64,000 nt of DNA from Limnochorda sp. LNt. GTDB lineage: Bacteria; Bacillota; Limnochordia; Limnochordales; Geochordaceae. The DNA lies in NCBI RefSeq assembly GCF_035593265.1, contig NZ_CP141614.1:682001-746000 (forward strand), read 5' to 3'. The notes under the pieces are model-generated. The model did no database searches and had not been told where the DNA came from. It saw nothing but the letters and a program-made list of their open reading frames with translations. Shown here piece by piece: positions 1-64,000 of this stretch (position 1 is its first letter; each line of letters starts with the position of its first letter). A program made the translations under genes and the position numbers.

Positions 1-2
1 AC

Positions 3-566
3 GACTTCCACCTCGGAGCGCACGGGCGCGCCCTGAGCCTGGGCGATCCCGACGTGCCCAACTGCACGACCTGCCACGGCGACGCTCATGCCATCCAACC
101 GGTCGCCACGCCGGCCTTCCGGGCCGGCATCGTGGATACGTGCGCCTCCTGCCACGCCGATGACGAGCTGATGACGGCCCACGGGGTGAGGACCGGCACG
201 GTCCCGAGCTACCTGGCGGAGTTTCACGGGCTGACCGCCTCGCTCCTCAAGGAGAAGGGGGCGACCATCCCCGTCGCGGTCTGCTCCGACTGTCACGGGG
301 CCCATGCCATCCTGCCAGCCGACGATCCGTCCTCCAGCGTCTTCGTCACCAACCTGGCCGCCACGTGCCGCCGCTGCCACCCGGACGCCACCAACGCCTT
401 CGCGACGGCTTGGAGCATGCACGACAACCCCGAGCGACACCCGCTGGTGGGCGGCATCGCGTGGTTCTACCGGATCGTCACGGGCATCTCGGTGCTGGGC
501 TTCCTGGGCTACATCGCCCTGGAGCGGGCTCATCAGCGCCGGGAGCGCACACGGAGGGGGGCTTGA
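3..566 (+). CDS. Multiheme cytochrome c (5' end outside window)
   Basis: The frame is open from the first bases of the window, so the gene starts upstream and only the C-terminal ~187 residues are seen. Four CxxCH heme sites are visible: CTTCH (nt 63), CASCH (141), CSDCH (282) and CRRCH (366), with extra His residues as possible distal ligands. A single hydrophobic segment near the C-terminus (ITGISVLGFLGYIAL-like) followed by a basic tail suggests a membrane-anchored, exported electron carrier. The next gene, a cytochrome b, begins 6 nt after the stop, so the two probably form a quinol-to-periplasm electron transfer unit. The exact family (for example an NrfH/cytochrome c3-like type) cannot be fixed from the visible part. 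Confidence 0.85.
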   Translation, partial: DFHLGAHGRALSLGDPDVPNCTTCHGDAHAIQPVATPAFRAGIVDTCASCHADDELMTAHGVRTGTVPSYLAEFHGLTASLLKEKGATIPVAVCSDCHGAHAILPADDPSSSVFVTNLAATCRRCHPDATNAFATAWSMHDNPERHPLVGGIAWFYRIVTGISVLGFLGYIALERAHQRRERTRRGA

Positions 567-572
567 CCCGTC

Positions 573-1373
573 GTGCGGGCGGGTATCGCCGAGCGGGCGG
601 CGAGCCGCGCGGGCGCCGGCGCCGGCCCGGCGGAGGCGCAGGCGTACGTCCAGCGCTTCACCCGGTGGCAGGTGGTGCAGCACGCCGTGCTGATGGTGAG
701 CTTCACGGGGCTGGCGTTGACCGGCATCCCGCAGAAGTACGCCCAGCTCGCCATCAGCCGCTGGCTCATCGAAGGGATGGGCGGCATCGAGCGAGTCCGC
801 GAGGTCCATCACATACTGGCCTACGTCCTGCTGGGCCTGGGCCTCGTGCATGCCCTGGAGATGGTGGCGAGAGCCACCCGCTACGGTCTGCGCTCGCAGA
901 TGTGGCCGGGCGTCCAGGACGCCCGGGACCTGTTGCAGCAGCTTCGCTACTTCATGGGGCTCGAGCACGAGGAGCCCCGCTTCGGCCGGTACTCCTTCAA
1001 GGAGAAGTTCGAGTACTGGGCCGTGGTCTGGGGCACGGCCGTCATGGGATTGACCGGGCTGATCCTGCTCTACCCGGAGGTCGCGACCCGATACCTGCCC
1101 GGGGTCGTCGTCCCGGCCGCCAGGGCCGCCCACGGGGGCGAGGCGGTCCTGGCCGTGCTGGCCATCCTCATCTGGCACATGTACAACGCCCACCTGCGCG
1201 CCGAGGTCTTCCCCATGGACCCGGTGATCTTCACCGGCCGCATGCCCCGTGAGCGAGCCCTGCGGGAGCACCCGCTGGAGCTGGAGCCCCCGGGCCGGGC
1301 ATCGGCTCAGACCTCGGCGACGGGGGCGTCCGTCACGTCGCCCGGAAGGGGAGGGGGCCCTTCGACCCCCTAG
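573..1373 (+). CDS. Cytochrome b (b561/FdnI-like) membrane subunit
   Basis: A 266-residue membrane protein with several hydrophobic helices and His residues placed as heme b ligands: QHAVLMVSF near residue 32, HHILAY near 70, GLVHALEM near 82 and WHMYNAH near 208. This resembles the di-heme cytochrome b of formate dehydrogenase or thiosulfate reductase type enzymes, which oxidises quinol and passes electrons to a c-type partner. The GTG start lies 13 nt after a GGAGGGGG stretch and 6 nt after the upstream cytochrome c stop, so the genes are probably co-transcribed. The C-terminal ~50 residues are polar and low-complexity. No catalytic partner other than cytochromes is visible. Confidence 0.8.
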   Translation: MRAGIAERAASRAGAGAGPAEAQAYVQRFTRWQVVQHAVLMVSFTGLALTGIPQKYAQLAISRWLIEGMGGIERVREVHHILAYVLLGLGLVHALEMVARATRYGLRSQMWPGVQDARDLLQQLRYFMGLEHEEPRFGRYSFKEKFEYWAVVWGTAVMGLTGLILLYPEVATRYLPGVVVPAARAAHGGEAVLAVLAILIWHMYNAHLRAEVFPMDPVIFTGRMPRERALREHPLELEPPGRASAQTSATGASVTSPGRGGGPSTP

Positions 1374-1406
1374 GGACCGCTGCCGAGAGAGGAGGTGTCA
1401 TCGCAC

Positions 1407-1841
1407 ATGCGGGCGCGCTGGATGGTTGCGGTACTGATCGTGGGGTTCGCGCTCAGCTCGGTCGTCGCCGCCGTCGCGGCGGAGCAGGCGACCCTGCCCG
1501 CGATCCCCGGCATCACGGCGGAGGATACCCATCCCAACGGGTGCACCGACTGCCACCGCAAGGTGAGCGCGGACGGGGACTACAGCCTGGCCACGGAGAT
1601 CGCCAACATGGTGAAGGAGGGCCGGCACCCGCGGGTCTCCGACCGCATGCTCCAGGATCTTCCCAAGCAGTGCATCACTTGCCACAAGCCCGACAGCAAG
1701 TACCCGTTCGGCGAGATCATGCACTCGGCGCACCTGACGGGCGGGGCGGAGAATCACTTCATCACCAACTACCAGGGCCAGTGCATGCACTGCCATGCCA
1801 TGGATCCTCAGACCGGCAGCATCACGGTGAAGGGTCTCTGA
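1407..1841 (+). CDS. Secreted triheme cytochrome c
   Basis: 144 residues with an N-terminal signal peptide (hydrophobic core AVLIVGFALSSVVAAVAA) and three heme motifs, CTDCH, CITCH and CMHCH, plus several other His residues. The ATG at 1407 is preferred over an in-frame GTG at 1395, because GGAGGT at 1391-1396 is a good ribosome binding site for the ATG and overlaps the GTG. It lies 33 nt after the cytochrome b gene in the same orientation. The likely role is a periplasmic or cell-surface electron shuttle for the module. The size and triheme pattern resemble small NapB/cytochrome c3-like carriers, but the terminal acceptor is not evident. Confidence 0.82.
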   Translation: MRARWMVAVLIVGFALSSVVAAVAAEQATLPAIPGITAEDTHPNGCTDCHRKVSADGDYSLATEIANMVKEGRHPRVSDRMLQDLPKQCITCHKPDSKYPFGEIMHSAHLTGGAENHFITNYQGQCMHCHAMDPQTGSITVKGL

Positions 1842-1890
1842 GGGGGCGGGGGCGCCCCCTCGCCCTTCCCCTCGGGAGAGGTCGACGAGC

Positions 1891-2358
1891 ATGGCACGAC
1901 AGGCGACATCCCGGTGGCGCCTCTGGGTAGGGGCCTTGCTGGTGGTGGGAGCGACGGCCTACCTGATGGGCACAGCCTTCCACGGAGCGACGACCTATTA
2001 TCTGTCAGCCGACGAGGCGCTGGCCAGGGCGGCCGGCCAGCGAGAGTCGCTGGCCGTGCGGGTGCGCGGCCGCGTCACGCCGGGGACCCTGCAGTTCGAC
2101 GCGGTCCAGAGCACCCTGCGGTTCGTGCTGGGGCCTGACGAGACGGGCGCACCCGAGGCCTCCGCCCGAGCCGCCGTTGCTCCAGGGCCCTCCGGTGCGC
2201 CGGCTCGCGGCATCGACGTGGTCTACCGGGGCGCCCCTCCCGACAACCTCCAGGAGGGGAGCCCCGTCATCGTCGAAGGGCGACTGCGGGCCGAGGGCCG
2301 GCTCGAGGCGACCCAGGTGCTGGTCCAGTGCCCGTCGCGCTACGAGGCGGATCGATGA
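1891..2358 (+). CDS. ccmE: CcmE-like heme chaperone, Cys-type
   Basis: 155 residues: one N-terminal transmembrane helix (about residues 11-29), then a beta-rich domain of the OB-fold type found in CcmE. CcmE carries heme covalently for cytochrome c maturation (System I). The C-terminal motif reads VLVQCPSRYEAD. Classical CcmE has a His in a HxxxY arrangement here, whereas this protein has CxxxY, the variant known from some anaerobes and archaea. A Gly/Ala/Pro-rich insert sits mid-domain (about residues 85-110). Its position directly after three cytochrome genes fits a dedicated maturation role. No other ccm genes are visible here. Confidence 0.75.
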   Translation: MARQATSRWRLWVGALLVVGATAYLMGTAFHGATTYYLSADEALARAAGQRESLAVRVRGRVTPGTLQFDAVQSTLRFVLGPDETGAPEASARAAVAPGPSGAPARGIDVVYRGAPPDNLQEGSPVIVEGRLRAEGRLEATQVLVQCPSRYEADR

Positions 2359-2401
2359 GCGGCCGTCCGCGCATCCCACGGCGCGAGAGGGGGTGTCCGG
2401 C

Positions 2402-3073
2402 ATGAGCGGTGGGGATAGACCCGCATCCGAGCGCACCATCCGCGTGGTGGTGGCCGACGATCACACCATCGTGCGAGAGGGCCTCGTCATGATCTTGCGC
2501 TCCGCTCCCGACATCGAGGTGGTGGGCGAGGCGTCCGACGGCGAGCAGGCCGTCGCCATGGTGCAGCAGTCGCAGCCCGACGTGGTGGTCATGGACATCT
2601 CCATGCCCGGCACATCGGGGCTCGAGGCCATCCGTCGCATACGCCGCGACTGGCCGCAGGTCAAGGTGCTGGCGCTGACCATCCACGAGTCCGAGGACTA
2701 CATCCTGCACGTGCTGCGCGCCGGCGTCCACGGCTACGTCGTCAAGCGCGCCGCGGGCCAGGAGCTGCTGAGCGCCATCCGGGCGGTGATGCGGGGAGAG
2801 TCGTACCTGCACCCGGCCATCGTCCAGGTGGTCCTGAGCGACTACCTGCACCGGCTCGAGCACGGGCAGGAGGAGCCCTTGCTCACCGAGCGAGAGCGTG
2901 AGATCGTGCGGCTCATCGCCGAGGGCTACAAAAACCGCGAGATCGCTCAGCGCCTCAACATCAGCCTCAAGACGGTGGAGACGCACCGCGCCAACATCAT
3001 GCAGAAGCTCAACATCAACGATCGGGTCCAGCTGGTGCGCTTCGCCATCCGTACCCGCCTGATCGAGCCCTGA
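2402..3073 (+). CDS. NarL/FixJ-type response regulator
   Basis: 223 residues. The N-terminal receiver domain has the acidic pair (VVVADDHTIVREGL) and phospho-acceptor Asp in DVVVMDISMPG. The C-terminal LuxR-type helix-turn-helix begins LTEREREIVRLIAEGYKNRE and continues with KTVETHRANIM. The ATG at 2402 starts immediately before the receiver domain; the longer upstream frame is not protein-like. No sensor kinase is adjacent, so its partner is elsewhere or is the NarX-like kinase at 18.7-20.6 kb. Its position suggests control of the upstream cytochrome genes, which is inference. Confidence 0.88.
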   Translation: MSGGDRPASERTIRVVVADDHTIVREGLVMILRSAPDIEVVGEASDGEQAVAMVQQSQPDVVVMDISMPGTSGLEAIRRIRRDWPQVKVLALTIHESEDYILHVLRAGVHGYVVKRAAGQELLSAIRAVMRGESYLHPAIVQVVLSDYLHRLEHGQEEPLLTEREREIVRLIAEGYKNREIAQRLNISLKTVETHRANIMQKLNINDRVQLVRFAIRTRLIEP

Positions 3074-3192
3074 GTCGGGAGTAGGGGCTCGCGCCCAGAC
3101 CAGATCAGGGCCTGACCCTTCTCCCGTACCGTCCCCATCCGATGGAGTCTCCCGCCCACCCGGCGCGACCCTGGAGGTGGGGGCGATGCAGC

Positions 3193-3423
3193 ATGCTGCG
3201 GGAGAGCATCCGCCGGCTCCCCGGCCGGCCCAAGGCCCACCCCCGAGAATCGGGCAGCCTCCGGAGACGCTGGCTCCTGGTCGCGCCGCTGGTCGCCGCC
3301 GGTCTCCTGTCGATGGCGATGGGCTGGATGCTTCGCCCCCACGGTCTGGCAGTGGGAAGCTACGGGCTGCTCCTGGCGACGGTGGCGGCCCTGGCCGTCT
3401 GGCGGCGGATGGACCGGGGGTGA
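3193..3423 (+). CDS. Small two-helix membrane protein
   Basis: 76 residues from the ATG at 3193: a basic N-terminal stretch, then two hydrophobic segments (WLLVAPLVAAGLLSMAMGWM and YGLLLATVAALAVW) joined by a short loop. GGAGGTGGGGG lies ~14 nt upstream of this ATG; an in-frame ATG at 3142 has no such site. The stop overlaps the start of the next small membrane gene (TGATG), implying translational coupling. I do not recognise the family. The pair could be an accessory membrane complex for the neighbouring electron-transfer genes, but nothing in the sequence proves it. Confidence 0.55.
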   Translation: MLRESIRRLPGRPKAHPRESGSLRRRWLLVAPLVAAGLLSMAMGWMLRPHGLAVGSYGLLLATVAALAVWRRMDRG

Positions 3424-3716
3424 TGCCGGTGAGTCGGGCTGTCTGGATGTGGGCCAGCTGGGCACTGGTGGCGGCATACGGGGCCTGGATGGCGTGGCAC
3501 GAGATCTGGCCACAGGCGGCCGGGTTGCTTCAGCGGGCCATGGCGAGGAGCGCCTTCGCACCGTCACCGGACGCAGCGGAGCGGGGCCTGCTGCTGACCG
3601 CCGCCGGCTGGCTGGTCGGGTGGGTCGCGCTCTGCACGCTTTGGGCGGCCCTCCTGCTGTGGAGCAGCCGTCTCATCTGGGCCGGAGCCCCGCTGGCGCG
3701 AGCCCTCTTCGGCTGA
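3423..3716 (+). CDS. Small two-helix membrane protein, coupled to the previous gene
   Basis: 97 residues with two hydrophobic helices: WMWASWALVAAYGAWMAWHE near the N-terminus and GWVALCTLWAALLLWSSRLI near the C-terminus, separated by an amphipathic region of ~35 residues. The ATG overlaps the stop of the preceding small membrane gene (TGATG). The family is not recognised. A perfect 7-bp hairpin follows 5 nt after the stop, which may end the transcript. The shared size, orientation and coupling suggest that the two proteins act together in the membrane. Confidence 0.55.
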   Translation: MPVSRAVWMWASWALVAAYGAWMAWHEIWPQAAGLLQRAMARSAFAPSPDAAERGLLLTAAGWLVGWVALCTLWAALLLWSSRLIWAGAPLARALFG

Positions 3717-3720
3717 GCGA

Positions 3721-3738
3721 CGCCGCGCAGACGCGGCG
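3721..3738 (+). terminator. GC-rich hairpin after small membrane genes
   Basis: Perfect inverted repeat CGCCGCG / CGCGGCG with a CAGA loop, just after the stop at 3716. It lacks a downstream T-run, so it is a possible weak or factor-assisted terminator. The remaining 150 nt up to 3892 show no gene. Confidence 0.4.
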
Positions 3739-3891
3739 ACCTCCTACATGCACAAGCCGCCTCTTTTCGGATCGCCATGGCATGCACATAGGCATATCTC
3801 TCAGGCACATTCTGGGAAGGTTTTCATCGCCTCTGCGTGAATAACCCAGTACCGGGGGAGGGGTACCGGGCTCGCGCGGGGGTGAGGCACA

Positions 3892-4461
3892 TTGCATGCT
3901 CGCGACCGGCTGTGGGGCCTCCTGTCGCATCGGGTGGTGCCCGCACACGCTTGCTGGTTTTGCTCGGGGCCCGAGCACTTCGCGGCCATCGTGGCGCCGC
4001 TGGCCACGGCGGCGCTCGGGGCGGATCGGTCCGTGCGTGTGATGGGACCCTCCGACTTCGTCGAGGCGCTGCGGGCGGACCGTCGCCTGCCGCCGGCGCG
4101 CCGTCTGGCCATCGAGGCCATCGATGGGGGCCTGCACGCCTCGCGGGCAGAGGAGCTGCTCGACGGGGTGCCGGCGGGGACCCTCGTCGTCCATGCGACT
4201 GCGTGGGACGAGGCGAGGGGACGACCCAGTGGGGCCGAGCTCGAGCGGCTGGACCACCTCGAGACCCTCCTCGGCCGCCTCGTCACGTCGGGGCTCGTCG
4301 TGGGCCTGTGCGTCTACGACCTATCGGCCGTCTGCCGCTGGCAGGCCGACGTCCTGGCCGAGCGGCATCACGCTCACGTCCTGGCGGCGGGCCGACTGCT
4401 GCCGTTCAGCGAAGCGCTAGGGAAGCCAATCGAGAGCCTTCCTCCAGCGCTTGCCGATTGA
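3892..4461 (+). CDS. MEDS-domain (DcmR-type sensory) protein
   Basis: 189 residues from a TTG start preceded by GGTGAGG. The early HACWFCSGPEHFAAIV and late LCVYDLSAVCRW ... HHAHVLAAGRLLPF blocks match the layout of the MEDS domain, a RecA/KaiC-like sensory module first noted in methanogen and methylotroph regulators such as DcmR. No separate output domain is present, so it is probably a stand-alone sensor or partner protein. Its last 56 nt overlap the 3' end of the convergent korC gene. Function beyond the domain assignment is unknown. Confidence 0.6.
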   Translation: MHARDRLWGLLSHRVVPAHACWFCSGPEHFAAIVAPLATAALGADRSVRVMGPSDFVEALRADRRLPPARRLAIEAIDGGLHASRAEELLDGVPAGTLVVHATAWDEARGRPSGAELERLDHLETLLGRLVTSGLVVGLCVYDLSAVCRWQADVLAERHHAHVLAAGRLLPFSEALGKPIESLPPALAD

Positions 4462-4954
4462 GTGGCAGCAGGTGCTGGTGACGCGGGTGGATGACGGTCG
4501 CCAGCGCCCTCTGTAGCGACTCGATGGAGACGGCGCCCGTGGCCGCGGCGAGGGCTCCCAGGGCGACCATGTTGGCCACCGCCGGGGCGCCGTGGGCAGA
4601 CGCCCACTCGGTGGCGGGCACCATCAGCACCCGGATGTCGGTGCGCCGAGGGGGGACCGGCAGCAGGGAGACGTTGGCTACCAGCACGCCGCCTGGCGCC
4701 ACCTTCGACTCGAAGCGCTCGAGCGACGGCCGGTTGAGGACGATGAGGCCGGTTGGCCGCGTGACGACGGGTGACGCCACGGGCTCGTCGGCGATGACCA
4801 CCGAGCAGTGAGCCGTGCCGCCGCGCATCTCGGGGCCGTACGAAGGCGCCCACGACACCTCCCGGCCCTCGTCCATGGCGGCGTGGGCCAGCAGCACACC
4901 CGCCAGCATCACGCCCTGGCCCCCGAAGCCCGCGATGAGGATCTGGTGCTCCAC
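4406..4954 (-). CDS. korC: 2-oxoacid:ferredoxin oxidoreductase, gamma subunit
   Basis: 182 residues. The N-terminal ILIAGFGGQGVMLAG is the hallmark of the gamma/catalytic-linker domain of 2-oxoacid:acceptor oxidoreductases, followed by SYGPEMRGGTAHCSV, typical of the same family. It acts with the alpha and beta subunits and the ferredoxin-like delta subunit to decarboxylate a 2-oxoacid to acyl-CoA while reducing ferredoxin. The GTG start follows directly on the TAG stop of korB, so the two are coupled. It is the last gene of the korDABC unit and overlaps the convergent MEDS-domain gene. Confidence 0.9.
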   Translation of the reverse strand: MEHQILIAGFGGQGVMLAGVLLAHAAMDEGREVSWAPSYGPEMRGGTAHCSVVIADEPVASPVVTRPTGLIVLNRPSLERFESKVAPGGVLVANVSLLPVPPRRTDIRVLMVPATEWASAHGAPAVANMVALGALAAATGAVSIESLQRALATVIHPRHQHLLPLNRQALEEGSRLASLALR

Positions 4955-5737
4955 CTACGCCGCCCCCCGTACGTCCTTGAATTCGCCCAGCGGATAGTGG
5001 GGGATCATCCGCTCCTCGATCCAGCGCAAGGCCTCTCGAGGCGACAGCCCCCAGTTGACCGGGCAGCTCGAGAGCAGCTCGACCATCGAGAAGCCGAGTC
5101 CCTGGATCTGGACCTCCAGGGCCTTGCGAATGGCCCGTTTGGCCCTCCCCACGTGCAACGGATCGTGCAGCGACATGCGCGCCACGTACGCCGTGCCGTC
5201 CAGGGTGGCCAGGATCTCGCTCATGCGGATGGGATGCCCTGCCCTCTCGGCGATGCGGCCGCCCGGGGTCGTGGTGGTGGCCTGACCGACCAGGGTGGTG
5301 GGGGCCATTTGGCCGCCGGTCATGCCGTAGATGGCGTTGTTGACGAAGATGACCGTGATGCGCTCGCCACGGGCGGCGGCGTGCAGGATCTCGGCCGTGC
5401 CGATGGCGGCCAGGTCGCCGTCTCCCTGGTAGGTGAAGACCACCGCGTCGGGCCGGACGCGCTTGATGCCCGTGGCCACGGCCGGCGCCCGACCGTGGGC
5501 CGCCTGCTGGAAGTCGCATCGGAAGTATTGGAAGGAGAAGACGGAGCAGCCCACCGACGCCACCCCGATGGTGCGCTCCAGGATGCCCAGCTCGTCGATG
5601 GCCTCGGCGACGAGGCGGTGAGCCAGACCGTGCGTGCAGCCAGGACAGTAGTGGAAGGGCTTGTCGCTCAAGGCCCGAGGCCGGGCGGCCACCACACGGG
5701 CCCGGGCGTCGCCCGAGAGCTCCACGGTGCGTGCCAT
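4955..5737 (-). CDS. korB: 2-oxoacid:ferredoxin oxidoreductase, beta (TPP) subunit
   Basis: 260 residues from the ATG at 5737; the frame is open further upstream but that part overlaps korA and is not protein-like. The TPP-binding beta subunit motifs are visible: [21 protein letters not shown], and [15 protein letters not shown] ... [18 protein letters not shown], covering the Mg-TPP GDGD signature and the N-x-Y-G-M-T-G-G-Q block. It forms the active site with KorA. It starts 8 nt after the korA stop and is followed immediately by korC. Substrate preference (2-oxoglutarate or branched-chain 2-oxoacids) cannot be settled by eye. Confidence 0.92.
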
Positions 5738-5745
5738 GGGGAGCC

Positions 5746-6861
5746 TCACCCTCTCGTCTGGCTCGCGGTCGCCGTCGGCGCCGCGAGCTGTTGCCACATC
5801 GACTCCAGGCGCACGGCGATCTCCTCGGGCTCGGGCAGCATGCCCCCGGTGCGCCCGTAGAAGAGGACGGGCCGCCGTCCCTCCACCGCCAACCGCACGT
5901 CCTCCACCATCTGGCCCAGGCTCAGCTCTACGGTGAGGAAGCCCAGGGCCCGATCCATCAGCCCATCGAAGGTTGACCGGGGGAAGGGCCACAGGGTGAC
6001 GGGGCGCACCAGACCGACCGGGATGCCGGCTCGGCGCGCTGTCCGCATGGCCGCTCGGGCGATGCGGGCGGCCGTGCCGTAGGCCACCAGGAAGAGGCGG
6101 GACCGCCCGTCCGGATCCTCCACCACGGCCCGTTGCTCGGCCTGCTCGATGGCGCGGTGCTTCTGCTGGAGTCGGAGGTTGTGGGCCTCCAGCTCAGCGG
6201 GGTCGAGACAGAAGGAGTTGATGACGTTGGGGGGGCGCCCCCGGGCGCCGGTGGTGGCCCACGGGCGGTGGGGCGGCTCGACGGGCCGCTCGGGTGGCAG
6301 CACGACGGGCTCCATCATCTGCCCGAGCAGGCCGTCGCCCACCACCATGACCGGGATGCGGTAGCGCTCGGCCAGCTCGAAGGCGTCGACCATGGAGTCG
6401 GCCAGCTCCTGCACGGAGGCGGGTGCCAGGACGATGAGCCGGTAGTCACCGTGTCCGCCGCCCCGGGTCGCCTGGAAGTAGTCGGCCTGGGACGGGTGAA
6501 TCCCGCCCAGGCCGGGGCCTCCCCGCATCATGTTGACGATGACGCAGGGCAGCTCGGCACCCGCGATGTAGGAGATGCCCTCCTGCTTGAGGCTGATGCC
6601 GGGACTCGACGACGAGGTCATGACGCGGCCGCCGGCACCGGCCGCCCCGTAGACCATGTTGATGGCGGCCACCTCGCTCTCGGCCTGCAAGAAGACCCCT
6701 CCCACCTCCGGCAGGCGGCGCGCCATGTACTCGGGCAGCTCGGACTGGGGGGTGATGGGGTATCCGAAGAAGTAGCGGCATCCCGCCCGGATGGCCGCCT
6801 CCCCCATCGCCTCCAGCCCCTTCATCAAAAGACGTCGGCCGTCGCCGCTCGGCGAGGTCAC
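5746..6861 (-). CDS. korA: 2-oxoacid:ferredoxin oxidoreductase, alpha subunit
   Basis: 371 residues. [15 protein letters not shown] and [20 protein letters not shown] are characteristic of the alpha subunit pyrimidine-binding domain, followed by [17 protein letters not shown]. The GTG at 6861 is chosen because AAAGGAGG lies 8 nt upstream. The C-terminal part (about 250-371) forms the alpha C-terminal domain. The upstream gene encodes the 2x[4Fe-4S] ferredoxin subunit. Together with korB and korC this is a complete four-subunit enzyme, reducing ferredoxin during 2-oxoacid oxidation or running reductively. Confidence 0.92.
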
Positions 6862-6903
6862 CGGCCACTCCTCCTTTCGACTCGGGTGCACCCGGGGCCC
6901 GGC

Positions 6904-7143
6904 CTATCGCGCCATCGAGGTCGTCGGACGCAGCACGGCGATGGAGATGGCAGCCTCGGGGCACATGCGGGCGCAGTGCGCGCAGCCGGTGCAGGCGTCG
7001 GGTCGCACGACGACGGCGGGCCGGTAGCCCGAGGCATTGAAGTCGCGGTCCGAAAGGGCGAGGACGCCGGTGGGGCAAAAGGAGATGCACAGCTCGCAGC
7101 CCTTGCAGCGGTCGCGATCGATGGAGACAGTAACCGCTTTCAA
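6904..7143 (-). CDS. korD: Ferredoxin-type delta subunit of KOR (2x[4Fe-4S])
   Basis: 79 residues with two 4Fe-4S motifs: CKGCELCISFCP and CTGCAHCARMCP. The TTG start at 7143 is preferred because GAGGAGG lies 8 nt upstream; the longer frame towards 7422 overlaps the divergent riboswitch region and is not protein-like. It is the first gene of the korDABC operon and supplies the electron exit path from the enzyme. Its promoter must lie in the ~70 bp shared with the divergent met operon promoter. Confidence 0.88.
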   Translation of the reverse strand: MKAVTVSIDRDRCKGCELCISFCPTGVLALSDRDFNASGYRPAVVVRPDACTGCAHCARMCPEAAISIAVLRPTTSMAR

Positions 7144-7215
7144 TATCGACACCTCCTCATATCCCCCCTGCGTGCAAGAGTACCCCGCCGCCGCCCGCCG
7201 AACCTGCCGCGCCGG

Positions 7216-7244
7216 TTGACATGCCCCACCCATGTGGCTATGAT
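7216..7244 (+). promoter_or_regulatory. Sigma-A promoter for SAM riboswitch/metNIQ
   Basis: TTGACA (7216-7221), a 17-nt spacer, and TATGAT (7239-7244): near-perfect consensus, about 30 nt upstream of the riboswitch aptamer. Confidence 0.85.
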
Positions 7245-7269
7245 TTGGGCAAAAGTGAATCCGGCGGCA

Positions 7270-7385
7270 GACCTGGTATCGAGAGTGGCGGAGGGACTGG
7301 CCCGATGAAGCCCGGCAACCGGCGACGCGCCGTGCGTCGCAGTGGTGCCAACTCCTGCCGGCGAAAGCCCGGAGAGATACGAGGT
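7270..7385 (+). promoter_or_regulatory. SAM-I riboswitch (S-box)
   Basis: The canonical S-box conserved core is present: ATCGAGAGTGGCGGAGGGAC, then CTGGCCCGATGAAGCCCGGC and AACC, then GGTGCCAACTCC, and the closing GAGAGATAC. P1 pairs GTATC (7276-7280) with GATAC (7376-7380). It binds S-adenosylmethionine and turns off downstream expression. Placement between a strong promoter and a terminator ahead of metNIQ is the classic arrangement. Confidence 0.95.
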
Positions 7386-7422
7386 CCCGAGGCTGGGCAG
7401 CGCTGAGCGCGAGACGGCGCAT

Positions 7423-7453
7423 GACCTCTTCCGGGTGGAAGAGGTCTTTTTTT
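7423..7453 (+). terminator. Riboswitch-controlled intrinsic terminator
   Basis: Stem GACCTCTTCC / GGAAGAGGTC with GGGT loop and seven T residues (7447-7453), located 26 nt before the metN start. It is the expression platform of the SAM-I riboswitch. Confidence 0.93.
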
Positions 7454-7478
7454 GCGCTGGAGCTGACGCCGAGGGACC

Positions 7479-8615
7479 GTGACGTGGCGGGTGGACATGC
7501 GAGCCGACACCGTAGGAAGCGAGACGACGTGGGCGGCCCCCATCGAGGTCGATGAGCGAGACGGGACTGCCGCTCGCCCCGAGGGCGTGGCGGCCACGGT
7601 GAGGCTGGAGGGGCTGTGCAAGACCTTCCGCCAGGGAGGGCGGGAGGTCGTCGCGCTACGCGACGTCTCCCTGGAGGTGTGGCCGGGCGAGTCCTTCGGC
7701 ATCATCGGGCTCTCCGGGGCGGGCAAGAGCACCCTGGTGCGCTGCATCAACCTCCTCGAGCGCCCGGACCGGGGGCGCGTCTGGGTCGACGGCGTCGAGC
7801 TGACGGCGCTGGGGACCGGACGCCTGCGGGAGGCCCGGCGGCGCATCGGGATGGTCTTTCAGCACTTCAACCTGCTCCACTCCCGCACCGTCTTCGGCAA
7901 CGTCGCCTTTCCGCTGGAGATCGCGGGGATCCCCCGGGCGCGCATCCGCGCCAGGGTGATGGAGCTCCTGGACCTGGTGGGCTTGGCGGGTCGAGCCCAC
8001 GCCTACCCCTCGCAGCTGAGCGGGGGTCAGCGTCAGCGGGTGGGGATCGCCCGTGCCCTGGCACCGGAGCCCCGGGTGCTGCTGTGCGACGAGCCCACCT
8101 CCGCGCTGGACGCCGAGACCACATCGCAGATCCTGGCGCTGCTGCGGCGCATCAACCGGGAGCTCGGCATCACCATGCTCATCATCACGCACGAGCTCCC
8201 GGTGGTGCAGGCCATCTGCGACCGGGTGGCGGTCATGGCCGACGGGCGGGTCGAGGAGGTGGGAGACACCATCTCGGTACTGACGCGGCCGCGCTCGGCC
8301 GCGGCCCGGCGACTGGTCGGCGCGCCCGCGGCACGGGCGCTGGCCCAGCTGGTCCAGGAGGCCGACGGCACCCCCCAGCCGGCCGGGCGGCTGTTCCGCC
8401 TGGCCTTCCTGGGGCCGGTGGCCGAGCGACCGGTCATCTCCGAGGTGTTGCGGGCCTTCGACGTGACCATCAACATCGTCCACGGCAACGTCGACCGCAT
8501 CGGCCGCACGCCCTTCGGCACCCTGGTGGTGGCCATCGACGGGGAGCCTCGCCAGGTGGAGGCCGCCGTCCAGACCATGCGCTCGTGGGGCGTCGAGGTG
8601 GTGGCGTGGCAATGA
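7479..8615 (+). CDS. metN: D/L-methionine ABC transporter ATP-binding protein
   Basis: 378 residues. An ATPase domain from about residue 40: Walker A GLSGAGKST, signature LSGGQRQRVGIARAL, Walker B VLLCDEPTSALD, and the H-loop ITHE. The C-terminal ~85 residues form the NIL/ACT-like regulatory domain (TINIVHGNVDRIGRTPFGTL) that binds methionine in MetN. The GTG start has only a weak ribosome site; an ATG at 7497 is an alternative. It is preceded by the SAM-I riboswitch and overlaps metI by ATGA. Cytoplasmic face of a methionine importer. Confidence 0.95.
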   Translation: MTWRVDMRADTVGSETTWAAPIEVDERDGTAARPEGVAATVRLEGLCKTFRQGGREVVALRDVSLEVWPGESFGIIGLSGAGKSTLVRCINLLERPDRGRVWVDGVELTALGTGRLREARRRIGMVFQHFNLLHSRTVFGNVAFPLEIAGIPRARIRARVMELLDLVGLAGRAHAYPSQLSGGQRQRVGIARALAPEPRVLLCDEPTSALDAETTSQILALLRRINRELGITMLIITHELPVVQAICDRVAVMADGRVEEVGDTISVLTRPRSAAARRLVGAPAARALAQLVQEADGTPQPAGRLFRLAFLGPVAERPVISEVLRAFDVTINIVHGNVDRIGRTPFGTLVVAIDGEPRQVEAAVQTMRSWGVEVVAWQ

Positions 8616-9253
8616 GCGCGCAGCTGCTGTGGCAGGCGACGCTGGAGACCCTCTACATGACAGGCGTGGCGACCCTGCTGGCGCACCTGGCGGGCATTCC
8701 GATGGGGGTGCTCCTGGTGGTGACGGATCGGGGCCACGTGCTGGAGCACCGGTGGCTTCACGAGGTCCTGGCCGCCGTGGTCAACATCGGCCGCTCCGTG
8801 CCCTTCATCATCCTGCTGGTGGCCATCATCCCCTTCACGCGGTGGGTGGTGGGCACCTCCATCGGGACCAGCGCCGCCATGGTGCCCCTGACCGTGGCGG
8901 CCATCCCGTTCGTGGCGCGCTTGGTGGAGACGGCGCTGCGGGAGGTGGACCCCGGCGTGGTCGAGGCCGCGCTGTCGATGGGCGCCACTCCGTGGCAGAT
9001 CGTGACGCGGGTCCTGCTGCCCGAGGCGCTGCCCTCCCTGGCGCTGGGGGCTGCGATCACCGCTGTCAGCGTGCTGGGGTACTCGGCCATGGCCGGCGCG
9101 GTGGGAGGGGGTGGGCTCGGGGATCTGGCGGTCCGCTACGGCTACCAGCGCTTTCGGACCGACGTCATGCTGCAGACCGTCGTGCTGCTGGTGATCCTCG
9201 TCCAGGCCATCCAGGCCGCGGGCGACGCAGCCGCCCGCCGGCTTCGCCACTAG
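8612..9253 (+). CDS. metI: Methionine ABC transporter permease
   Basis: 213 residues with five to six hydrophobic segments and the permease EAA-type loop (EAALSMGATPWQIVTRVLLP) that contacts MetN. The start overlaps the metN stop (ATGA), so the two are translationally coupled. The length matches MetI from other bacteria. It forms the membrane channel of the MetNIQ importer under SAM riboswitch control. Confidence 0.94.
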   Translation: MSAQLLWQATLETLYMTGVATLLAHLAGIPMGVLLVVTDRGHVLEHRWLHEVLAAVVNIGRSVPFIILLVAIIPFTRWVVGTSIGTSAAMVPLTVAAIPFVARLVETALREVDPGVVEAALSMGATPWQIVTRVLLPEALPSLALGAAITAVSVLGYSAMAGAVGGGGLGDLAVRYGYQRFRTDVMLQTVVLLVILVQAIQAAGDAAARRLRH

Positions 9254-9294
9254 ACTCGAGGAGTCGGTCAAGAAGAGGGGGCATCCTTCGTACC

Positions 9295-10146
9295 ATGTAT
9301 CAGGACAAGCTGGTCTCCGCGGGGCCCGCCCGGCGGTGGGCACTGGGCCTGGGAGCGGTGTTGCTGCTGGCAGTGGGGCTGGGCAGCGTCGTGACCGACG
9401 TGCGGGCCGCCGGGGCGACGGTGGTCCGCGTCGGCGCCACCCCCGTACCTCACGCGGAGGTGCTGGAGTTCATCAAGCCCATGCTGGCGCAGGAGGGCAT
9501 CGAACTGCGCATCATCGAGTTCACCGACTACGTGCGTCCCAATCTGGCCCTGGCCGACGGGGAGCTGGAGGCCAACTACTTCCAGCACATCCCCTACCTG
9601 GAGACCTTCTCCAAGGATCACCGCCTCGATCTGACGTACATCGCCCGTGTGCACATCGAGCCCATGGGCCTCTACTCGCAACGGGTGCGGAACGTGGAGG
9701 ATCTGCGGCAGGGGGCCGTCGTGGCCATCCCCAACGACCCGACCAACGCCGGGCGGGCGCTGCAGCTGCTGCAGCAGGCCGGCCTGGTGGAGCTCGAGCC
9801 CGGCCTGGGCCTGTCGGCCACCGTGCTCGACATCGTGCGCAACCCCAAGGGCCTGGTGATCCGGGAGCTGGAGGCGGCCCAGCTGCCCCGGGTGCTGCGC
9901 GACGTCGACGCGGCGGTCATCAACGGCAACTACGCGCTGGAGGCGGGACTGCGGCCCATCCCCGACGCCATCGTGCTCGAGGACGTCCAGCAGCCCTACG
10001 TGAGCCCGCTGGCCAACGTCCTGGCGGTGCGCACCCGGGACAAGGACGACCCTGTGCTGCAGAAGGTGGCGCAGGCTCTCACCTCCCAGGAGGTGCGCCA
10101 GTTCCTCCTGGAGCGCTACAAGGGGGCTGTCCTGCCGGCCTTCTGA
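9295..10146 (+). CDS. metQ: Methionine-binding protein, apparently not a lipoprotein
   Basis: 283 residues of the NlpA/MetQ family: RVGATPVPHAEVLEFIKP at the mature N-terminus, then DYVRPNLALADGELEANYFQ and the conserved IPNDPTNAGRAL ligand-site block. The N-terminus has a basic start and a hydrophobic stretch (LGLGAVLLLAVGLGSVV) ending near VRAAG, but no cysteine. The usual lipobox of MetQ lipoproteins is therefore absent, and the protein may be released to a periplasm or stay tethered by an uncleaved helix. GAAGAGGGGG precedes the ATG. It is the third gene of the metNIQ operon. Confidence 0.92.
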   Translation: MYQDKLVSAGPARRWALGLGAVLLLAVGLGSVVTDVRAAGATVVRVGATPVPHAEVLEFIKPMLAQEGIELRIIEFTDYVRPNLALADGELEANYFQHIPYLETFSKDHRLDLTYIARVHIEPMGLYSQRVRNVEDLRQGAVVAIPNDPTNAGRALQLLQQAGLVELEPGLGLSATVLDIVRNPKGLVIRELEAAQLPRVLRDVDAAVINGNYALEAGLRPIPDAIVLEDVQQPYVSPLANVLAVRTRDKDDPVLQKVAQALTSQEVRQFLLERYKGAVLPAF

Positions 10147-10192
10147 GCGGATCGGGGCGGTGCCGCGAGGGGGTCGTCAGGGACGTCTGCGC

Positions 10193-11809
10193 GTGAAGCC
10201 GATAGGACGACGTGACCAGGAACGGCAGCAGGGGGCGGCCGACGCGGCCGTCCCCCTGACGCGTCTGCTGGAGGCGGTCCCCAACCTGCTCGGAGTGTCG
10301 TCGGGCCGTGCCGACGAGGACGGGTGGATCCGGGGCCTGACCGCCGACTCGAGGTCGGTGAGGCCCGGTGACTGTTTCGTCGCCATCCGGGGGACGCGCC
10401 TCGACGGTCACGCCTACGTGGACGAGGCCGTCCGCCGGGGGGCGGCCGCCGTCGTGGTAGACAGGCCGGAGGTGTCGCGGCGCCTCGCCAGCCTCGAGCC
10501 CCGCCTGCCCGTCGTCCTGGTGGGCGACAGCCGGCTGGCGCTGGCGTGGATGGCCGCGGCGTGGTACCGACACCCGTCCGATGCGCTCCACGTCGTGGGC
10601 GTGACCGGCACGGTGGGCAAGACGTCCACCGCACTGTATGCCCGGCAGCTGCTGGAGACCGCCGGCATCCCCACGGGCGCCGTGGGGACCCTGGGCATCT
10701 TCACGAGCACGGGATGGCGGCCCTCGGAGCTGACCACCCCCGACCCCATGACGCTGCAGGCAGCCCTGCGGGACATGGCGGACGAGGGGCTGCACGCCGC
10801 CACGCTCGAGGTGTCGTCGCACGCGCTGCTGCAGCACCGCGCCGCCTCGGTGCGGCTGCGCACCGGCGTACTGACGGAGATGGCGCCCCATGAGCACGTC
10901 GACGTCCACCCCACCTTCGAGGCCTACCTGCAGGCCAAGGCGCGGTTGCTGGACCTCCTGGATCCGGAGGCCATCCTCGTCTACCACGCCGGCAACACCC
11001 ACTCGCGGACGCTGGCTGCGCGGTGGCCGGCGCCCCAGCGGATCGGCTACCAGCTGCGGGACGGGAGCGCCGCCCTCGGGGTCGGGCCGTCGGAGGGAGA
11101 GGGCGCCCGCGTCGAGGGACGGATCCGAGGGCTCGACCTGTCGGGGATCGCGCTGGAGCTGCACGTCGCTGTCGACGCGCGGCCGGCGCTGACGATGCCG
11201 GTCCACCTCTCGCTGGTGGGACCCCAGGCCGCGCTGGCGGCCGTGGGAGCAGCGGCGGTCGCGCTGGCGATGGGGGTGCCGCCCGAAGCCCTGCGCCACG
11301 GCCTCGCGGGCCTTCACCCGCTGCGTCGGCGCACGGAGGTGCTGATGCGCGAGCCCTTCGTCGTCATCGATGACACGGCGGCTCACCCGGCGAGCCTCGA
11401 GCGCTTGCTGGGCACGCTGGCCGCTTGCCGGGCTCGGGGCATCGTCTTGCTGATGGGCATCCGGGGAAGCCGGGGTGTCGAGATCAACGCCCGCAACGGG
11501 CAGGTCGTGGCGGCCTGGTCGCACCGATTGCCCATCGAGGCCATCGTCGTCACCGACGCCGAGGAGGCGGTGGGCCCCAGGGATCGGGTCCTCCCCGAGG
11601 AGCGGCGAGCCGTCCTCTCGGCCCTGGCATCGGGCCCCATCCCCCCGCTGCACCTGCCGGGCCTCGAGCAGGCCGTGGCGGCCGCGCTCCACCGGATCCG
11701 GCCGGGCGGCGTGCTGGTCATGACCGGCACCCAGGCGCTGGACGGGGCCGCCTCGCTGCTGTTGCGCCGATTGGGGCGGGAGGACGGGGCGGGCAGGGCG
11801 GAGGTCTAG
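10193..11809 (+). CDS. Divergent MurE-like Mur ligase
   Basis: About 538 residues from a GTG at 10193 (10160 is an alternative). Domain order matches MurE: an N-terminal UDP-binding part (GLTADSRSVRPGDCFVAIRG), an ATP site GVTGTVGKTST, the ELTTPDPMTLQ block, and a C-terminal domain. MurE adds the third residue to UDP-MurNAc-Ala-Glu. The C-terminal DNPR/DDPR-type motif that reads diaminopimelate is not visible, and the usual DYAHTP block is replaced by IDDTAAHPASLE. No mur or division genes are adjacent. It may be a paralogue acting on another substrate, or an unusual MurE; sequence alone does not decide. Confidence 0.75.
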   Translation: MKPIGRRDQERQQGAADAAVPLTRLLEAVPNLLGVSSGRADEDGWIRGLTADSRSVRPGDCFVAIRGTRLDGHAYVDEAVRRGAAAVVVDRPEVSRRLASLEPRLPVVLVGDSRLALAWMAAAWYRHPSDALHVVGVTGTVGKTSTALYARQLLETAGIPTGAVGTLGIFTSTGWRPSELTTPDPMTLQAALRDMADEGLHAATLEVSSHALLQHRAASVRLRTGVLTEMAPHEHVDVHPTFEAYLQAKARLLDLLDPEAILVYHAGNTHSRTLAARWPAPQRIGYQLRDGSAALGVGPSEGEGARVEGRIRGLDLSGIALELHVAVDARPALTMPVHLSLVGPQAALAAVGAAAVALAMGVPPEALRHGLAGLHPLRRRTEVLMREPFVVIDDTAAHPASLERLLGTLAACRARGIVLLMGIRGSRGVEINARNGQVVAAWSHRLPIEAIVVTDAEEAVGPRDRVLPEERRAVLSALASGPIPPLHLPGLEQAVAAALHRIRPGGVLVMTGTQALDGAASLLLRRLGREDGAGRAEV

Positions 11810-11919
11810 TCCAACGCTGCGACCCCCGCAGGATCTTGGCGGTACGTGCGTAATCCCGAGGTAGGCCCCGTGGCCGCCGGGTTGTCCGGCATGCGGCACC
11901 CCATCGGAGCATCGCACGC

Positions 11920-13593
11920 ATGACGACACGTCGGACAGGGACCCCCTTGCACCGTCTGTTGCACGCCCTGTGGAGGGTGGGTGCGGCCCGCGACGTCGGC
12001 GCGACCTGCCGCCAGCTCGCTCGAGAGAGCTCCGCCTTGACCGGGGCCGACGGAGTGGCCGTGTACCTGTGGTCCGGCGATCGCGGCCCCGTGTGCGCAC
12101 ACACCCGGGGGGTATCGGCGTCCTCCGACCGGGCGATGCGCCATTCGATGCGCAAGCTGGTGGCAGGGGTCCGAGGGCGCCTGCCTCGGCCGCGGATCAT
12201 CGCGGACGCCACGGCCCAGCACCGTTGGCCCGATCTGGCCGAGGCCGCAAGACGAGAGGGATGGCGGACCGTCGCCCTCTTTCCGCTCGTCTTCGAGCGC
12301 CGGGTCGCCGGCGTACTGGCGCTTTTCCACCGCGCGGCCCGGTCCTATCGTCCCGCCGAGCGGCAGGCGCTGGAGGCCATCGCCCATCATGCGGCACTGT
12401 CGCTCTCGAGCGCCCAGCTGGTGCAGCAGAGCCGCCAGCGTGCCGACGAGCTGCAGCAGATGTACGACCGGCTGCACGAGGCGTACCGGCACCTGCAGGC
12501 CTTCCACGACGTCGGCGTCGAGCTGGTGGCCAGCCTCGACGTCCACCGGGTGTTGCAGACCGTGGCGCGTTACGCCGCCGAGCTGACAGGCTCCGATGCG
12601 GGCGGGGTCTTCGAGTTCGACCCCGCCGCCGGCACCCTGCGCGTGAGCGCCGGTTACCGGGCCTCGCCGGCCTTCGAGGAGGGGATCCTGCAGGCGCGGG
12701 TCACCCTCGGGCAAGGGGCCATCGGCCAGGCGGCTCTGGACGGCCGCCCGGTGCAGATCCCCGACGTCGAGGCCGAGCCGGACTATCCCTTCCATCCGCT
12801 GGTGCGGGCCGAGGGCTTCCGCGCCATCCTGGCGGTGCCGATGCTGGCGCGGGGGGAGCTGCTGGGAGGGGTCGTGGTGTGGCGGCGCACGCCGGGACCC
12901 TTCCCGCCCGAGCAGGTCCAGCTGCTGGAGGCGCTGGCGCAGCAGTCCGCGGCGGCCATCCGCAACGCGCGGCTCTACGCCGCCCTGGAGAAGGCCTACG
13001 ACGACACGCTGGAGGCATTGACGGCCGCGCTCGACGTGCGCGACCGCGACACCGAGGGGCACTCGCGCCGGGTGGCCGCGCTCGCCCTGGCCATCGGCCG
13101 CGAGCTGGGGCTCCCGCACGAGCAGTTGCAGGCCCTGTACCGGGGCGGGCTGCTGCACGACATCGGCAAGATCGGCATCCCCGACCGCATCCTCCACAAG
13201 CCCGGCCCCCTTGACGAGGAGGAGTGGGCCGTCATGCGCCGCCACCCGAGGCTCGGCTTCAAGGTGCTGGACGGCGTCGAGTTCCTGCTGGCCGGCAGCG
13301 AGGTGGTGCTCTACCACCACGAGCGCTACGACGGCAAGGGCTACCCCATGGGGCTGCGCGGCGACGCGATCCCGCTCGTCGCCCGGGTCTTCGCGGTGGC
13401 CGACGCCTACGACGCCATGACGTCGCCCCGGCCCTACCGGGCCCCCATGGATTCCCGCTCGGCCATCGAGGAGATCGTGCGAAACGCCGGCAGCCAGTTC
13501 GACCCGCAGGTGGTCCGGGCCTTCCTGCGGGTGGTGGGAGCGCCCGGATCCGGCTCCAACGGCGCGCACCCGCTCAGCACGCCGGCGCCGTGA
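11920..13593 (+). CDS. GAF-GAF-HD-GYP cyclic-di-GMP phosphodiesterase
   Basis: 557 residues. Two GAF-like sensor domains (about 10-165 and 195-355, the second with GVFEFDPAAGTLRVSAGY and ILAVPMLARGELLGGVVV) are joined by a short coiled linker. The C-terminal HD-GYP domain (about 365-545) shows LLHDIGKIGIPD, the HHERYDGKGYP block and DAYDAMTS. The HD-GYP metal and GYP residues are intact, so c-di-GMP hydrolysis is expected. It is soluble, with no membrane helix seen. The last 20 nt overlap the convergent gene. The ligands of the GAF domains are unknown. Confidence 0.9.
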   Translation: MTTRRTGTPLHRLLHALWRVGAARDVGATCRQLARESSALTGADGVAVYLWSGDRGPVCAHTRGVSASSDRAMRHSMRKLVAGVRGRLPRPRIIADATAQHRWPDLAEAARREGWRTVALFPLVFERRVAGVLALFHRAARSYRPAERQALEAIAHHAALSLSSAQLVQQSRQRADELQQMYDRLHEAYRHLQAFHDVGVELVASLDVHRVLQTVARYAAELTGSDAGGVFEFDPAAGTLRVSAGYRASPAFEEGILQARVTLGQGAIGQAALDGRPVQIPDVEAEPDYPFHPLVRAEGFRAILAVPMLARGELLGGVVVWRRTPGPFPPEQVQLLEALAQQSAAAIRNARLYAALEKAYDDTLEALTAALDVRDRDTEGHSRRVAALALAIGRELGLPHEQLQALYRGGLLHDIGKIGIPDRILHKPGPLDEEEWAVMRRHPRLGFKVLDGVEFLLAGSEVVLYHHERYDGKGYPMGLRGDAIPLVARVFAVADAYDAMTSPRPYRAPMDSRSAIEEIVRNAGSQFDPQVVRAFLRVVGAPGSGSNGAHPLSTPAP

Positions 13594-14821
13594 AGGGGGT
13601 CATCACCGGCCGGGACGAGGCGGCGCGGTCCAGGAGGGGGGCGAGATCCTCGAGGGCGACAGCCCAACCCCCGCCGCTGTCCTGACCCCCGCCGCGAGGC
13701 GCCAGCCGGAGCTCGAGCGTGTGCCGAAAGCCCGCGTCGGGGTCGGGACCCGCGTAGTAGACGAGGGCCTGCAGGCGAGCACGGATCGGCTCGCCCGGAC
13801 GTGGAGGGCCGGTCGTCTCCACGCGTTCCACGACGACGTAGCGGATCTCCTCCCGCAGGCGGCCCGGAAGCGAGTCGTCGCCACCCGTGCTGGCCAGCGC
13901 CAGCCCCGCCTCGTCGTCCTCGTTGATGGCGGCAACGGCCCACGTGACGAGCTGGTCGGGGGGCAGCCGCGCCATGCGCTCGGCCAGCCGTCCCCCGGCC
14001 TGCCAGACCATCAGCTGGTGCGAGGGATCCACCCGCCGGCTCGCATGCACCCGGCTCTCCAGGAAGTGCAGGCAGAAATGGCCGGGGAAGTCGTTGTCCT
14101 CGACCACCCCGTGGCCGTGGGGCATCCCGTTGATGGAGGCGGCGATGCGACGGCCCGCGACGACCGCCACCACGGGCCGGCGCCGCCAGCTCCACTCTCC
14201 GCCGTACAGGGCGCGCAAGACGGCCGTATCACGCCGGGTCGCAGGCTCCACGTCCGCGTGGAGGTACCCCCCGTAGCGGCGTACCGTCAGGCGCACACCG
14301 GTCCGCAGGTCCTCCACGACGGCCTCACTGTCCCAGAGAAAGAGCGGGTCGACCCCGGTCCATGGCACGAGCTCGCCGAAGAGGCCCGACGCCAGACGTC
14401 GCACGGCCTCGGCCGCGGCTGCCCGCGCCTCGGGGGTACCCTGGAGCCGGGCTCGGCGGGTTGGATCCCAAAGCCCGCCGTCGGTCAGCACCCACAACTC
14501 CCGCCCGGGCTCGGTCCCCGTCTCGACGCGAAGCCGCCACAGCGGCCAGACCGAAGGCGGGCCGTCGGTCGCGACCCTGCTGGCGTCCAGACTCCGAGCG
14601 GCCAGGGGCTCCCAGAGCCGGCGCTCGGTCAACACCAGCCGGCGCCTCCACTCTGTCCAGGGAGCTTCGACGACGACCCGGCCCTCGGCCGGGTCCCGCA
14701 AGGCCCCCCAGGCAGCCCACGCCAAGAGCGAGCTCACCGACGTCAGTGCTGCAGCGGTCGCCACCCATCTCTGCCACCGCCAGGGCGGGACGGGACGCGG
14801 GCGGACGGGCCGGCCCGCCAT
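13574..14821 (-). CDS. Exported protein of unknown function
   Basis: 415 residues with a basic N-terminus and one hydrophobic segment (VATAAALTSVSSLLAWAAWG, about residues 20-40), so secreted or anchored. The central part has blocks that look strongly conserved: RRYGGYLHADVEP, YGGEWSWRRRPVVAVV, SINGMPHGHGVVEDNDFPG and HFCLHFLESRVHASRRVDPS. I recall similar GHG..NDFPGHFCIHF blocks in uncharacterised Firmicutes surface proteins, but this is memory, not a search. The His, Cys and Asp residues in that block could form a metal or catalytic site. It follows the oxidase genes on the same strand. Confidence 0.6.
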   Translation of the reverse strand: MAGRPVRPRPVPPWRWQRWVATAAALTSVSSLLAWAAWGALRDPAEGRVVVEAPWTEWRRRLVLTERRLWEPLAARSLDASRVATDGPPSVWPLWRLRVETGTEPGRELWVLTDGGLWDPTRRARLQGTPEARAAAAEAVRRLASGLFGELVPWTGVDPLFLWDSEAVVEDLRTGVRLTVRRYGGYLHADVEPATRRDTAVLRALYGGEWSWRRRPVVAVVAGRRIAASINGMPHGHGVVEDNDFPGHFCLHFLESRVHASRRVDPSHQLMVWQAGGRLAERMARLPPDQLVTWAVAAINEDDEAGLALASTGGDDSLPGRLREEIRYVVVERVETTGPPRPGEPIRARLQALVYYAGPDPDAGFRHTLELRLAPRGGGQDSGGGWAVALEDLAPLLDRAASSRPVMTPFTAPAC

Positions 14822-14891
14822 CGGTCACTCCCCCTGGTTCCACGGGGGATGTATGGCGCGCGCGGGCCGTCCGATGCTTGGCGCGTCGCCG

Positions 14892-16535
14892 CTACCAGAC
14901 GCGCAGTCCCGGCACCGGGGTGAACCGGGTCAGCAGGTCCACCAGGGTGGGCACGTATCCCAGCGCGGCCAGCCCCACCGCGGCACCCACCCAGAGTCGC
15001 CACCGCTCGAACCAGAAGGGCGCGTGCTCCGGCCCCGACACGGCCTCAGCCTCGGGCACCTCCACCTGGGCCGGCTCCCGGGAGAAGAAGAGGGTGGCCA
15101 CGATCTGCACGAGGTACAGGTAGAGGCTGACGGCCAGGATCACGCCGCCGACGCCCACCAGGACGGAGGGGAGGGCCCAATCGGGGCGCAGCTGGGCGTA
15201 GGTGGCGGCGCCCAGCATGGTCCGCCGGGGGGCGCCCAAGAGACCCAGCCAGTGCATGCCCCGCCCGAAGATGAGCATCCCGATGAACCACGTCCAGGCC
15301 TGTACCAGGGCCGCCTTGGGACTCCAGAGGCGTCGGCCCGTCAGGTAGGGGATGAGCCAGTAGGAGATGCCCATGAACGTGAGGGTGACCCCCGAGCCCA
15401 CCGTCAAGTGGAAGTGGCCGGGCACCCAGGCCGTGTTGTGCACCATCAGGTTGAGGTTGTACGAGGCGTTGATGATGCCGCTGATGCCGCCCAGCGCGAA
15501 GAGGATCATGGCGAACAGCTGGGCGGCCACCGAAGGATCGCGCCACGGCAGCCGGAAGAACCAGTCGAACCAGCCCCGCGCTCCTCGGGCCCGTCCCGCG
15601 TTCTCCAGCGAGGCCAGCAGGGTGAAGGCCGTCATGGCGCTGGGGAAGAAGACGACGAAGGTGAGGGCCGCGTGCACCATCTTCCACCCCTGGGCGATGC
15701 CCGGGTCGGTGAACTGGTGGTGCAGCCCCACCGGGATGGAGAAGGGGATGAACAGGAGCAGCGCCAGCCGAGCCAGCGGGTCGCTGAAGAGCTTGCCGCC
15801 GGCCTGCTTGGGCACCATGCTGTACCATGACACGTAAGCCGGCAGGAGCCAGAAGTAGACGATGGGGTGACCCGTGAACCAGAAGAAGGCCCGCGCCAGC
15901 ACCGGGTCGGTGCCCTCCACGGTGCCCAGCGACATGGGGATCAGCATCAGCAGCGACTCGACCGCCAGCCCGACGCTCGCCAGATCCCACATGACGAAGG
16001 TAACCAGCGCCCCGAAGGCGCCCAGCGGGGTGCGCTCCGTGGGATGCTCACGGCGCCACTGTCGCCAGGTCAGGAAGAGGTTGGCCGAGACCAGCCACGT
16101 ACCCACGACCAGCAAGGTGAGCCCGAAGTAGTACGCCGGGTGGCCCTTGAGGGGTGGGTAGGAGGTGAAGAGCACCGTGGCCTGGTTGGTCAGCATGGCC
16201 CAGCCGGCCATGACGACTCCCACCGTCATCAGGCCCCAGGCGAGCCAGCCCAGGCGCAAGCTGTACAACGGTCGCCTCAGCGTGGCCGAGGTGACGAACG
16301 TCAAGAAGCCGCTGATGAAGAACGTCGTCCAGACCAGGACGTTGAGCACGCCGTGCAGGCTCAGGCCCTGGTAGTAAGAGGCCAGGAATGGCACATAGCG
16401 ATACAGGTCGATCCCCATGTGCTCGAGGGCTTGCAACGGCCCCATGGACGCTCCCAGCGCCAGGGCGCCCACCGCGACGTAGAGGTGCCAGCTCACCAGT
16501 CGGCGTTGGGCGAGGCTCATCGTCACCATGTCCAT
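14892..16535 (-). CDS. cbaA: ba3-type cytochrome c oxidase subunit I
   Basis: 547 residues with about 12-13 helices. Heme-copper ligands are visible: QGLSLHGVLN (heme b His), FTGHPIVYFWLLPAY (CuB His and the cross-linked Tyr), HHQFTD (CuB His pair) and HNTAWVPGHFHLTVG (heme ligands). The Tyr in the HPIVYFWLLPAY block and the overall spacing fit class B (ba3) oxidases, which reduce O2 at low oxygen. The gene lies 4 nt after subunit II, with a small subunit and an SCO-like gene upstream, forming one operon on the minus strand. Confidence 0.93.
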   Translation of the reverse strand: MDMVTMSLAQRRLVSWHLYVAVGALALGASMGPLQALEHMGIDLYRYVPFLASYYQGLSLHGVLNVLVWTTFFISGFLTFVTSATLRRPLYSLRLGWLAWGLMTVGVVMAGWAMLTNQATVLFTSYPPLKGHPAYYFGLTLLVVGTWLVSANLFLTWRQWRREHPTERTPLGAFGALVTFVMWDLASVGLAVESLLMLIPMSLGTVEGTDPVLARAFFWFTGHPIVYFWLLPAYVSWYSMVPKQAGGKLFSDPLARLALLLFIPFSIPVGLHHQFTDPGIAQGWKMVHAALTFVVFFPSAMTAFTLLASLENAGRARGARGWFDWFFRLPWRDPSVAAQLFAMILFALGGISGIINASYNLNLMVHNTAWVPGHFHLTVGSGVTLTFMGISYWLIPYLTGRRLWSPKAALVQAWTWFIGMLIFGRGMHWLGLLGAPRRTMLGAATYAQLRPDWALPSVLVGVGGVILAVSLYLYLVQIVATLFFSREPAQVEVPEAEAVSGPEHAPFWFERWRLWVGAAVGLAALGYVPTLVDLLTRFTPVPGLRVW

Positions 16536-16539
16536 CCCC

Positions 16540-17007
16540 TCACTCGACGATGATGCGGCCGTACATGGTGTGGTGGTTGACGCCGCAGTACTCGTGGCAG
16601 ACGAAGAGATAGGTGTCCGGGCGGGTGAACGTGTGGGTCACCCTGGCGACCTGGCCCGGGATGACCATGGTGTTGACCGGGGTGTCGAGGATGCGAAAGC
16701 CGTGGACGACGTCCCGGCTCGTCAGGGTGAAGGTCACCGTGGAGCCGGCGGGCACCCGGATCTCGTTGGGCGAGTAGGCCCAGATGAAGGCGACGATGGT
16801 CGCCTCGTAGCGTCCGGGCCCCAGCTCCCGCAGACCCGGCCGGTCGAACGGCGGGGTGCTGGCCAGGGCTCGGGGATCGACCTGCCCGTCGATGCCCGGC
16901 ACCTGGATGCCCGCTCCCAGGACGGAGCCCATCACCGCCACGAACAAGACGGCCAGCGTCACCGCCGTCAGGACCATCCACCGCCGCTCGTAACGGTCGA
17001 TCTGCAC
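16540..17007 (-). CDS. cbaB: ba3-type cytochrome c oxidase subunit II (CuA)
   Basis: 155 residues: one N-terminal transmembrane helix (about 12-32) and a C-terminal cupredoxin domain. The CuA site CHEYCGVNHHTM contains both Cys, the Glu, the His and the Met, with the first His in DVVHGFRI. The short length and single helix are typical of ba3 oxidases rather than aa3. It receives electrons from cytochrome c and passes them to subunit I. Confidence 0.93.
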   Translation of the reverse strand: MQIDRYERRWMVLTAVTLAVLFVAVMGSVLGAGIQVPGIDGQVDPRALASTPPFDRPGLRELGPGRYEATIVAFIWAYSPNEIRVPAGSTVTFTLTSRDVVHGFRILDTPVNTMVIPGQVARVTHTFTRPDTYLFVCHEYCGVNHHTMYGRIIVE

Positions 17008-17021
17008 CGGAGCGCCTCCCT

Positions 17022-17237
17022 TCAGGGCATCGCGTGCGCGGCGCGCAGCAACGAGAAGTACATGTAGCCCCAGGCCGCCGCGATGACGGCCAGGTAGAGC
17101 AGTGTGGCGGCCATGGCCCCTCGTGGCCGCTCATGGGCCTCCGTCTCGGCGACGGGATGCGCCGGCGGGATGTCTCGGGCCTCGGTCGCCTCTGCCGGCA
17201 CCCTCCTGGCCGGGTGGCCGGTGGGCTGGACAGCCAT
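17022..17237 (-). CDS. Small single-helix protein, probable oxidase subunit IIa
   Basis: 71 residues from the ATG at 17237: a polar, Pro/Glu-rich N-terminal half, then one helix (MAATLLYLAVIAAAWGYMYF) and a short tail. AAGAGGGGG lies ~10 nt upstream. Its place directly before subunit II matches the single-helix subunit IIa of ba3 oxidases (CbaD-like), although the extended N-terminus is unusual. Assigned from context and topology, not from motif. Confidence 0.6.
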   Translation of the reverse strand: MAVQPTGHPARRVPAEATEARDIPPAHPVAETEAHERPRGAMAATLLYLAVIAAAWGYMYFSLLRAAHAMP

Positions 17238-17272
17238 CTTGTCAATCGCCCCCTCTTGCACGACTCGTCGGG

Positions 17273-17983
17273 TTACCGCACCGGATAGCAGGCGAACCAA
17301 TGGGCCGCGGCGTAAGCGAGGCGGGCCGCTCCCCGGGCCGCCGCCTCCCGCTGGAGCAGGGCCAGGTCCGCCGCGACGGTGGCGACGTCGAGCTGCGGGC
17401 CCCGGTACACCGCCCTGATCTCGCCGGCCGCGTCAACGAGGACGTAGCGGCTGTCGTAGTTGCCCGGCGGCGTCTCGTAGTAGACGCCGAAGCCGGTGCC
17501 GACCACCAGTTTGACGGCCAGTCCCGCCCCGGTCAGGAGGAGCCAGCGCTGCGGGTCGACCCCGACCCGCTCGGCCCAGGCCTTGAGGCGCGCCGGGGTG
17601 TCGCGCTCCGGATCGAGGGTGATGGTGACCAGCAACGGCGTGGGGGAGGCCGCATCCGGCGATCCCCGTGACCACCGATCCTGTAGAGCCAGCAGGTGAC
17701 GCGTCATGACGCTGCCCACCCGGTCGTCGGCGGAGGTGGTGAAGAAGCTGTAGAGCACGGGGCGCCCCCGCATCTGCTCGTGGGTGACGGCCCGTCCGTC
17801 GGCGTCGACGAGCCGGAAGATGGGGGCGGGGCCCAGGCGGGGCAACACCTTGACGGGCTTCGCGACGGCGAAGCCGACGACCGCCAGGGGGACCACGAGA
17901 AGACCGCCCCAGGCCCACCGCCCGGTGCGCCCCAGCTTGCCTGCCACCGGAATCGTAATGGCTCCCATTACATCTTCATTCAA
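17273..17983 (-). CDS. SCO1/SenC-like protein lacking the copper ligands
   Basis: 236 residues: one N-terminal helix (WGGLLVVPLAVVGFAV) and a thioredoxin-fold domain with SCO features (GRPVLYSFFTTSADDRVG, ITLDPERDTPARLKAWAERV). SCO proteins carry copper to the CuA site using a CxxxC motif and a distal His. Here the CxxxC region reads TTSADDR with no cysteine, and the expected His before the late beta strand is replaced (NYDSRYVLVD). Copper delivery by the normal chemistry looks impossible. It precedes the oxidase genes by about 35 nt and is probably their first operon gene. Confidence 0.8.
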   Translation of the reverse strand: MNEDVMGAITIPVAGKLGRTGRWAWGGLLVVPLAVVGFAVAKPVKVLPRLGPAPIFRLVDADGRAVTHEQMRGRPVLYSFFTTSADDRVGSVMTRHLLALQDRWSRGSPDAASPTPLLVTITLDPERDTPARLKAWAERVGVDPQRWLLLTGAGLAVKLVVGTGFGVYYETPPGNYDSRYVLVDAAGEIRAVYRGPQLDVATVAADLALLQREAAARGAARLAYAAAHWFACYPVR

Positions 17984-18067
17984 CTCCGGTGGCGAAGCCG
18001 CGCCAATGACGCAATCGGTTGATACGGAGTCGCCCGGGGGTGCGACCTGTGGGGGTACTTTCGTCGG

Positions 18068-18733
18068 TTACTTTTGTCCCTGCGGGGGTGGTGCGGTCAG
18101 GTGGCCCTGGCGCCAGGCCTTGGTGGCCGCCTCGGCGCGGTTTCTGGCGTGGAGCTTGTCGAGGGCGTGGCGCAGATGGGTCTTGACCGTGTGCACCGAT
18201 AGGTGGAGCCGCTCGGCGATCTCCCGGTTGGTCAGCCCCTCGCTGGCCAGTCGGAGCACCTCCACCTCACGCTCCGTCAGGGCGGATGGCTCCTGGGGGG
18301 CCGCGTCCTTTCGGACCATCTCCTGCAGCAGCCGCGCCGCCAGTTGGGGCGAGAGCACCGCCTCGCCACGATGCACCTGCCGGATGGCCTCCAGCAGCTG
18401 CTCCTCGTGGACGCTCTTGAGCAGGTAGCCCCGGGCGCCCGCCTTGATGGCTCCGAAGAGATCCTCGTCCCGCTCGGAGACGGTGAGCATGACGACTCGC
18501 ACGTCGGGCACCACCTCCCGCACGGCGCGGGTCGCGGCCACCCCGTCCGTGCCCGGCATCTTGACGTCCATCAGGATCACGTCGGGACGGTGCAGCCGGG
18601 CCTGCTCGACCGCCTCCTGCCCGTCGGCGGCCAGCCCGACCACCTCCATGTCGTCGTGGCTGGCCAGGATCCGCCGCAGCCCCTCGCGGAAGAGGCGGTG
18701 ATCATCCACGACCAGGACCCGTATGGGAGGCAT
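18068..18733 (-). CDS. NarL/LuxR-type response regulator
   Basis: 221 residues from the ATG at 18733 (GGAGG 11 nt upstream). Receiver domain with VLVVDDHRLFREGL and the phospho-acceptor in DVILMDVKMPGTDG; C-terminal LuxR-type helix-turn-helix LTEREVEVLRLASEGLTNRE ... VHTVKTHLRHAL. The start lies inside the 3' end of the kinase gene (32-nt overlap), so the two are a coupled pair. It lies upstream of the sco/ba3 operon on the same strand and is a candidate regulator of it. Confidence 0.9.
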   Translation of the reverse strand: MPPIRVLVVDDHRLFREGLRRILASHDDMEVVGLAADGQEAVEQARLHRPDVILMDVKMPGTDGVAATRAVREVVPDVRVVMLTVSERDEDLFGAIKAGARGYLLKSVHEEQLLEAIRQVHRGEAVLSPQLAARLLQEMVRKDAAPQEPSALTEREVEVLRLASEGLTNREIAERLHLSVHTVKTHLRHALDKLHARNRAEAATKAWRQGHLTAPPPQGQK

Positions 18734-20642
18734 CGGAGGGGGCACCTCCTCTCACGGCGCTCGTGACGGCGGCTCGCTCGCGGCACGGCGCAGCGGCGCA
18801 CGGCACCGGCAGGCGCAGCATCACGCGAGTGCCCCGTCCTGGCCCCGTCGCGATGGTGAGCTGGGCCCCGATGGTCTGCGCGCGCTCGCGCATGGCAACC
18901 AGGCCGTGATGTCCGGGCGCCTGGGTGCCGGCCGGATGGAAGCCCCTCCCGTCGTCGGCCACGCTCAGCTCGAGGTGGCCGGGGTCGGCCCGGAGCCTCA
19001 CCTCGACCCGGGTCGCCTGACTGTGCTTGCGGACGTTGGCGAGCGCCTCCTGCACGATGCGCAACAGCTGCAGGTGCACGGCCGACGGCATCTCCGGCAC
19101 GGGGCCCTCGATCTCCAGATGGGCGGCGATGGGCGTGCGCTGGCGGAAGGTCTCGACGACGCGGCGCAGGGAGGTCTGCAACCCTCCGCTCTCGCCCGTG
19201 CTCGCCCGGAGGTCCTCGATGGCCTCCCGCACGTCGAGGTACGCCTCCCTGAGCACCTCCACCATCTGCCGCAGCTCCTCGGAGGCCTGGTGCATCTCGC
19301 CATGCTCGACGAGCCGAAGGACGTGACTGGCTTGCAGCCCCAGGTAGCCCAGCGTCTGGGCCAGGGTGTCGTGCATCTCCCGGGAGAGGCGATAGCGCTC
19401 CTCCACTACCGCGGTCTCCCGGAGGCGATGGTAGAGCTGGGCGTTGCGCACAGCCAGGGCAAGTTGCGCACCCAGCGCCTCCAGCATCTCCGCCTGGTGC
19501 CGGGCCAGCTGGCCGTCGTGCGTCGATCCCAGCACGGCCACTCCCAGCACCTCACCTTCGGCCTCCAGCGGCACGGCTGCGACGGAGCGCAGGCCGTGGC
19601 GGCCTCGCATCCTGGGGATGACGACCGGGTGCCTGCGCTGCTGAGCCAGCCGGGCCAGGCTCATCGCCAGGGCGGCGGCGGGGGCGGCCATGTCGCCGAG
19701 GTGACGCTGCGCCGCCACCTCCCAGGCAGGCGGGTCGCCACGTCGTAGCAGCACGGCGCCGACCTCGGCACCCCATCCCTCGAGGAGGATGGCCAGGGCC
19801 CGGTCCAGCAGGCCGTGCACGTCGTCGGGCGCGCGACCGAGCTCCCGGCCGGCGTAGACCGCGGCCGCCAGGCGGGCGCGCAGCCGCGCCCCCTCCAGGG
19901 CAGGGGCCACCTCGGCCGCCAGGACGTCCAGCAGGTGCAGCCGGTCGGGTGGCGGGGGCTCGCCTGCCGGCAGGTAGGTGGCCAGCACTCCGACCCTGTC
20001 CTCCCCGATGGCGAAGGGCAGGCAGACCACCGAGCCGATGCCCTCCCGGGTCGCGAGAGGGCCGAGGCCGGTCAGCATGGGGCAACCCGCGTTGAGATTG
20101 GCCGTCAGGGGCTGGCAGGCCCTGCAGGCCTCCGAGACGAGCCCGCCCTCGACCACTCGCCGGAGCCTGGCCGTGGCGGCGTCGCTGAGGCTCCACGTCA
20201 CCTCGAGGCCGGGCCGCCCCGTCTCCGGGTCGAAGGAGACCGCGGCCGCCCCACGGGCCCCGACGAGCTCGACGGGCACGCGTGCAGCCAGGGCCAGGAC
20301 CTCCTGCACGTCCAGCGCTCCGGCGGCTCGCTTGCCGAACTCGTGCAGCACCACCAGCCTGCGCTGTTGCTCCTTGAGGTCCGCGTAAGCCTGTCGCAGC
20401 TCCTCCTCCGCCCGCTCGCGCTCGGCCAGGGCATCCAGCAGGCGTCGCAGGCCCAGCCAGGCCCCGACGACGCCGGTGGTGCCGTACGCGACGAGCTGAG
20501 CCAGGCCGTGCCACTCGGGGGATAGATGCCGGAGGACCACACCGAGCCACGCCTGGTGCAGGGCAGCCAGGCCCAGCACGGCCAGGGGCAGCGCCCACAG
20601 GATCTCCCGCCCGTAGCGGGCGATGGAGCGCCTGCTTCTCAT
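18702..20642 (-). CDS. NarX/DegS-type sensor histidine kinase with GAF domains
   Basis: 646 residues. Two N-terminal hydrophobic helices (about 15-65), a coiled linker, two GAF-like domains (about 100-250 and 260-415), then a HisKA_3 domain with phospho-acceptor His in SREMHDTLAQTLGYL and a HATPase domain with EALANVRKHSQA and VADDGRGF. The first GAF region contains a Cys cluster, CRACQPLTANLNAGC, i.e. C-x2-C-x10-C, which could bind metal, heme or an Fe-S cluster for redox sensing. The ATG at 20642 follows the upstream HAD stop by 2 nt; a TTG at 20648 is an alternative. Confidence 0.9.
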   Translation of the reverse strand: MRSRRSIARYGREILWALPLAVLGLAALHQAWLGVVLRHLSPEWHGLAQLVAYGTTGVVGAWLGLRRLLDALAERERAEEELRQAYADLKEQQRRLVVLHEFGKRAAGALDVQEVLALAARVPVELVGARGAAAVSFDPETGRPGLEVTWSLSDAATARLRRVVEGGLVSEACRACQPLTANLNAGCPMLTGLGPLATREGIGSVVCLPFAIGEDRVGVLATYLPAGEPPPPDRLHLLDVLAAEVAPALEGARLRARLAAAVYAGRELGRAPDDVHGLLDRALAILLEGWGAEVGAVLLRRGDPPAWEVAAQRHLGDMAAPAAALAMSLARLAQQRRHPVVIPRMRGRHGLRSVAAVPLEAEGEVLGVAVLGSTHDGQLARHQAEMLEALGAQLALAVRNAQLYHRLRETAVVEERYRLSREMHDTLAQTLGYLGLQASHVLRLVEHGEMHQASEELRQMVEVLREAYLDVREAIEDLRASTGESGGLQTSLRRVVETFRQRTPIAAHLEIEGPVPEMPSAVHLQLLRIVQEALANVRKHSQATRVEVRLRADPGHLELSVADDGRGFHPAGTQAPGHHGLVAMRERAQTIGAQLTIATGPGRGTRVMLRLPVPCAAAPCRERAAVTSAVRGGAPSDASHTGPGRG

Positions 20643-20644
20643 GG

Positions 20645-21454
20645 TCAACGTCCGCCCGCAGGTCCGTGGGTGCCGCGCTCGACGACGGCGAGCACCTCCC
20701 GAAGGTCCCGGATCACCAGGTCGGGCGGGGGTCCATCGTAGGGAGCGAAGTCGCCCGACGGCGACGGCCGGGGCCTCCCATCGTCCGGGCGCTGGACCAG
20801 GACCGCGCCCATGCCAGCGGCCTTGGCTCCGGCCACGTCGGCGTGGGGGTTGTCACCCACGTACCAGGCCTCGCCCGGCGCCACTCCCAGCTGGCTCAGG
20901 GCCACATCGAAGAGCAGACGGTGAGGCTTGATCAGGCCCACCTCGGAGGAGAGCACGACCGACTCGAACGGTCGGAGCAACCCCAGCACGTCCAGGTGTT
21001 CGCGGACGATGGGGCCGCTGATCCAGATGTTGGAGATCAGCCCGAGCCGCACGCCCGCGCCGGAGAGCTGTGCCAGCACCTCGCCCACCTCGGGAAAGAC
21101 GCGCCGGATGGCCAGCCGGGGCGTCGCCCACGCCCGCTCGAGCCCGTTGAGCGCTGCCTCGGAGACGTCGATGCCGACGCGATGGAGCGTCCTTCGCAGG
21201 ACGTCGAGTGCCCGCATCTCCAGGAGGCGGGGAGCCGTCCGGGCCTGGTACTCTCGGACCGCCTGCTCGAAGGCCTCCAACAGGCGGTCCTGCGAGGGCG
21301 GCGAGCCGCTCAGGCGAGTGCCGTCGGCCAGGGGACGGGCCAGGGCGTCCCGCAAGGCGCCGATGCTGGCCCGATCCACCTCCTCCCACGAGGGGACGGG
21401 AAAACCCACCAGGGTGTCGCCGACGTCGAACAGGATCGCGCAGGTGCGTCGCAT
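20645..21454 (-). CDS. HAD-superfamily hydrolase
   Basis: 269 residues. HAD motif I is ILFDVGDTLVGF (Gly replaces the second Asp of DxD), motif II SN in GLISNIWISG, motif III Lys in GLIKPHRLLF, and motif IV YVGDNPHADVAGAK. A helical cap domain occupies about residues 20-120. The second Asp of motif I (acid/base) is replaced by Gly, as in some HAD proteins with altered activity. The first of two ATGs (21472) lacks a ribosome site, so 21454 is used. It sits upstream of the sensor kinase, nearly overlapping. Substrate unknown. Confidence 0.85.
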   Translation of the reverse strand: MRRTCAILFDVGDTLVGFPVPSWEEVDRASIGALRDALARPLADGTRLSGSPPSQDRLLEAFEQAVREYQARTAPRLLEMRALDVLRRTLHRVGIDVSEAALNGLERAWATPRLAIRRVFPEVGEVLAQLSGAGVRLGLISNIWISGPIVREHLDVLGLLRPFESVVLSSEVGLIKPHRLLFDVALSQLGVAPGEAWYVGDNPHADVAGAKAAGMGAVLVQRPDDGRPRPSPSGDFAPYDGPPPDLVIRDLREVLAVVERGTHGPAGGR

Positions 21455-21664
21455 GACGGGCCCCTGGCCCATTATAAGGGCAGGCGCGCCGCCGGTGCTG
21501 GGACGACGGGCGCGTCGCCGGCCGGCCCGCGCACCTGGCAGGCGCCATGGTCGAGGCGTGTCATCCGGCAGGCGCCGGCTCGTCGAGCGGCGTATCAGGC
21601 GGGAGCGGGACGGTGGGGTCCCTCCCACCCCTGCCAGGGTCCGGGAGGGGATGACGCGACGGCG

Positions 21665-22996
21665 GTGGGCGCGGCGGTCGAGCCGCCGGCCAGGGCCGGG
21701 AGGGCGGGGCGTGCCGGCACGCCGGGTCCGGTAGGCGCCCGCATCCAGCACCTGGTCGGCGCGGACCCGGCGCGGGTGCGCGGCTTCGTCCTGCTGTGGG
21801 CGGCCACCCTGGGCCTGATGGGTGCCTGGGGCTGGACCATGCCCCTGGTGGCCATCTATCTCCGCGACGCCGGCATGAGCCTCGGCCTCATCGGCACGAC
21901 GCAGGCCCTCACGGGACTGCTCACCTTCCTTTCCCAGGCGCCCGTAGGTCACCTGTCGGACCGGGCCGGCCGCCGTCGCACCCCGATGGTCGGGGCCATC
22001 GCCGTGACGGCCATCTTGCACGGGGCCATCGCCCTCACCCGACATCCGCTCCTGCTCGCCGCTGCCGTGGCCATAGCGGGGGTGGCCACCGCCGCCTACA
22101 TAACGATGATGTTCGCCAGCGCCAGCGGCCTGGCCCGTCCCGAGGCGTCGGGCAGGGCCTTCAGCACCTATCGGGTGAGCGGCTCCATCGGGTGGGTGCT
22201 CACCTCGCTGTCGCTCGGATGGATGCTGGGCAGCATCGGGGCGCGGGGCGCCTTCGTGCTATCGGCCATGATGCACGCCCTGGTCGGGATCGTGTTGTGG
22301 CGAGGGCTTCCCGAACTGGGGGGCGACCACGGCGTCAGGGGGGCACGGGGGCGCGGCGTCGACCCGGCTGGAGGGCATCCAGCAGCTTTGCCCGGGCCGG
22401 CCGACGTGCTGCGGATGGCCGACGTGACCCTCTTCTTGCTGGGCATCGCGCTGGTGACGCTGGCCATGCAGATGGGAGCCCTCTACTTCCCGCTCTACAC
22501 CCGGGCAGAGCTCGGCGCCTCCGACGCCCTTTTCGGCGTGCTGATGGCCCTGCCGGCTTCCCTGGAGGTGCCCTTCATGCTGTGGCTGGGGCGGGCGTCG
22601 GACCGGCGTGGCGTCCACGGGCTGCTGGTGGCCGGGGCGTCGGTCGGTGCCGCCCGATGGGCACTGGTCACCCTGGCGCCCGGGCCGCTTCACCTGTTGC
22701 CGTTGCAGGCGCTGCAGGCCTTCGCCTTCTCCTCCATGGAGGTGCTGGGCGTCAGCTTCGTAGCGCGGCGCCTCGATCCGGCCATCCGGGGCACCGCCGT
22801 CGGACTGCTGGTCTCGTTTCAGGGCCTGGGGCGCATCGTCGCCCCCCTGACGGGCGGCATGCTGGGCGAACTGTGGGGCCTTCGCACCGTCTTCGGGCTG
22901 GCCGGGCTGGCGTCGGCGGCAGGAGCGGCCCTCTTCGTGGCCTCCGCTGCGGTGCGGCGCGGGCGCACCGGTCGGCCGGCCGACGTACCCGGCTGA
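21665..22996 (+). CDS. MFS transporter (12 TM)
   Basis: About 443 residues from a GTG at 21665, with about twelve hydrophobic segments. The MFS motif A-like loop GHLSDRAGRRRTPM follows TM2, and LGRASDRRGVHG is its counterpart in the second half. Start choice is uncertain; a GTG at 21776 is also possible, with transmembrane segment 1 beginning shortly after. Divergent from the HAD gene and convergent with the metal ATPase; the two 3' ends share an inverted repeat. Substrate is not predictable. Confidence 0.82.
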   Translation: MGAAVEPPARAGRAGRAGTPGPVGARIQHLVGADPARVRGFVLLWAATLGLMGAWGWTMPLVAIYLRDAGMSLGLIGTTQALTGLLTFLSQAPVGHLSDRAGRRRTPMVGAIAVTAILHGAIALTRHPLLLAAAVAIAGVATAAYITMMFASASGLARPEASGRAFSTYRVSGSIGWVLTSLSLGWMLGSIGARGAFVLSAMMHALVGIVLWRGLPELGGDHGVRGARGRGVDPAGGHPAALPGPADVLRMADVTLFLLGIALVTLAMQMGALYFPLYTRAELGASDALFGVLMALPASLEVPFMLWLGRASDRRGVHGLLVAGASVGAARWALVTLAPGPLHLLPLQALQAFAFSSMEVLGVSFVARRLDPAIRGTAVGLLVSFQGLGRIVAPLTGGMLGELWGLRTVFGLAGLASAAGAALFVASAAVRRGRTGRPADVPG

Positions 22997-23018
22997 GGGC
23001 GCGACGGGCCGCTCAGCC
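22991..23018. terminator. Bidirectional hairpin containing both stop codons
   Basis: GGCTGAG (22991-22997) and CTCAGCC (23012-23018) form an inverted repeat, with inner GGC/GCC pairing. The left arm holds the TGA of the MFS gene and the right arm the stop of the convergent ATPase gene. It probably ends both transcripts. Confidence 0.55.
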
Positions 23019-25421
23019 TTCGGCGGCAGGTCGCCAGCGCAAGAGCCGCAAGGCGTTGAAGGCGACGGCGACGGTGCTGGCCTCGTGGATGGCGACGGCC
23101 GGGCCGATGCCGGCGCGGCCCGAGACGGCCGCCGCGGCCAGGAGCACCATGACCCCGACCGCGACCAGGTGGTTTTGCTGGACCACCCGCCCGAGGGCTC
23201 TGCCCAGCCCCACGGCCTGAGGGATCAGCCGCAGGTCCTCGCCCAGCAAAGCGGCCGGCGCGGCCTCCAGCGCGGTGTCGGATCCGGCGGCTCCCATGGC
23301 GATCCCCACCCCGGCCGAGGCCAGGGCCGGCGCGTCGTTGACGCCGTCGCCCACCATGGCCGTCGGCCCGTGGCGCCTCTCGAGGGTCCGGATGGCCTCC
23401 ACCTTGTCGGCAGGCAGCAGGGCGGCCAGCGCCTCGTCGGCCCCCACCTGCCGGGCCACCAGCTCCACCGTCTCGGGCCGGTCGCCGCTGAGGACCGCCA
23501 CGTGCCGGATCCCCAACCGACGAAGGGTCCGGATCGCCTCCGTCGCCTCGGGTCGTACCGGGTCAGCCAGGCCGATGACGCCCACCAGCCGGCCGTGCAC
23601 CGAGACGAAGAGGGAGGTCTCTCCCGGCCGGGTGACGGGAGCGCCGTCGCCGGGTGCCATCGCCGGCCGTGACGTGCCATCGGTGGCAAAGGCGAGGGTG
23701 CCGACTCGCACCCGCTGGCCCCGGATCCGGGCGTCGACCCCCTGACCCGGGACGTCCCGCACGGCGTGAGCCTCGAGGAGCGGGAGGCCCCGAGCCTTCG
23801 CGGCTCGTACCACGGCCCGCGCCAGCGGGTGGGTGGACGCGGCCTCGGCCGAGGCCGCCAGCGCCAGCACGGCGTCGGGCCCCGCCGGCCCGGCCCCCTC
23901 TACGGGTTGGATCCGGCGCACCTCGGGCCGCCCCAGGGTCAGCGTCCCGGTCTTGTCGAACGCGACGGCCCGCACCCGGCCCAGGCGCTCGAGATGGGAG
24001 CTGCCCTTGACGACCAGGCCCAACCGGGCGGCACGCGCCAGGGCGGCCACCCCCGCCACTGGCGCACCTATGGCCAGCGCGCAGGGCGAGGCCGCGACCA
24101 GCAGCGCCATGGCCCGATAGAGGGCCTCCTGCCAGCCGATCCACCCCACGAGCGGCGGCAGAGTCGCGACAGCTGCCGCGCCGGCCAGCACCACCGGCAC
24201 CAGGATCGAGGCGCTGCGGGCGGCGAGCCGCTGAGCCGGGGAGGCCTGGGAGCGAGCCGCCTCCACCAGGCGCGCCATGCGGGCCAGCGTGGACTCCGAG
24301 GAGAGCCGGGACACCTCCACCTCCAGCACGCCGCTGCCGTTGACGGTGCCCGCGAAGACGGGGCTCCCCGGCGTCTTCTCGACCGGCTCGCTCTCGCCCG
24401 TGATGGCCGACTGATCGACGGCCGAGCGCCCCTCGAGCACCGTCCCGTCCACCGGGATCCGCTCGCCGGGTCGGACGCGCACCCGATCGCCCCGCCGCAG
24501 GGCCTCGACCGGCACCTCCTGCGCGGCGCCGCCCTCGATGCGGCTGGCCATCCGCGGCGCCATCGTGCCCAACGACCGGATGGCCGACCGGGCGCGGCCC
24601 TCGGCCAGGTGCTCCAGGCTGTGGGCGAGGCTGAAGAGGAGCAGCAGCACGGCCCCCTCCTCCAGCGCCCCGATGAAGACCGAGCCGACAGCGGCCAGCA
24701 GCATCAGCACGTGGACGTCGAGACGCTTACGCCAGGGCCGGCGAGCCAGCTCTCGCACGATGGGCCAGCCGGCCACGCCGTACGACGTCGCCCAGAGGGC
24801 CGTCGCCAGACCCGGCGCGGTGGGTAGCAATCGCTCCACCAGCCAGGCAGCCGCGGCCCCGAGAGCGGCGCCCAGCGTTTGGGCCAGGGCGGGATGCTCA
24901 CGTCCCCACCGCAGCAGCCGGGTGCCCTCCTCGACCCGGTAGCCCAAGGCGTCGAGCCGCCGGCGAATGGCGCGCCGGCCGACCCTCGAGGGGTCGTACT
25001 CGATGGCGACGGTACGGGCGTCGAAGTCGACCATCACGGTGCCGATCCCGTCGAATCGGGCCATGACGTGCTCGACGGCGCGGGCGCACTCGGGGCAGTC
25101 CATCCCCTCCACCCGCAGTCGCTCGTGGCGGAAGCGGCGCAGGATGCGATCCGCGTGGCCGCGGGCGAGGGCGGCCACGCCCGCTCGCGTGAGGCGGTCG
25201 GTGTCGAACCGTACCGACAGGGCGGGCGCGTCTCCCTCGAGCTCCAGCTCGACCCGGTCGACCCCCGGGCTGCGGCGAAGCGCCTCGGCCAGGCGCTCCC
25301 CGCAGGCGTCTCGGGCCGGGACTCCCGGGAGGAGCTCCGCCAGGGGGAGCCGGACCCGTCCCGACGCGGGCGGTGGGGACGATGCCGACCGGACGTCGGG
25401 CGGAGCGAGGCTCTTGCTCAT
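23013..25421 (-). CDS. P1B-4-type heavy-metal P-type ATPase
   Basis: 802 residues. An N-terminal extension, a heavy-metal-associated domain with GMDCPECARAVEHV, then the membrane core: TGESEPVEK, phosphorylation site FDKTGTLTLGRPEV, and GDGVNDAPAL. The transport-site motif in the sixth helix is SPCALAIGAP and the last helices carry AIHEASTVAVA. SPC plus HE-x-S-T is the signature of the P1B-4 group (Co/Fe/Zn export) rather than the CPC of copper or zinc pumps. The start overlaps the stop of the ArsR gene (ATGA), so they form an operon. Confidence 0.92.
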   Translation of the reverse strand: MSKSLAPPDVRSASSPPPASGRVRLPLAELLPGVPARDACGERLAEALRRSPGVDRVELELEGDAPALSVRFDTDRLTRAGVAALARGHADRILRRFRHERLRVEGMDCPECARAVEHVMARFDGIGTVMVDFDARTVAIEYDPSRVGRRAIRRRLDALGYRVEEGTRLLRWGREHPALAQTLGAALGAAAAWLVERLLPTAPGLATALWATSYGVAGWPIVRELARRPWRKRLDVHVLMLLAAVGSVFIGALEEGAVLLLLFSLAHSLEHLAEGRARSAIRSLGTMAPRMASRIEGGAAQEVPVEALRRGDRVRVRPGERIPVDGTVLEGRSAVDQSAITGESEPVEKTPGSPVFAGTVNGSGVLEVEVSRLSSESTLARMARLVEAARSQASPAQRLAARSASILVPVVLAGAAAVATLPPLVGWIGWQEALYRAMALLVAASPCALAIGAPVAGVAALARAARLGLVVKGSSHLERLGRVRAVAFDKTGTLTLGRPEVRRIQPVEGAGPAGPDAVLALAASAEAASTHPLARAVVRAAKARGLPLLEAHAVRDVPGQGVDARIRGQRVRVGTLAFATDGTSRPAMAPGDGAPVTRPGETSLFVSVHGRLVGVIGLADPVRPEATEAIRTLRRLGIRHVAVLSGDRPETVELVARQVGADEALAALLPADKVEAIRTLERRHGPTAMVGDGVNDAPALASAGVGIAMGAAGSDTALEAAPAALLGEDLRLIPQAVGLGRALGRVVQQNHLVAVGVMVLLAAAAVSGRAGIGPAVAIHEASTVAVAFNALRLLRWRPAAEG

Positions 25422-25768
25422 GCGGCACCCCCCGGCCAGCCGTGGCGCACATGCTCCAGCGCCTGTCGCAGCAAGGCGTGGACGTGCTCGTCATCGAGCC
25501 GGTAGTAGACGTGGCGCCCCTCGCGACGGCAGGTCACCACGCGCGAGACTCGCAGCTTCCGCAGGTGGTGGGAGACGGCCGGCTGCGACATCCGCATCGT
25601 CTCGGCGATGCGGTGCACGCACTGCTCCCCGTCGGCCAGCATCGAGAGGATGCGCAGTCGGGTGGGATCGGCCAGCACCTTGAAGAGCTCCACGGCGCGC
25701 GTCGCCGTCTCGACGTCGACGGGCGTCAGCTCTCGACGACCGTGCCGGATGGCCTGCGTGGCCAGCAT
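25418..25768 (-). CDS. ArsR/SmtB-family metal-responsive repressor
   Basis: 116 residues from the ATG at 25768. Winged helix with ELFKVLADPTRLRILSML, the DGEQCVHRIAE segment (a Cys near helix alpha-3, as in metal-sensing relatives) and MSQPAVSHHLRKLRVSRVV as recognition helix, followed by GRHVYYRLDDEHVHALLRQA, with His/Asp residues suited to an alpha-5 metal site. First gene of the two-gene operon with the P1B-4 ATPase. An 11-2-11 dyad lies upstream, so it probably represses its own operon until metal binds. Confidence 0.9.
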   Translation of the reverse strand: MLATQAIRHGRRELTPVDVETATRAVELFKVLADPTRLRILSMLADGEQCVHRIAETMRMSQPAVSHHLRKLRVSRVVTCRREGRHVYYRLDDEHVHALLRQALEHVRHGWPGGAA

Positions 25769-25783
25769 GGTGATCACCCACAA

Positions 25784-25807
25784 ACATATAAGCGGACGTT
25801 TATCTGT
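25784..25807. promoter_or_regulatory. ArsR/SmtB-type operator dyad
   Basis: ACATATAAGCG - GA - CGTTTATCTGT: an 11-2-11 inverted repeat with 9 of 11 positions matching, 16 nt before the repressor start. Its size and AT-rich arms match SmtB/CzrA-type operators and stand out in this GC-rich sequence. Confidence 0.75.
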
Positions 25808-25929
25808 CGGCAGGATACGCCTCCGGCGCCGGGGCGTCAAGCACGTCCCGCGGCGGCGAGCTCGATGTGCTAGACTGCACCTGGCAGCGCGGGCCGTCGC
25901 GGGGACCGCGGACTCGGTGGGCGAGGAGC

Positions 25930-26934
25930 GTGAGAGGGACCGTGCAGGTTCGGCGTGGCCCGGCACTCGAGAGCCCCGTGCCGGTCGGGCTGGTGCAGGC
26001 CGTGGCCGTCGTCTCCTTCTTGGTGGTGCTGGTGGGTGGGGTCGTGCGGGTGACCGGCTCGGGCCTCGGCTGCCCCGATTGGCCCCTTTGCTACGGCAGC
26101 GTGGTGCCGCCGGTGGGAGGGGCCGCGCTCGTGGAGTTCTCGCATCGGGTGGTGGCCGGGCTCTTCATGCTCGGTACCTACTGGCTGGCCTGGCGCAGTC
26201 GTCCGGGGCGGGCCGGGGTGGCCCTGGCGGGCTCGACGGGGACCGTGCGCATCGCCCTGTCGCGCCTGGCCGCGGCGGCGGCGGTGCTGGTCACGCTCCA
26301 GGCGTTGCTGGGCGGGGCCAACGTCCTGACGGAGCTCGCACCCGGCGTGGGCGGCGCGCACCTGATCCTGGCCACCGTGGTGGTGGGGCTGACGGCGGCG
26401 GCGGTGGTGATGGCCCGCGCGGTGGCGGGCGGAGGGCACGGGAGGCTGCCCGCGGCGCGGACGTCCGTGAGCCTTGGCTTCACGGCCACGGCCGCGGTGC
26501 TGGCCATGGCCGTGGTCGGGATCGGGGCCTACGTCCGTGCCCTGGGCGCCTCGCTGGCCTGCACGGATTGGCCGTTGTGCGGCGGGTCGGTGTTGCCGCC
26601 GTCTGGGTGGCCCTTCTGGCTGCAGTGGAGCCACCGGGTGGCGGCGCTGGCCCTCGGCATGGCCATCGTCGTAGGGGTGCTGCGCAGCCGAGGCGCGACG
26701 GCGTGGTGGTCCGCGGGCCTGCTCTACGTCGTCCAGGTGGGGCTCGGGGCCGTGGCGGTGGTGTGGCAGCTCCCGGCTGCCGTGCGGGTCGCTCACCTGG
26801 GCGTCGCCACGCTGCTGGTGGCGCTGCTCTCGGCAGAGACGGCCCGGTGCTGGCTCGCCGAGGTCCATCGACCAGGGTCGGGCACGGCTCGCGCGTCGAG
26901 GGCGGTCAACCCGGGCCTCGACTCGGGTGCATGA
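25930..26934 (+). CDS. ctaA: Heme A synthase (COX15/CtaA)
   Basis: About 334 residues from a GTG at 25930 (25867 and 25942 are alternatives). Eight hydrophobic helices in two homologous halves. Conserved His are in VEFSHRVVAG, GGAHLILA, QWSHRVAALA and RVAHLGVA. Both halves carry a Cys pair in the first outer loop: GCPDWPLC and ACTDWPLC. The enzyme oxidises heme O to heme A, needed by the a-type heme of the ba3 oxidase encoded at 14.9-17.2 kb. Heme O synthase is not visible in the window. Confidence 0.92.
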   Translation: MRGTVQVRRGPALESPVPVGLVQAVAVVSFLVVLVGGVVRVTGSGLGCPDWPLCYGSVVPPVGGAALVEFSHRVVAGLFMLGTYWLAWRSRPGRAGVALAGSTGTVRIALSRLAAAAAVLVTLQALLGGANVLTELAPGVGGAHLILATVVVGLTAAAVVMARAVAGGGHGRLPAARTSVSLGFTATAAVLAMAVVGIGAYVRALGASLACTDWPLCGGSVLPPSGWPFWLQWSHRVAALALGMAIVVGVLRSRGATAWWSAGLLYVVQVGLGAVAVVWQLPAAVRVAHLGVATLLVALLSAETARCWLAEVHRPGSGTARASRAVNPGLDSGA

Positions 26935-26956
26935 AGGCGAAGGAGGGGGCCGACCG

Positions 26957-27340
26957 ATGCAACGACAGGCGGTGAAGACCGATCGGGCACCCGCGGCCAT
27001 CGGCCCGTACTCCCAGGCCGTGCGCTGCGGCAACCTCGTCTTCGTCTCGGGCCAGCTCGGGCTCGATCCGACGACCGGGCAGCTGGCCGAGACGGTGGAG
27101 GGTCAGGTGCGCCAGGCCCTCGCCAATCTGCGGGCCATCCTGGAGGAGGCCGGGGCCAGCCTGGGCAGCGTGGTCAAGACGACCCTCTTCTTGCGGTCCA
27201 TGGAGGACTTCGCGCTGGTCAACCGCGTCTACGCGGAGTTCTTCTCCGAACCGGCACCGGCTCGTTCCACCGTGGAGGTGGCCGCCTTGCCCCGGGGTGC
27301 CGCCTTCGAGGTGGAGGCCATCGCCGTGGTGAGCCCCTGA
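26957..27340 (+). CDS. ridA: RidA-family enamine/imine deaminase
   Basis: 127 residues. Family blocks: APAAIGPYSQAV, VFVSGQLGLDP, LANLRAILEEAGASL and the catalytic Arg in PARSTVEVAALP. RidA hydrolyses reactive 2-aminoacrylate-type enamines released by PLP enzymes. AAGGAGGGGG precedes the ATG. It follows ctaA by 22 nt. Its last 112 nt overlap the 3' end of the convergent MFS gene, an unusually long sense-antisense overlap. Confidence 0.93.
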   Translation: MQRQAVKTDRAPAAIGPYSQAVRCGNLVFVSGQLGLDPTTGQLAETVEGQVRQALANLRAILEEAGASLGSVVKTTLFLRSMEDFALVNRVYAEFFSEPAPARSTVEVAALPRGAAFEVEAIAVVSP

Positions 27341-28587
27341 GGACGCTCGGCATCCTTGAAGAACCACCAGTAGAGCGCTGTGGCCGCCACGTAACAGAGC
27401 GTGGTCAGGGTAAAGGCGGGCTCGAAGCCCCCACGCACCTGGAGCAGTCCGCTCACCAGCGGGCCCAGGCCCCCACGGCCCAGGCTGCCCAGCATGGCCT
27501 CCAGGCTGGAGAGGGTGGCTCGCCGGTGGGGGGCCACCAGCTCCAGGGCGAAGGCCATGGAGACGGGCCCCCCCATGTTCATGAGGGCGGAGCGCGCATA
27601 GTAGGCGACGGTGGCCCACCTCAGGTCGTACGAGAAGGTGAGCAGCAGGAGAAACGGGATGGATGCCAGCTGGGTCGCCACCACGGTCCGCACCTTGCCC
27701 ATGCGGCGGGCCAAAAGCGGCGTGACCAGCGAGGCGACGGCGTTGAAGACGGACGTGAAGGCGAAGATGACGCCGATCTGACCGGGCTCCAGCCCGAAGC
27801 GCAGCCGGAAGAAGATCTGGAAGAACGTCACCATGACGCCGGCGCCGAAGCCGATGAGGGCGGCCGGCACCAGGATGCGGGCGAACAGCCCCGCCTCCTG
27901 GCGGTCGGGGAGCCATCCCGCACCCGCAAGACTCGAGAGGGCACGAGCGCGCCCCTTGGCACCCCAGGGCTCGGGAGGCAGCCGCAGGAGCGGCACGACG
28001 GCCAGCGTCGAGAGCAGGCCGGCCGCCAGCATGCCTGCCCTCAGGGGGCCGGTGGCCATGGGATCCGTGGCCAGCACGGCGGCGACCCGTTGAGGGATCT
28101 GCCCGGCCAGCAAGCTGCCCGCGAACCCGGCCGCCGTCATCAGGGCGAAGTTGACCGAGAGCAGCTCCATGCGGTTGGCCTCGTCGCTCTGGGATGCCAG
28201 GTAGGGCGTCCCGATGACCCAGGTGAGGGTGCCACCCATCCCCGACAGCGCCGCCCAGGCCAGGATGGCGCCTGGGGCGGCGGCCAGCGCGACGCCGATC
28301 CCGGACACGGCCGTGAGCGTCGAGCCCGCCAGCAGGAAGGCCCGGTAGCCGTACCGGTCCGCCAGGCCGCCCACCGGCAGCCCCAGCGCCATGGTGACGG
28401 CGGCCGGCAGGGCGTTGACCAATCCCATGAAGTCCTGGCGGTACCCCAGGCTGTAGAGGTAGAGGTTGAGCAGGAGCGTCACCATGCTCCAGGCCACGGA
28501 GCCCAGCATGGTGTGCCACAGGTAGAGCCGAGCGCCCGAGGAGAAGGAGCGAAAGGCTCGCCAGTAGTCGGTCAGCCCGCGGTTCAC
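27229..28587 (-). CDS. MFS transporter
   Basis: 452 residues, about twelve helices. Motif A-like loop GGLADRYGYRAF after TM2 and LLARRMGKVRTV in the second half. The last ~40 residues (after KDAERPQG) are polar and low-complexity and are encoded antisense to ridA. The GTG start overlaps the stop of the upstream gene (GTGA). The family is a general drug/metabolite MFS; no substrate can be given. Confidence 0.83.
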   Translation of the reverse strand: MNRGLTDYWRAFRSFSSGARLYLWHTMLGSVAWSMVTLLLNLYLYSLGYRQDFMGLVNALPAAVTMALGLPVGGLADRYGYRAFLLAGSTLTAVSGIGVALAAAPGAILAWAALSGMGGTLTWVIGTPYLASQSDEANRMELLSVNFALMTAAGFAGSLLAGQIPQRVAAVLATDPMATGPLRAGMLAAGLLSTLAVVPLLRLPPEPWGAKGRARALSSLAGAGWLPDRQEAGLFARILVPAALIGFGAGVMVTFFQIFFRLRFGLEPGQIGVIFAFTSVFNAVASLVTPLLARRMGKVRTVVATQLASIPFLLLLTFSYDLRWATVAYYARSALMNMGGPVSMAFALELVAPHRRATLSSLEAMLGSLGRGGLGPLVSGLLQVRGGFEPAFTLTTLCYVAATALYWWFFKDAERPQGLTTAMASTSKAAPRGKAATSTVERAGAGSEKNSA

Positions 28588-29114
28588 CCGGAGGCTTTCG
28601 GTCGGGGACCGGTCTCTTCCTGCCCGGAGGCCGCCGCGCGGCGCAGGTAAGGAAGCCAGCGTCTCATCTCTTGCAGGGCGCGGGGGCCTATGACGGGTCG
28701 GGCGGGCACCGTCAACTCGGCCGCGGTCTCGGCATCCGTGGCGCCGGGGCTGGCCTTATGCAACTGGCGTGGCCTGCGAGGGCGATCGTCGAGTCCCGGC
28801 CGTACGTACTCCTGCGGGGGAAAGGCGAAGATGGTGCGGGGCCTGGTGCCGGCGTCGGCCCCCGCTCGCCCTTCCCGGTAGATCCAGTAGGGGTAGTAAC
28901 CCTCCTCGTCGAACCGCGGCCCCCATCCCTGGGTGTCCACCCGTTCGGGGTGATGGGCGTAGAAGTAGCCGTCCTCCTTGAGCTGCTGGGCCAGCCGCAC
29001 CATGTCCACGTCGAAGGGCAGCTCGATTCTCACCTGGCCCTGCTCGACCCAGACGGGCACGGTCACGCCGTCGATCTCGACCGGCCACGGCTCGGCTCGC
29101 CGGCGAGGGGGCAT
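28584..29114 (-). CDS. Hypothetical protein with acidic/aromatic core
   Basis: 176 residues, no signal peptide or membrane helix. The central part, FDEEGYYPYWIYREGR and then TIFAFPPQEYVRPG, is rich in Tyr, Trp and charged residues. Residues 1-60 resemble a small domain with GVTVPVWVEQGQVRIELP. It overlaps the downstream MFS gene by 4 nt, so they are co-translated. I do not recognise the family. Confidence 0.55.
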   Translation of the reverse strand: MPPRRRAEPWPVEIDGVTVPVWVEQGQVRIELPFDVDMVRLAQQLKEDGYFYAHHPERVDTQGWGPRFDEEGYYPYWIYREGRAGADAGTRPRTIFAFPPQEYVRPGLDDRPRRPRQLHKASPGATDAETAAELTVPARPVIGPRALQEMRRWLPYLRRAAASGQEETGPRPKASG

Positions 29115-29419
29115 GCCATCATCGCCTCCGGCCAGTAAACTGGCGGGGCGCGAGGCGGGCTATGTGGGGAGAGGGGTCCTGCAGCCCCAGCCGGGCGCCA
29201 GCGGCGGTGAGGCAGGGTGGCGGAGGGCGATGCAGGGCTGCGATCCGCATCTGCGTCGCTCTGCCCGACGGGACTCGCGCGGTGGAGCCCGTCGAGGCCC
29301 CGGGCGTGGCGCGCCTGCGCCTCTATCACCAACCCGGCTCGCAGCAGGTGACCCGGGGGCGCGTTGCGTAGTCCTCGATGGCTGTAGCGTGGCCGTCTCG
29401 CCCCCCCATAAACCGGCCG
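29115..29419. other. Intergenic, no supported gene
   Basis: About 305 nt between the divergent genes at 29114 and 29454. Short frames of ~70-130 codons are open on both strands but have no ribosome site or protein-like composition. Promoters for both flanking genes must lie here, but no consensus pair stands out. Confidence 0.5.
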
Positions 29420-29442
29420 GCCTCCCGCACCTGGCGGGAGGC
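29420..29442 (+). promoter_or_regulatory. Hairpin sequestering a ribosome binding site
   Basis: GCCTCCCGC / GCGGGAGGC with a 5-nt loop. The 3' arm contains GGGAGG, the only plausible Shine-Dalgarno of the gene starting at 29454. Folding of this stem would block translation. Confidence 0.5.
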
Positions 29443-29453
29443 TGACGGCGGTC

Positions 29454-30422
29454 ATGACCGACCTGGATCGTTACCCACCCGAGGTGCGCCTGCTGGCCGA
29501 GATGGTCCGGCTGGGCGACTCGGCGCGCCGACTGCTGGCGCAGGCCCATCTGCTCGGCGTGACCGGGCGAGAAGCGCTCCACCGCATGGCACCGGAGCCC
29601 GACGAGGAGCGAGATGCCACCCCATCGGTGGCGCGCCTGCTCATCGCGTACTGGGCGGGTCGCCCGCCTCTGGCAAGCCTTACGCGCTACGGCGAGACCA
29701 TCGACCCGACCTGCGCCCAGGGCCGGTGGGAGTTACTGGCGCTGGCCGTGCTGCTGGGCGCGCCTGTGCCCCGGGATGCGGCCGAGGCCACCTTCTGCCA
29801 GCTACGCGCGCAGGGTCTGCTGGACCTGACCGCGGCCGCCCGGTCAGCACCGGAGTGGGCGGAGGCGGTGGAGGAGGTGATGACCCGCTCCTACAGGGGC
29901 CGGGTCGACCGAGGGCTCCAGCGTCGCCGCCTCGCCGCGGCGGCGCAGGGGGTGCAGACTCGGTGGGCGGGGGATCTCGACGGTGTCTGGGAGGCGGCCG
30001 GGCGAGACGCGGGACGAGCGGTCACCCTGCTGCGGGAGGGCATCGGGGGCATCGACCGCATGGCGGCGTGGCTCGTGCGCGAGATGGGCAGGCTGGGGGT
30101 ATGGCCGGGGGCCCACCGGCATGCCGCCGCCTTCTTCGCAGACCCCTTCTTGCGGGAGGCCGCCGTCAACCTGGGCCTGGTGACGCCTGCCCAGGCGAGC
30201 GGCTCCCGGCCGCATCTGGAGCGACGGCTCCGGGACGTGGTGAGCCGGCACTTCGCCGGAGACAGTACGGTGCTGTCCAGCCACGGGCGAGCCTTCTGCC
30301 ATGCCCGCAACCCTGCGGTCTGCTTGAGCCGCTGTCCGGTCAGCCGGTATTGTAGGGCGTGGGATGGGGGGCACACGTCGGACACCGGCGAAGAGGCCGG
30401 AGGGAGTTCGACAGGTTCGTAG
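29454..30422 (+). CDS. Putative HhH/endonuclease III-like protein with Cys cluster
   Basis: 322 residues, mostly helical. Near the C-terminus is a four-Cys cluster CHARNPAVCLSRCPVSRYC (C-x7-C-x3-C-x5-C), close to the C-x6-C-x2-C-x5-C [4Fe-4S] loop of endonuclease III/MutY, including the ARNP-like segment. Before it, LREGIGGIDRMAAWLVREMG resembles a helix-hairpin-helix turn (GIGG). The catalytic Lys/Asp of endonuclease III could not be found with confidence, and the N-terminal 150 residues are unfamiliar. It could be a divergent DNA-binding Fe-S protein. The stop codon lies in the loop of a perfect hairpin. Confidence 0.55.
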   Translation: MTDLDRYPPEVRLLAEMVRLGDSARRLLAQAHLLGVTGREALHRMAPEPDEERDATPSVARLLIAYWAGRPPLASLTRYGETIDPTCAQGRWELLALAVLLGAPVPRDAAEATFCQLRAQGLLDLTAAARSAPEWAEAVEEVMTRSYRGRVDRGLQRRRLAAAAQGVQTRWAGDLDGVWEAAGRDAGRAVTLLREGIGGIDRMAAWLVREMGRLGVWPGAHRHAAAFFADPFLREAAVNLGLVTPAQASGSRPHLERRLRDVVSRHFAGDSTVLSSHGRAFCHARNPAVCLSRCPVSRYCRAWDGGHTSDTGEEAGGSSTGS

Positions 30423-30430
30423 CGAACCTG
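30412..30430 (+). terminator. Perfect 8-bp hairpin across a stop codon
   Basis: CAGGTTCG - TAG - CGAACCTG. The loop is the stop codon of the preceding gene. No T-run follows, so it may slow termination, attenuate or protect the 3' end rather than terminate. Confidence 0.4.
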
Positions 30431-30607
30431 CGGAAGGCGTCGCAGCCTTTGGCGGCGAGGCTCTCCCGCCGGCCTCCGCTATGGGAGGCGGGTCGAGTCC
30501 GACCGGCATTCGCCGGTGTCCGGTCGGTATTGTGTCCCGATGGGGCAAGGTTAATCACGACGAGTCGAGCCTCCCGATGGCCAGATGGTGGAGGGAATGG
30601 TCGTCGC

Positions 30608-31903
30608 ATGCCGGCGCTGGCAGTGGTCGGGACCCAGTGGGGCGACGAGGGTAAGGGCAAGATCGTCGGGTACCTGGCGGGGCGGGCCGAGGTGGTGGCG
30701 CGTTTCGGCGGGGGGGCCAACGCGGGCCATACGGTGGTCAAGGGCGGCCAGGAGTACAAGCTCCACCAGCTGCCGTCGGGCGTGCTCTTCGAGGGCTGCA
30801 CGGCTGTGGTCGGCAACGGGGCGGTGGTGGACCCGCCCCGCCTGCTGGAGGAGCTGGCCGATCTCCAGCGCCGGGGCACGCCGACCGGCCGGTTGCTCTT
30901 GAGCGAGCGGGCGCACGTCGTCATGCCCTACCACCATCTGCTGGACCGCCTCGAGGAGGAGGCGCGCGGTGCCGGCTCCATCGGGACGACGGGGCTCGGC
31001 ATCGGGCCGGCGTACACCGACAAGTCCAGCCGCGATGGCGTACGCCTGGGAGAGCTGGCGGACCGCGACGGACTCGCTCGCCGACTGCGGGAGGTCCTCC
31101 CCCGCAAGAACCGGCTGCTGCAGGAGCTGTACGGCCAGCCACCCCTTGACGTCGACGAGCTGGTCGAGCGATATGCCGCCTACGGGCAGGCGTTGCGCCC
31201 CTTCATCGCTGACACCGGCCGCTTCGTGCGGCAGGCGCTCAGTGACGGCCGTCGGGTGCTCCTCGAGGCTGCGCAGGGCACACTGCTTGACATCGACTTC
31301 GGCACCTACCCGTACGTCACGTCGTCGGGCACCACGGCCGCCGCCGCTCCCCAGGGCCTGGGCATCCCCCCGTGGGCCGTGCGGGGGGCCATCGGCGTGA
31401 TGAAGGCCTACGCCACCCGGGTCGGGCACGGGCCCTTCCCCACCGAGCAGCGCAACGAGGTCGGCGACTACCTGCGGGAGCGGGGACGGGAGTACGGCAC
31501 CACCACCGGCCGGCCCCGACGCTGCGGCTGGCTGGACCTGGTCATCGTCCGGTGGGCGGCGGAGGTGGGGGGGCTCACGGGGCTGGCGGTGACGCTGCTC
31601 GACGTCTTGAGCGGGCTGCCCGAGGTGCGCATCGGGGTCGCCTACCGCACCGTCGGTGGCGAGCGGCTCGAGCGGCTACCGGCCCGGCTCGACCAGCTCG
31701 AGGCGTGCCAGGTGGAGTACGAGACGCTGCCGGGCTGGGGGGAGGATCTCTCGGGCTGCCGGCGCTGGGAGGACCTACCGGCCAATGCCCGCCGCTACCT
31801 GGAGCGCATCGAGACCCTCACGGGGTTGCCCGTGCAGCTGGTCTCGGTGGGGCGCGCACAGGAGCAGACGGTCGAGCGAGCCGATCCCTTCGCCGGCCTC
31901 TGA
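30608..31903 (+). CDS. purA: Adenylosuccinate synthetase
   Basis: 431 residues from the ATG at 30608. GTQWGDEGKGKIVGYLAGRA is the GTP-binding/catalytic N-terminus with catalytic Asp and His (GANAGHTVV). Also visible: SIGTTGLGIGPAYTDKSSR, EAAQGTLLDIDFGTYPYVTS and the C-terminal GRAQEQTVE. It condenses IMP and aspartate with GTP to form adenylosuccinate in AMP synthesis. The ~185 nt upstream contain hairpins but no recognised riboswitch. The length matches the family. Confidence 0.96.
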   Translation: MPALAVVGTQWGDEGKGKIVGYLAGRAEVVARFGGGANAGHTVVKGGQEYKLHQLPSGVLFEGCTAVVGNGAVVDPPRLLEELADLQRRGTPTGRLLLSERAHVVMPYHHLLDRLEEEARGAGSIGTTGLGIGPAYTDKSSRDGVRLGELADRDGLARRLREVLPRKNRLLQELYGQPPLDVDELVERYAAYGQALRPFIADTGRFVRQALSDGRRVLLEAAQGTLLDIDFGTYPYVTSSGTTAAAAPQGLGIPPWAVRGAIGVMKAYATRVGHGPFPTEQRNEVGDYLRERGREYGTTTGRPRRCGWLDLVIVRWAAEVGGLTGLAVTLLDVLSGLPEVRIGVAYRTVGGERLERLPARLDQLEACQVEYETLPGWGEDLSGCRRWEDLPANARRYLERIETLTGLPVQLVSVGRAQEQTVERADPFAGL

Positions 31904-31951
31904 GGGCGTCGGCCCGCTCCTCCGCCTGGTGGTCCTGAGTGTCGAGCGGGT

Positions 31952-31981
31952 TTGACGGCTCCCCATCGCGCGCATTATAGT
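31952..31981 (+). promoter_or_regulatory. Promoter of the marR-ABC operon
   Basis: TTGACG (31952-31957), 18-nt spacer, TATAGT (31976-31981), ahead of the MarR gene. Two TTAGGT copies (starting at 31981 and 31997) lie at and just after the -10 and could be part of an operator. Confidence 0.65.
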
Positions 31982-32009
31982 TAGGTCCACGAAATGTTAG
32001 GTGGGCGCA

Positions 32010-32504
32010 ATGACGGAGCGTCAAAGCACGGCGACGCTGGCGTCGGATGCCGCGACCCCGGAGGCGTGTGCCCGGGAGGTCATGGAGACCGTCCCGCAGG
32101 TGATGCGAGCCATCCGGGCCGAGATGCGCCGCCATGCCGATCCCCAGCTGTCGGTGCCCCAGTTTCGCCTCCTGGCCTACCTGGGACGAAGTCCGGGAGC
32201 GTCGCTGGGCGACGTCGCCGCTCATCTGGGGGTCACCAACCCTACGGCGTCGGCCATGGTCGAGCGGCTGGTGCGCCGGGGCCTGGTCGAGCGCAAGGCG
32301 CATCCCGACGAACGGCGACGCGTGGCGCTTCGCCTGACCGCGCTGGGGTCGGCCCGCCTCGACCAGGCCCGGCGTCTCACCCGTCAGCATCTGGCCGGCC
32401 TGCTGGCGCGACTCTCCGACCGGCAGCGCCTCTGCCTGCAGGAGGGCCTTCGCGCGCTCCGAGGCGCCCTGGGTGCGGGAGCAGGGGGGCGGGTCGAGTC
32501 GTGA
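32010..32504 (+). CDS. MarR-family transcriptional regulator
   Basis: 164 residues from the ATG at 32010 (a GTG at 32001 is possible). The winged helix includes LSVPQFRLLAYLG, LGDVAAHLGVTNPTASAMVE, and the wing AHPDERRRVALRLTALG, all typical of MarR. Its stop overlaps the GTG start of the ABC ATPase gene, giving a three-gene drug-exporter operon. MarR proteins usually repress such exporters until a small aromatic ligand binds. Confidence 0.9.
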   Translation: MTERQSTATLASDAATPEACAREVMETVPQVMRAIRAEMRRHADPQLSVPQFRLLAYLGRSPGASLGDVAAHLGVTNPTASAMVERLVRRGLVERKAHPDERRRVALRLTALGSARLDQARRLTRQHLAGLLARLSDRQRLCLQEGLRALRGALGAGAGGRVES

Positions 32505-33319
32505 CGACGACGGGCGGCCAGACCGTACCGGCCATCGAGACCTTCGGCCTGGTGCGACGCTTCGGCTCGCTGGTGGCGGTGGACCGGGTCTCCCTGTCCG
32601 TGCGGACGGGCTCCATCTTCGGGCTGCTGGGCCCCAACGGAGCCGGCAAGAGCACGACCATCAAGATGCTGACGACCTTGCTGCCTCCCACCGAGGGAGG
32701 GGCCAAGGTCGCGGGCTTCGATGTGGTGCGCAGGCCGAGAGAGGTGCGCCGGCGCATCGGCTACGTGCCCCAGCTGCTGTCCGCCGATGGCGCGCTGACC
32801 GGCTACGAAAACCTGCTCATCTTCGCCAAGCTCTACGGCGTGCCTCGCTCCCAGCGAGAGCCCCGCATCTGGCAGGCCCTGGCGCTCATGGGACTCGCCG
32901 ACGCGGCTCATGCCCTGGTGCGGCAGTACTCGGGCGGCATGATCCGGCGACTCGAGATCGCCCAGGCCGTGCTGCACCGGCCGGCCGTGCTCTTCATGGA
33001 CGAGCCGACGGTGGGCCTCGATCCCGTGGCCAGGCGGGCGGTGTGGGAGCACGTGCGACAGTTGCGCCAGCACTTCGGGGCCACCATCCTCTTGACCACG
33101 CACTACATGGATGAGGCCGACGAGCTGTGCGACGAGGTGGCCATCATGCACCGGGGGCGGGTGGCGGCGGTGGGCACGCCAGCCGAGCTCAAGGCGGCCA
33201 TCGGGCCCGAGGCGACCCTGGACGACGTCTTCGTGCACCACACGGGGAGCTCCATCGAGACGGGAGGCAGTTACCGCGATGCCCTTCGGACACGGCGGAC
33301 GGCCCGGCGGCTGGGCTGA
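32501..33319 (+). CDS. ABC exporter ATP-binding protein (DrrA-like)
   Basis: 272 residues. Walker [14 protein letters not shown]-loop YVPQLLSAD, signature [15 protein letters not shown], Walker [14 protein letters not shown], and H-loop TTHYMDEAD. The YSGGM signature and the [11 protein letters not shown] segment are typical of DrrA/NodI-type exporters. It overlaps marR by GTGA, and the permease gene starts 41 nt before its end. Likely exports a drug or lipid-like compound. Confidence 0.92.
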
Positions 33320-34193
33320 GGCGACGAGCGCCTCCGCGGAACCGGATCGGGTGCTCGCATCGGGCGTCGATGGCGCCGGCGCGCGCCCGGCGGCAGGCCT
33401 CCTGGTCGGGGCGGGGCGGGCCGTGGGCGAGTTCGTGCGGCAGGTGCTGGCCGTCGCCGAGGCCGAGGTACGCAAGCTGCGCCACGACCCGGTGGAGCTC
33501 TTGACCCGTGCCGTGCAGCCGACGCTGTGGCTGGTGGTCTTCGGTCAGGTGATGGCTCGGGTGCGAGCGATCCCGACGGGCGACTTGAGCTACCTCGACT
33601 TCATGGCTCCGGGGGTGCTCGCGCAGAGCGTGCTGTTCATCGCGATCTTCTACGGCATCTCCCTCATCTGGGAGCGGGACCTGGGCGTCTTGCACAAGTA
33701 CATGGTCAGCCCTGCCTACCGCGGCGCGCTGGTCACCGGCAAGGCCCTCTCGGCAGGGATACGGGGCCTGACCCAGGCCATCATCGTCTACCTGCTGGCC
33801 GTCGCCATGGGCGTCCGGGTGCGGCTGACACCGGTGGCCGTCGGCGGGGTGTTGCTCTCCATCCTGATGGGGGCGGCCATCTTCTCGACCCTCTCGCTGG
33901 TCGTGGCCTGCCTCGTCAAGAGCCGGGAGCGGTTCATGGGCATCGGGCAGGTGCTGACCATGCCCCTGTTCTTCGCCAGCAATGCCATCTACCCGCTGTC
34001 GATCATGCCGCGGTGGCTCCAGTGGATCAGCCACGTCAATCCGCTCACCTACCAGGTGGATGCCCTGCGGGCCCTCATGATCCAGGGCGGGCAGGCGGCC
34101 ATCGGGCTGGGCACCGACTTCGCGGTGCAGGCGGCGGTGCTGGTGGCGCTCCTGTGGGTGGCGGCCTGGCTCTACCCCGGCGCGGTGCAGTAG
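33279..34193 (+). CDS. ABC-2-type permease (DrrB-like)
   Basis: 304 residues from the ATG at 33279 with GGGAGG 8-9 nt upstream. About six hydrophobic helices after a ~50-residue polar N-terminus, with the ABC-2 signature region MPLFFASNAIYPLSIMPRWL and HVNPLTYQVDALRALM. It pairs with the preceding ATPase. Starts inside the ATPase gene. Confidence 0.9.
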   Translation: MPFGHGGRPGGWAEATSASAEPDRVLASGVDGAGARPAAGLLVGAGRAVGEFVRQVLAVAEAEVRKLRHDPVELLTRAVQPTLWLVVFGQVMARVRAIPTGDLSYLDFMAPGVLAQSVLFIAIFYGISLIWERDLGVLHKYMVSPAYRGALVTGKALSAGIRGLTQAIIVYLLAVAMGVRVRLTPVAVGGVLLSILMGAAIFSTLSLVVACLVKSRERFMGIGQVLTMPLFFASNAIYPLSIMPRWLQWISHVNPLTYQVDALRALMIQGGQAAIGLGTDFAVQAAVLVALLWVAAWLYPGAVQ

Positions 34194-34226
34194 ACGCAAC
34201 GGCGCTCCGCAACAGGTAGCCCAACC

Positions 34227-34595
34227 ATGCTGCTCGCTCGCTCCCACACCCAGAAACGACTCAAGCCCGAAAACACCGACGCTGGGTTCGCCTTGCGCCT
34301 CGGCCCGGGCCACGAGGCGGCGTGCGGGGTGTTCAAAGTCGTATTCCTCCGAGATCCCTATACTCCTGAGCGACTGCGGGCGCTGGGCCTACTCGACCAG
34401 CAAATCCGTGCCGTGCTCTATGCAAAGGAGAAAGGTGCCATCACCAACCGAGAGTATCGCGAGCTTGTGGGGGTAAAGGAACGGACGGCTACTGAAGACC
34501 TGGCAAGACTGGTAACAATGGGTATCCTGCAGAAGAGTGGTATCACCGGTCGAGGTATGCGCTACGTCATACGAAAGACGCAAAACCCGCACTAA
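34227..34595 (+). pseudogene. Remnant of an AlbA_2/RecG-like helicase-related protein
   Basis: A 122-codon frame whose last ~75 codons match the C-terminal winged-helix region often found in AlbA_2/HATPase_c_4 (RecG-related) proteins: LRDPYTPERLRALGLLDQQI, ITNREYRELVGV, and RTATEDLARLVTMGIL ... TGRGMRYVI. Full proteins of this type are ~450-550 residues; everything before is missing. Composition is visibly less GC-rich than the neighbours. Most likely a decayed foreign gene. The next 230 nt up to the tRNA show no gene. Confidence 0.65.
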
Positions 34596-34828
34596 ACCCG
34601 CAGAAAAGGAGCAGAACCTGCAATGTTTGGGGGCGCGACACGGGCCAACTCGTGCCAAAAGGTGCCCGGTCGTCCGGCGGGACGAACACCGGAACGAACA
34701 GGTGAAGCAAAGCCCAAGGCCAAGCCGGAAAGTCAAGCTCTCGGAGCACGGTTACCGGTCATGGATGCCAGGAGTGCCCGGCACGTGGCCAGCGCAGGCG
34801 AATCAAGTGATGAGTAGCTGGAAGGCAC

Positions 34829-34906
34829 TGGTAGCGCCAACGGGATTCGAACCCGTGTTTCCGCCTTGAAAGGGCGGCGTCCTAGGCCGGGCTAGACGAT
34901 GGCGCC
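34829..34906 (-). tRNA. tRNA-Glu (UUC)
   Basis: On the minus strand: acceptor stem GGCGCCA with TGGCGCT (a terminal G-U pair), anticodon stem CCGCC / GGCGG with loop CTTTCAA giving anticodon TTC, T-loop GGTTCGAATCC, and encoded CCA (34829-34831). Confidence 0.95.
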
Positions 34907-34984
34907 ACCCGGTGAACATGGCCGAATCTCGACCGGTGCTATGATACCGGGCATGACGAGGCGTGTCAAACCGAGACATCAGGC

Positions 34985-36196
34985 TCAGGCGTGTGCCGCG
35001 GCGGGGCTCGCCTCGCGCCGCGCGAGGGTGCGGCGGAGCCTCCAGGCGCTGGCGGCCAGCAGCACCGCCGTCGCTGCACAGCCCACGTAGACCGCTCGAA
35101 AGCCCCAGAGCTGGCCGATCAGGCCCGCTCCGGCCGCCGCCAGCGTGATGGCCAGGGCTTCGATGCCGTCCAGGGCGCCCATCCCGCCGCCGCGCTCAGC
35201 GGCGCTGGTCAGGGTGCTCGCCGTCCACGTGGCGCCCGCTCGCACCAGCGGGTAGAGGGGGATGACGAAGGCCACGGCGGCCGCCAGGGCCGTCGGCGCG
35301 CCGGCCATGGCCGCGAACATCAGGATGTAGAGGCCGGCGCCCGCCAGGATGAGGTCTCCGGCAGCGAAGCGACGCCCTCCGGCGCCCAGCCATGCGTAGG
35401 CTGCCAGCCCCAACCCCGTGGCCAGCGCCAGGGTCGTGCCGTAGAGCGCCTCGCTGCCGCCCAGGGTGCCGACCAGGTAGAAGCCGAAGACGGTGAAGCT
35501 GGCCTCGCTCGCCAGGCTCGCCAGTGCGAAGACGGTCAGGAGCAGCACCAGCGTGCTGTTGCCGTACAGCCGTCGCCACTCGTCACCCAGCTCGACCAGG
35601 CGACGGGCCAATCCGTGGCGGAGGGGCGGGGCATCGGGCCGCCCGACGAGGGGCGGTACCTTCCAGGCCACCCACAACAGGTCCACCAGCAGCACCCCCG
35701 CGGCCACCACGAGCAGCGTGCGCGGCGAGGCCCCCACCCACTCGCGAGCCGCCACCGCCACGCTTCCGAGCGCCCACCCCCACGACTCCAGCTGCAGCCA
35801 CCAGGCCAGTGCACGGTCGGCCGTGGCCAGCGGGCCGGGCTGCAAGGAGACCAGCGCCTTGCCCGCGGGCGACAGGCCGCCGTACAAGGCGGCCGCGACG
35901 CTCGCCACCAGCATGGCCTCGAGACCCGTCGAGACCCACAGCAGGCCCAGGCACGCCGCTGCGTAGCCCAGCAAGCCGGCCAGCAGCACGAGCTTGAGCC
36001 GGCCCGTGACGTCGGCCAGGCTCCCCCAGAGATTGGCGGAGACGAACCGCACCATAGCCGGCACGGCCGTGACCAGGCTCAGCTGAAAGACGCTCTGCTC
36101 GCCGGACGTGTACAGGTACAGCGGGACGTAGCCGAAGATGACCATGTCGGCGAAGGTGCGGCTGATGCTGGCCCCCAGGACGGGATACGTGGACAT
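34985..36196 (-). CDS. MFS transporter
   Basis: 403 residues from the ATG at 36196, with about twelve helices. The loop NLWGSLADVTGRLKLV is an MFS motif A variant. The upstream extension of the frame over the HAD gene is a shadow. It begins 8 nt after the HAD gene stop, so they may be co-transcribed. No substrate clue. Confidence 0.82.
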   Translation of the reverse strand: MSTYPVLGASISRTFADMVIFGYVPLYLYTSGEQSVFQLSLVTAVPAMVRFVSANLWGSLADVTGRLKLVLLAGLLGYAAACLGLLWVSTGLEAMLVASVAAALYGGLSPAGKALVSLQPGPLATADRALAWWLQLESWGWALGSVAVAAREWVGASPRTLLVVAAGVLLVDLLWVAWKVPPLVGRPDAPPLRHGLARRLVELGDEWRRLYGNSTLVLLLTVFALASLASEASFTVFGFYLVGTLGGSEALYGTTLALATGLGLAAYAWLGAGGRRFAAGDLILAGAGLYILMFAAMAGAPTALAAAVAFVIPLYPLVRAGATWTASTLTSAAERGGGMGALDGIEALAITLAAAGAGLIGQLWGFRAVYVGCAATAVLLAASAWRLRRTLARREASPAAAHA

Positions 36197-36204
36197 GGGT
36201 GCCG

Positions 36205-36939
36205 TCACCCTGCTCGTGCGCGGCGGGCCAGCGTCAGCGCATGCGCCAGCTCGTCGAGGTGCCGGATACGGGGGGCATCGCAGCCGCGATAGTGTCCCAC
36301 CGGGTCGAGGAGGACCGCCTCGATGCCGGCGGCTCGGGCACCGGCCACGTCGATGGAGCAGATGTCGCCGACGTGCAGGGCCTCGTCGGGAGAGGCCCCC
36401 GCTCTCTGCAGGGCGAGGCGGAAGATGGCCGGGTCCGGCTTCTCCACCCCGACGAGGGCGGAGTCGAGGACGAAGTCGAGGTGCTCCCGCAGCCCCGCAT
36501 CCACCAGGAATCGCTCTACCCGGCCGTCCGCGTTGGAGACGACGCCCAAGACCAGCCCCAGGGAGCGAAGGGCGCGCAGCGCCTCGACCGTGCCGGGACG
36601 CACCACCCTCCAGAGCCGGCCCTCGCGGTCCAACCCCTCGATGCGGGCCAGCACGGTCTCGCACACCTCCGGCGCCAGGCCAGCCGCCTCCAGCGCGGTG
36701 CCCAAGAGCCCGCGCGGCGGCCGCGGCGCCTGGCGCCGCATGAACCGATCCAACGCCTCGGTGGCTGCCGTGTTGGCCTGCTGGAGGCGCTCGACGCTCA
36801 GCGGGGCGCCGGCCTCGGCGCACCAGGCGGCGATGCGAGCCCAGTCGGGAAAGATGAGGGTGTTGCCGGCGTCCAGCAACAGCGCCCGCAGCCGAGGAGC
36901 CGAGCGGGCGCAAAGCGCGAGCAGATCGTCGTTGGGCAT
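36205..36939 (-). CDS. HAD-superfamily hydrolase
   Basis: 244 residues. Motif I LLLDAGNTLIFPDW (second Asp replaced by Gly or Asn context), motif II GVVSNADGRVERFL, motif III VGVEKPDPAIFRLAL, motif IV HVGDICSIDVAGARAAG. The helical cap is at about 30-110. Homologous in plan to the HAD protein at 20.6-21.5 kb. Upstream partner of the MFS gene; substrate unknown. Confidence 0.87.
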   Translation of the reverse strand: MPNDDLLALCARSAPRLRALLLDAGNTLIFPDWARIAAWCAEAGAPLSVERLQQANTAATEALDRFMRRQAPRPPRGLLGTALEAAGLAPEVCETVLARIEGLDREGRLWRVVRPGTVEALRALRSLGLVLGVVSNADGRVERFLVDAGLREHLDFVLDSALVGVEKPDPAIFRLALQRAGASPDEALHVGDICSIDVAGARAAGIEAVLLDPVGHYRGCDAPRIRHLDELAHALTLARRARAG

Positions 36940-37065
36940 GTCTCTACCATACCTGCCGAGACGCCGTAAGTCCAGCCGCCTATGGGGCGACCTGGTGCAG
37001 TGGGGCGCCGGCCGGTCCCCGGTGGCCGGGCCGAGCCGTCGGACCGGCCGGTGGAGGGCAGGGGG

Positions 37066-38145
37066 CTACACCCGTGCGCCTCGGCCCTCGGCCCTGGCCG
37101 TCTCGATGCGGCGCAGCGCGATCTCGTCGGCGGCCCGGTAGGTGGGCACGTTGCGCGAGCGGGAGAGCTCGATGACCTCCAGCACGCGGTCGTAGATGCG
37201 CTCAACCTTGGCCCGGGCCCGCTGGGCGCTGTAGCCGCCAGGTCCGAGCTCCTCGGCCACGTTGATGACGCCGCCCCCGTTGATGACGTAGTCCGGTGCG
37301 TAGAGCAGGCCCCGCTCGTGGAGCAAGTCGCCGTGTCGCGGCTCGGCCAGCTGGTTGTTGGCGGAGCCTGCGACGATGGGGGCCCTGAGCCGCGGGATGG
37401 TCTCGTCGTTGAGGACGGCACCCAGGGCACACGGGGCGAAGACGTCGCACTCCACGTCGAAGATGGCGTCAGGCTCGACGGCCTGGACGCCCAGCTCCTC
37501 GACGGCCCTTCGCACCTTCTCGGGGCGGATGTCGGTGACCACGACTTGGGCCCCGGCCTGGACCAGGTGGCGGGCGAGATGGAAGCCGACGCTGCCGACT
37601 CCCTGGATCGCGACCCGCCGGCCCTCGAGCTGAGTGGTGCCCCAAAGCGATTGCGAGCAGGCCTGGATCCCCCGGAAGACGCCGAGCGCCGTGAAGGGCG
37701 AAGGATCTCCGCTGGTCTCCGGAAGGCCGGCTACGTAAGCGGTTGCATTACGGATCAGGCGCATGTCGTCGGAGGTCGTGCCGACGTCCTCGGCCGTGAT
37801 GTAGCGCCCGCCCAGCCGGTCCACTGCCTCGCCGATGGCGGCCAGGAGCTCGGGCGTCTTGTCGCGTGTCGGGTCGGCCAGGACGACCGCCTTGCCGCCT
37901 CCGAGGGGGAGACCGTGGATGGAGTTCTTGAGGGTCATGGCTCGGGAGAGCCGCAGGACGTCGGTGAGCGCCGCCTCCTCCGAGGCGTAGGACCAGATCC
38001 GGCAACCCCCCAATGCCGGCCCCAGCGTCGTGTCGTGGACCGCGATGATCATCCGAAGGCCCCGGCGTGCGTCGGTGGCGAAGACCACCTGCTCATGGCC
38101 TCCGTGACGGACCACCGCTTCGAAGACGCCCATCGCCCCCATCAC
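37066..38145 (-). CDS. Leucine/Glu-Phe-Val-type amino acid dehydrogenase
   Basis: 359 residues. The catalytic Lys lies in GLPLGGGKAVVLADP and a second conserved Lys in AMTLKNSIHGLP; the Rossmann motif GVGSVGFHLARHL binds NAD. ALGGCRIWSYAS at the substrate-binding front fits leucine/valine dehydrogenases rather than glutamate dehydrogenases. It oxidatively deaminates branched-chain amino acids to 2-oxoacids, which could feed the KorABCD enzyme. Several ATGs lie at the start (38145, 38142). Confidence 0.9.
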   Translation of the reverse strand: MMGAMGVFEAVVRHGGHEQVVFATDARRGLRMIIAVHDTTLGPALGGCRIWSYASEEAALTDVLRLSRAMTLKNSIHGLPLGGGKAVVLADPTRDKTPELLAAIGEAVDRLGGRYITAEDVGTTSDDMRLIRNATAYVAGLPETSGDPSPFTALGVFRGIQACSQSLWGTTQLEGRRVAIQGVGSVGFHLARHLVQAGAQVVVTDIRPEKVRRAVEELGVQAVEPDAIFDVECDVFAPCALGAVLNDETIPRLRAPIVAGSANNQLAEPRHGDLLHERGLLYAPDYVINGGGVINVAEELGPGGYSAQRARAKVERIYDRVLEVIELSRSRNVPTYRAADEIALRRIETARAEGRGARV

Positions 38146-38353
38146 GTCCTTCCATCGGTTGTCGGGCTCGACGTGCGACCCGTCGGCCGCCGTGCACAGC
38201 CATGTACGGTGTATGCACGGCCCGCCACCGACTCCATTCGAGGCGGGGAGGCGACTTCCTGGCGGCGACTCGAGGCCCGGGCGGGACCGGATGCGCCCCT
38301 CAACAGACCTGTAACGCCGCGTTTACCCCTTCGTAACCCGGCCTTGTGACAAT

Positions 38354-38367
38354 GTGAATGCATTCAC
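38354..38367. promoter_or_regulatory. Perfect 14-bp palindrome, possible operator
   Basis: GTGAATGCATTCAC, between the divergent leucine dehydrogenase gene and the 34-codon ORF at 38403. No protein can be named. Confidence 0.5.
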
Positions 38368-38402
38368 CACCGGCACCAGCCGGACAGGGGATGGGGCGCG
38401 TG

Positions 38403-38507
38403 ATGTCGCCCGTGATTCGCGATGGGCTGTGGAGGCTGGCCCTGCTCGTCGGTCTGTACCTGGTGCTGATGCTGCTGCGCAGCGTCGGACTGGTGACGGG
38501 CCGCTGA
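38403..38507 (+). CDS. 34-residue single-helix membrane peptide
   Basis: ATG at 38403 to TGA at 38505-38507. Short charged start (MSPVIRDGLWR), a hydrophobic helix LALLVGLYLVLMLLRSVGLV and a basic end. Ribosome site is weak (AGGGGATGGGG). The palindrome at 38354 lies just upstream. It may be a small membrane regulatory peptide; the family is not recognised. Confidence 0.4.
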   Translation: MSPVIRDGLWRLALLVGLYLVLMLLRSVGLVTGR

Positions 38508-38604
38508 CCTCCGGGTTGCCGCGGTGAGCTCCCTCGGCCGGCGACGGGAGCGACCGGCTCTCGCCGACGTCCGCGTTGTTACCTTTCTTTAACGGTCCTC
38601 CCTC

Positions 38605-38633
38605 TTTACAGGTCACCTGGGTGGCGTTATATA
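38605..38633 (+). promoter_or_regulatory. Strong promoter ahead of a zinc-ribbon ORF
   Basis: TTTACA (38605-38610), 17-nt spacer, TATATA (38628-38633), about 110 nt before the ORF at 38746. The AT-rich -10 stands out in this GC-rich sequence. Confidence 0.6.
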
Positions 38634-38745
38634 TAGGTGGCAACCGGGACAGAAACTGGACGGCCGGGACGGGCATCGTCCCACAAGCCCGTCCCCCGGT
38701 AGCTCGAGTCGGGCCAACGCCCGAACGGAAAGGAGTGGGATCAAC

Positions 38746-38889
38746 ATGGTGTGCCGGGACTGCGGCACGCACAACTACTCCGGGAGCCTCTACTGCAAGA
38801 AGTGCGGAGCTGACCTCAACCGCAAGTCCGCTCAGACGCCTGTCGCGCGCAAGAACCTGCTCCAGCTGCTCCTGTCGACCCTGCGCTGA
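38746..38889 (+). CDS. 47-residue zinc-ribbon protein
   Basis: ATG at 38746 with GGAAAGGAG nearby. Starts MVCRDCGTHNYSGSLYCKKC, giving C-x2-C-x13-C-x2-C, a small zinc ribbon, then a polar linker and an amphipathic end (KNLLQLLLSTLR). A consensus-like promoter lies upstream. It could be a short nucleic-acid-binding or RNA-polymerase-associated protein; no family is assigned. It sits 116 nt before tRNA-Val. Confidence 0.65.
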   Translation: MVCRDCGTHNYSGSLYCKKCGADLNRKSAQTPVARKNLLQLLLSTLR

Positions 38890-38944
38890 GCGGCCGGCAC
38901 TGGGATCCGACTCGTATTCGCTGCCCCTCCCCGTGGCGCCAGCC

Positions 38945-38973
38945 TTGACACTCGGCCCGGCGGCGACTAGAGT
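38945..38973 (+). promoter_or_regulatory. Promoter of tRNA-Val
   Basis: TTGACA (38945-38950), 17-nt spacer, TAGAGT (38968-38973), 33 nt before the tRNA. Confidence 0.8.
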
Positions 38974-39005
38974 AGGAGACGCCGGGCCGCCAGTGCCGGC
39001 GGCGT

Positions 39006-39082
39006 GGGCAGGTAGCTCAGCCGGTTAGAGCGCCACGCTCACATCGTGGAGGCCAGGGGTTCGAGTCCCTTCCTGCCCACCA
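39006..39082 (+). tRNA. tRNA-Val (CAC)
   Basis: Acceptor GGGCAGG pairs with CCTGCCC; D-arm TAGCTCAGCCGGTTAGAG; anticodon stem CCACG / CGTGG with loop CTCACAT giving anticodon CAC; T-loop GGTTCGAGTCC; encoded CCA (39080-39082). Confidence 0.96.
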
Positions 39083-39321
39083 TCCCCTCATCCCGCCGCG
39101 GATGCCCCCCGATGCCCAAACCTGCCGAGTGCACGCCCGCACGCGCCGGTAACCGCACGCGACCGAGATGCGCCTGACCGCCTGACGGAGGCCACCGGTC
39201 GGGGTCGCTGGCCGCAGGACCCCCTGCGCGCCCGTCGAAGGCCAATGGTAATCGGTCGCATTGGCAGAGCGTCGGGCGTCGAACCGCCCGGCCGGGCCGT
39301 GCGGCGACGGGAGGGAACCGG

Positions 39322-40332
39322 ATGCAGCGACGCAGGGCCGACCGATGGTGCGGACGATGGGTGAGCGCCGTCGCGCTGACCGGGGTCCTGATGGGTTGGC
39401 TGGCGGCGGGGGCGTGGGCCGGTGCGTCGGGCCGGACCGTCCAGTTGAGCATCGTGACCGGCGGCACGGGCGGTGTCTACTACGTGCTCGGCGGGGGGCT
39501 CGCCAGCCTGCTCTCCCGGCGCCTGCCGGGCGTCAACGCCGTCGCCGAGGTGACGTCCGCCTCGGTCGACAACATCCTGCTGGTGGCCGACAAGGAGGCG
39601 GAGATCGCCTTCAGCCTCTCCGATACCGCCTACCTGGCGGCGCAGGGGATGGGGCCCTTCGAGCAGACGGGGCCGGTGCCCATCCGGGTCCTCACCATGA
39701 TCTACCAAAACTACAACCACCTCGTGGCCAGGGCCGGCTCGGGCATCCAGTCGGTGCCGGACCTGCGCGGCAAGCGGGTCAGCACGGGCGCCCCGGGCAG
39801 CGGCACCGAGGTGACCGCCCTGCGCATCCTGCGTGCCTATGGCCTCGATCCCGACCGGGACGTGCGGCGTGACTTCCTCGGGGTGGCCGAGTCAGCGGAC
39901 GCCCTGCGGGATGGGCGCATCGACGCCTTCTTCTGGTCGGGGGGGTATCCGACCGGGGCGGTGATGGACCTGGCCAGCACCCCGGGCTTCGACGTCTACG
40001 TCGTGCCCATGGGCGAGATCGTGCCCAAGCTGGTCGAGGAGTACGGTCCCTTCTACGCCGTCGCCACCTTCCCTGCGGGTGCCTACAACGGCGATGTCCG
40101 AGAGGCAACGACGACCGTGGGGGTCCCCAACGTCCTCCTGGTGCACGCGGACATGGACGAGCAGCTGACCTACGAGATCGTCAAGGCCATCTTCGAGTAC
40201 AAGGACGAGCTGGTGGCCATCCACCCGTCCGCGGCCGAGATCACGGTGCAGGACGGCCCCACCTCCCAGATCGCGCCTTACCATCCGGGGGCCATTCGCT
40301 ACTTCCAGCAACAGGGGACGTGGGGACGCTGA
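39322..40332 (+). CDS. TAXI-family TRAP transporter solute-binding protein
   Basis: 336 residues with a signal peptide (hydrophobic core VALTGVLMGWLAAGAWA). The mature start VQLSIVTGGTGGVYYVLGGG is the TAXI hallmark, followed by LRGKRVSTGAPGSGTEVTAL. It captures a solute, perhaps a carboxylate or amino acid, for the downstream fused permease. GGGAGGG precedes the ATG. First of a three-gene TAXI-TRAP unit (13-nt overlap with the DUF1850 gene). Confidence 0.93.
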   Translation: MQRRRADRWCGRWVSAVALTGVLMGWLAAGAWAGASGRTVQLSIVTGGTGGVYYVLGGGLASLLSRRLPGVNAVAEVTSASVDNILLVADKEAEIAFSLSDTAYLAAQGMGPFEQTGPVPIRVLTMIYQNYNHLVARAGSGIQSVPDLRGKRVSTGAPGSGTEVTALRILRAYGLDPDRDVRRDFLGVAESADALRDGRIDAFFWSGGYPTGAVMDLASTPGFDVYVVPMGEIVPKLVEEYGPFYAVATFPAGAYNGDVREATTTVGVPNVLLVHADMDEQLTYEIVKAIFEYKDELVAIHPSAAEITVQDGPTSQIAPYHPGAIRYFQQQGTWGR

Positions 40333-40889
40333 TCCCGGCAGGCCTGAGCCTCGCGATGGGAGGGCTCCTGTGGGCGGCCGTCGCCCGTGCGGCAGTCGCT
40401 CCCGTGCCGGTGATGGTCGTGTGGGAGGGACGTCCGCAGCCCGGGCGTCCTCTGGCCGCCGTCGTCGTCCACGATGGGGCCACGGTAGCCCTGGCTTACC
40501 GGCATTCCATCTGGGGCGTGGTGGTGGCCGAGCGACTGGAGGCCACCCGAGAGGGGTGGCGACTCGTGGCGGTCGAGGGCCCGACCCCCGACATCGCGTC
40601 CTACTACCACATCCCCCGAGCTCGCATGACCCGGGTGGAGGAGCGATACCGGCTCGACGTCGACTCGCCCGTCGAGACGGCGACCCTCGTCGTACGGGCG
40701 ACGGCCGTCGGGGACCGCACGCTGGTGGTGGGGGCGCGTTGCCTCGCGCTTGGCCGCCTCGGCCGGAGCGTTACCATCGGCCGGCTCCGGGGGCCTCTCG
40801 CCCGGTGGGTGGGGGCATTGCGGCGCGCCGAGCGGCTGCCGTGGAGCCGCTGTCCGCCCGATATGAGATGGGTGACCCAGGTCGCGTGA
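40320..40889 (+). CDS. DUF1850 protein of TAXI-TRAP operon
   Basis: 189 residues. An N-terminal hydrophobic segment (GLSLAMGGLLWAAVARAAV) suggests export. The YRHSIWGVVVAERLEATREG block matches the DUF1850 core, with its conserved His-Ser. DUF1850 genes are characteristically found between TAXI binding proteins and fused TRAP permeases, as here. Function in transport is unknown. The start overlaps the TAXI gene stop. Confidence 0.8.
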   Translation: MGTLIPAGLSLAMGGLLWAAVARAAVAPVPVMVVWEGRPQPGRPLAAVVVHDGATVALAYRHSIWGVVVAERLEATREGWRLVAVEGPTPDIASYYHIPRARMTRVEERYRLDVDSPVETATLVVRATAVGDRTLVVGARCLALGRLGRSVTIGRLRGPLARWVGALRRAERLPWSRCPPDMRWVTQVA

Positions 40890-40926
40890 GCCGCCGGGGC
40901 GTCCACTCGCCGAGGAGGGAAGGGCG

Positions 40927-42912
40927 ATGCAGTCAACGGGGCGAGAGCAGCCGGCCCCGATGCAGGAGGCAGGCCCCGTCGATCACGAGGCCATCCTGGA
41001 GCGATACGAGGGGGCGACCCGCCGCCTCGCGGGCATCGTCGGCCAGGCGGTCGGCTTGCTGGCGGCGGCCATGTCGGCCTACCACCTCTGGGCGGCGCTG
41101 GCCTACCTGCCCGCCCACCAGATGCGTGCCATCCACCTGGGCTTCGGCCTCATGCTCATCTTCTTGCTCTACCCGGCGACCTCCCGGGGGTCCCGCCATC
41201 GGATCCCGTGGCACGACGTGCTGCTGGCCCTGGTCGCCGCGGCCAGCATGGCGTATATCGTGCTCCACTATCGCGAGGTCGCCTACCGGATCGTGCGTCC
41301 CACTTCCACGGACCTGGCCTGGGGAGCCATGGCGGTCCTGCTGGTGCTGGAGGCCTCTCGTCGCACCAGCGGGCTGGCCCTGCCGCTCGTGGGCATCGCC
41401 GCCATCGCCTACGCCTTCCTGGGGCCGCACCTGCCAGGGCTGTGGCAACACCGGGGGTACAGCGTCAACCGGCTGATGGGGCAGCTCTATCTCTCGCTGG
41501 AGGGCCTCTTCGGCGTGCCCCTGGGGGTCTCGGCCACCTTCATCGTGCTATTCACGCTGTACGGGGCGGTGTTGGACGCATCAGGCGCCGGGCGGTTCTT
41601 CGTGGATCTGGCCCGCTCGGCGGCCGGGGGGCGACGCTCCGGCGCAGCGCGCAGCGTGGTGCTGGCCTCGTTCCTGCTGGGAGGGCCCTCGGGCAGCGGG
41701 GTCGCCACCGCCGTGACGGTGGGAGCCGTGGCGTGGCCCTTGCTCCGCCGTGCCGGCTACACCCCCGAGACCGCAGGGGCGGTGCTGGCGGCCGGCGGCA
41801 TCGGAGCCGTCATATCACCGCCTATCCTGGGAGCGGCCTCCTTCCTCATCGCCGAGATCCTCCAGATCAGCTACCTCGAGGTGCTCAAGTTCGCCGTCAT
41901 CCCCACGCTGCTTTACTACCTATCCATCATGGTGATGATCGAGATCGACGCCCGCAGGCTCGGCGTGCAGTCGGTGCAGACGGCGGCGAGGCCGCTGCGG
42001 GAGCTCCTGTGGCGGCAGGGCTACCACCTCTCCTCGCTGGTGGTCATCGTCATCTTCTTGATGATGGGCTTCACCGCCACCTACGCGGTCATCTGGTCCA
42101 TCGTCGTGGCCTTCTTGCTCAGCTTCCTGTCGCGGGAGAGCTGGCTGACGCCGGCCCGTCTGTACCGGGCGCTGCAGGAGGGGGCCCGGTCGGTGCTGAC
42201 GGTGGTGGCCACCACGGCGGTCGCGGGCATCCTGGTCGGCGTGGTCAACCTGACGGGGCTGGGCCTCAAGTTCGCCGGCATCATCGTGGGCCTGGCGGGC
42301 GGCAACCTGATCCTGACCCTGGTGCTGGCGGCCCTCATCCTGCTGGTACTGGGGCTGGCCCTGCCCATCACCGCCTCGTACATCGTCGGCGCCGTGACCG
42401 TGGCGCCGGCGCTGGTGCAGGCCGGCGTGCCGGAGCCGGCGGCCCACATGTTCATCTTCTACTATTCCATCCTGTCGGAGGTGTCGCCGCCCACCGCGCT
42501 GTCGTGCTTCGCCGTCTCGGCCATCACCGGCGGCAATCCTTTCAAGACGATGTGGAAGACATGGCGCTACGCGCTCCCGGCGTTCCTGGTACCCTTCATG
42601 TTTGCCCTCGACCCGCGGGGGATGGCCCTCTTGCTGGAGGGGCCGCCCATCGAGGTGGGGCTGGCCCTCCTGACGGCGGTGCTGGGCGTCGGGGCGCTGG
42701 CGGCCGGCGCGGGCGGCCGGGCCCTGTCCGACACGGCCTGGTACGAGCGGGCGGCTCTGGTGGCGGCGGGGCTGCTGCTGACCTACCCGGCCCCCTGGGC
42801 CGATGCGGCCGGGCTGGCGCTGGGGCTCGCGGCGCTGGGCGTCCAGCGCTGGCGGATGGCCCTGGCGGGCCGCGGTGCCCCTCGGTACACCGCGGAGGGT
42901 AAGCCGGGTTGA
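40927..42912 (+). CDS. Fused TRAP transporter permease (DctQM)
   Basis: 661 residues with a small 4-helix DctQ-like N-terminal part (about 40-190) and a large DctM-like part (FIVLFTLYGAVLDASGAG..., GGPSGSGVATAVTVGAVAWP, and ...YSILSEVSPPTALSCFAVSA). The C-terminal ~120 residues add several helices, like the DUF3394-type extension of fused permeases. Coupled with the TAXI protein it imports a solute with an ion gradient. The stop overlaps the TTG start of the next gene. Confidence 0.92.
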   Translation: MQSTGREQPAPMQEAGPVDHEAILERYEGATRRLAGIVGQAVGLLAAAMSAYHLWAALAYLPAHQMRAIHLGFGLMLIFLLYPATSRGSRHRIPWHDVLLALVAAASMAYIVLHYREVAYRIVRPTSTDLAWGAMAVLLVLEASRRTSGLALPLVGIAAIAYAFLGPHLPGLWQHRGYSVNRLMGQLYLSLEGLFGVPLGVSATFIVLFTLYGAVLDASGAGRFFVDLARSAAGGRRSGAARSVVLASFLLGGPSGSGVATAVTVGAVAWPLLRRAGYTPETAGAVLAAGGIGAVISPPILGAASFLIAEILQISYLEVLKFAVIPTLLYYLSIMVMIEIDARRLGVQSVQTAARPLRELLWRQGYHLSSLVVIVIFLMMGFTATYAVIWSIVVAFLLSFLSRESWLTPARLYRALQEGARSVLTVVATTAVAGILVGVVNLTGLGLKFAGIIVGLAGGNLILTLVLAALILLVLGLALPITASYIVGAVTVAPALVQAGVPEPAAHMFIFYYSILSEVSPPTALSCFAVSAITGGNPFKTMWKTWRYALPAFLVPFMFALDPRGMALLLEGPPIEVGLALLTAVLGVGALAAGAGGRALSDTAWYERAALVAAGLLLTYPAPWADAAGLALGLAALGVQRWRMALAGRGAPRYTAEGKPG

Positions 42913-44153
42913 CGACGAAGCGGCTCGATCCTCGCCCCATCCTGCTCCTGTCGCTCGGGCACCTGGTGGCGGACCTCTACCAGGGGGCGGTGCCCGCCCT
43001 GCTACCGCTGTGGAAGCAGGCCTTCGCACTGCCGTACGCGGCGACGGGGGCCATCATGCTCGCACTGCAGGTCTGCTCGTCGGTGGTGCAGCCGCTGTTT
43101 GGGCTGCTGGACGACCGGGCGCGCCAGCGCTCCTGGCTGCCTGCGGCCGCGGCGCTGGCCGGTCTCGGCATGGCGGTCGCCGTACTGGCTCCGAGCTACC
43201 GGCTGGTGCTGGCGGGGGTCATGGTGGGGGGATTGGGTGTGGCCCTGTACCACCCTGAGGCGTCGCGGCGTGCCCACGAAAACAGCGGCGCCCTTCGGGC
43301 CACGGCGATGTCGTGGTTTTCGGTCGGAGGCAACCTGGGCATCGGGCTGGGGCCACTGGTGGTCGCGGCCCTGCTCGCACGTGGCGAGACGGCCCTCGCG
43401 TCGGGGCTGGCCGCCATCGGGCTGGCGGCCGCATGGCTGCTGCGAGTGCAGGGCCCCAGGCTGCTGGCCCGGGGCACGCATGGCACGGGGAGCGCGGCCT
43501 CTCCATCGACGGGAACGGGGCGGGGTCGCCGGGCGAGCGGTGCCGGTCCCGGCGCGGACCGGTGGGGCGCCCTGTGGCTGCTGAGCAGCGTCGTCGTGGT
43601 GCGCTCGTGGGTGCACGCGGGCGTGCAGTCGTTCGTGCCGCTGCTGTTGACCGAGCGGGGGCTGCCCACCGCGCAGGCCCAGAGCCTGCTGGCGGTCTTC
43701 TTGCTGGCAGGTGCGGCTGGCACGCTGGTGGGCGGGCCCCTGGCGGACCTGGTGGGCCGAAAGCCGGTGATGGCTGGTTCGATGGCCCTGTCGGTGCCGC
43801 TGGTCTGGCTCATCGGCCGCGTCGAGGCCGGGGCCCTGCCGGTGGTGCTGGCCGCGGCCGGCTTCGCCTTGGTCAGCACCTTCTCGGTTTCGGTGGTGCT
43901 GGCCCAGGAGCTGCTCCCGAGCCGGGTGGGGACCGCCTCGGGCATCGTCCTCGGGGCCTCGGTCGGCACGGGGGGCATGGGCGTCGCGCTGCTGGGGTGG
44001 CTGGCCGACGCCAGGGGATTGCCCGTGGCCATGCAGGCGATGGCCTGGCTACCGCTCGTGGGGCTGGCCCTGACGGTGGGCCTGCCCTCCGAGCGAGGAG
44101 CGGCCCTGCGGGAGGGCGCCTCCTCGACCCGCGAGGCGGGCGCCCCCCGCTGA
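42909..44153 (+). CDS. Fosmidomycin-resistance (Fsr)-like MFS transporter
   Basis: 414 residues, about twelve helices. LLSLGHLVADLYQGAVPALL at the N-terminus is the hallmark of the Fsr-like MFS group, with GGPLADLVGRKPVM in the second half. TTG start overlaps the TRAP permease stop (TTGA), so translationally coupled, perhaps exporting or balancing a related metabolite. It is followed by convergent thiamin genes. Confidence 0.85.
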   Translation: MTTKRLDPRPILLLSLGHLVADLYQGAVPALLPLWKQAFALPYAATGAIMLALQVCSSVVQPLFGLLDDRARQRSWLPAAAALAGLGMAVAVLAPSYRLVLAGVMVGGLGVALYHPEASRRAHENSGALRATAMSWFSVGGNLGIGLGPLVVAALLARGETALASGLAAIGLAAAWLLRVQGPRLLARGTHGTGSAASPSTGTGRGRRASGAGPGADRWGALWLLSSVVVVRSWVHAGVQSFVPLLLTERGLPTAQAQSLLAVFLLAGAAGTLVGGPLADLVGRKPVMAGSMALSVPLVWLIGRVEAGALPVVLAAAGFALVSTFSVSVVLAQELLPSRVGTASGIVLGASVGTGGMGVALLGWLADARGLPVAMQAMAWLPLVGLALTVGLPSERGAALREGASSTREAGAPR

Positions 44154-44167
44154 TGGCTGGACCCGAC

Positions 44168-44857
44168 TCAGACCGGCCAGCGCTCCATCCGCCAGCCCAT
44201 CTCCCAAAACATCCACTCGTAGCGGCTGGTGGTGACGAAGTGACGGGCGGCCGCGGCCCTCTGGGCGGGTGTCAGCGCCTCGGCGATGCGGTCCGTGAGC
44301 TGGAGCACCTCCCGCACGACGCGGCCGAACTCCTCGCCCCCGTAGGTCTCGATCCACCGCCGGTAGAGGGGATTGGGCGAGCCCCGGGTGGCCAGGCGGG
44401 TGCCCACCTCCTGGTAGATCCAGTAGCAGGGCAGCACCGCGCCCACCAGTTCGTGGAAGGGCTCGGCGTAGGCGACCCGAAGCAGGTAGCTGGTGTAGGC
44501 CAGATTGGTGGGCGCGACGGGCGTCGCGCGCACCTGTTGCTCCGTCAGGCCGAAGTCGCGGAAGAAGCTCTCGTGCAACTGCCGCTCGACCTCGATGGCC
44601 CCGGCGGCGTGGTGGCAGAACATGGCGATGGCCTGCTCCTGGGGGGCCTTGGCCGCCGCCAGCGCCAGCGCCCGGGCGTAGTCGCGCAGGTAGAGGGCAT
44701 CCTGGATCACGTAGAAGCGGAACGCCTCCTCGGGAAGGGTCCCGTCGGTCAGCCCGCGGATGAACGGGTGGGCCAGGATGGCCTCGAAGATGGAGGCGAT
44801 CCCGCCCCACAGCTCCTCGGTGAAGCTCCTCGAGAGCGGCGACGGGGTGTCGCTCAT
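44168..44857 (-). CDS. tenA: Thiaminase II / aminopyrimidine aminohydrolase
   Basis: 229 residues. Family features: FRFYVIQDALYLRDYARALA, the catalytic Cys in LPCYWIYQEVGTRL, and the C-terminal FWEMGWRMERWPV. TenA hydrolyses degraded thiamin pyrimidines for salvage. AAGGAGGT precedes the ATG; the start overlaps the thiW stop (ATGA). Controlled by the TPP riboswitch upstream of thiW. Confidence 0.94.
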   Translation of the reverse strand: MSDTPSPLSRSFTEELWGGIASIFEAILAHPFIRGLTDGTLPEEAFRFYVIQDALYLRDYARALALAAAKAPQEQAIAMFCHHAAGAIEVERQLHESFFRDFGLTEQQVRATPVAPTNLAYTSYLLRVAYAEPFHELVGAVLPCYWIYQEVGTRLATRGSPNPLYRRWIETYGGEEFGRVVREVLQLTDRIAEALTPAQRAAAARHFVTTSRYEWMFWEMGWRMERWPV

Positions 44858-45507
44858 GACCCCACCTCCTTGGATGACGCGTCTGCGTGAGCGCCCTTTG
44901 GGGCCGGCGGCCGGCTCTTTACCCCACGCGGGCGCTGAAGGTCCGCCATGGCGCCGGTGCGCGCCAGCGCGGCGAGCAGGGCGTAGCCGATGAGGGCCCC
45001 GGCGCCGCTGGAGAGCAGGAACGGGCCCACGTAGAAGAGCGGGGCCGAGGGATGCCCCATCACCCAGACGACGACGGGCCACGACGCCAGGCCTCCCAGG
45101 ATGCCCGTGCCCGTCACCTCGCCCACCACGGCCCAGCCGGTGCGCCCGCTCAGCCGGTAGAGAGCCCCCGACAGGAAGGCGCCGATCATCCCGCCCGGGA
45201 AGGCCAGGAGCGTGCCGGTGCCGAGGAGATTGCGCAGCAGCGCCGCGACGAAGGCGATCATGGCGGCCGGCACGGGGCCCAGCAACACCCCGGCCAGCAC
45301 GTTGATCGCGTGCTGCACCGGGAAGGCCTTGGCCACCCCGACGGGAACCCACACCAGGTGGGAGGCCAGCGTGGCGACGGCGGCCAGCGTGCCGGCCACG
45401 GCCAGCTCCCTCGACCCCAGGCGCACCGGGTGCCACCGGGCGTGGACGATCCAGGCGACGGCGGCCAGCACGCCCAGGGCTCCTGCGACGAACCCCCAGG
45501 ACGTCAC
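44854..45507 (-). CDS. thiW: ThiW, thiazole-type ECF transporter S component
   Basis: 217 residues, about six helices. GVAKAFPVQHAINVLAGVLL, then NLLGTGTLLAFPGGMIGAFL and VGEVTGTGILGG match the ThiW group of energy-coupling-factor S components, thought to import the thiazole moiety of thiamin. GTG start with AAGGGGG upstream. It lies directly behind a TPP riboswitch and is coupled to tenA. The C-terminal tail is polar. ECF ATPase subunits are not in the window. Confidence 0.9.
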   Translation of the reverse strand: MTSWGFVAGALGVLAAVAWIVHARWHPVRLGSRELAVAGTLAAVATLASHLVWVPVGVAKAFPVQHAINVLAGVLLGPVPAAMIAFVAALLRNLLGTGTLLAFPGGMIGAFLSGALYRLSGRTGWAVVGEVTGTGILGGLASWPVVVWVMGHPSAPLFYVGPFLLSSGAGALIGYALLAALARTGAMADLQRPRGVKSRPPAPKGAHADASSKEVGS

Positions 45508-45604
45508 GGTCGGTCCCCCTTCCGCTGGCGCCAGGGGCCGACCCCATTCCCGAGGGCCATCCGGCCGGGGCAACGGACCGGGATCGCAGCGCCCCTCGAA
45601 GCAA

Positions 45605-45633
45605 GAGGCGCTGCCCGGAGCGGGCAGCGCCTC
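45605..45633 (-). terminator. Hairpin downstream of the TPP riboswitch
   Basis: Perfect 13-bp inverted repeat GAGGCGCTGCCCG / CGGGCAGCGCCTC with 3-nt loop, between the TPP aptamer and thiW on the minus strand. The T-run after it is poor (TTGCTTCG). Likely part of the expression platform. Confidence 0.6.
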
Positions 45634-45654
45634 GCGGACTCGCTCGACTCCAGG

Positions 45655-45786
45655 CCACGGTCCCTTCGCTGGCATGACCCAGGGCAGGTTCGAAGGGTTG
45701 GGGCATCCGCCCCTCTCAGCCCGCCGGTCCCGTCACCGCCTGCACCTACGGCGAGGCGTCGGCGCCCCGGGGGCACCCCTCGTGGC
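45655..45786 (-). promoter_or_regulatory. TPP riboswitch (THI element)
   Basis: On the minus strand: GAGGGGTGCCC at the 5' side, GGCTGAGAGGGGCGGATG, ACCCTTCGAACCTG, then GGGTCATGCCAGCGAAGGGA, the canonical conserved segments of the TPP aptamer. Outer CCACG / CGTGG pairing closes it. It binds thiamin pyrophosphate and turns off thiW-tenA. Confidence 0.94.
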
Positions 45787-45812
45787 CACCTGGCTCGGTC
45801 AATCTGTCGACC

Positions 45813-46034
45813 CTAACCTACCACAGCCCTCCTCGCCAGGCAAGGTCGCTCAGGCCTCACCCACCCAGACCAGCATCTCCCCCGGCTGGGCACCCCGGCG
45901 ACCCGGTCGTTGAGCACGTCCCACTGGTACCCGATGCCCCGCTCGCGCAGCTCCTGGCGGCGGGGCGCGAAGACCGGGTCCGCGACCCGGACACGGTCCC
46001 AGCGCACTGGCCAAGCTCGCCGCAAAGAGATCAC
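45813..46034 (-). pseudogene. Truncated GH127 beta-L-arabinofuranosidase
   Basis: 73 codons from a GTG at 46034, with GGAGG just upstream and only 11 nt after the GH51 stop. The text VADPVFAPRRQELRERGIG and YQWDVLNDRVAGVPS matches the very N-terminus of GH127/DUF1680 enzymes (DPFW.PR...... IPYQW.VLND pattern). After PS the sequence becomes unrelated and stops, whereas intact GH127 proteins have 600 or more residues. The body of the gene has been deleted, with the TPP riboswitch region now adjoining it. Confidence 0.65.
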
Positions 46035-46045
46035 CGCCCTCCGCC

Positions 46046-48291
<2,246 letters not shown>

Positions 48292-48419
48292 GAGGGCTTC
48301 GACGGCGTATCGCTGGACTCCTTGTGCTGATAGCTCCAGCCGGATACTTCATGACGGCGACGTTGCCTCAGCGTCGAAGAAGTTGTCCCGCATCCAGGAA
48401 GGAATCCACGGGGCGGTGT

Positions 48420-48432
48420 GGTAACGTTAATG
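48420..48432. promoter_or_regulatory. LacI-type operator candidate 2
   Basis: GGTAACGTTAATG with perfect palindrome TAACGTTA (48422-48429), 20 nt upstream of the LacI-type regulator gene. The central CpG of the LacI-family consensus is present. Confidence 0.6.
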
Positions 48433-48448
48433 ATCAGGAGGGGGTCCC

Positions 48449-49474
48449 GTGCCACGCACCAGCAGCGGTACGCGTCCCGTCACCCTGCGAGACATCGCAA
48501 AAGCGGCCGGCGTCTCCATCAACACGGTCTCCCGGGCCCTCAACGGCAAGCCTGACGTGAGCGAGGCGACGCGAGCCTTGGTGCAAGCAGTCGCGAGTCG
48601 CCTGGACTACCGGCCCAACCAGCTGGCGAGGGGGCTGCGCCAGCAACGGACGGCCACCATCGGCGTCGTCATCGCCGACGTGGCCAACCCCTTCTTCGCC
48701 GAGGTGGTGGAGGGCATCGAGCGGACGGCGTACCAGGAGGGCTACAGCATCATCCTGGCCAACACCGAGGAGGACCAGGATCGGGAGGCCCGGGCGGTGC
48801 GGACCCTGGTCGAGCGGCAGGTCGACGGGATCCTCATGGCGCCCGCCCAGCGCTCCGACGAGACCGTCCGCTACCTGATGCAGCGGCACGTGCCCTTCGT
48901 CCTGCTGGCCCGCTTCTTCGAGGGGCTGGACGTCCCGGCGGTGGTCAACGACGACCGGGAGGGGGCGCGCCTCGCCGTGCGCCACCTCGTGCAACGGGGG
49001 CACCGCGACATCCTCTACCTCAACGGCCCCCCTTACAACTCCAGCGCCCGGCTGCGCCTCAGCGGGTACCGGGACGCCCTGGAGGAGGCCGGCATCGCCT
49101 TCCGTCCCGAGATGGTGCTGACCACCGACGCCCGCTCCACGGGCGGTTACGCGGCCATCCAGCAGGCGCTGGCGGGCGGGCTGGAGTTCGGCGCGGTCTT
49201 CTGCTTCAGCGACTACGTCAGCTTCGGCGCCATCAAAGCGTTGCGCCAGGCCGGCCTGTCCATCCCGCGAGACGTGGCGGTGATGGGCTACGACGACATC
49301 GACCTGGCGGCCATCGTCGAGCCGGCCCTCTCGACGGTGCACGTCGCCAAGACCCGGCTCGGCCAGGTCGCCGTCAGGATGCTGATGGGGATGATCGAGG
49401 GCTCCAGCAGCCGGAGCGAGCGGGTCGGCATGGTGGTCCTGACCCCCCAGGTGGTCATCCGCGAATCCGCGTAG
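48449..49474 (+). CDS. LacI-family regulator of arabinose genes
   Basis: 341 residues. HTH VTLRDIAKAAGVSINTVSRA and hinge RLDYRPNQLARGLR; periplasmic-binding-like core with IGVVIADVANPFFAEVVE and MGYDDIDLAAIVEPALST. Flanked by araD/GH51 on one side and araB/isomerase on the other, so it most likely represses the ara genes until a sugar binds. A LacI-type rather than AraC/GntR-type arabinose regulator. Downstream araB starts 58 nt later. Confidence 0.9.
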   Translation: MPRTSSGTRPVTLRDIAKAAGVSINTVSRALNGKPDVSEATRALVQAVASRLDYRPNQLARGLRQQRTATIGVVIADVANPFFAEVVEGIERTAYQEGYSIILANTEEDQDREARAVRTLVERQVDGILMAPAQRSDETVRYLMQRHVPFVLLARFFEGLDVPAVVNDDREGARLAVRHLVQRGHRDILYLNGPPYNSSARLRLSGYRDALEEAGIAFRPEMVLTTDARSTGGYAAIQQALAGGLEFGAVFCFSDYVSFGAIKALRQAGLSIPRDVAVMGYDDIDLAAIVEPALSTVHVAKTRLGQVAVRMLMGMIEGSSSRSERVGMVVLTPQVVIRESA

Positions 49475-49532
49475 GCGACGCTAGCCAGCACGGGACGGCC
49501 GGGCAGCGGCCGGGTGGAGGGATGAGCAATCG

Positions 49533-51233
49533 ATGTCAGCTGACGCCCGTGGTCGCTATACCATCGGGATCGACTTCGGCACCCTGTCAGGACGGGCGGT
49601 ACTGGTCGACGTCGGGACGGGCGAGGAGGTCGCCACGTCGGTCTACGAGTATCGCAACGGCGTCATCGACGAGGTCCTGCCCGGCACCGGCCAGCGGCTT
49701 CCTCCGGACTTCGCGCTCCAGGATCCGGCCGACTACGTTCGCACGGTCGAGACCACCATCCCTGAACTGGTGCGCTCGGCCGGGATAAGGCCGGAGCAGG
49801 TGATCGGCATCGGCATCGACTTCACCTCGTGCACGATGCTGCCGGTCAGGGCGGATGGGACACCGCTTTGCTTCCTGCCCGAGTTCGCCGCCAATCCCCA
49901 TGCCTGGGTCAAGCTGTGGAAGCACCATGCTGCCCAGGACCACGCCAACCGCCTCAACGCCATCGCCCGAGAGCGCGGCGAGCGGTTCCTCGCCCGCTAC
50001 GGCGGCAAGATCTCGTCGGAGTGGTTCTTCCCCAAGGTGTGGCAGATCCTCGAGGAGGCGCCCGAGGTCTACGCGGCCGCCGACCGCCTCATCGAGGCGG
50101 CGGACTGGATCGTCTGGTACCTGACGGGCAACGAGACCCGCAACTCGACGACCGCCGGTTACAAGGCCATCTGGAGCAAGCGGGAGGGGTTCCCGTCCCG
50201 CGACTTCTTCGCGGCGCTGGACCCGCGCCTGACCGACGTGGTGGACCGCAAGATGTCTCGCCGCATCTTGCCGCAGGGATCGCTGGCAGGAGGCCTGCGC
50301 CCCGAGCTGGCCGAGCGCGTGGGGCTCGTGCCCGGCACGGCGGTCGCCGTCGGCAACGTCGACGCCCACGTGGCCGTGCCGGCCACCACGGTCGTCACGC
50401 CCAACAAGATGGTCATGGTCATGGGGACCTCCATCTGTCACATGGTGCTCGGTACCGAGGAGCGGCTGGTGGAGGGCATGTGCGGCGTGGTGGAGGACGG
50501 CATCCTGCCGGGCTTCTTCGGCTACGAGGCGGGGCAGTCCGCGGTGGGCGACATCTTCGCCTGGTACGTCGAGCACGGGGTGCCGCCGGCTTACCACGAC
50601 GAGGCTCGCCGCCGAGGCATGGGGCTTCACGAGCTGCTCGAGGCCAAGGCGTCGTCGCTGCGCCCCGGCGAGAGCGGGCTGTTGGCCCTGGACTGGTGGA
50701 ACGGCAACCGCTCCGTGCTCGTGGACGTCGATCTGACCGGGATGATGCTGGGCATGACGCTGGCCACCCGGCCGGAGGAGATCTACCGGGCGCTCATCGA
50801 GGCGACGGCCTTCGGCACCCGGGTCATCATGGACGCCTTCGAGGAGAAGGGGGTCCGCATCGAGGAGGTCTACGCCTGCGGTGGGTTGCCCGACCGCAAC
50901 CGCCTGCTCATGCAGATCTACGCCGACGTCACCGGACGGGAGTTTCGCATCGCCCGCTCGGCCAACACGCCGGCACTGGGTTCGGCCATGTTCGCCGCCG
51001 TGGCGGCCGGTCGGGAGAGGGGGGGATACGACGACATCGTCGAGGCGGCTGACCGCATGGCAGGGGTCAGGGATCAGGTTTACCGACCCGACGGCGCCTC
51101 CCACACGGTCTACACGGAGCTCTACCGGGAGTACCGGCTGCTCCATGACTACTTCGGGCGGGGACCGAACGACGTGATGAAGCGGCTCAAGGCGCTGCGG
51201 GCGCGGTATCGGGGCAGCGCCGCCACCTGTTGA
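49533..51233 (+). CDS. araB: Ribulokinase
   Basis: 566 residues, FGGY kinase. N-terminal [42 protein letters not shown], and the ATP-binding [20 protein letters not shown], matching bacterial AraB length and order. It phosphorylates L-ribulose to L-ribulose-5-P. GGTGGAGGG precedes the start region; an ATG at 49522 is out of frame. Followed 39 nt later by the isomerase gene. Confidence 0.94.
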
Positions 51234-51272
51234 GCCCTGTCGCGAACCGGAGAGGAGCGAGCATCGAGCGTC

Positions 51273-52682
51273 ATGGCAAGAGCGAAGCTCGGGGTCATCG
51301 TCGGCAATCGGGGCTTCTTCCCGGGGCACCTGTGCGAGACGGGGCGGGAGGAGATCCTCCGGGTGCTGCGCGAGGAGGGGATCGAGCCCGTGATCCTTCC
51401 CGCCAGCGAGACCCGCTACGGCGCAGTGGAGAGCTTCGAGGAGGCGACCCGATACGGCCGCTTCTTGCGGGAACACGCCGACGAGATCGACGGCATCCTG
51501 GTCACCCTGCCCAACTTCGGCGACGAGCGCGCCGTCGCCGACGCCCTGCGGACGGCCGGTCTCGACGTGCCGGTGCTGGTGCACGCCTTCGCCGACGAGG
51601 TCGGCAAGATGGGCATCCAGTTTCGCCGGGACGCCTTCTGCGGCAAGATGTCGGTCTGCAACAACCTCCGGCAGTACGGCATCCGCTACTCGCTGCCGCG
51701 CCTGCACACGTCGCCGCCGGATCACCCCTCGTTCCGAGAGGACCTGCGATGGTTCGCGTCGGTGGCGCGCATCGTCAAGGGGTTGAAGGGGGCCCGATTC
51801 GGCGCCATCGGGGCGCGGCCGGCCGCCTTCAACACGGTGCGCTACAGCGAGAAACTCCTGGAGCGCTACGGCATCAGCGTGGTGACGGTGGACCTGTCGG
51901 ACGTGCTGGGGCGGGTCGGACGGCTCGGGGCCGACGACCCGGACGTCAGGCGCAAGCTCGAGGCGATCCAGGCGTACGTGCCCACCAGGGGCGTACCGCC
52001 CGCCTCGCTCGAGAAGATGGCGCGCTTCGGGGTCGTGGTGGATCGGTTGGTGCAGGAGCACCAGCTGGTCGGAACCGCGATCCAGTGCTGGACCGCGCTG
52101 GAGGAGTTCTTCGGCGTGGTGCCCTGCACGCTGATGAGCATGATGTCCAGCGCCCTGCTGCCCAGCGCCTGCGAGACCGACGTGACGGGGGCGCTGGCCA
52201 TGTACGTGCTGCAGCTGGCCTCGGGCCGCCCCAGCGCCATCGTGGACTGGAACAACAACTACGGCGACGACCCGGACCGGGCCGTCATCTTCCACTGCAG
52301 CAATCTGCCCAAGGAGATCTTCGAGGAGACCTCCATGCAGTACCAGGAGATCATCGCGGGCACCGTGGGGGCGGATAACACGTACGGCACCATCTACGGA
52401 CGCATCAAGCCCGGCCCCTTCACGTACCTGCGGATCTCCACGGATGACCATCTGGGCATCGTACGGGCGTACGTGGGGGAGGGCGAGCTGACGCGAGATC
52501 CCCTCTCCACCTTCGGTGGTTACGGCGTGGTCAAGGTGCCCAACTTCCAGAAGCTGCTCCGGCACATCTGCGAGAACGGCTTCGAGCATCACGTCAGCAT
52601 CAACATGGACCAGACGGCTCGAGCGGTGGAGGAGGCGCTGGGCAAGTACCTTGGGTGGGACGTGTACCGGCACGTCACCTAG
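51273..52682 (+). CDS. FucI-family sugar isomerase, probable L-arabinose isomerase
   Basis: 469 residues. It belongs to the L-fucose/L-arabinose isomerase superfamily: KMGIQFRRDAFCGKMSVCNN, CETDVTGALAMYVLQLASG with the catalytic Glu, and IVDWNNNYGDDPDRAVIFHC with the metal-binding Asp. It looks nearer to FucI-type enzymes than to classical AraA. Because araB and araD are present and no other isomerase is, it is inferred to convert L-arabinose to L-ribulose. The stop is followed within 20 nt by transposase debris. Confidence 0.82.
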   Translation: MARAKLGVIVGNRGFFPGHLCETGREEILRVLREEGIEPVILPASETRYGAVESFEEATRYGRFLREHADEIDGILVTLPNFGDERAVADALRTAGLDVPVLVHAFADEVGKMGIQFRRDAFCGKMSVCNNLRQYGIRYSLPRLHTSPPDHPSFREDLRWFASVARIVKGLKGARFGAIGARPAAFNTVRYSEKLLERYGISVVTVDLSDVLGRVGRLGADDPDVRRKLEAIQAYVPTRGVPPASLEKMARFGVVVDRLVQEHQLVGTAIQCWTALEEFFGVVPCTLMSMMSSALLPSACETDVTGALAMYVLQLASGRPSAIVDWNNNYGDDPDRAVIFHCSNLPKEIFEETSMQYQEIIAGTVGADNTYGTIYGRIKPGPFTYLRISTDDHLGIVRAYVGEGELTRDPLSTFGGYGVVKVPNFQKLLRHICENGFEHHVSINMDQTARAVEEALGKYLGWDVYRHVT

Positions 52683-53040
52683 CTGGGGGTTCCACGGCTG
52701 GTGGTCTGCTACAATCCGCTGGTGGCCGAGGAGCGCAGGCAAAAGCGCGAGGCGCTGCTTTTGGCCACGGAGCGGGAGCTGGCCAAAATCGAAGCCCGGG
52801 TGCGCCGTCGCCGCCGCAAGCCCCTGACGGCCGACGAGATCGGGGTGGCCGTGGGCAAGGTGCTGAGGCGCTGGAAGGTGGGCAAGCACTTCCAGCTCGA
52901 GATCCGCGACGGCCACTTCGCCTTCCGGCGCAAGAAGGCCTCCATCGCCCGGGAGGCGGAGCTGGACGGGTTTTACGTGCTGCGCACCAACGTGCCGGCC
53001 GACCGGATGGACGCCCCGAAGGTGCAGGCGACCTACACCC
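52683..53040 (+). pseudogene. IS1634-type transposase, left piece
   Basis: Frame from about 52690: LVVCYNPLVAEERRQKREAL, KPLTADEIG ... VGKVLRRWKVGKHFQLE and GFYVLRTNVPADRMD match the central part of IS1634/IS4-superfamily transposases. The first ~200 residues are missing; the fragment abuts the isomerase stop. At nt 53040 it is cut by an IS110-like insertion. Joining it to 54527-54856 over one ACCC copy restores one frame (...YTHKSLRALEQNF...). Confidence 0.75.
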
Positions 53041-54526
53041 ATGATCCCCCGTCAAGACCTTTCCTCAAAGTAAGTCTTCAAGTTCACGCTGAGGCTGCGA
53101 GAGCCCCGCGCGTGGCTCGGCTGGCGTTTCCTCCGGACGACGCGGGGCGGTCCAGGATGCGTCCGACTCGATCCGCGAGCCAGGCCATCACCTGCGCGGT
53201 AGGATACGGCACCGCGTTCTGGTCGAGCACCGACAGCTTGGCCGCGTAGCGCTCGGGGCGGATGCCGGCAAACAGCTGACCCGTGCGCCACAGCGTCCAG
53301 GCAATCCGAGCCAGCTTAGCCGCCACGGCCACCACGGCCACTTGGTGCCCCTTGGTGGCCCGCAGGCGCAGGTAAAACGTCCGCAACGCCGGTGGCCCAT
53401 GGCGAGCAGCCATGGCGGCGGCCTCCACCAGCGCCCAGCGCAACACGGCCGGGCCTTCCTTGCTGATGCCGCCCGCCGATTCACCGTGCCCGATCGTGTC
53501 ACCCGCGGTGCGAGCCCCGCGCAGCTGACGACGTGCTTGCCCGAGGCAAAGCGCCAGGGTCGCCCACGTACGCGTAGTACGTGGCCGCCGCGACGATGTG
53601 AAAACCCACGATGGACAACAGCTGCCGTACCGGCCGGCAGTGCCGGACCCGCTGGGCGATGTCCCGCTCCACGGCCCGCAGGTGCTCGGTAGTGGAGCGC
53701 AACTGCTCCAGCGCCACCGCCAGCCACACCCGCTCCCCTCGGGAAGCGAAAGCCTCCACAGCCGCTCAGGTGGCGGCGGGCCCGCCACAGCCCCGGGAGC
53801 CCGGTAGCCGTGGCGCAGCAGCACGGCCCGGATTCGGTTCTTCCACCGGCTGCGCTGCTCCACCAGGCCGGCGACGTAAATTCACCAGCGCCCGAAGCTC
53901 CCGGATGGCCGCCGGCGGCACCCACACCCGGGCGAGGTCCCCAGCGCCAGCCGCTCGGCCAAGAGCTTCGCGTCGTCCCGGTCCGTCTTGCGCTTGCGCG
54001 AGCCCAGCCGGCGCATCACCCGGGCGTCCACCACCACCACTTGCCCGGCCCGGTCGGCCAAGATATCGTAAACCGGAAGGCGCCGCTGCTCACCTCGAGC
54101 GCCACGGCATCCTCGGGGCCGAGCTGTGCAACGAAGTCGGCCCAACCTTCGGCCGTGTTGGGGAAGCGCAGGCGCCTTCCCTCGCCCTGGCCGGCTTCCA
54201 GCAGGTGCGCATAGCAGTAGTCCCGATGCACGTCCAGCCCGATGTAGCGTCGCATTGCCGACCCCCTGCTGCGTGGTGTCGCAAGCGCAGGTCCGGTGGG
54301 GATGGCCAAACGGCATACACCCATTCGGGTTTCCTGGCAGCGGCCAGGCCCAGTTGGGCGGTTGGCGCAGGGCGGGCCCGAATCCAAACAAGACACGGGC
54401 TCGAAGCCCAGTAGGTCAAACGGACCCGCCCTGCCCTGCGCTTGCCCCCCCACCCCGCCCAACGGCGGGGAAACTTCGCAAACTTCCGTCGCTACCCTGC
54501 CGTGGACTACCGGCCAGGGGGATCAT
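53041..54526. mobile_element. IS110/IS1111-like element inside the IS1634-type gene
   Basis: Ends are ATGATCCCCC (53041-53050) and its inverted copy GGGGGATCAT (54517-54526). The flanks carry ACCC on both sides (53037-53040, 54527-54530), a probable 4-bp target duplication. Deleting the element and one ACCC rejoins the split transposase in frame. The internal transposase is on the minus strand. Terminal inverted repeats and a duplication are atypical for classical IS110, so the subgroup is uncertain. Confidence 0.75.
53055..54255 (-). pseudogene. IS110-family transposase, multiply frameshifted
   Basis: The protein starts at 54255 (MRRYIGLDVHRDYCYAHLLE), then runs through at least four frames: VYDILADRAGQVVVVDARVM and KRKTDRDDAKLLAERLALG (about 54070-53940), LRAVERDIAQRVRHC ... 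LLSIVGFHIVAAATYY, and GISKEGPAVLRWALVEAAAM (about 53470-53400). DEDD-type N-domain and Transposase_20 region are both recognisable, but the reading frame breaks repeatedly, so it is inactive. Confidence 0.8.
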
Positions 54527-54856
54527 ACCCACAAGTCGTTGCGGGCCCTGGAGCAAAACTTCCGCACGATGAAAAGCGCCCTGGACCTGCGTCCGGTCTA
54601 CCACCGGCTGGAGGACCGGGTGCGGGCCCACGCCTTTTTGTGCATGCTGGCGTTGTACGTGCGCTGGCACATGGAGCGGGCGCTTGAGCCCCTGCTGGCG
54701 GAGGACCCCCGGCAGTCCTTCGAAGGGCTGATGACGCATCTGGAGACGCTGCAGCGCCACACGGTCGAGGTGGCCGGCCAGGAAATCCAGATGCTCGGTG
54801 AGCCCGAGCCGCTGCACCAGCGGCTCCTCCAGTTGCTGGGGGTTCCCCTGGCGTAG
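54527..54856 (+). pseudogene. IS1634-type transposase, right piece
   Basis: THKSLRALEQNFRTMKSALD and RPVYHRLEDRVRAHAFLCML ... YVRWHMERALEPLL are the conserved C-terminal region of IS1634-type transposases, ending at a TAG at 54854-54856. It is the continuation of 52683-53040 after the nested insertion. Confidence 0.78.
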
Positions 54857-54933
54857 CCAGAAGCCTGAACGCTTGAATCCCACTCAGGTGGCGTCATCGC
54901 CGTGCGGGCTTGCTGAACTTCCGGCTAGTGCCC

Positions 54934-55140
54934 CTACTGTGAGGCCGTCGCGCCGTTGCCGAAAAGCCTGCGGCTGAGGCGTTCGACGGCCTCCTTCTTG
55001 TCCTCGTCGAAGGCGTGGGCATACCGCTTGACCGTGAAGCCGGGCCCCGCCAGCTCGCTGACGGCCCGCACGTTGGCCCCCGCTTGTAGGGCACGGCTCA
55101 CGAACGTGTGGAGGTTGTCCCGCGAGTCGCGGAATTTGAG
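54934..55140 (-). pseudogene. C-terminal remnant of a tyrosine recombinase/integrase
   Basis: On the minus strand, ending at a TAG at 54934-54936, the frame reads LKFRDSRDNLHTFVSRALQA, GANVRAVSELAGPGFTVKRY and AHAFDEDKKEAVERLSR. This is the HxLRHT...A...LQ.G.....VSELLGH...T..RYAH pattern of XerC/phage integrases. The His/Arg box is degenerate and the nucleophile region has lost one residue block (GP instead of GHSS). About 65 residues remain; there is no start. Confidence 0.7.
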
Positions 55141-55440
55141 GCCGGCGGCTCCTGCCGTTCCGTTTTCCCGAACAAGGGTTCGTTTGGCAAGGCGAACGCG
55201 GGGTAAAGTCGTCGGTGTCCGCCGTGCACGGACGTTGACCGCGTCGCGTTGATCGCATCGCGGTGGTCTCCGCGGAGGATCCCAGGAGCTTCGCGATCCC
55301 GGGCGCAGCCAATTCGTAGCGCCCCGGAGTAGAAATCCCGCAGACGGATCCTCCGTACCGCCTGGCTTGCGGCCATCCCTCCCTTCCGCCGCTGGGAGAG
55401 GCGGGCACCAAACCTGGGTCCGCTGCGATTCCCGGTCGCC
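55141..55440. other. Unassigned mobile-element debris
   Basis: 300 nt between the integrase remnant and an IS256 fragment. No frame here looks like protein on either strand, and no repeat was recognised. Confidence 0.4.
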
Positions 55441-56436
55441 TCAGGCAGCTTGCGAGGCGGCCTGACCCCGGACGTGCTGCTCCAACGCGGCCGCCAGCCG
55501 GGGGAGCTCCGCGGCGGCCGACAACGGACGCAGGGCCTTCTCGGCCCGCAGCAGGCTGGCCGCCGCCCACCTCAGCGCCTGAAAGCCACAGCGCCAGCGT
55601 TTGACCCGATGGGCCACCTCTTCGTGCCGGGCGAAGACCGACTCGATGACGTTGGTACTGCGCAGGCTCCGTCGAAGCCGCTCCGGCAGCTTGAGACGCT
55701 GGCAAGTCAGCGTCTCCTCCAGCCCCTCGCGCTTACCTGGCCGCCGCCTCGGCGTATCCGGTCTCGTCCAGCCGGTCGGCCAGGGCCTGCAGGCTGAGGG
55801 CGGCGGCGGCCGCATCGGCCTCGCCCCAGGCCCGGGCCAGCCGGCGCCTCACCATGCCCTGCAGCGAGCGGGGAAGCTTCTCCAGCACGTTGCGGGCCTT
55901 GTGGCACACACAGCGCTGGATGAGCGCCCGCTCACCCCACACCGCCCGCACGGCCGCCGCCAGCGCCTTGCTGCCGTCGATGACCACCAGAAGGCCATGC
56001 TGAGCCGAAAGCCCCCGGGCAGCCAGGTCCTCCACCAGGGCCTGGCAGACCTCCCGGCTCTCCGTGACCCCTTCCCACAGTGCCAGCACCCGCTTCTGCC
56101 CGGCCTCGGTCACGCCCACGGCGGCTACCACCTGGTGCTCGCCGAGCGCAAGCCCGTCCAGGAAGACCACCAGGTACCGCTCGGACAGAGGGCGATGGAG
56201 GACCTCGGCCAGGATGGCCCCGGCCTCCGCGAGGAAGCGCCGGCTCACGGTGCTGCGCGATACGTGGGTGACAGGAAGCTCATCGGGGATGCCGAGCAAG
56301 TCCGGCATGGTCTCGCCGTAGCGGCGCATGGCGACCCCCGCCAGGCTCTGTTCCAGCGCCGCTTCGCCCAAGGTGGCCTCGTCCTGCAGGGCCCGGTAGG
56401 TCGGCGGGACCAGCTCCTCCCGGCCCTGCAGTCTGC
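55441..56436 (-). pseudogene. IS256-family transposase, truncated and frameshifted
   Basis: Minus strand. The DDE core is recognisable: FLDGLALGEHQVVAAVGVTE, LLVVIDGSKALAAAVRAV and IQRCVCHKARNVLEKLP. Near 55735 the frame shifts into REGLEETLTCQRLKLPERLR and SLRSTNVIESVFARHEEVAH, ending at 55441. The N-terminal ~120 residues are missing where it meets, at ~56436, a plus-strand fragment of a different IS256 member. Inactive. Confidence 0.82.
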
Positions 56437-56819
56437 GCACCCGGGGGCGGCGGAGAGCCTGCGGGAGGGGCTGGAGGAGACATTGCCGCTGCACCGGCTG
56501 GGCATTCCGGGCTTGCTTCGTACGAGCCTTAGCTCTACCAACCTGGTGGAGTCGGCGCTGTCGGCCTTTGAGGCCAAGGGCCATCGGGTGAAGCGCTGGC
56601 GCTCGGGTCAGCAGGCCGAGCGGTGGGTGGGCATGGCGCTCTGGTACGCCGAGACTCGCTTTCGTCGGCTCCGGGGCCATCGCCTCATCCCCTGCTGCGA
56701 GAGGTACTACGCCGGGAACGGGGACTTGAACAACCCCTCGCCGAGCCTGCGCTCGTCGCGGGGTGAAAAACGACGTAAGGGAGCGCTACTCAAATTCTAT
56801 GGACGTTGGGACATGCTCC
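56437..56819 (+). mobile_element. 3' fragment of an IS256-family element
   Basis: Nearly the same sequence as the last ~385 nt of the intact IS256 element at 57.5-58.9 kb: GLEETLPLHRLGIPGLLRTS, SSTNLVESALSAFEAKGHRV, and the same right end (GTGAAAAACGACGTA... GGACATGCTCC). The 5' part is missing. Since the intact copy lies 1.1 kb away in the same orientation, the two are a likely substrate for recombination. Confidence 0.8.
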
Positions 56820-56827
56820 GCCGTCCT

Positions 56828-57130
56828 TTACCCGCCCGGTAGCGGGCGCAGCCAGCTCGGCAGGAGGAACCACAGGTTCGCCCGGGCCGCCCACTGGCCC
56901 GCCTCCAGCCTGCCGAAGCTCACGACGAGCCACCATTGGCCCGCCGCATCGACGGCCACGACCGCGACGGCCGTCGTGCCGGCCAGGTCCACGCCCTCGC
57001 CCAGCTCCACCTGCCCCGGGGGCGCTGCGGATAGGATCGGCAAGACCACCTTCGGCCCCTCGTCCTCAGCCGCGCGGGCGGCCACGGCGAGCAACGCATG
57101 GACCACGACCGGAACGGCCGCTCGCTTCAT
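56828..57130 (-). CDS. Hypothetical small exported protein
   Basis: 100 residues from an ATG at 57130. Start MKRAAVPVVVHALLAVAARA resembles a signal peptide, followed by DLAGTTAVAVVAVDAAGQWW and a hydrophobic Trp/Leu-rich C-terminal part. It lies between an IS256 fragment and the intact IS256 copy. Weak evidence for being a gene; it could be the end of a broken one. Confidence 0.35.
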   Translation of the reverse strand: MKRAAVPVVVHALLAVAARAAEDEGPKVVLPILSAAPPGQVELGEGVDLAGTTAVAVVAVDAAGQWWLVVSFGRLEAGQWAARANLWFLLPSWLRPLPGG

Positions 57131-57509
57131 CCTGGCGCCCCTCCCGGCTCGTAAGGACACCCGGACACGGTCGCCATCCGCTCACGTCACCACGCGGAGC
57201 GCTAAGGGCGGTTGCTCCTATACGGGGACGCATAGCTCTGATTGCCGGGGGGAGAGTGCCCGTTAGCTCCTCCTGGCAATTCCACGGGGCCTAAGACAGG
57301 CTGCTCCCGGGACGGATGACAACGTCGGTGTAGATCAGTTCGCCGCAGACCGCGCTCGAACAGGTTTCGCGTTCGCCTTAACGATCGATCACTGCACGCG
57401 CTTCTCCATTCCCTCTGATAATGCCAGGCCGAAACACACCCCGGATTTTCCGTACAACGGTATGCAGGAACACACTATCGCCTCGCAAAATACCGGTATT
57501 ACAGTAGAC
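57131..57509. other. Intergenic, less GC-rich, no supported gene
   Basis: About 380 nt of visibly lower GC content between the small ORF and the IS256 target duplication. No convincing frame, RNA or repeat was seen. It may be foreign DNA left from earlier insertions. Confidence 0.45.
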
Positions 57510-57517
57510 GGCGATCT

Positions 57518-58939
57518 GGAGGCTGTCCCGTAGTCCCTGGAAATCGAAGCGGCGGCTCCCGGAATCCCTGTGGCAGAACAAGGGCGAGCGAAACCCTGTG
57601 GATGGGAGGAGCCGCCGATGCGGTGGTACCACGTGGTAACGTCCGAGGGGAAGGTCCGAAAAGCCAGCCGCCACCAGGCGACGAGCCTGCCGTGGCTGCC
57701 CGGAAGGGACTGACGGGCCCTGTCCATCCAGGTCGGCCTAGCCGTGCTGCAGGCGACCATGAACGAAGTGGCGCAACGGGTAGGGCTCAGGGGGAAGCAC
57801 CAGGCGGGCCGGCAGGCTTACCGCCATGGTTGGGAGCCCGGCTGGGTGGTGATCGGGGGGTGCAAGGTGCACGTCAAGCGCCCCCGGGTGCGCCAGAAAG
57901 CCAGCGGCGAGGTCCGCCTGGAAAGCTACGCCTGGGCCCAGCAAGAAAACCGCCTCGACGAGGCGGTGCTGGCTCGCATGCTGCACGGGGTGGCGACGCG
58001 GTCGTATGCGGCCACGCTGGAGGACGTGGGCGAGGTGGAGGCCTTCGGCACCTCCAAGAGCCGGGTGGGGCAGCGCTTCATCCGCCAGATGGAGGCGAAG
58101 CTGCGGGAGCACCTGAGCCGCCGGCTCGACGAGCTGCGCCTGGTGGCGCTGCGGGTGGACGGCGTGCGCATCGACGAGTGGACCGTGGTGGTGGCGCTGG
58201 GCGTGGACAGCGAGGGACGCAAGCACGTGCTGGGCCTTCGAGAAGGGGCCACGGAGAACGAGGCCACGGTCCGCAGCCTGTTGGAGGACCTGGTGGAGCG
58301 GGGTTTGCGCTACGACCAGGGCTTGCTGGTGGTCATCGACGGCGCCAAGGCCCTGCGGGCCGCCGTGCGGGCGGTCTTTGGCAAGCAAGCCGTCGTGCAG
58401 CGATGCACCGTCCACAAGAAACGCAACGTCCTCGACCACCTGCCGGAGTCCGAGAAGCGCTGGGTGGGCCGAAAGCTGACCCAGACCTATCGGGAGCCGG
58501 AGTACAGTGCAGCCAAAGCAGCTCTGGAGCGCCTGGCCGACCAGTTGGAGGAGCAGCACCCGGGGGCAGCAGCCAGCCTGCGGGAGGGCCTGGAAGAGAC
58601 GCTGACGCTGCACCGGCTGGGCATCCCGGGCTTGCTTCGTACGAGCCTTAGCTCCACCAACTTGGCGGAGTCGGCGCTGTCGGCCTTTGAGGCCAAGGGT
58701 GATCGGGTGAAGCGCTGGCGCTCGGGTCAGCAGGCCGAGCGGTGGGCGGGCATGGCACTGCTGTATGCCGAGAGTCGCTTTCGCCGCCTTCGCGGTCATC
58801 GCCTCGTCCCCATGCTCCAGGAGGCCCTACGTCGGGAGCTGGGACTTGAACGAGCCATCACCGAGCCTGCGCTCGTCGCGGGGTGAAAAACGACGTACGG
58901 GAGCGCGATTCAACTTCTACGGAACGTGGGACATGCTCC
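57518..58939 (+). mobile_element. Intact IS256-family insertion sequence with 8-bp target duplication
   Basis: About 1.42 kb. The left end GGAGGCTGTCCCGTAGTCCC and right end (reverse complement GGAGCATGTCCCACGTTCCG) are imperfect inverted repeats. Flanks are GGCGATCT at 57510-57517 and again at 58940-58947, an 8-bp direct repeat (9-10 bp if the shared edge bases are counted). One uninterrupted transposase gene lies inside. Direct repeats that are still identical point to a recent insertion. Confidence 0.88.
57744..58886 (+). CDS. IS256-family (Mutator-type) transposase
   Basis: 380 residues, the usual IS256 length. DDE residues are in VALRVDGVRIDEWTVVVALG (first Asp), LLVVIDGAKALRAAVRAVFG (second Asp), and SLSSTNLAESALSAFEAKGD (Glu). 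The C/H block QRCTVHKKRNVLDHLP is present. The GTG at 57744 is used; an ATG at 57759 is an alternative. Frame is intact, so the element is probably active. Confidence 0.93.
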   Translation: MLQATMNEVAQRVGLRGKHQAGRQAYRHGWEPGWVVIGGCKVHVKRPRVRQKASGEVRLESYAWAQQENRLDEAVLARMLHGVATRSYAATLEDVGEVEAFGTSKSRVGQRFIRQMEAKLREHLSRRLDELRLVALRVDGVRIDEWTVVVALGVDSEGRKHVLGLREGATENEATVRSLLEDLVERGLRYDQGLLVVIDGAKALRAAVRAVFGKQAVVQRCTVHKKRNVLDHLPESEKRWVGRKLTQTYREPEYSAAKAALERLADQLEEQHPGAAASLREGLEETLTLHRLGIPGLLRTSLSSTNLAESALSAFEAKGDRVKRWRSGQQAERWAGMALLYAESRFRRLRGHRLVPMLQEALRRELGLERAITEPALVAG

Positions 58940-58985
58940 GGCGATCTGTCGGCCGCTGTTAGCTGGGGTCGGGGAGCGGGACAAG

Positions 58986-59471
58986 ATGGGGAGCGCGGTA
59001 CGCCAGAATCAATCTGGACCGCAGGTGCTGGACAACGTCGATTACAAAATCCTTGATCTACTGAAGGAGAACAGCCGGCTATCCTACGCCGAGATCGGCC
59101 GGATGATCGGCTTGTCCCGGGTGGCGGTTCGCAGCCGGGTCGAGGGGATGGTGCGGCAAGGCGTCATTGAGAAATTCACCGTGCTCGTCAACGGAGACTT
59201 TCTCGGCAAGCGGCTGTCGGTGTTCATGGAGGTCGAAGTGGAGTCACCGCTGATCCAGGAAGCCGGTCGGCACTTGGCGTCTCGCCCAGAGGTCGCCGTC
59301 GTGTACGAAATGACCGGTTCCTCGGCCCTGCACGTACATGTGTTTGCACCCAGCGTGCTTGCCTTGCAGAATTTCATCGAGAAGGAGGTCTACACGCTGC
59401 GGGGCCTGCGCAGTGTCCGGACCCACATTTTGACCCGAAGGTACAAGAGCGACTTGAGCACGCGGGTGTAA
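58986..59471 (+). CDS. Lrp/AsnC-family regulator
   Basis: 161 residues from the ATG at 58986. HTH DYKILDLLKENSRLSYAEIG and LSRVAVRSRVEGMVRQGVIE, followed by a RAM/ligand-binding domain (FMEVEVESPLIQEAGRHLAS ... YEMTGSSALHVHVFAP). Starts 38 nt after the IS256 target duplication. Lrp-type regulators often sense amino acids; its place at the head of the cluster suggests control of it. Codon use is less GC-biased than in the first 50 kb. Confidence 0.9.
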   Translation: MGSAVRQNQSGPQVLDNVDYKILDLLKENSRLSYAEIGRMIGLSRVAVRSRVEGMVRQGVIEKFTVLVNGDFLGKRLSVFMEVEVESPLIQEAGRHLASRPEVAVVYEMTGSSALHVHVFAPSVLALQNFIEKEVYTLRGLRSVRTHILTRRYKSDLSTRV

Positions 59472-59511
59472 GGACGGCGCAGCCTTCGCGCGATAAAGGA
59501 GGAAGTTACAG

Positions 59512-59610
59512 ATGGTGGGTTGGAGCCGGAGTACGCGGCGACGACAAATGAGCGAGAACCCGGAACAGCCGGCCATGACGAAACAGCGGCAAGGAGAGAA
59601 GAGAGGGTGA
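59512..59610 (+). CDS. 32-residue basic leader ORF coupled to the binding-protein gene
   Basis: ATG at 59512 has a strong site, AAAGGAGGAAGTTACAG, while the next gene's own start depends on overlap: the TGA (59608-59610) shares its A with the ATG of the SBP gene at 59610. The product MVGWSRSTRRRQMSENPEQP... is basic and hydrophilic with no domain. Either a regulatory leader peptide or a ribosome-delivery ORF; unrecognised. Confidence 0.5.
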   Translation: MVGWSRSTRRRQMSENPEQPAMTKQRQGEKRG

Positions 59611-61148
59611 TGACGGTCGTGTGGGGTTGGTCCCGTCTCTGGCTGTGCGCGGGTTTGGCGTTGCTGCTGGTCCCATCGGCTGTGATGGCGCAAGCGGGTC
59701 CAGTCCTCCGGGTGGGGATGGGGGTCGACTGTCGGACCCTCGATCCCACCCAGACGACGATCCTGGTCGACTTCGAGTGCATGAAGCCGGTGCTTGAAAC
59801 GCTCGTGATCCGGGATCCAGTCACCCGTGAAGTTGTTCCGCACCTTGCGACGGGCTGGAGCGTCTCCGAGGACGGGCGGACCTGGCGGTTCTATCTGCGG
59901 CAAGGGGTCAGGTTCCACGACGGCACGCCCTTCAACGCCGAGGCGGTTAAGTTTAACATCGACCGGTTCCTGGACCCTGCCACGGGCACGCAGTTCATTT
60001 CGTTGCTGGACATGGTCGAAGAGGTCACCGTGGTCAACGAGTACACGGTGGATATCACTACCAAGTTCCCCTTCGCGCCATTATTGGTGCACCTGGCCTA
60101 CCCGGCCACTGCAATCAGCAGCCCGGCGCAGGTACGAGCGATGGGGGCCAATTACGGTCGGCATCCGGTCGGCACCGGGCCCTACAAGTTTGCTGGGCAA
60201 GAAAGTGGTCGCTACGTCTACCACGTAGCCAACCCCGACTACTGGGGCGGTCCGCCGAAACTGGCGGGCATCCGTTTTATCCCCATCGTGGACCCAGCGA
60301 CACGGGTGGCGGCTCTCGAGGCCGGTAATATCGATATTGCAGTGCGTATCCCGTACCATGAGGTCGAGCGCCTCCGCCGGGTGCCCGGCATCAGGCTGAT
60401 CGAAACCCAAAGCTCGCGGATTCAGTACGTCGGAATCAACGTCACCCGCAAGCCCCTGGACGACGTGCGGGTACGCCGGGCGCTCAACCACGCGGTAGAC
60501 AAGCAAGCTATCGTCCAAGCCATCCTTTTGGGGAACGGGGCGGTCGTCGACTCGGTGGTCGGTCCCGGCGCCTTCGGTTATGCGCCTGTCATGCAGTACG
60601 AGTACGATCCTCGCAAGGCCCGCCAGCTGCTGGCTGAGGCCGGTTACCCCAACGGCTTCGAGGTGGATTTCTACATCTCCCCGGGCCGCTACACGTCGGA
60701 CGGGGAGATTGCCCAAGCGGTGGCGAACTATCTCGAGCAGATCGGCCTGCGGGTGAACCTCCGACGCCTAGAATGGAGCACGTACCTCGGCCTGCTGAAC
60801 AAGCCGGCAGCCCAATCAGAACACGACCTGTTCCTTCTCGGCTGGGGATGGGCCAGCGGCGACGCGCACCAGGGGTTGACGGCCCTTTTCCTTAGCGGCG
60901 AGGCGAGTAACCGCGGCTACTATTCAAACCCGAAAGTCGACGCCTTGCTCAGGAGACAAGCGGAGACCGTCGATCCAGCGGAGCGGGCCGCCGTTATCAA
61001 GCAGGCCATGGAAATCATCATGGGTGACGCCCCGTGGATCTTTCTGGTCAATCAGGGGCTCGTGACTGCGGTTCGGTCCAACGTACACGACGTGATGGTG
61101 CCCGCGGACGAGATGCTGGACCTGTCCAAGGCGTACAAGGTCGACTAG
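59610..61148 (+). CDS. Peptide/nickel-type ABC solute-binding protein (SBP_bac_5)
   Basis: 512 residues. Signal peptide core LWLCAGLALLLVPSAVMA (no lipobox Cys at the cleavage point). Family blocks LRVGMGVDCRTLDPTQTT, GWSVSEDGRTWRFYLRQGVR and VGTGPYKFAGQESGRY, with DVRVRRALNHAVDKQAIV, all typical of oligopeptide/dipeptide binding proteins. No permease or ATPase genes follow, which is unusual, so it may rely on distant ones. Coupled to the leader ORF; likely substrate is a small organic acid or peptide-like compound. Confidence 0.9.
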   Translation: MTVVWGWSRLWLCAGLALLLVPSAVMAQAGPVLRVGMGVDCRTLDPTQTTILVDFECMKPVLETLVIRDPVTREVVPHLATGWSVSEDGRTWRFYLRQGVRFHDGTPFNAEAVKFNIDRFLDPATGTQFISLLDMVEEVTVVNEYTVDITTKFPFAPLLVHLAYPATAISSPAQVRAMGANYGRHPVGTGPYKFAGQESGRYVYHVANPDYWGGPPKLAGIRFIPIVDPATRVAALEAGNIDIAVRIPYHEVERLRRVPGIRLIETQSSRIQYVGINVTRKPLDDVRVRRALNHAVDKQAIVQAILLGNGAVVDSVVGPGAFGYAPVMQYEYDPRKARQLLAEAGYPNGFEVDFYISPGRYTSDGEIAQAVANYLEQIGLRVNLRRLEWSTYLGLLNKPAAQSEHDLFLLGWGWASGDAHQGLTALFLSGEASNRGYYSNPKVDALLRRQAETVDPAERAAVIKQAMEIIMGDAPWIFLVNQGLVTAVRSNVHDVMVPADEMLDLSKAYKVD

Positions 61149-61222
61149 AGAAAGGGAGGGCCAGGCGATCGCCAAGGGCTCGTCCGGCCCTCATCATACA
61201 ACGGAGGAGCGGTGACGGCGTC

Positions 61223-61660
61223 ATGGGCGACTACATCAAGCTGATCTTCGAACGGGGCGGTGAATTCAAGGCACGGGTGCTGCGGGATAGGGCACCCACC
61301 AACTCCCAGATGGTGCTCGACCTGTTGCCGTTTGAGGGCGAGGTCTGCCACGGCATGTTCTCGGGGGAGATGTGCTTCTGCAAGTACGAGAAGCTGCACG
61401 TTGTCAAGGAGAACCCTAAGGTGCTGGGCGTGCCCGCCGGCGCCCTGGGGCTCGAATACGTTCCGGAAGGTACCACGGGGTTCATGCCCGGGATTCTGAT
61501 CGCCTACGGGCCGAAGGTGCGCTTTGGCACGCCGTTCACCCCTGACGGGGAGCCTTTCTACGTCTTCGGTCAGATTGAAGGAGACTTGAACGCGCTCTAT
61601 CGGGTGGGCCGCCGTATTCACGAACAGGGCGTCGAGAAGATCCGGTTCGAACGGGTTTAG
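61223..61660 (+). CDS. DUF3830 family protein, copy 1
   Basis: 145 residues from the ATG at 61223. ERGGEFKARVLRDRAPTN and LLPFEGEVCHGMFSGEMCFC are the DUF3830 core (cyclophilin-like fold by family knowledge). The substrate-binding face would include the His/Cys in EVCHGMFSGEMCFCKY. No catalytic function is established. Second gene copy follows 51 nt downstream. Belongs to the cluster with SBP, dehydrogenase and PrpD genes. Confidence 0.75.
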   Translation: MGDYIKLIFERGGEFKARVLRDRAPTNSQMVLDLLPFEGEVCHGMFSGEMCFCKYEKLHVVKENPKVLGVPAGALGLEYVPEGTTGFMPGILIAYGPKVRFGTPFTPDGEPFYVFGQIEGDLNALYRVGRRIHEQGVEKIRFERV

Positions 61661-61711
61661 ACGGCGGTCACGTTTAACAACGACATCCCCCGCTGAAGGA
61701 GTGAGCGAACT

Positions 61712-62161
61712 TTGGTTCGTGAGGCCATTTTGGTGGAGTTTGAGCGCGGGGGCGTGTTCAAGGCGCGGCTCTTGGTCGAGGAGGCGCCCGATAACACCCG
61801 CTACCTAGTCAACGCCATGCCGCTGGAAGGGACGGCTTTGCACTGCATGTGGTCCGGGCAGGGTGTGTTCGCACAGCTGAAGGATTTCCCGGTGAACCCC
61901 GGCGAAAACCAGCAGATTATCGGCATCCACCCTGGAACGGTGGCCATCGAGTATTACCCACCATACATGCGCTCGCGGGGGCCTCGCACCGGTGTCATCG
62001 TCACCTATGGCCCCAACTTCTACTACAAAAATCCGTATGCCGTGCATAACCCGCTCCTGCTAGTCGGGCGCATCGAGGAAGACCTGGAAGAGCTTGCCCG
62101 GATTGGGCTTCGCATCCGCCGTCAAGGCGGGGAGAGGATGCGGCTGCGCCTACCGGAGTAG
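61712..62161 (+). CDS. DUF3830 family protein, copy 2
   Basis: 149 residues from a TTG start (GAAGGAG upstream). EFERGGVFKARLLVEEAPDN and LEGTALHCMWSGQGVFAQLK align with copy 1, as does IEYYPPYM with its LEYVPEGT. The two are clearly paralogous but diverged (conserved G-G-x-F-K-A-R, the CH/HC pair and SG). Side-by-side copies suggest a heterodimer or two steps on related substrates. Confidence 0.75.
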   Translation: MVREAILVEFERGGVFKARLLVEEAPDNTRYLVNAMPLEGTALHCMWSGQGVFAQLKDFPVNPGENQQIIGIHPGTVAIEYYPPYMRSRGPRTGVIVTYGPNFYYKNPYAVHNPLLLVGRIEEDLEELARIGLRIRRQGGERMRLRLPE

Positions 62162-62217
62162 AGGCCAGTTCGGCCCCAGCTCCAGGAGGGCGACTACAGC
62201 TCGGCGTAACAGGGAAG

Positions 62218-63297
62218 GTGTCAGCGGTGCGGGCAGAACGCTTCTCCCAGGAAGAGCTGCGGGAATTTTGCATCGCCGCCCTTTGCGCTAAAGGTGTCAG
62301 CCGGGACGACGCGGCGACGGTCAGCGACTCCCTGATAGACGCCGAGCTGCACGGCGTGAGTTCACACGGCATGCCGCACCTGCTCCTATACATCGACAAG
62401 CTGGACCGGGGAGAAGCGTTGCCACAGGCACGGCCCACCGTCGAACGCCTGGGCCCGAATCTGTTCCGCATCAACGGACAGCGGAGTCTGGGGCAGATCG
62501 CAGGCGCAAAGGCCATGGGGATGTGCTTGGCCGCCGCGAAGGAATACGGGCTCGCGGCGGCCTGGGTGCACAACACCCACACGTACGGCGCGGCCGGCTA
62601 CTTTGCGCGTATGGCGGTGCAGGCGAACTGTGTGGGTCTCACCTTTACCAACACGACACCGCTGATGGCTCCCTGGCAGGGGCGGCTGCCCCTTTTGGGC
62701 ACGAATCCCATCGCGGTCGGGATCCCGTGCGACGGGGGGCCCCTCGTGCTGGACATGGCCTGCAGCGTGTCCGCGTGGGGGAACATCGTCAACGCCGCAC
62801 GCCGAAACGAGCGCATACCCGACGCCTGGGCTCTGGATTCCCAGGGGCGACCCACGTCAGACCCACAGGAAGCCCTGGCTGGCGCGCTACTGCCGGCGGG
62901 CGGCTACAAGGGGTACGGCTTGGCCCTGGTATTCGAGATCCTGACGGGCCTTTTGGCCGGGGCGGGGCTGTCTGAGCCAATCCCCCGGGCGCCGGGGAAT
63001 TTCCGCTCGCCGCTAAGGTCTCACGTTATGATGGTGATCGATGTGCAGCGGTTTCAGCCAATTGCGGCGTTCAAGGCGGATGTCCTCCGATATCTGGAGC
63101 AGCTGCGGGCATGCCCCCCCGCCGACGGGTGCGACCAGGTCCGGGTGCCGGGCGATCGGTCGAGGAGGGAGTTCGCGGAGCGCTCCCGGCACGGGATTCC
63201 TCTGGACGCTGATCTCGTGGACCGGCTCCGCGCGCTCGCGAGGCAGCTGGGGCTGCGGTTTCCGGCGGCGTTGCCTGAGCCGGGGAACGCCGGCTGA
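62218..63297 (+). CDS. Ldh2-type malate/lactate (2-hydroxyacid) dehydrogenase
   Basis: 359 residues, GTG start. Signatures HGVSSHGMPHLLLYID, PLLGTNPIAVGIP, GGPLVLDMACSVSAWGNIVN and GGYKGYGLALVFEILTGLLA belong to the Ldh2 family, NAD(P)-dependent oxidoreductases of 2-hydroxyacids (malate, lactate, ureidoglycolate) or imine reductases. Catalytic His is in the SHG motif. The last ~60 residues (after HVMMVIDVQRFQ) are normal for the family. It oxidises or reduces an intermediate of the cluster. Confidence 0.88.
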   Translation: MSAVRAERFSQEELREFCIAALCAKGVSRDDAATVSDSLIDAELHGVSSHGMPHLLLYIDKLDRGEALPQARPTVERLGPNLFRINGQRSLGQIAGAKAMGMCLAAAKEYGLAAAWVHNTHTYGAAGYFARMAVQANCVGLTFTNTTPLMAPWQGRLPLLGTNPIAVGIPCDGGPLVLDMACSVSAWGNIVNAARRNERIPDAWALDSQGRPTSDPQEALAGALLPAGGYKGYGLALVFEILTGLLAGAGLSEPIPRAPGNFRSPLRSHVMMVIDVQRFQPIAAFKADVLRYLEQLRACPPADGCDQVRVPGDRSRREFAERSRHGIPLDADLVDRLRALARQLGLRFPAALPEPGNAG

Positions 63298-63404
63298 GGC
63301 CTCTGCCTGAAGTGGGGGAGGCTGGTTGAATGGTGTTATGTGTGCCCGCCAGACGGGTAGCATGGCCCGGACTCGGGAAGGCCAGTTGAAGAAGGTGGTA
63401 AACC

Positions 63405-64000
63405 TTGTCGGCTACCGACACGTTGGCAGCGTTTGTGGCCAACCTGAAGGGTGAGGAGCTCCCGGCAGAGGTGCAGGAAGCGGCCGCCCGCTGCTTGATG
63501 GATAATCTTGCCTGTGCGCTGGGGGCCAGCATTACCGAATCGGGGCGGCGCTGGCTGGCCTTGCCGGGCGGATCTGGGCCATGCACGCTGCTTGGGTCCG
63601 GGCGTACCGTGATACTGGAAGAGGCTGTTTACCTCAACGGCAATTTGGCCAATCTGCTGGATTTCGATGACACGCGGGGCGGGCATCCGGGATCGACTGT
63701 CATTCCGACCGGGCTGGCTGTGGCCGAGCAGTACCGCTGCTCCAGCGCAGACCTCCTGGCCGCCATCGTGGTGGGTTACGAGGTTCAAGTCCGACTGTTC
63801 CGGGCCTTTTGGCCGTCGCGGGCCCGGATGCATCTGTTCCCGAAACTGACGCTGCAGACCTTCGGAGCGGCGGCCACGGCCGGCAGGCTGCTGAACCTGA
63901 ATGAGCAACAGATGGCCCACGCCTTCGGGATCGCCGCGACCTTGGCTCCCCTGCCGAAGGCGATCAGTTCTGCTAGCGGCAAGCGTCGGCCGTGGTATAA
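63405..64000 (+). CDS. MmgE/PrpD family protein (3' end outside window)
   Basis: Frame open from the TTG at 63405 (AAGGTGG upstream) to the window end, about 198 residues, truncated by the window. LDFDDTRGGHPGSTVIPTGL is the family hallmark (2-methylcitrate dehydratase, cis-aconitate decarboxylase), preceded by ALGASITESGRRW-like helices. Family members dehydrate, isomerise or decarboxylate tricarboxylic and similar acids. It fits the acid-catabolism character of the cluster. Its end and any following genes are unseen. Confidence 0.88.
   Translation, partial: MSATDTLAAFVANLKGEELPAEVQEAAARCLMDNLACALGASITESGRRWLALPGGSGPCTLLGSGRTVILEEAVYLNGNLANLLDFDDTRGGHPGSTVIPTGLAVAEQYRCSSADLLAAIVVGYEVQVRLFRAFWPSRARMHLFPKLTLQTFGAAATAGRLLNLNEQQMAHAFGIAATLAPLPKAISSASGKRRPWY

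Follow-up and report, generated by a model that had tools for sequence, protein, structure and literature searches.

A tailed SCO paralog without the classical CxxxC–His site beside a ba3-type oxidase in Limnochorda sp. LNt

The SCO paralog and its oxidase operon

The window (that is, the whole 64,000-nucleotide stretch of Limnochorda sp. LNt DNA that was analysed) carries a gene for a SCO paralog that is followed on the same strand by a small ORF resembling subunit IIa of ba3 oxidases, CoxB and CoxA; every window feature given below lies on the (−) strand. The frame of the SCO paralog is open from 17273 to 17983, with a G+C content of 0.74, 0.53 and 0.90 at codon positions 1, 2 and 3. The listed ORF extends to a TTG at 17983, but the gene likely starts at ATG 17968 and ends at stop 17273 (17273–17968, 231 aa), a start that we favour because the residues MGAIT are kept in two relatives whose frames are closed by a stop immediately before them. 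The product matches the Pfam family SCO1-SenC (PF02630) at 49.6 bits (E 5e-13; cut-off 22.8 bits) and belongs to it by this measure. It matches no NCBIfam family, and NCBIfam holds none specific to the tailed subfamily described below; 67 of 71 members of this subfamily match Pfam SCO1-SenC at E 0.01. A single N-terminal membrane anchor is predicted at 17861–17929 (helix of residues 14–36 of the 231-aa protein in an AlphaFold2 model), and the segment is hydrophobic with an Arg/Lys-rich stretch on its N-terminal side.

The small ORF behind this gene (17022–17237, with its start taken at a Met inside the listed ORF) encodes a single-helix protein that is IIa-like by its position and because it resembles the small ORFs that precede CoxB in relatives; as it has no Pfam match, the name subunit IIa is a putative one. 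It is followed by CoxB (16540–17007), a CuA-type subunit II with CHEYCGVNHHTM (COX2, 42.5 bits; Thermus ba3 subunit II, 114 bits), and by CoxA (14892–16535), a ba3-type (family B) subunit I (COX1, 312.8 bits). Against PDB chains, CoxA scores 499 bits with Thermus ba3 (1ehk), 410 with 7deg and at most 69 with the other, A-type oxidases listed. An earlier reading made from the letters alone (hereafter, the sequence-only reading) had placed a SCO-like protein, in frame, in a ba3 oxidase operon; the Pfam match, the codon-structured open frame and the adjoining oxidase genes on the same strand agree with it on each point. Directly upstream, also on the same strand (18068–20648), lie genes for a NarL-like response regulator and a GAF-domain histidine kinase, which may regulate the SCO–oxidase operon.

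The copper site and the C-terminal tail

Relatives were gathered at two scales. Among the 60 nearest genomes (own included) there are 13 orthologues, 30–54% identical to the window protein, all with intact frames, all without CxxxC and all with A-H-x-F-x-C-Y near the C terminus. A scan of the species collection returned 73 loci for tailed SCOs, from Limnochordaceae and other Bacillota-labelled records, one labelled Symbiobacterium, Chloroflexi (Anaerolineae, Caldilineaceae and Ardenticatenia) and Acidimicrobiia/Actinomycetes. Two of these are dropped from all counts below that give 71 loci or 84 rows: L104, which is cut by a contig end and whose chosen frame lacks the tail, and L108, for which the canonical neighbour had been picked as the frame (L108 also has a tailed fragment). 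The joint set of 84 rows thus consists of the 13 orthologues and 71 loci.

In this alignment, the two cysteine columns of the CxxxC site of canonical SCO copper chaperones fall on Ala85 and Val89 (236-aa numbering; 17717–17731) of the sequence TTSADDRV, much as the sequence-only reading, which gave TTSADDR, had it. The column of the distal His in CXXXCXnH is occupied by Tyr176 (17456–17458), within a family F/Y-D/E-P, where canonical neighbours have HT or HS; the same reading had put a Ser at this position, which the family alignment does not support. Its description of the protein as free of cysteines also fails, as there is one, Cys232, in the C-terminal sequence AHWFACYPVR. It had further staked itself on a proper alignment placing no Cys and His elsewhere in the protein, and because Cys232 and His228 lie in the C-terminal tail, that stake is partly lost: both residues are there, neither of them at the SCO copper site. 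Judged by alignment, then, the classical CxxxC–His site is lost from the window protein. Across the subfamily, both CxxxC columns hold Cys in 60 of 84 rows, and the distal column holds His in two, one of which (L098, HEP) is probably a chance occurrence.

The tail (17276–17332) comprises an extra helix and AHWFACYPVR, and follows the stretch over which the top solved SCO folds align. Its motif AHWFAC (17288–17305) is an instance of the C-terminal AHxFxC that marks the subfamily. Cys232 (17288–17290), the only cysteine of the protein, sits five residues from the C terminus, and together with the nearby His228 (17300–17302; both in 236-aa numbering) it ranks among the most conserved residues of the subfamily. 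The tail His is found in 84/84 rows and the tail Cys in 83/84, the sole exception being L052, represented by a CxxxC copy with a distal His; the hydrophobic residues A and F of the motif are likewise conserved. Outside the membrane segment, each of the 17 distinct rows without the Cys pair has a single cysteine, that of the tail; in two of them, one more is located in or close to this segment. At least 95% of 97 canonical SCO rows have gaps at the tail columns.

As the tail was one of the two search patterns of the first collection scan, the search was redone with a tail-blind profile, from which the last 40 residues had been removed, in two sets of genomes: 199 from the class to which a Caldilineaceae record belongs and 148 from that of an Acidimicrobiia record. 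This profile, which is still built from tailed members, recovered 31 and 8 members, respectively, at 184 bits or more, followed by a gap and then by SCOs at 120 bits or less. AHxFxC is present in all 39 members, 13 of which are sequences already known; the 26 new ones all keep the tail His, Phe and Cys, and 23 of them lie outside the first scan pattern. The next-best 11 matches examined below the gap (L163–L173) have CxxxC and lack the tail.

The predicted structure of the window protein (AlphaFold2, pLDDT 92, pTM 0.85) was obtained with a 71-row alignment (A2) that leaves out L052, L104 and L108; alignment A3 omits 14 more of the proteins of the 73 loci, and alignment A4 used 35 rows. The model consists of the membrane helix, a thioredoxin-type domain, an extra C-terminal helix (residues 213–225) and the last residues. 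The domain is predicted to have the SCO-type thioredoxin fold: it superposes on the Bacillus SCO 4hde with Z 21.3 and an rmsd of 1.9 over 163 residues, on 1xzo with Z 21.0 and on human SCO1 with Z 20.0. The best matches to solved SCOs stop at residues 207–210, ahead of the tail, and among the chains listed in a PDB search with the subfamily profile, none aligned past profile position 204 of 229. The end of the tail is the least confident part of the model (its final two blocks have a pLDDT of 75 and 56); the model of a relative with the Cys pair, L045, has a pLDDT of 93.6, with 93 and 90 in its last two blocks. A tail helix folded back on the last helix of the domain, toward the active-site edge, would be compatible with the topology of thioredoxin.

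The tailed subfamily, its oxidase and its fellow SCOs

The link between the tailed SCO and the ba3-type CoxB and CoxA seen in the window extends to its relatives. Among the 60 nearest genomes, the same 13 hold both the ba3 CoxA and the tailed SCO, on the same contig and a few kilobases apart. In the wider family, a same-strand CoxA accompanies the tailed SCO in 63 of 71 loci and a same-strand CoxB in 63 of 71; the nine loci that miss one or both are all records of 3.6–8.2 kb that end at a contig end. In the Chloroflexi class of 199 genomes, the tailed SCO occurs in 31, a close CoxA in 50 and both in 29 (Fisher p 4e-19, a value that ignores kinship). The other 21 of the 50 genomes with the close CoxA are without a tailed SCO, which implies that the oxidase can form without it; six of these 21 have an untailed SCO scoring about 100 bits. 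Five relatives (G004 on C8, G010 on C51, G012 on C55, G015 on C9 and G020 on C39) also carry a second ba3-type CoxA, 48–53% identical, on a different contig from the tailed SCO.

Canonical SCOs are found in the same genomes. The genome of the window, searched for a SCO with intact ligands as the sequence-only reading had advised, holds two, both with CPDVCP and HT and both distant from the ba3 operon; one is fused to a PCuAC domain and the other lies beside Caa3_CtaG. The fusion (L174:3852-4895; C1, about 151.9–152.9 kb) scores 151.5 bits with SCO1-SenC and 116.9 bits with PCuAC, and a genome of the same genus, G001, has a similar long ORF (L026). There are two CuA-type subunits II in the window genome, the CoxB of the ba3 operon and one of A type. 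A third COX1-like gene lies at G000:C1:1291484-1292872 in an open frame of 1191 aa, and the genome search gave no COX2 match nearby. All 15 searched genomes with a Cys-less tailed copy (the window's own and 14 further ones) contain a canonical SCO. In the 14 further genomes, 21 other-SCO loci are listed, 19 with CPxxCP (at least one per genome), one with CTTVCP and one (L191) for which the script returned no ORF; 17 of the 21 have a recognisable distal-His pattern. Of 71 tailed-SCO loci, 57 have a canonical SCO on the same strand no more than 3.5 kb away; L036, which among named relatives is closest to the window, is one of the other 14. Copper might be delivered by the canonical SCOs encoded elsewhere in the genome.

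In the wider tailed subfamily, the tail is present, the Cys pair mostly remains and the distal His has almost disappeared; the window protein belongs to the part that has lost the Cys pair too. Where the pair stands beside the tail, as it does in most relatives, it takes the form CxxxC, CxxC or CxxxxC, so the tail is not a simple replacement for it. In a tree of 116 rows, made by a quick method with SH-aLRT support in place of the bootstrap, the Cys-less rows fall in two places (14 Limnochordia-type rows, SH-aLRT 84; 3 Chloroflexi rows, SH-aLRT 99). The tree topology calls for two changes, one in each group, and a single origin of the loss may still be possible. Eight loci taken as candidate Cys-less Chloroflexi (L048, L134, L135, L137, L141, L142, L144 and L148) were rejected as they contain CxxxxC. 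In two loci, L052:5344-6900 and L056:1378-2881, a CxxxC copy and a Cys-less copy stand in tandem; in both, the Cys-less copy has a full tail, and the CxxxC copy combines the distal His with a degenerate tail (AAHLVKAYP and AAHLLRWYP). This arrangement looks like a division of duties between duplicates and is possibly a transitional stage. In L091, L092, L095, L096, L100 and L101 (Acidimicrobiia/Actinomycetes), the frame of the tailed SCO extends far upstream (364–815 aa), either as a fusion or as a mere stop-free stretch in G+C-rich DNA.

Selection on the Cys-less copies was gauged by dN/dS, which is 0.37, 0.19, 0.24, 0.39 and 0.24 in five Cys-less pairs and 0.08 and 0.13 in two Cys-pair comparisons; changes are few in the first pair, and synonymous sites approach saturation in the distant ones. 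Since the five Cys-less pairs range from 0.19 to 0.39, we take the SCO paralog to be a product of neither chance nor decay, and values below 0.4 together with the conservation described above rule out a pseudogene or a frame artefact for the family.

Possible roles in oxidase assembly

The window protein can be set beside several known systems. Like SCO1/SenC/YpmQ proteins (PF02630), it is predicted to combine a thioredoxin fold with SCO features and a single membrane anchor, and is linked to a CuA oxidase; unlike them, it is without CxxxC and the distal His and has an AHxFxC helix that is nearly absent from the 97 canonical rows. ResA/TlpA thiol-disulfide reductases, which use a CxxC site, have a related thioredoxin fold (Z of about 16 between ResA and the window domain), whereas the window protein has no CxxC at that site. 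The Sco of Thermus thermophilus (2k6v) shares the oxidase type and the fold (Z 16.0), yet the window protein has no Cys pair with which to reduce the CuA cysteines. According to a passage in PMC6696091, the CuA cysteines of the Thermus ba3 system are reduced by Sco, and the copper comes from PCuAC. Excerpts of PMC3971200 and PMC6696091 describe plant HCC2 (AtSCO2) as a SCO without CxxxC and His that occurs beside a canonical SCO in one cell and, by that description, it resembles the window protein as a paralog stripped of its Cys/His site; unlike the window protein, it belongs to plant mitochondria and has no operon, and these excerpts mention no tail motif. An excerpt of the latter source, a 2019 review, calls the replacement of another SCO by a ligand-less one “very surprising” and leaves its extra role open (PMC6696091). 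In the excerpts concerned, SCO genes in B-type operons were noted earlier (PMC6431628), bacterial oxidase assembly factors are reviewed (PMC9145763) and Sco appears only as an entry in a gene table (PMC8756737). In the open-access papers surveyed, we found no report of the tailed SCO, of its tail motif (for example, AHLFLCYP) or of the paired arrangement; Cys-less bacterial SCOs have possibly been noticed before.

On the basis of co-occurrence, adjacency and purifying selection, the SCO paralog is probably a dedicated assembly factor of the ba3 oxidase, whatever its mechanism; the sequence-only reading had suggested an assembly factor for CuA insertion, and it is the assembly role for this oxidase that these observations support. 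The further terms of that reading, scaffolding or non-copper, leave the invariant tail His and Cys out of account. As to mechanism, we lean, with slightly less than even confidence, toward a paralog dedicated to the ba3 oxidase whose working site has moved to the tail, where His and Cys would be chemically active in the building of CuA. The paralog might instead act purely as a structural factor, close to the view of the sequence-only reading, in which the fold and tail dock onto CoxB/IIa or a canonical SCO and hold them, with the tail His and Cys kept for packing or protein contact and taking no part in metal or redox chemistry. The retention of the fold after both CxxxC and the distal His have gone is what such a factor would show, as are the hydrophobic A and F of the invariant tail, which suit a docking peptide, and ligand-less plant HCC2 is said in an excerpt of PMC6696091 to complement a yeast sco2 mutant; packing, however, poorly explains an invariant Cys that is the only one outside the membrane segment in all 17 Cys-less rows, and we regard this alternative as possible but doubtful.

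A different use of the same residue, which we consider improbable, is that the tail Cys carries no copper and undergoes disulfide exchange with the CxxxC of a neighbouring canonical SCO or with the CuA cysteines in CoxB, thereby holding the cysteines of CoxB or the canonical SCO reduced. The single conserved Cys fits such a partner, as does the account in part of PMC6696091 that Thermus ba3 CuA is reportedly made through reduction of subunit II by Sco while PCuAC delivers copper, but a lone Cys is not by itself a two-electron reductase, and the His and Phe, no less invariant, would have to be explained otherwise. It is most improbable that, in these lineages, the protein stays in the mature ba3 oxidase as an additional subunit: perfect co-occurrence in 60 relatives and the shared operon could be read in this way, yet the protein is a SCO homologue, it is absent from 21 of the 50 Chloroflexi genomes with a close CoxA, and none of the PDB chains listed for the subfamily profile aligned over the tail. 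That it is a decaying, functionless SCO copy, for which the lost ligands are the one argument, is scarcely credible in view of the dN/dS below 0.4, the intact frames of 13/13 orthologues and the invariant tail.

We therefore return to the reading in which the tail is the working element, which draws on homology, predicted fold, linkage, co-occurrence, selection and motif invariance. In this scheme, the membrane-anchored SCO paralog would assemble the ba3-type oxidase encoded right behind its gene, with the classical CxxxC and distal His site gone and the subfamily-specific C-terminal helix ending in AHxFxC as its working element. The SCO domain would lie on the outer side beside subunit II, where it may dock through the SCO fold and a conserved juxtamembrane segment. 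Copper binding or thiol chemistry is conceivable for the tail His and Cys; during the building of CuA they would most likely form a transient Cu(I) ligand pair, or else a mixed-disulfide thiol. Counting against copper, a His-x3-Cys pair needs further ligands to make a good copper site. The tailed SCO would presumably work in a relay with a canonical SCO and PCuAC, in an order that we can only suppose. More broadly, and tentatively, the subfamily may be a SCO branch with a relocated metal or thiol site, in which AHxFxC is essential and CxxxC–His dispensable (lost completely in Limnochordia and a few Chloroflexi), and which provides a second, oxidase-specific station of a two-SCO CuA relay.

A SCO without the cysteines was already known from plant HCC2; apparently new is the AHxFxC tail common to Limnochordia, Chloroflexi and Acidimicrobiia. 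The tailed subfamily offers a bacterial handle on the role of SCOs without copper ligands, as it forms a natural series tied to one oxidase type (Cys pair with distal His; Cys pair with tail; tail only) and, in the tail His and tail Cys, presents two residues that could separate a chemical from a structural role.
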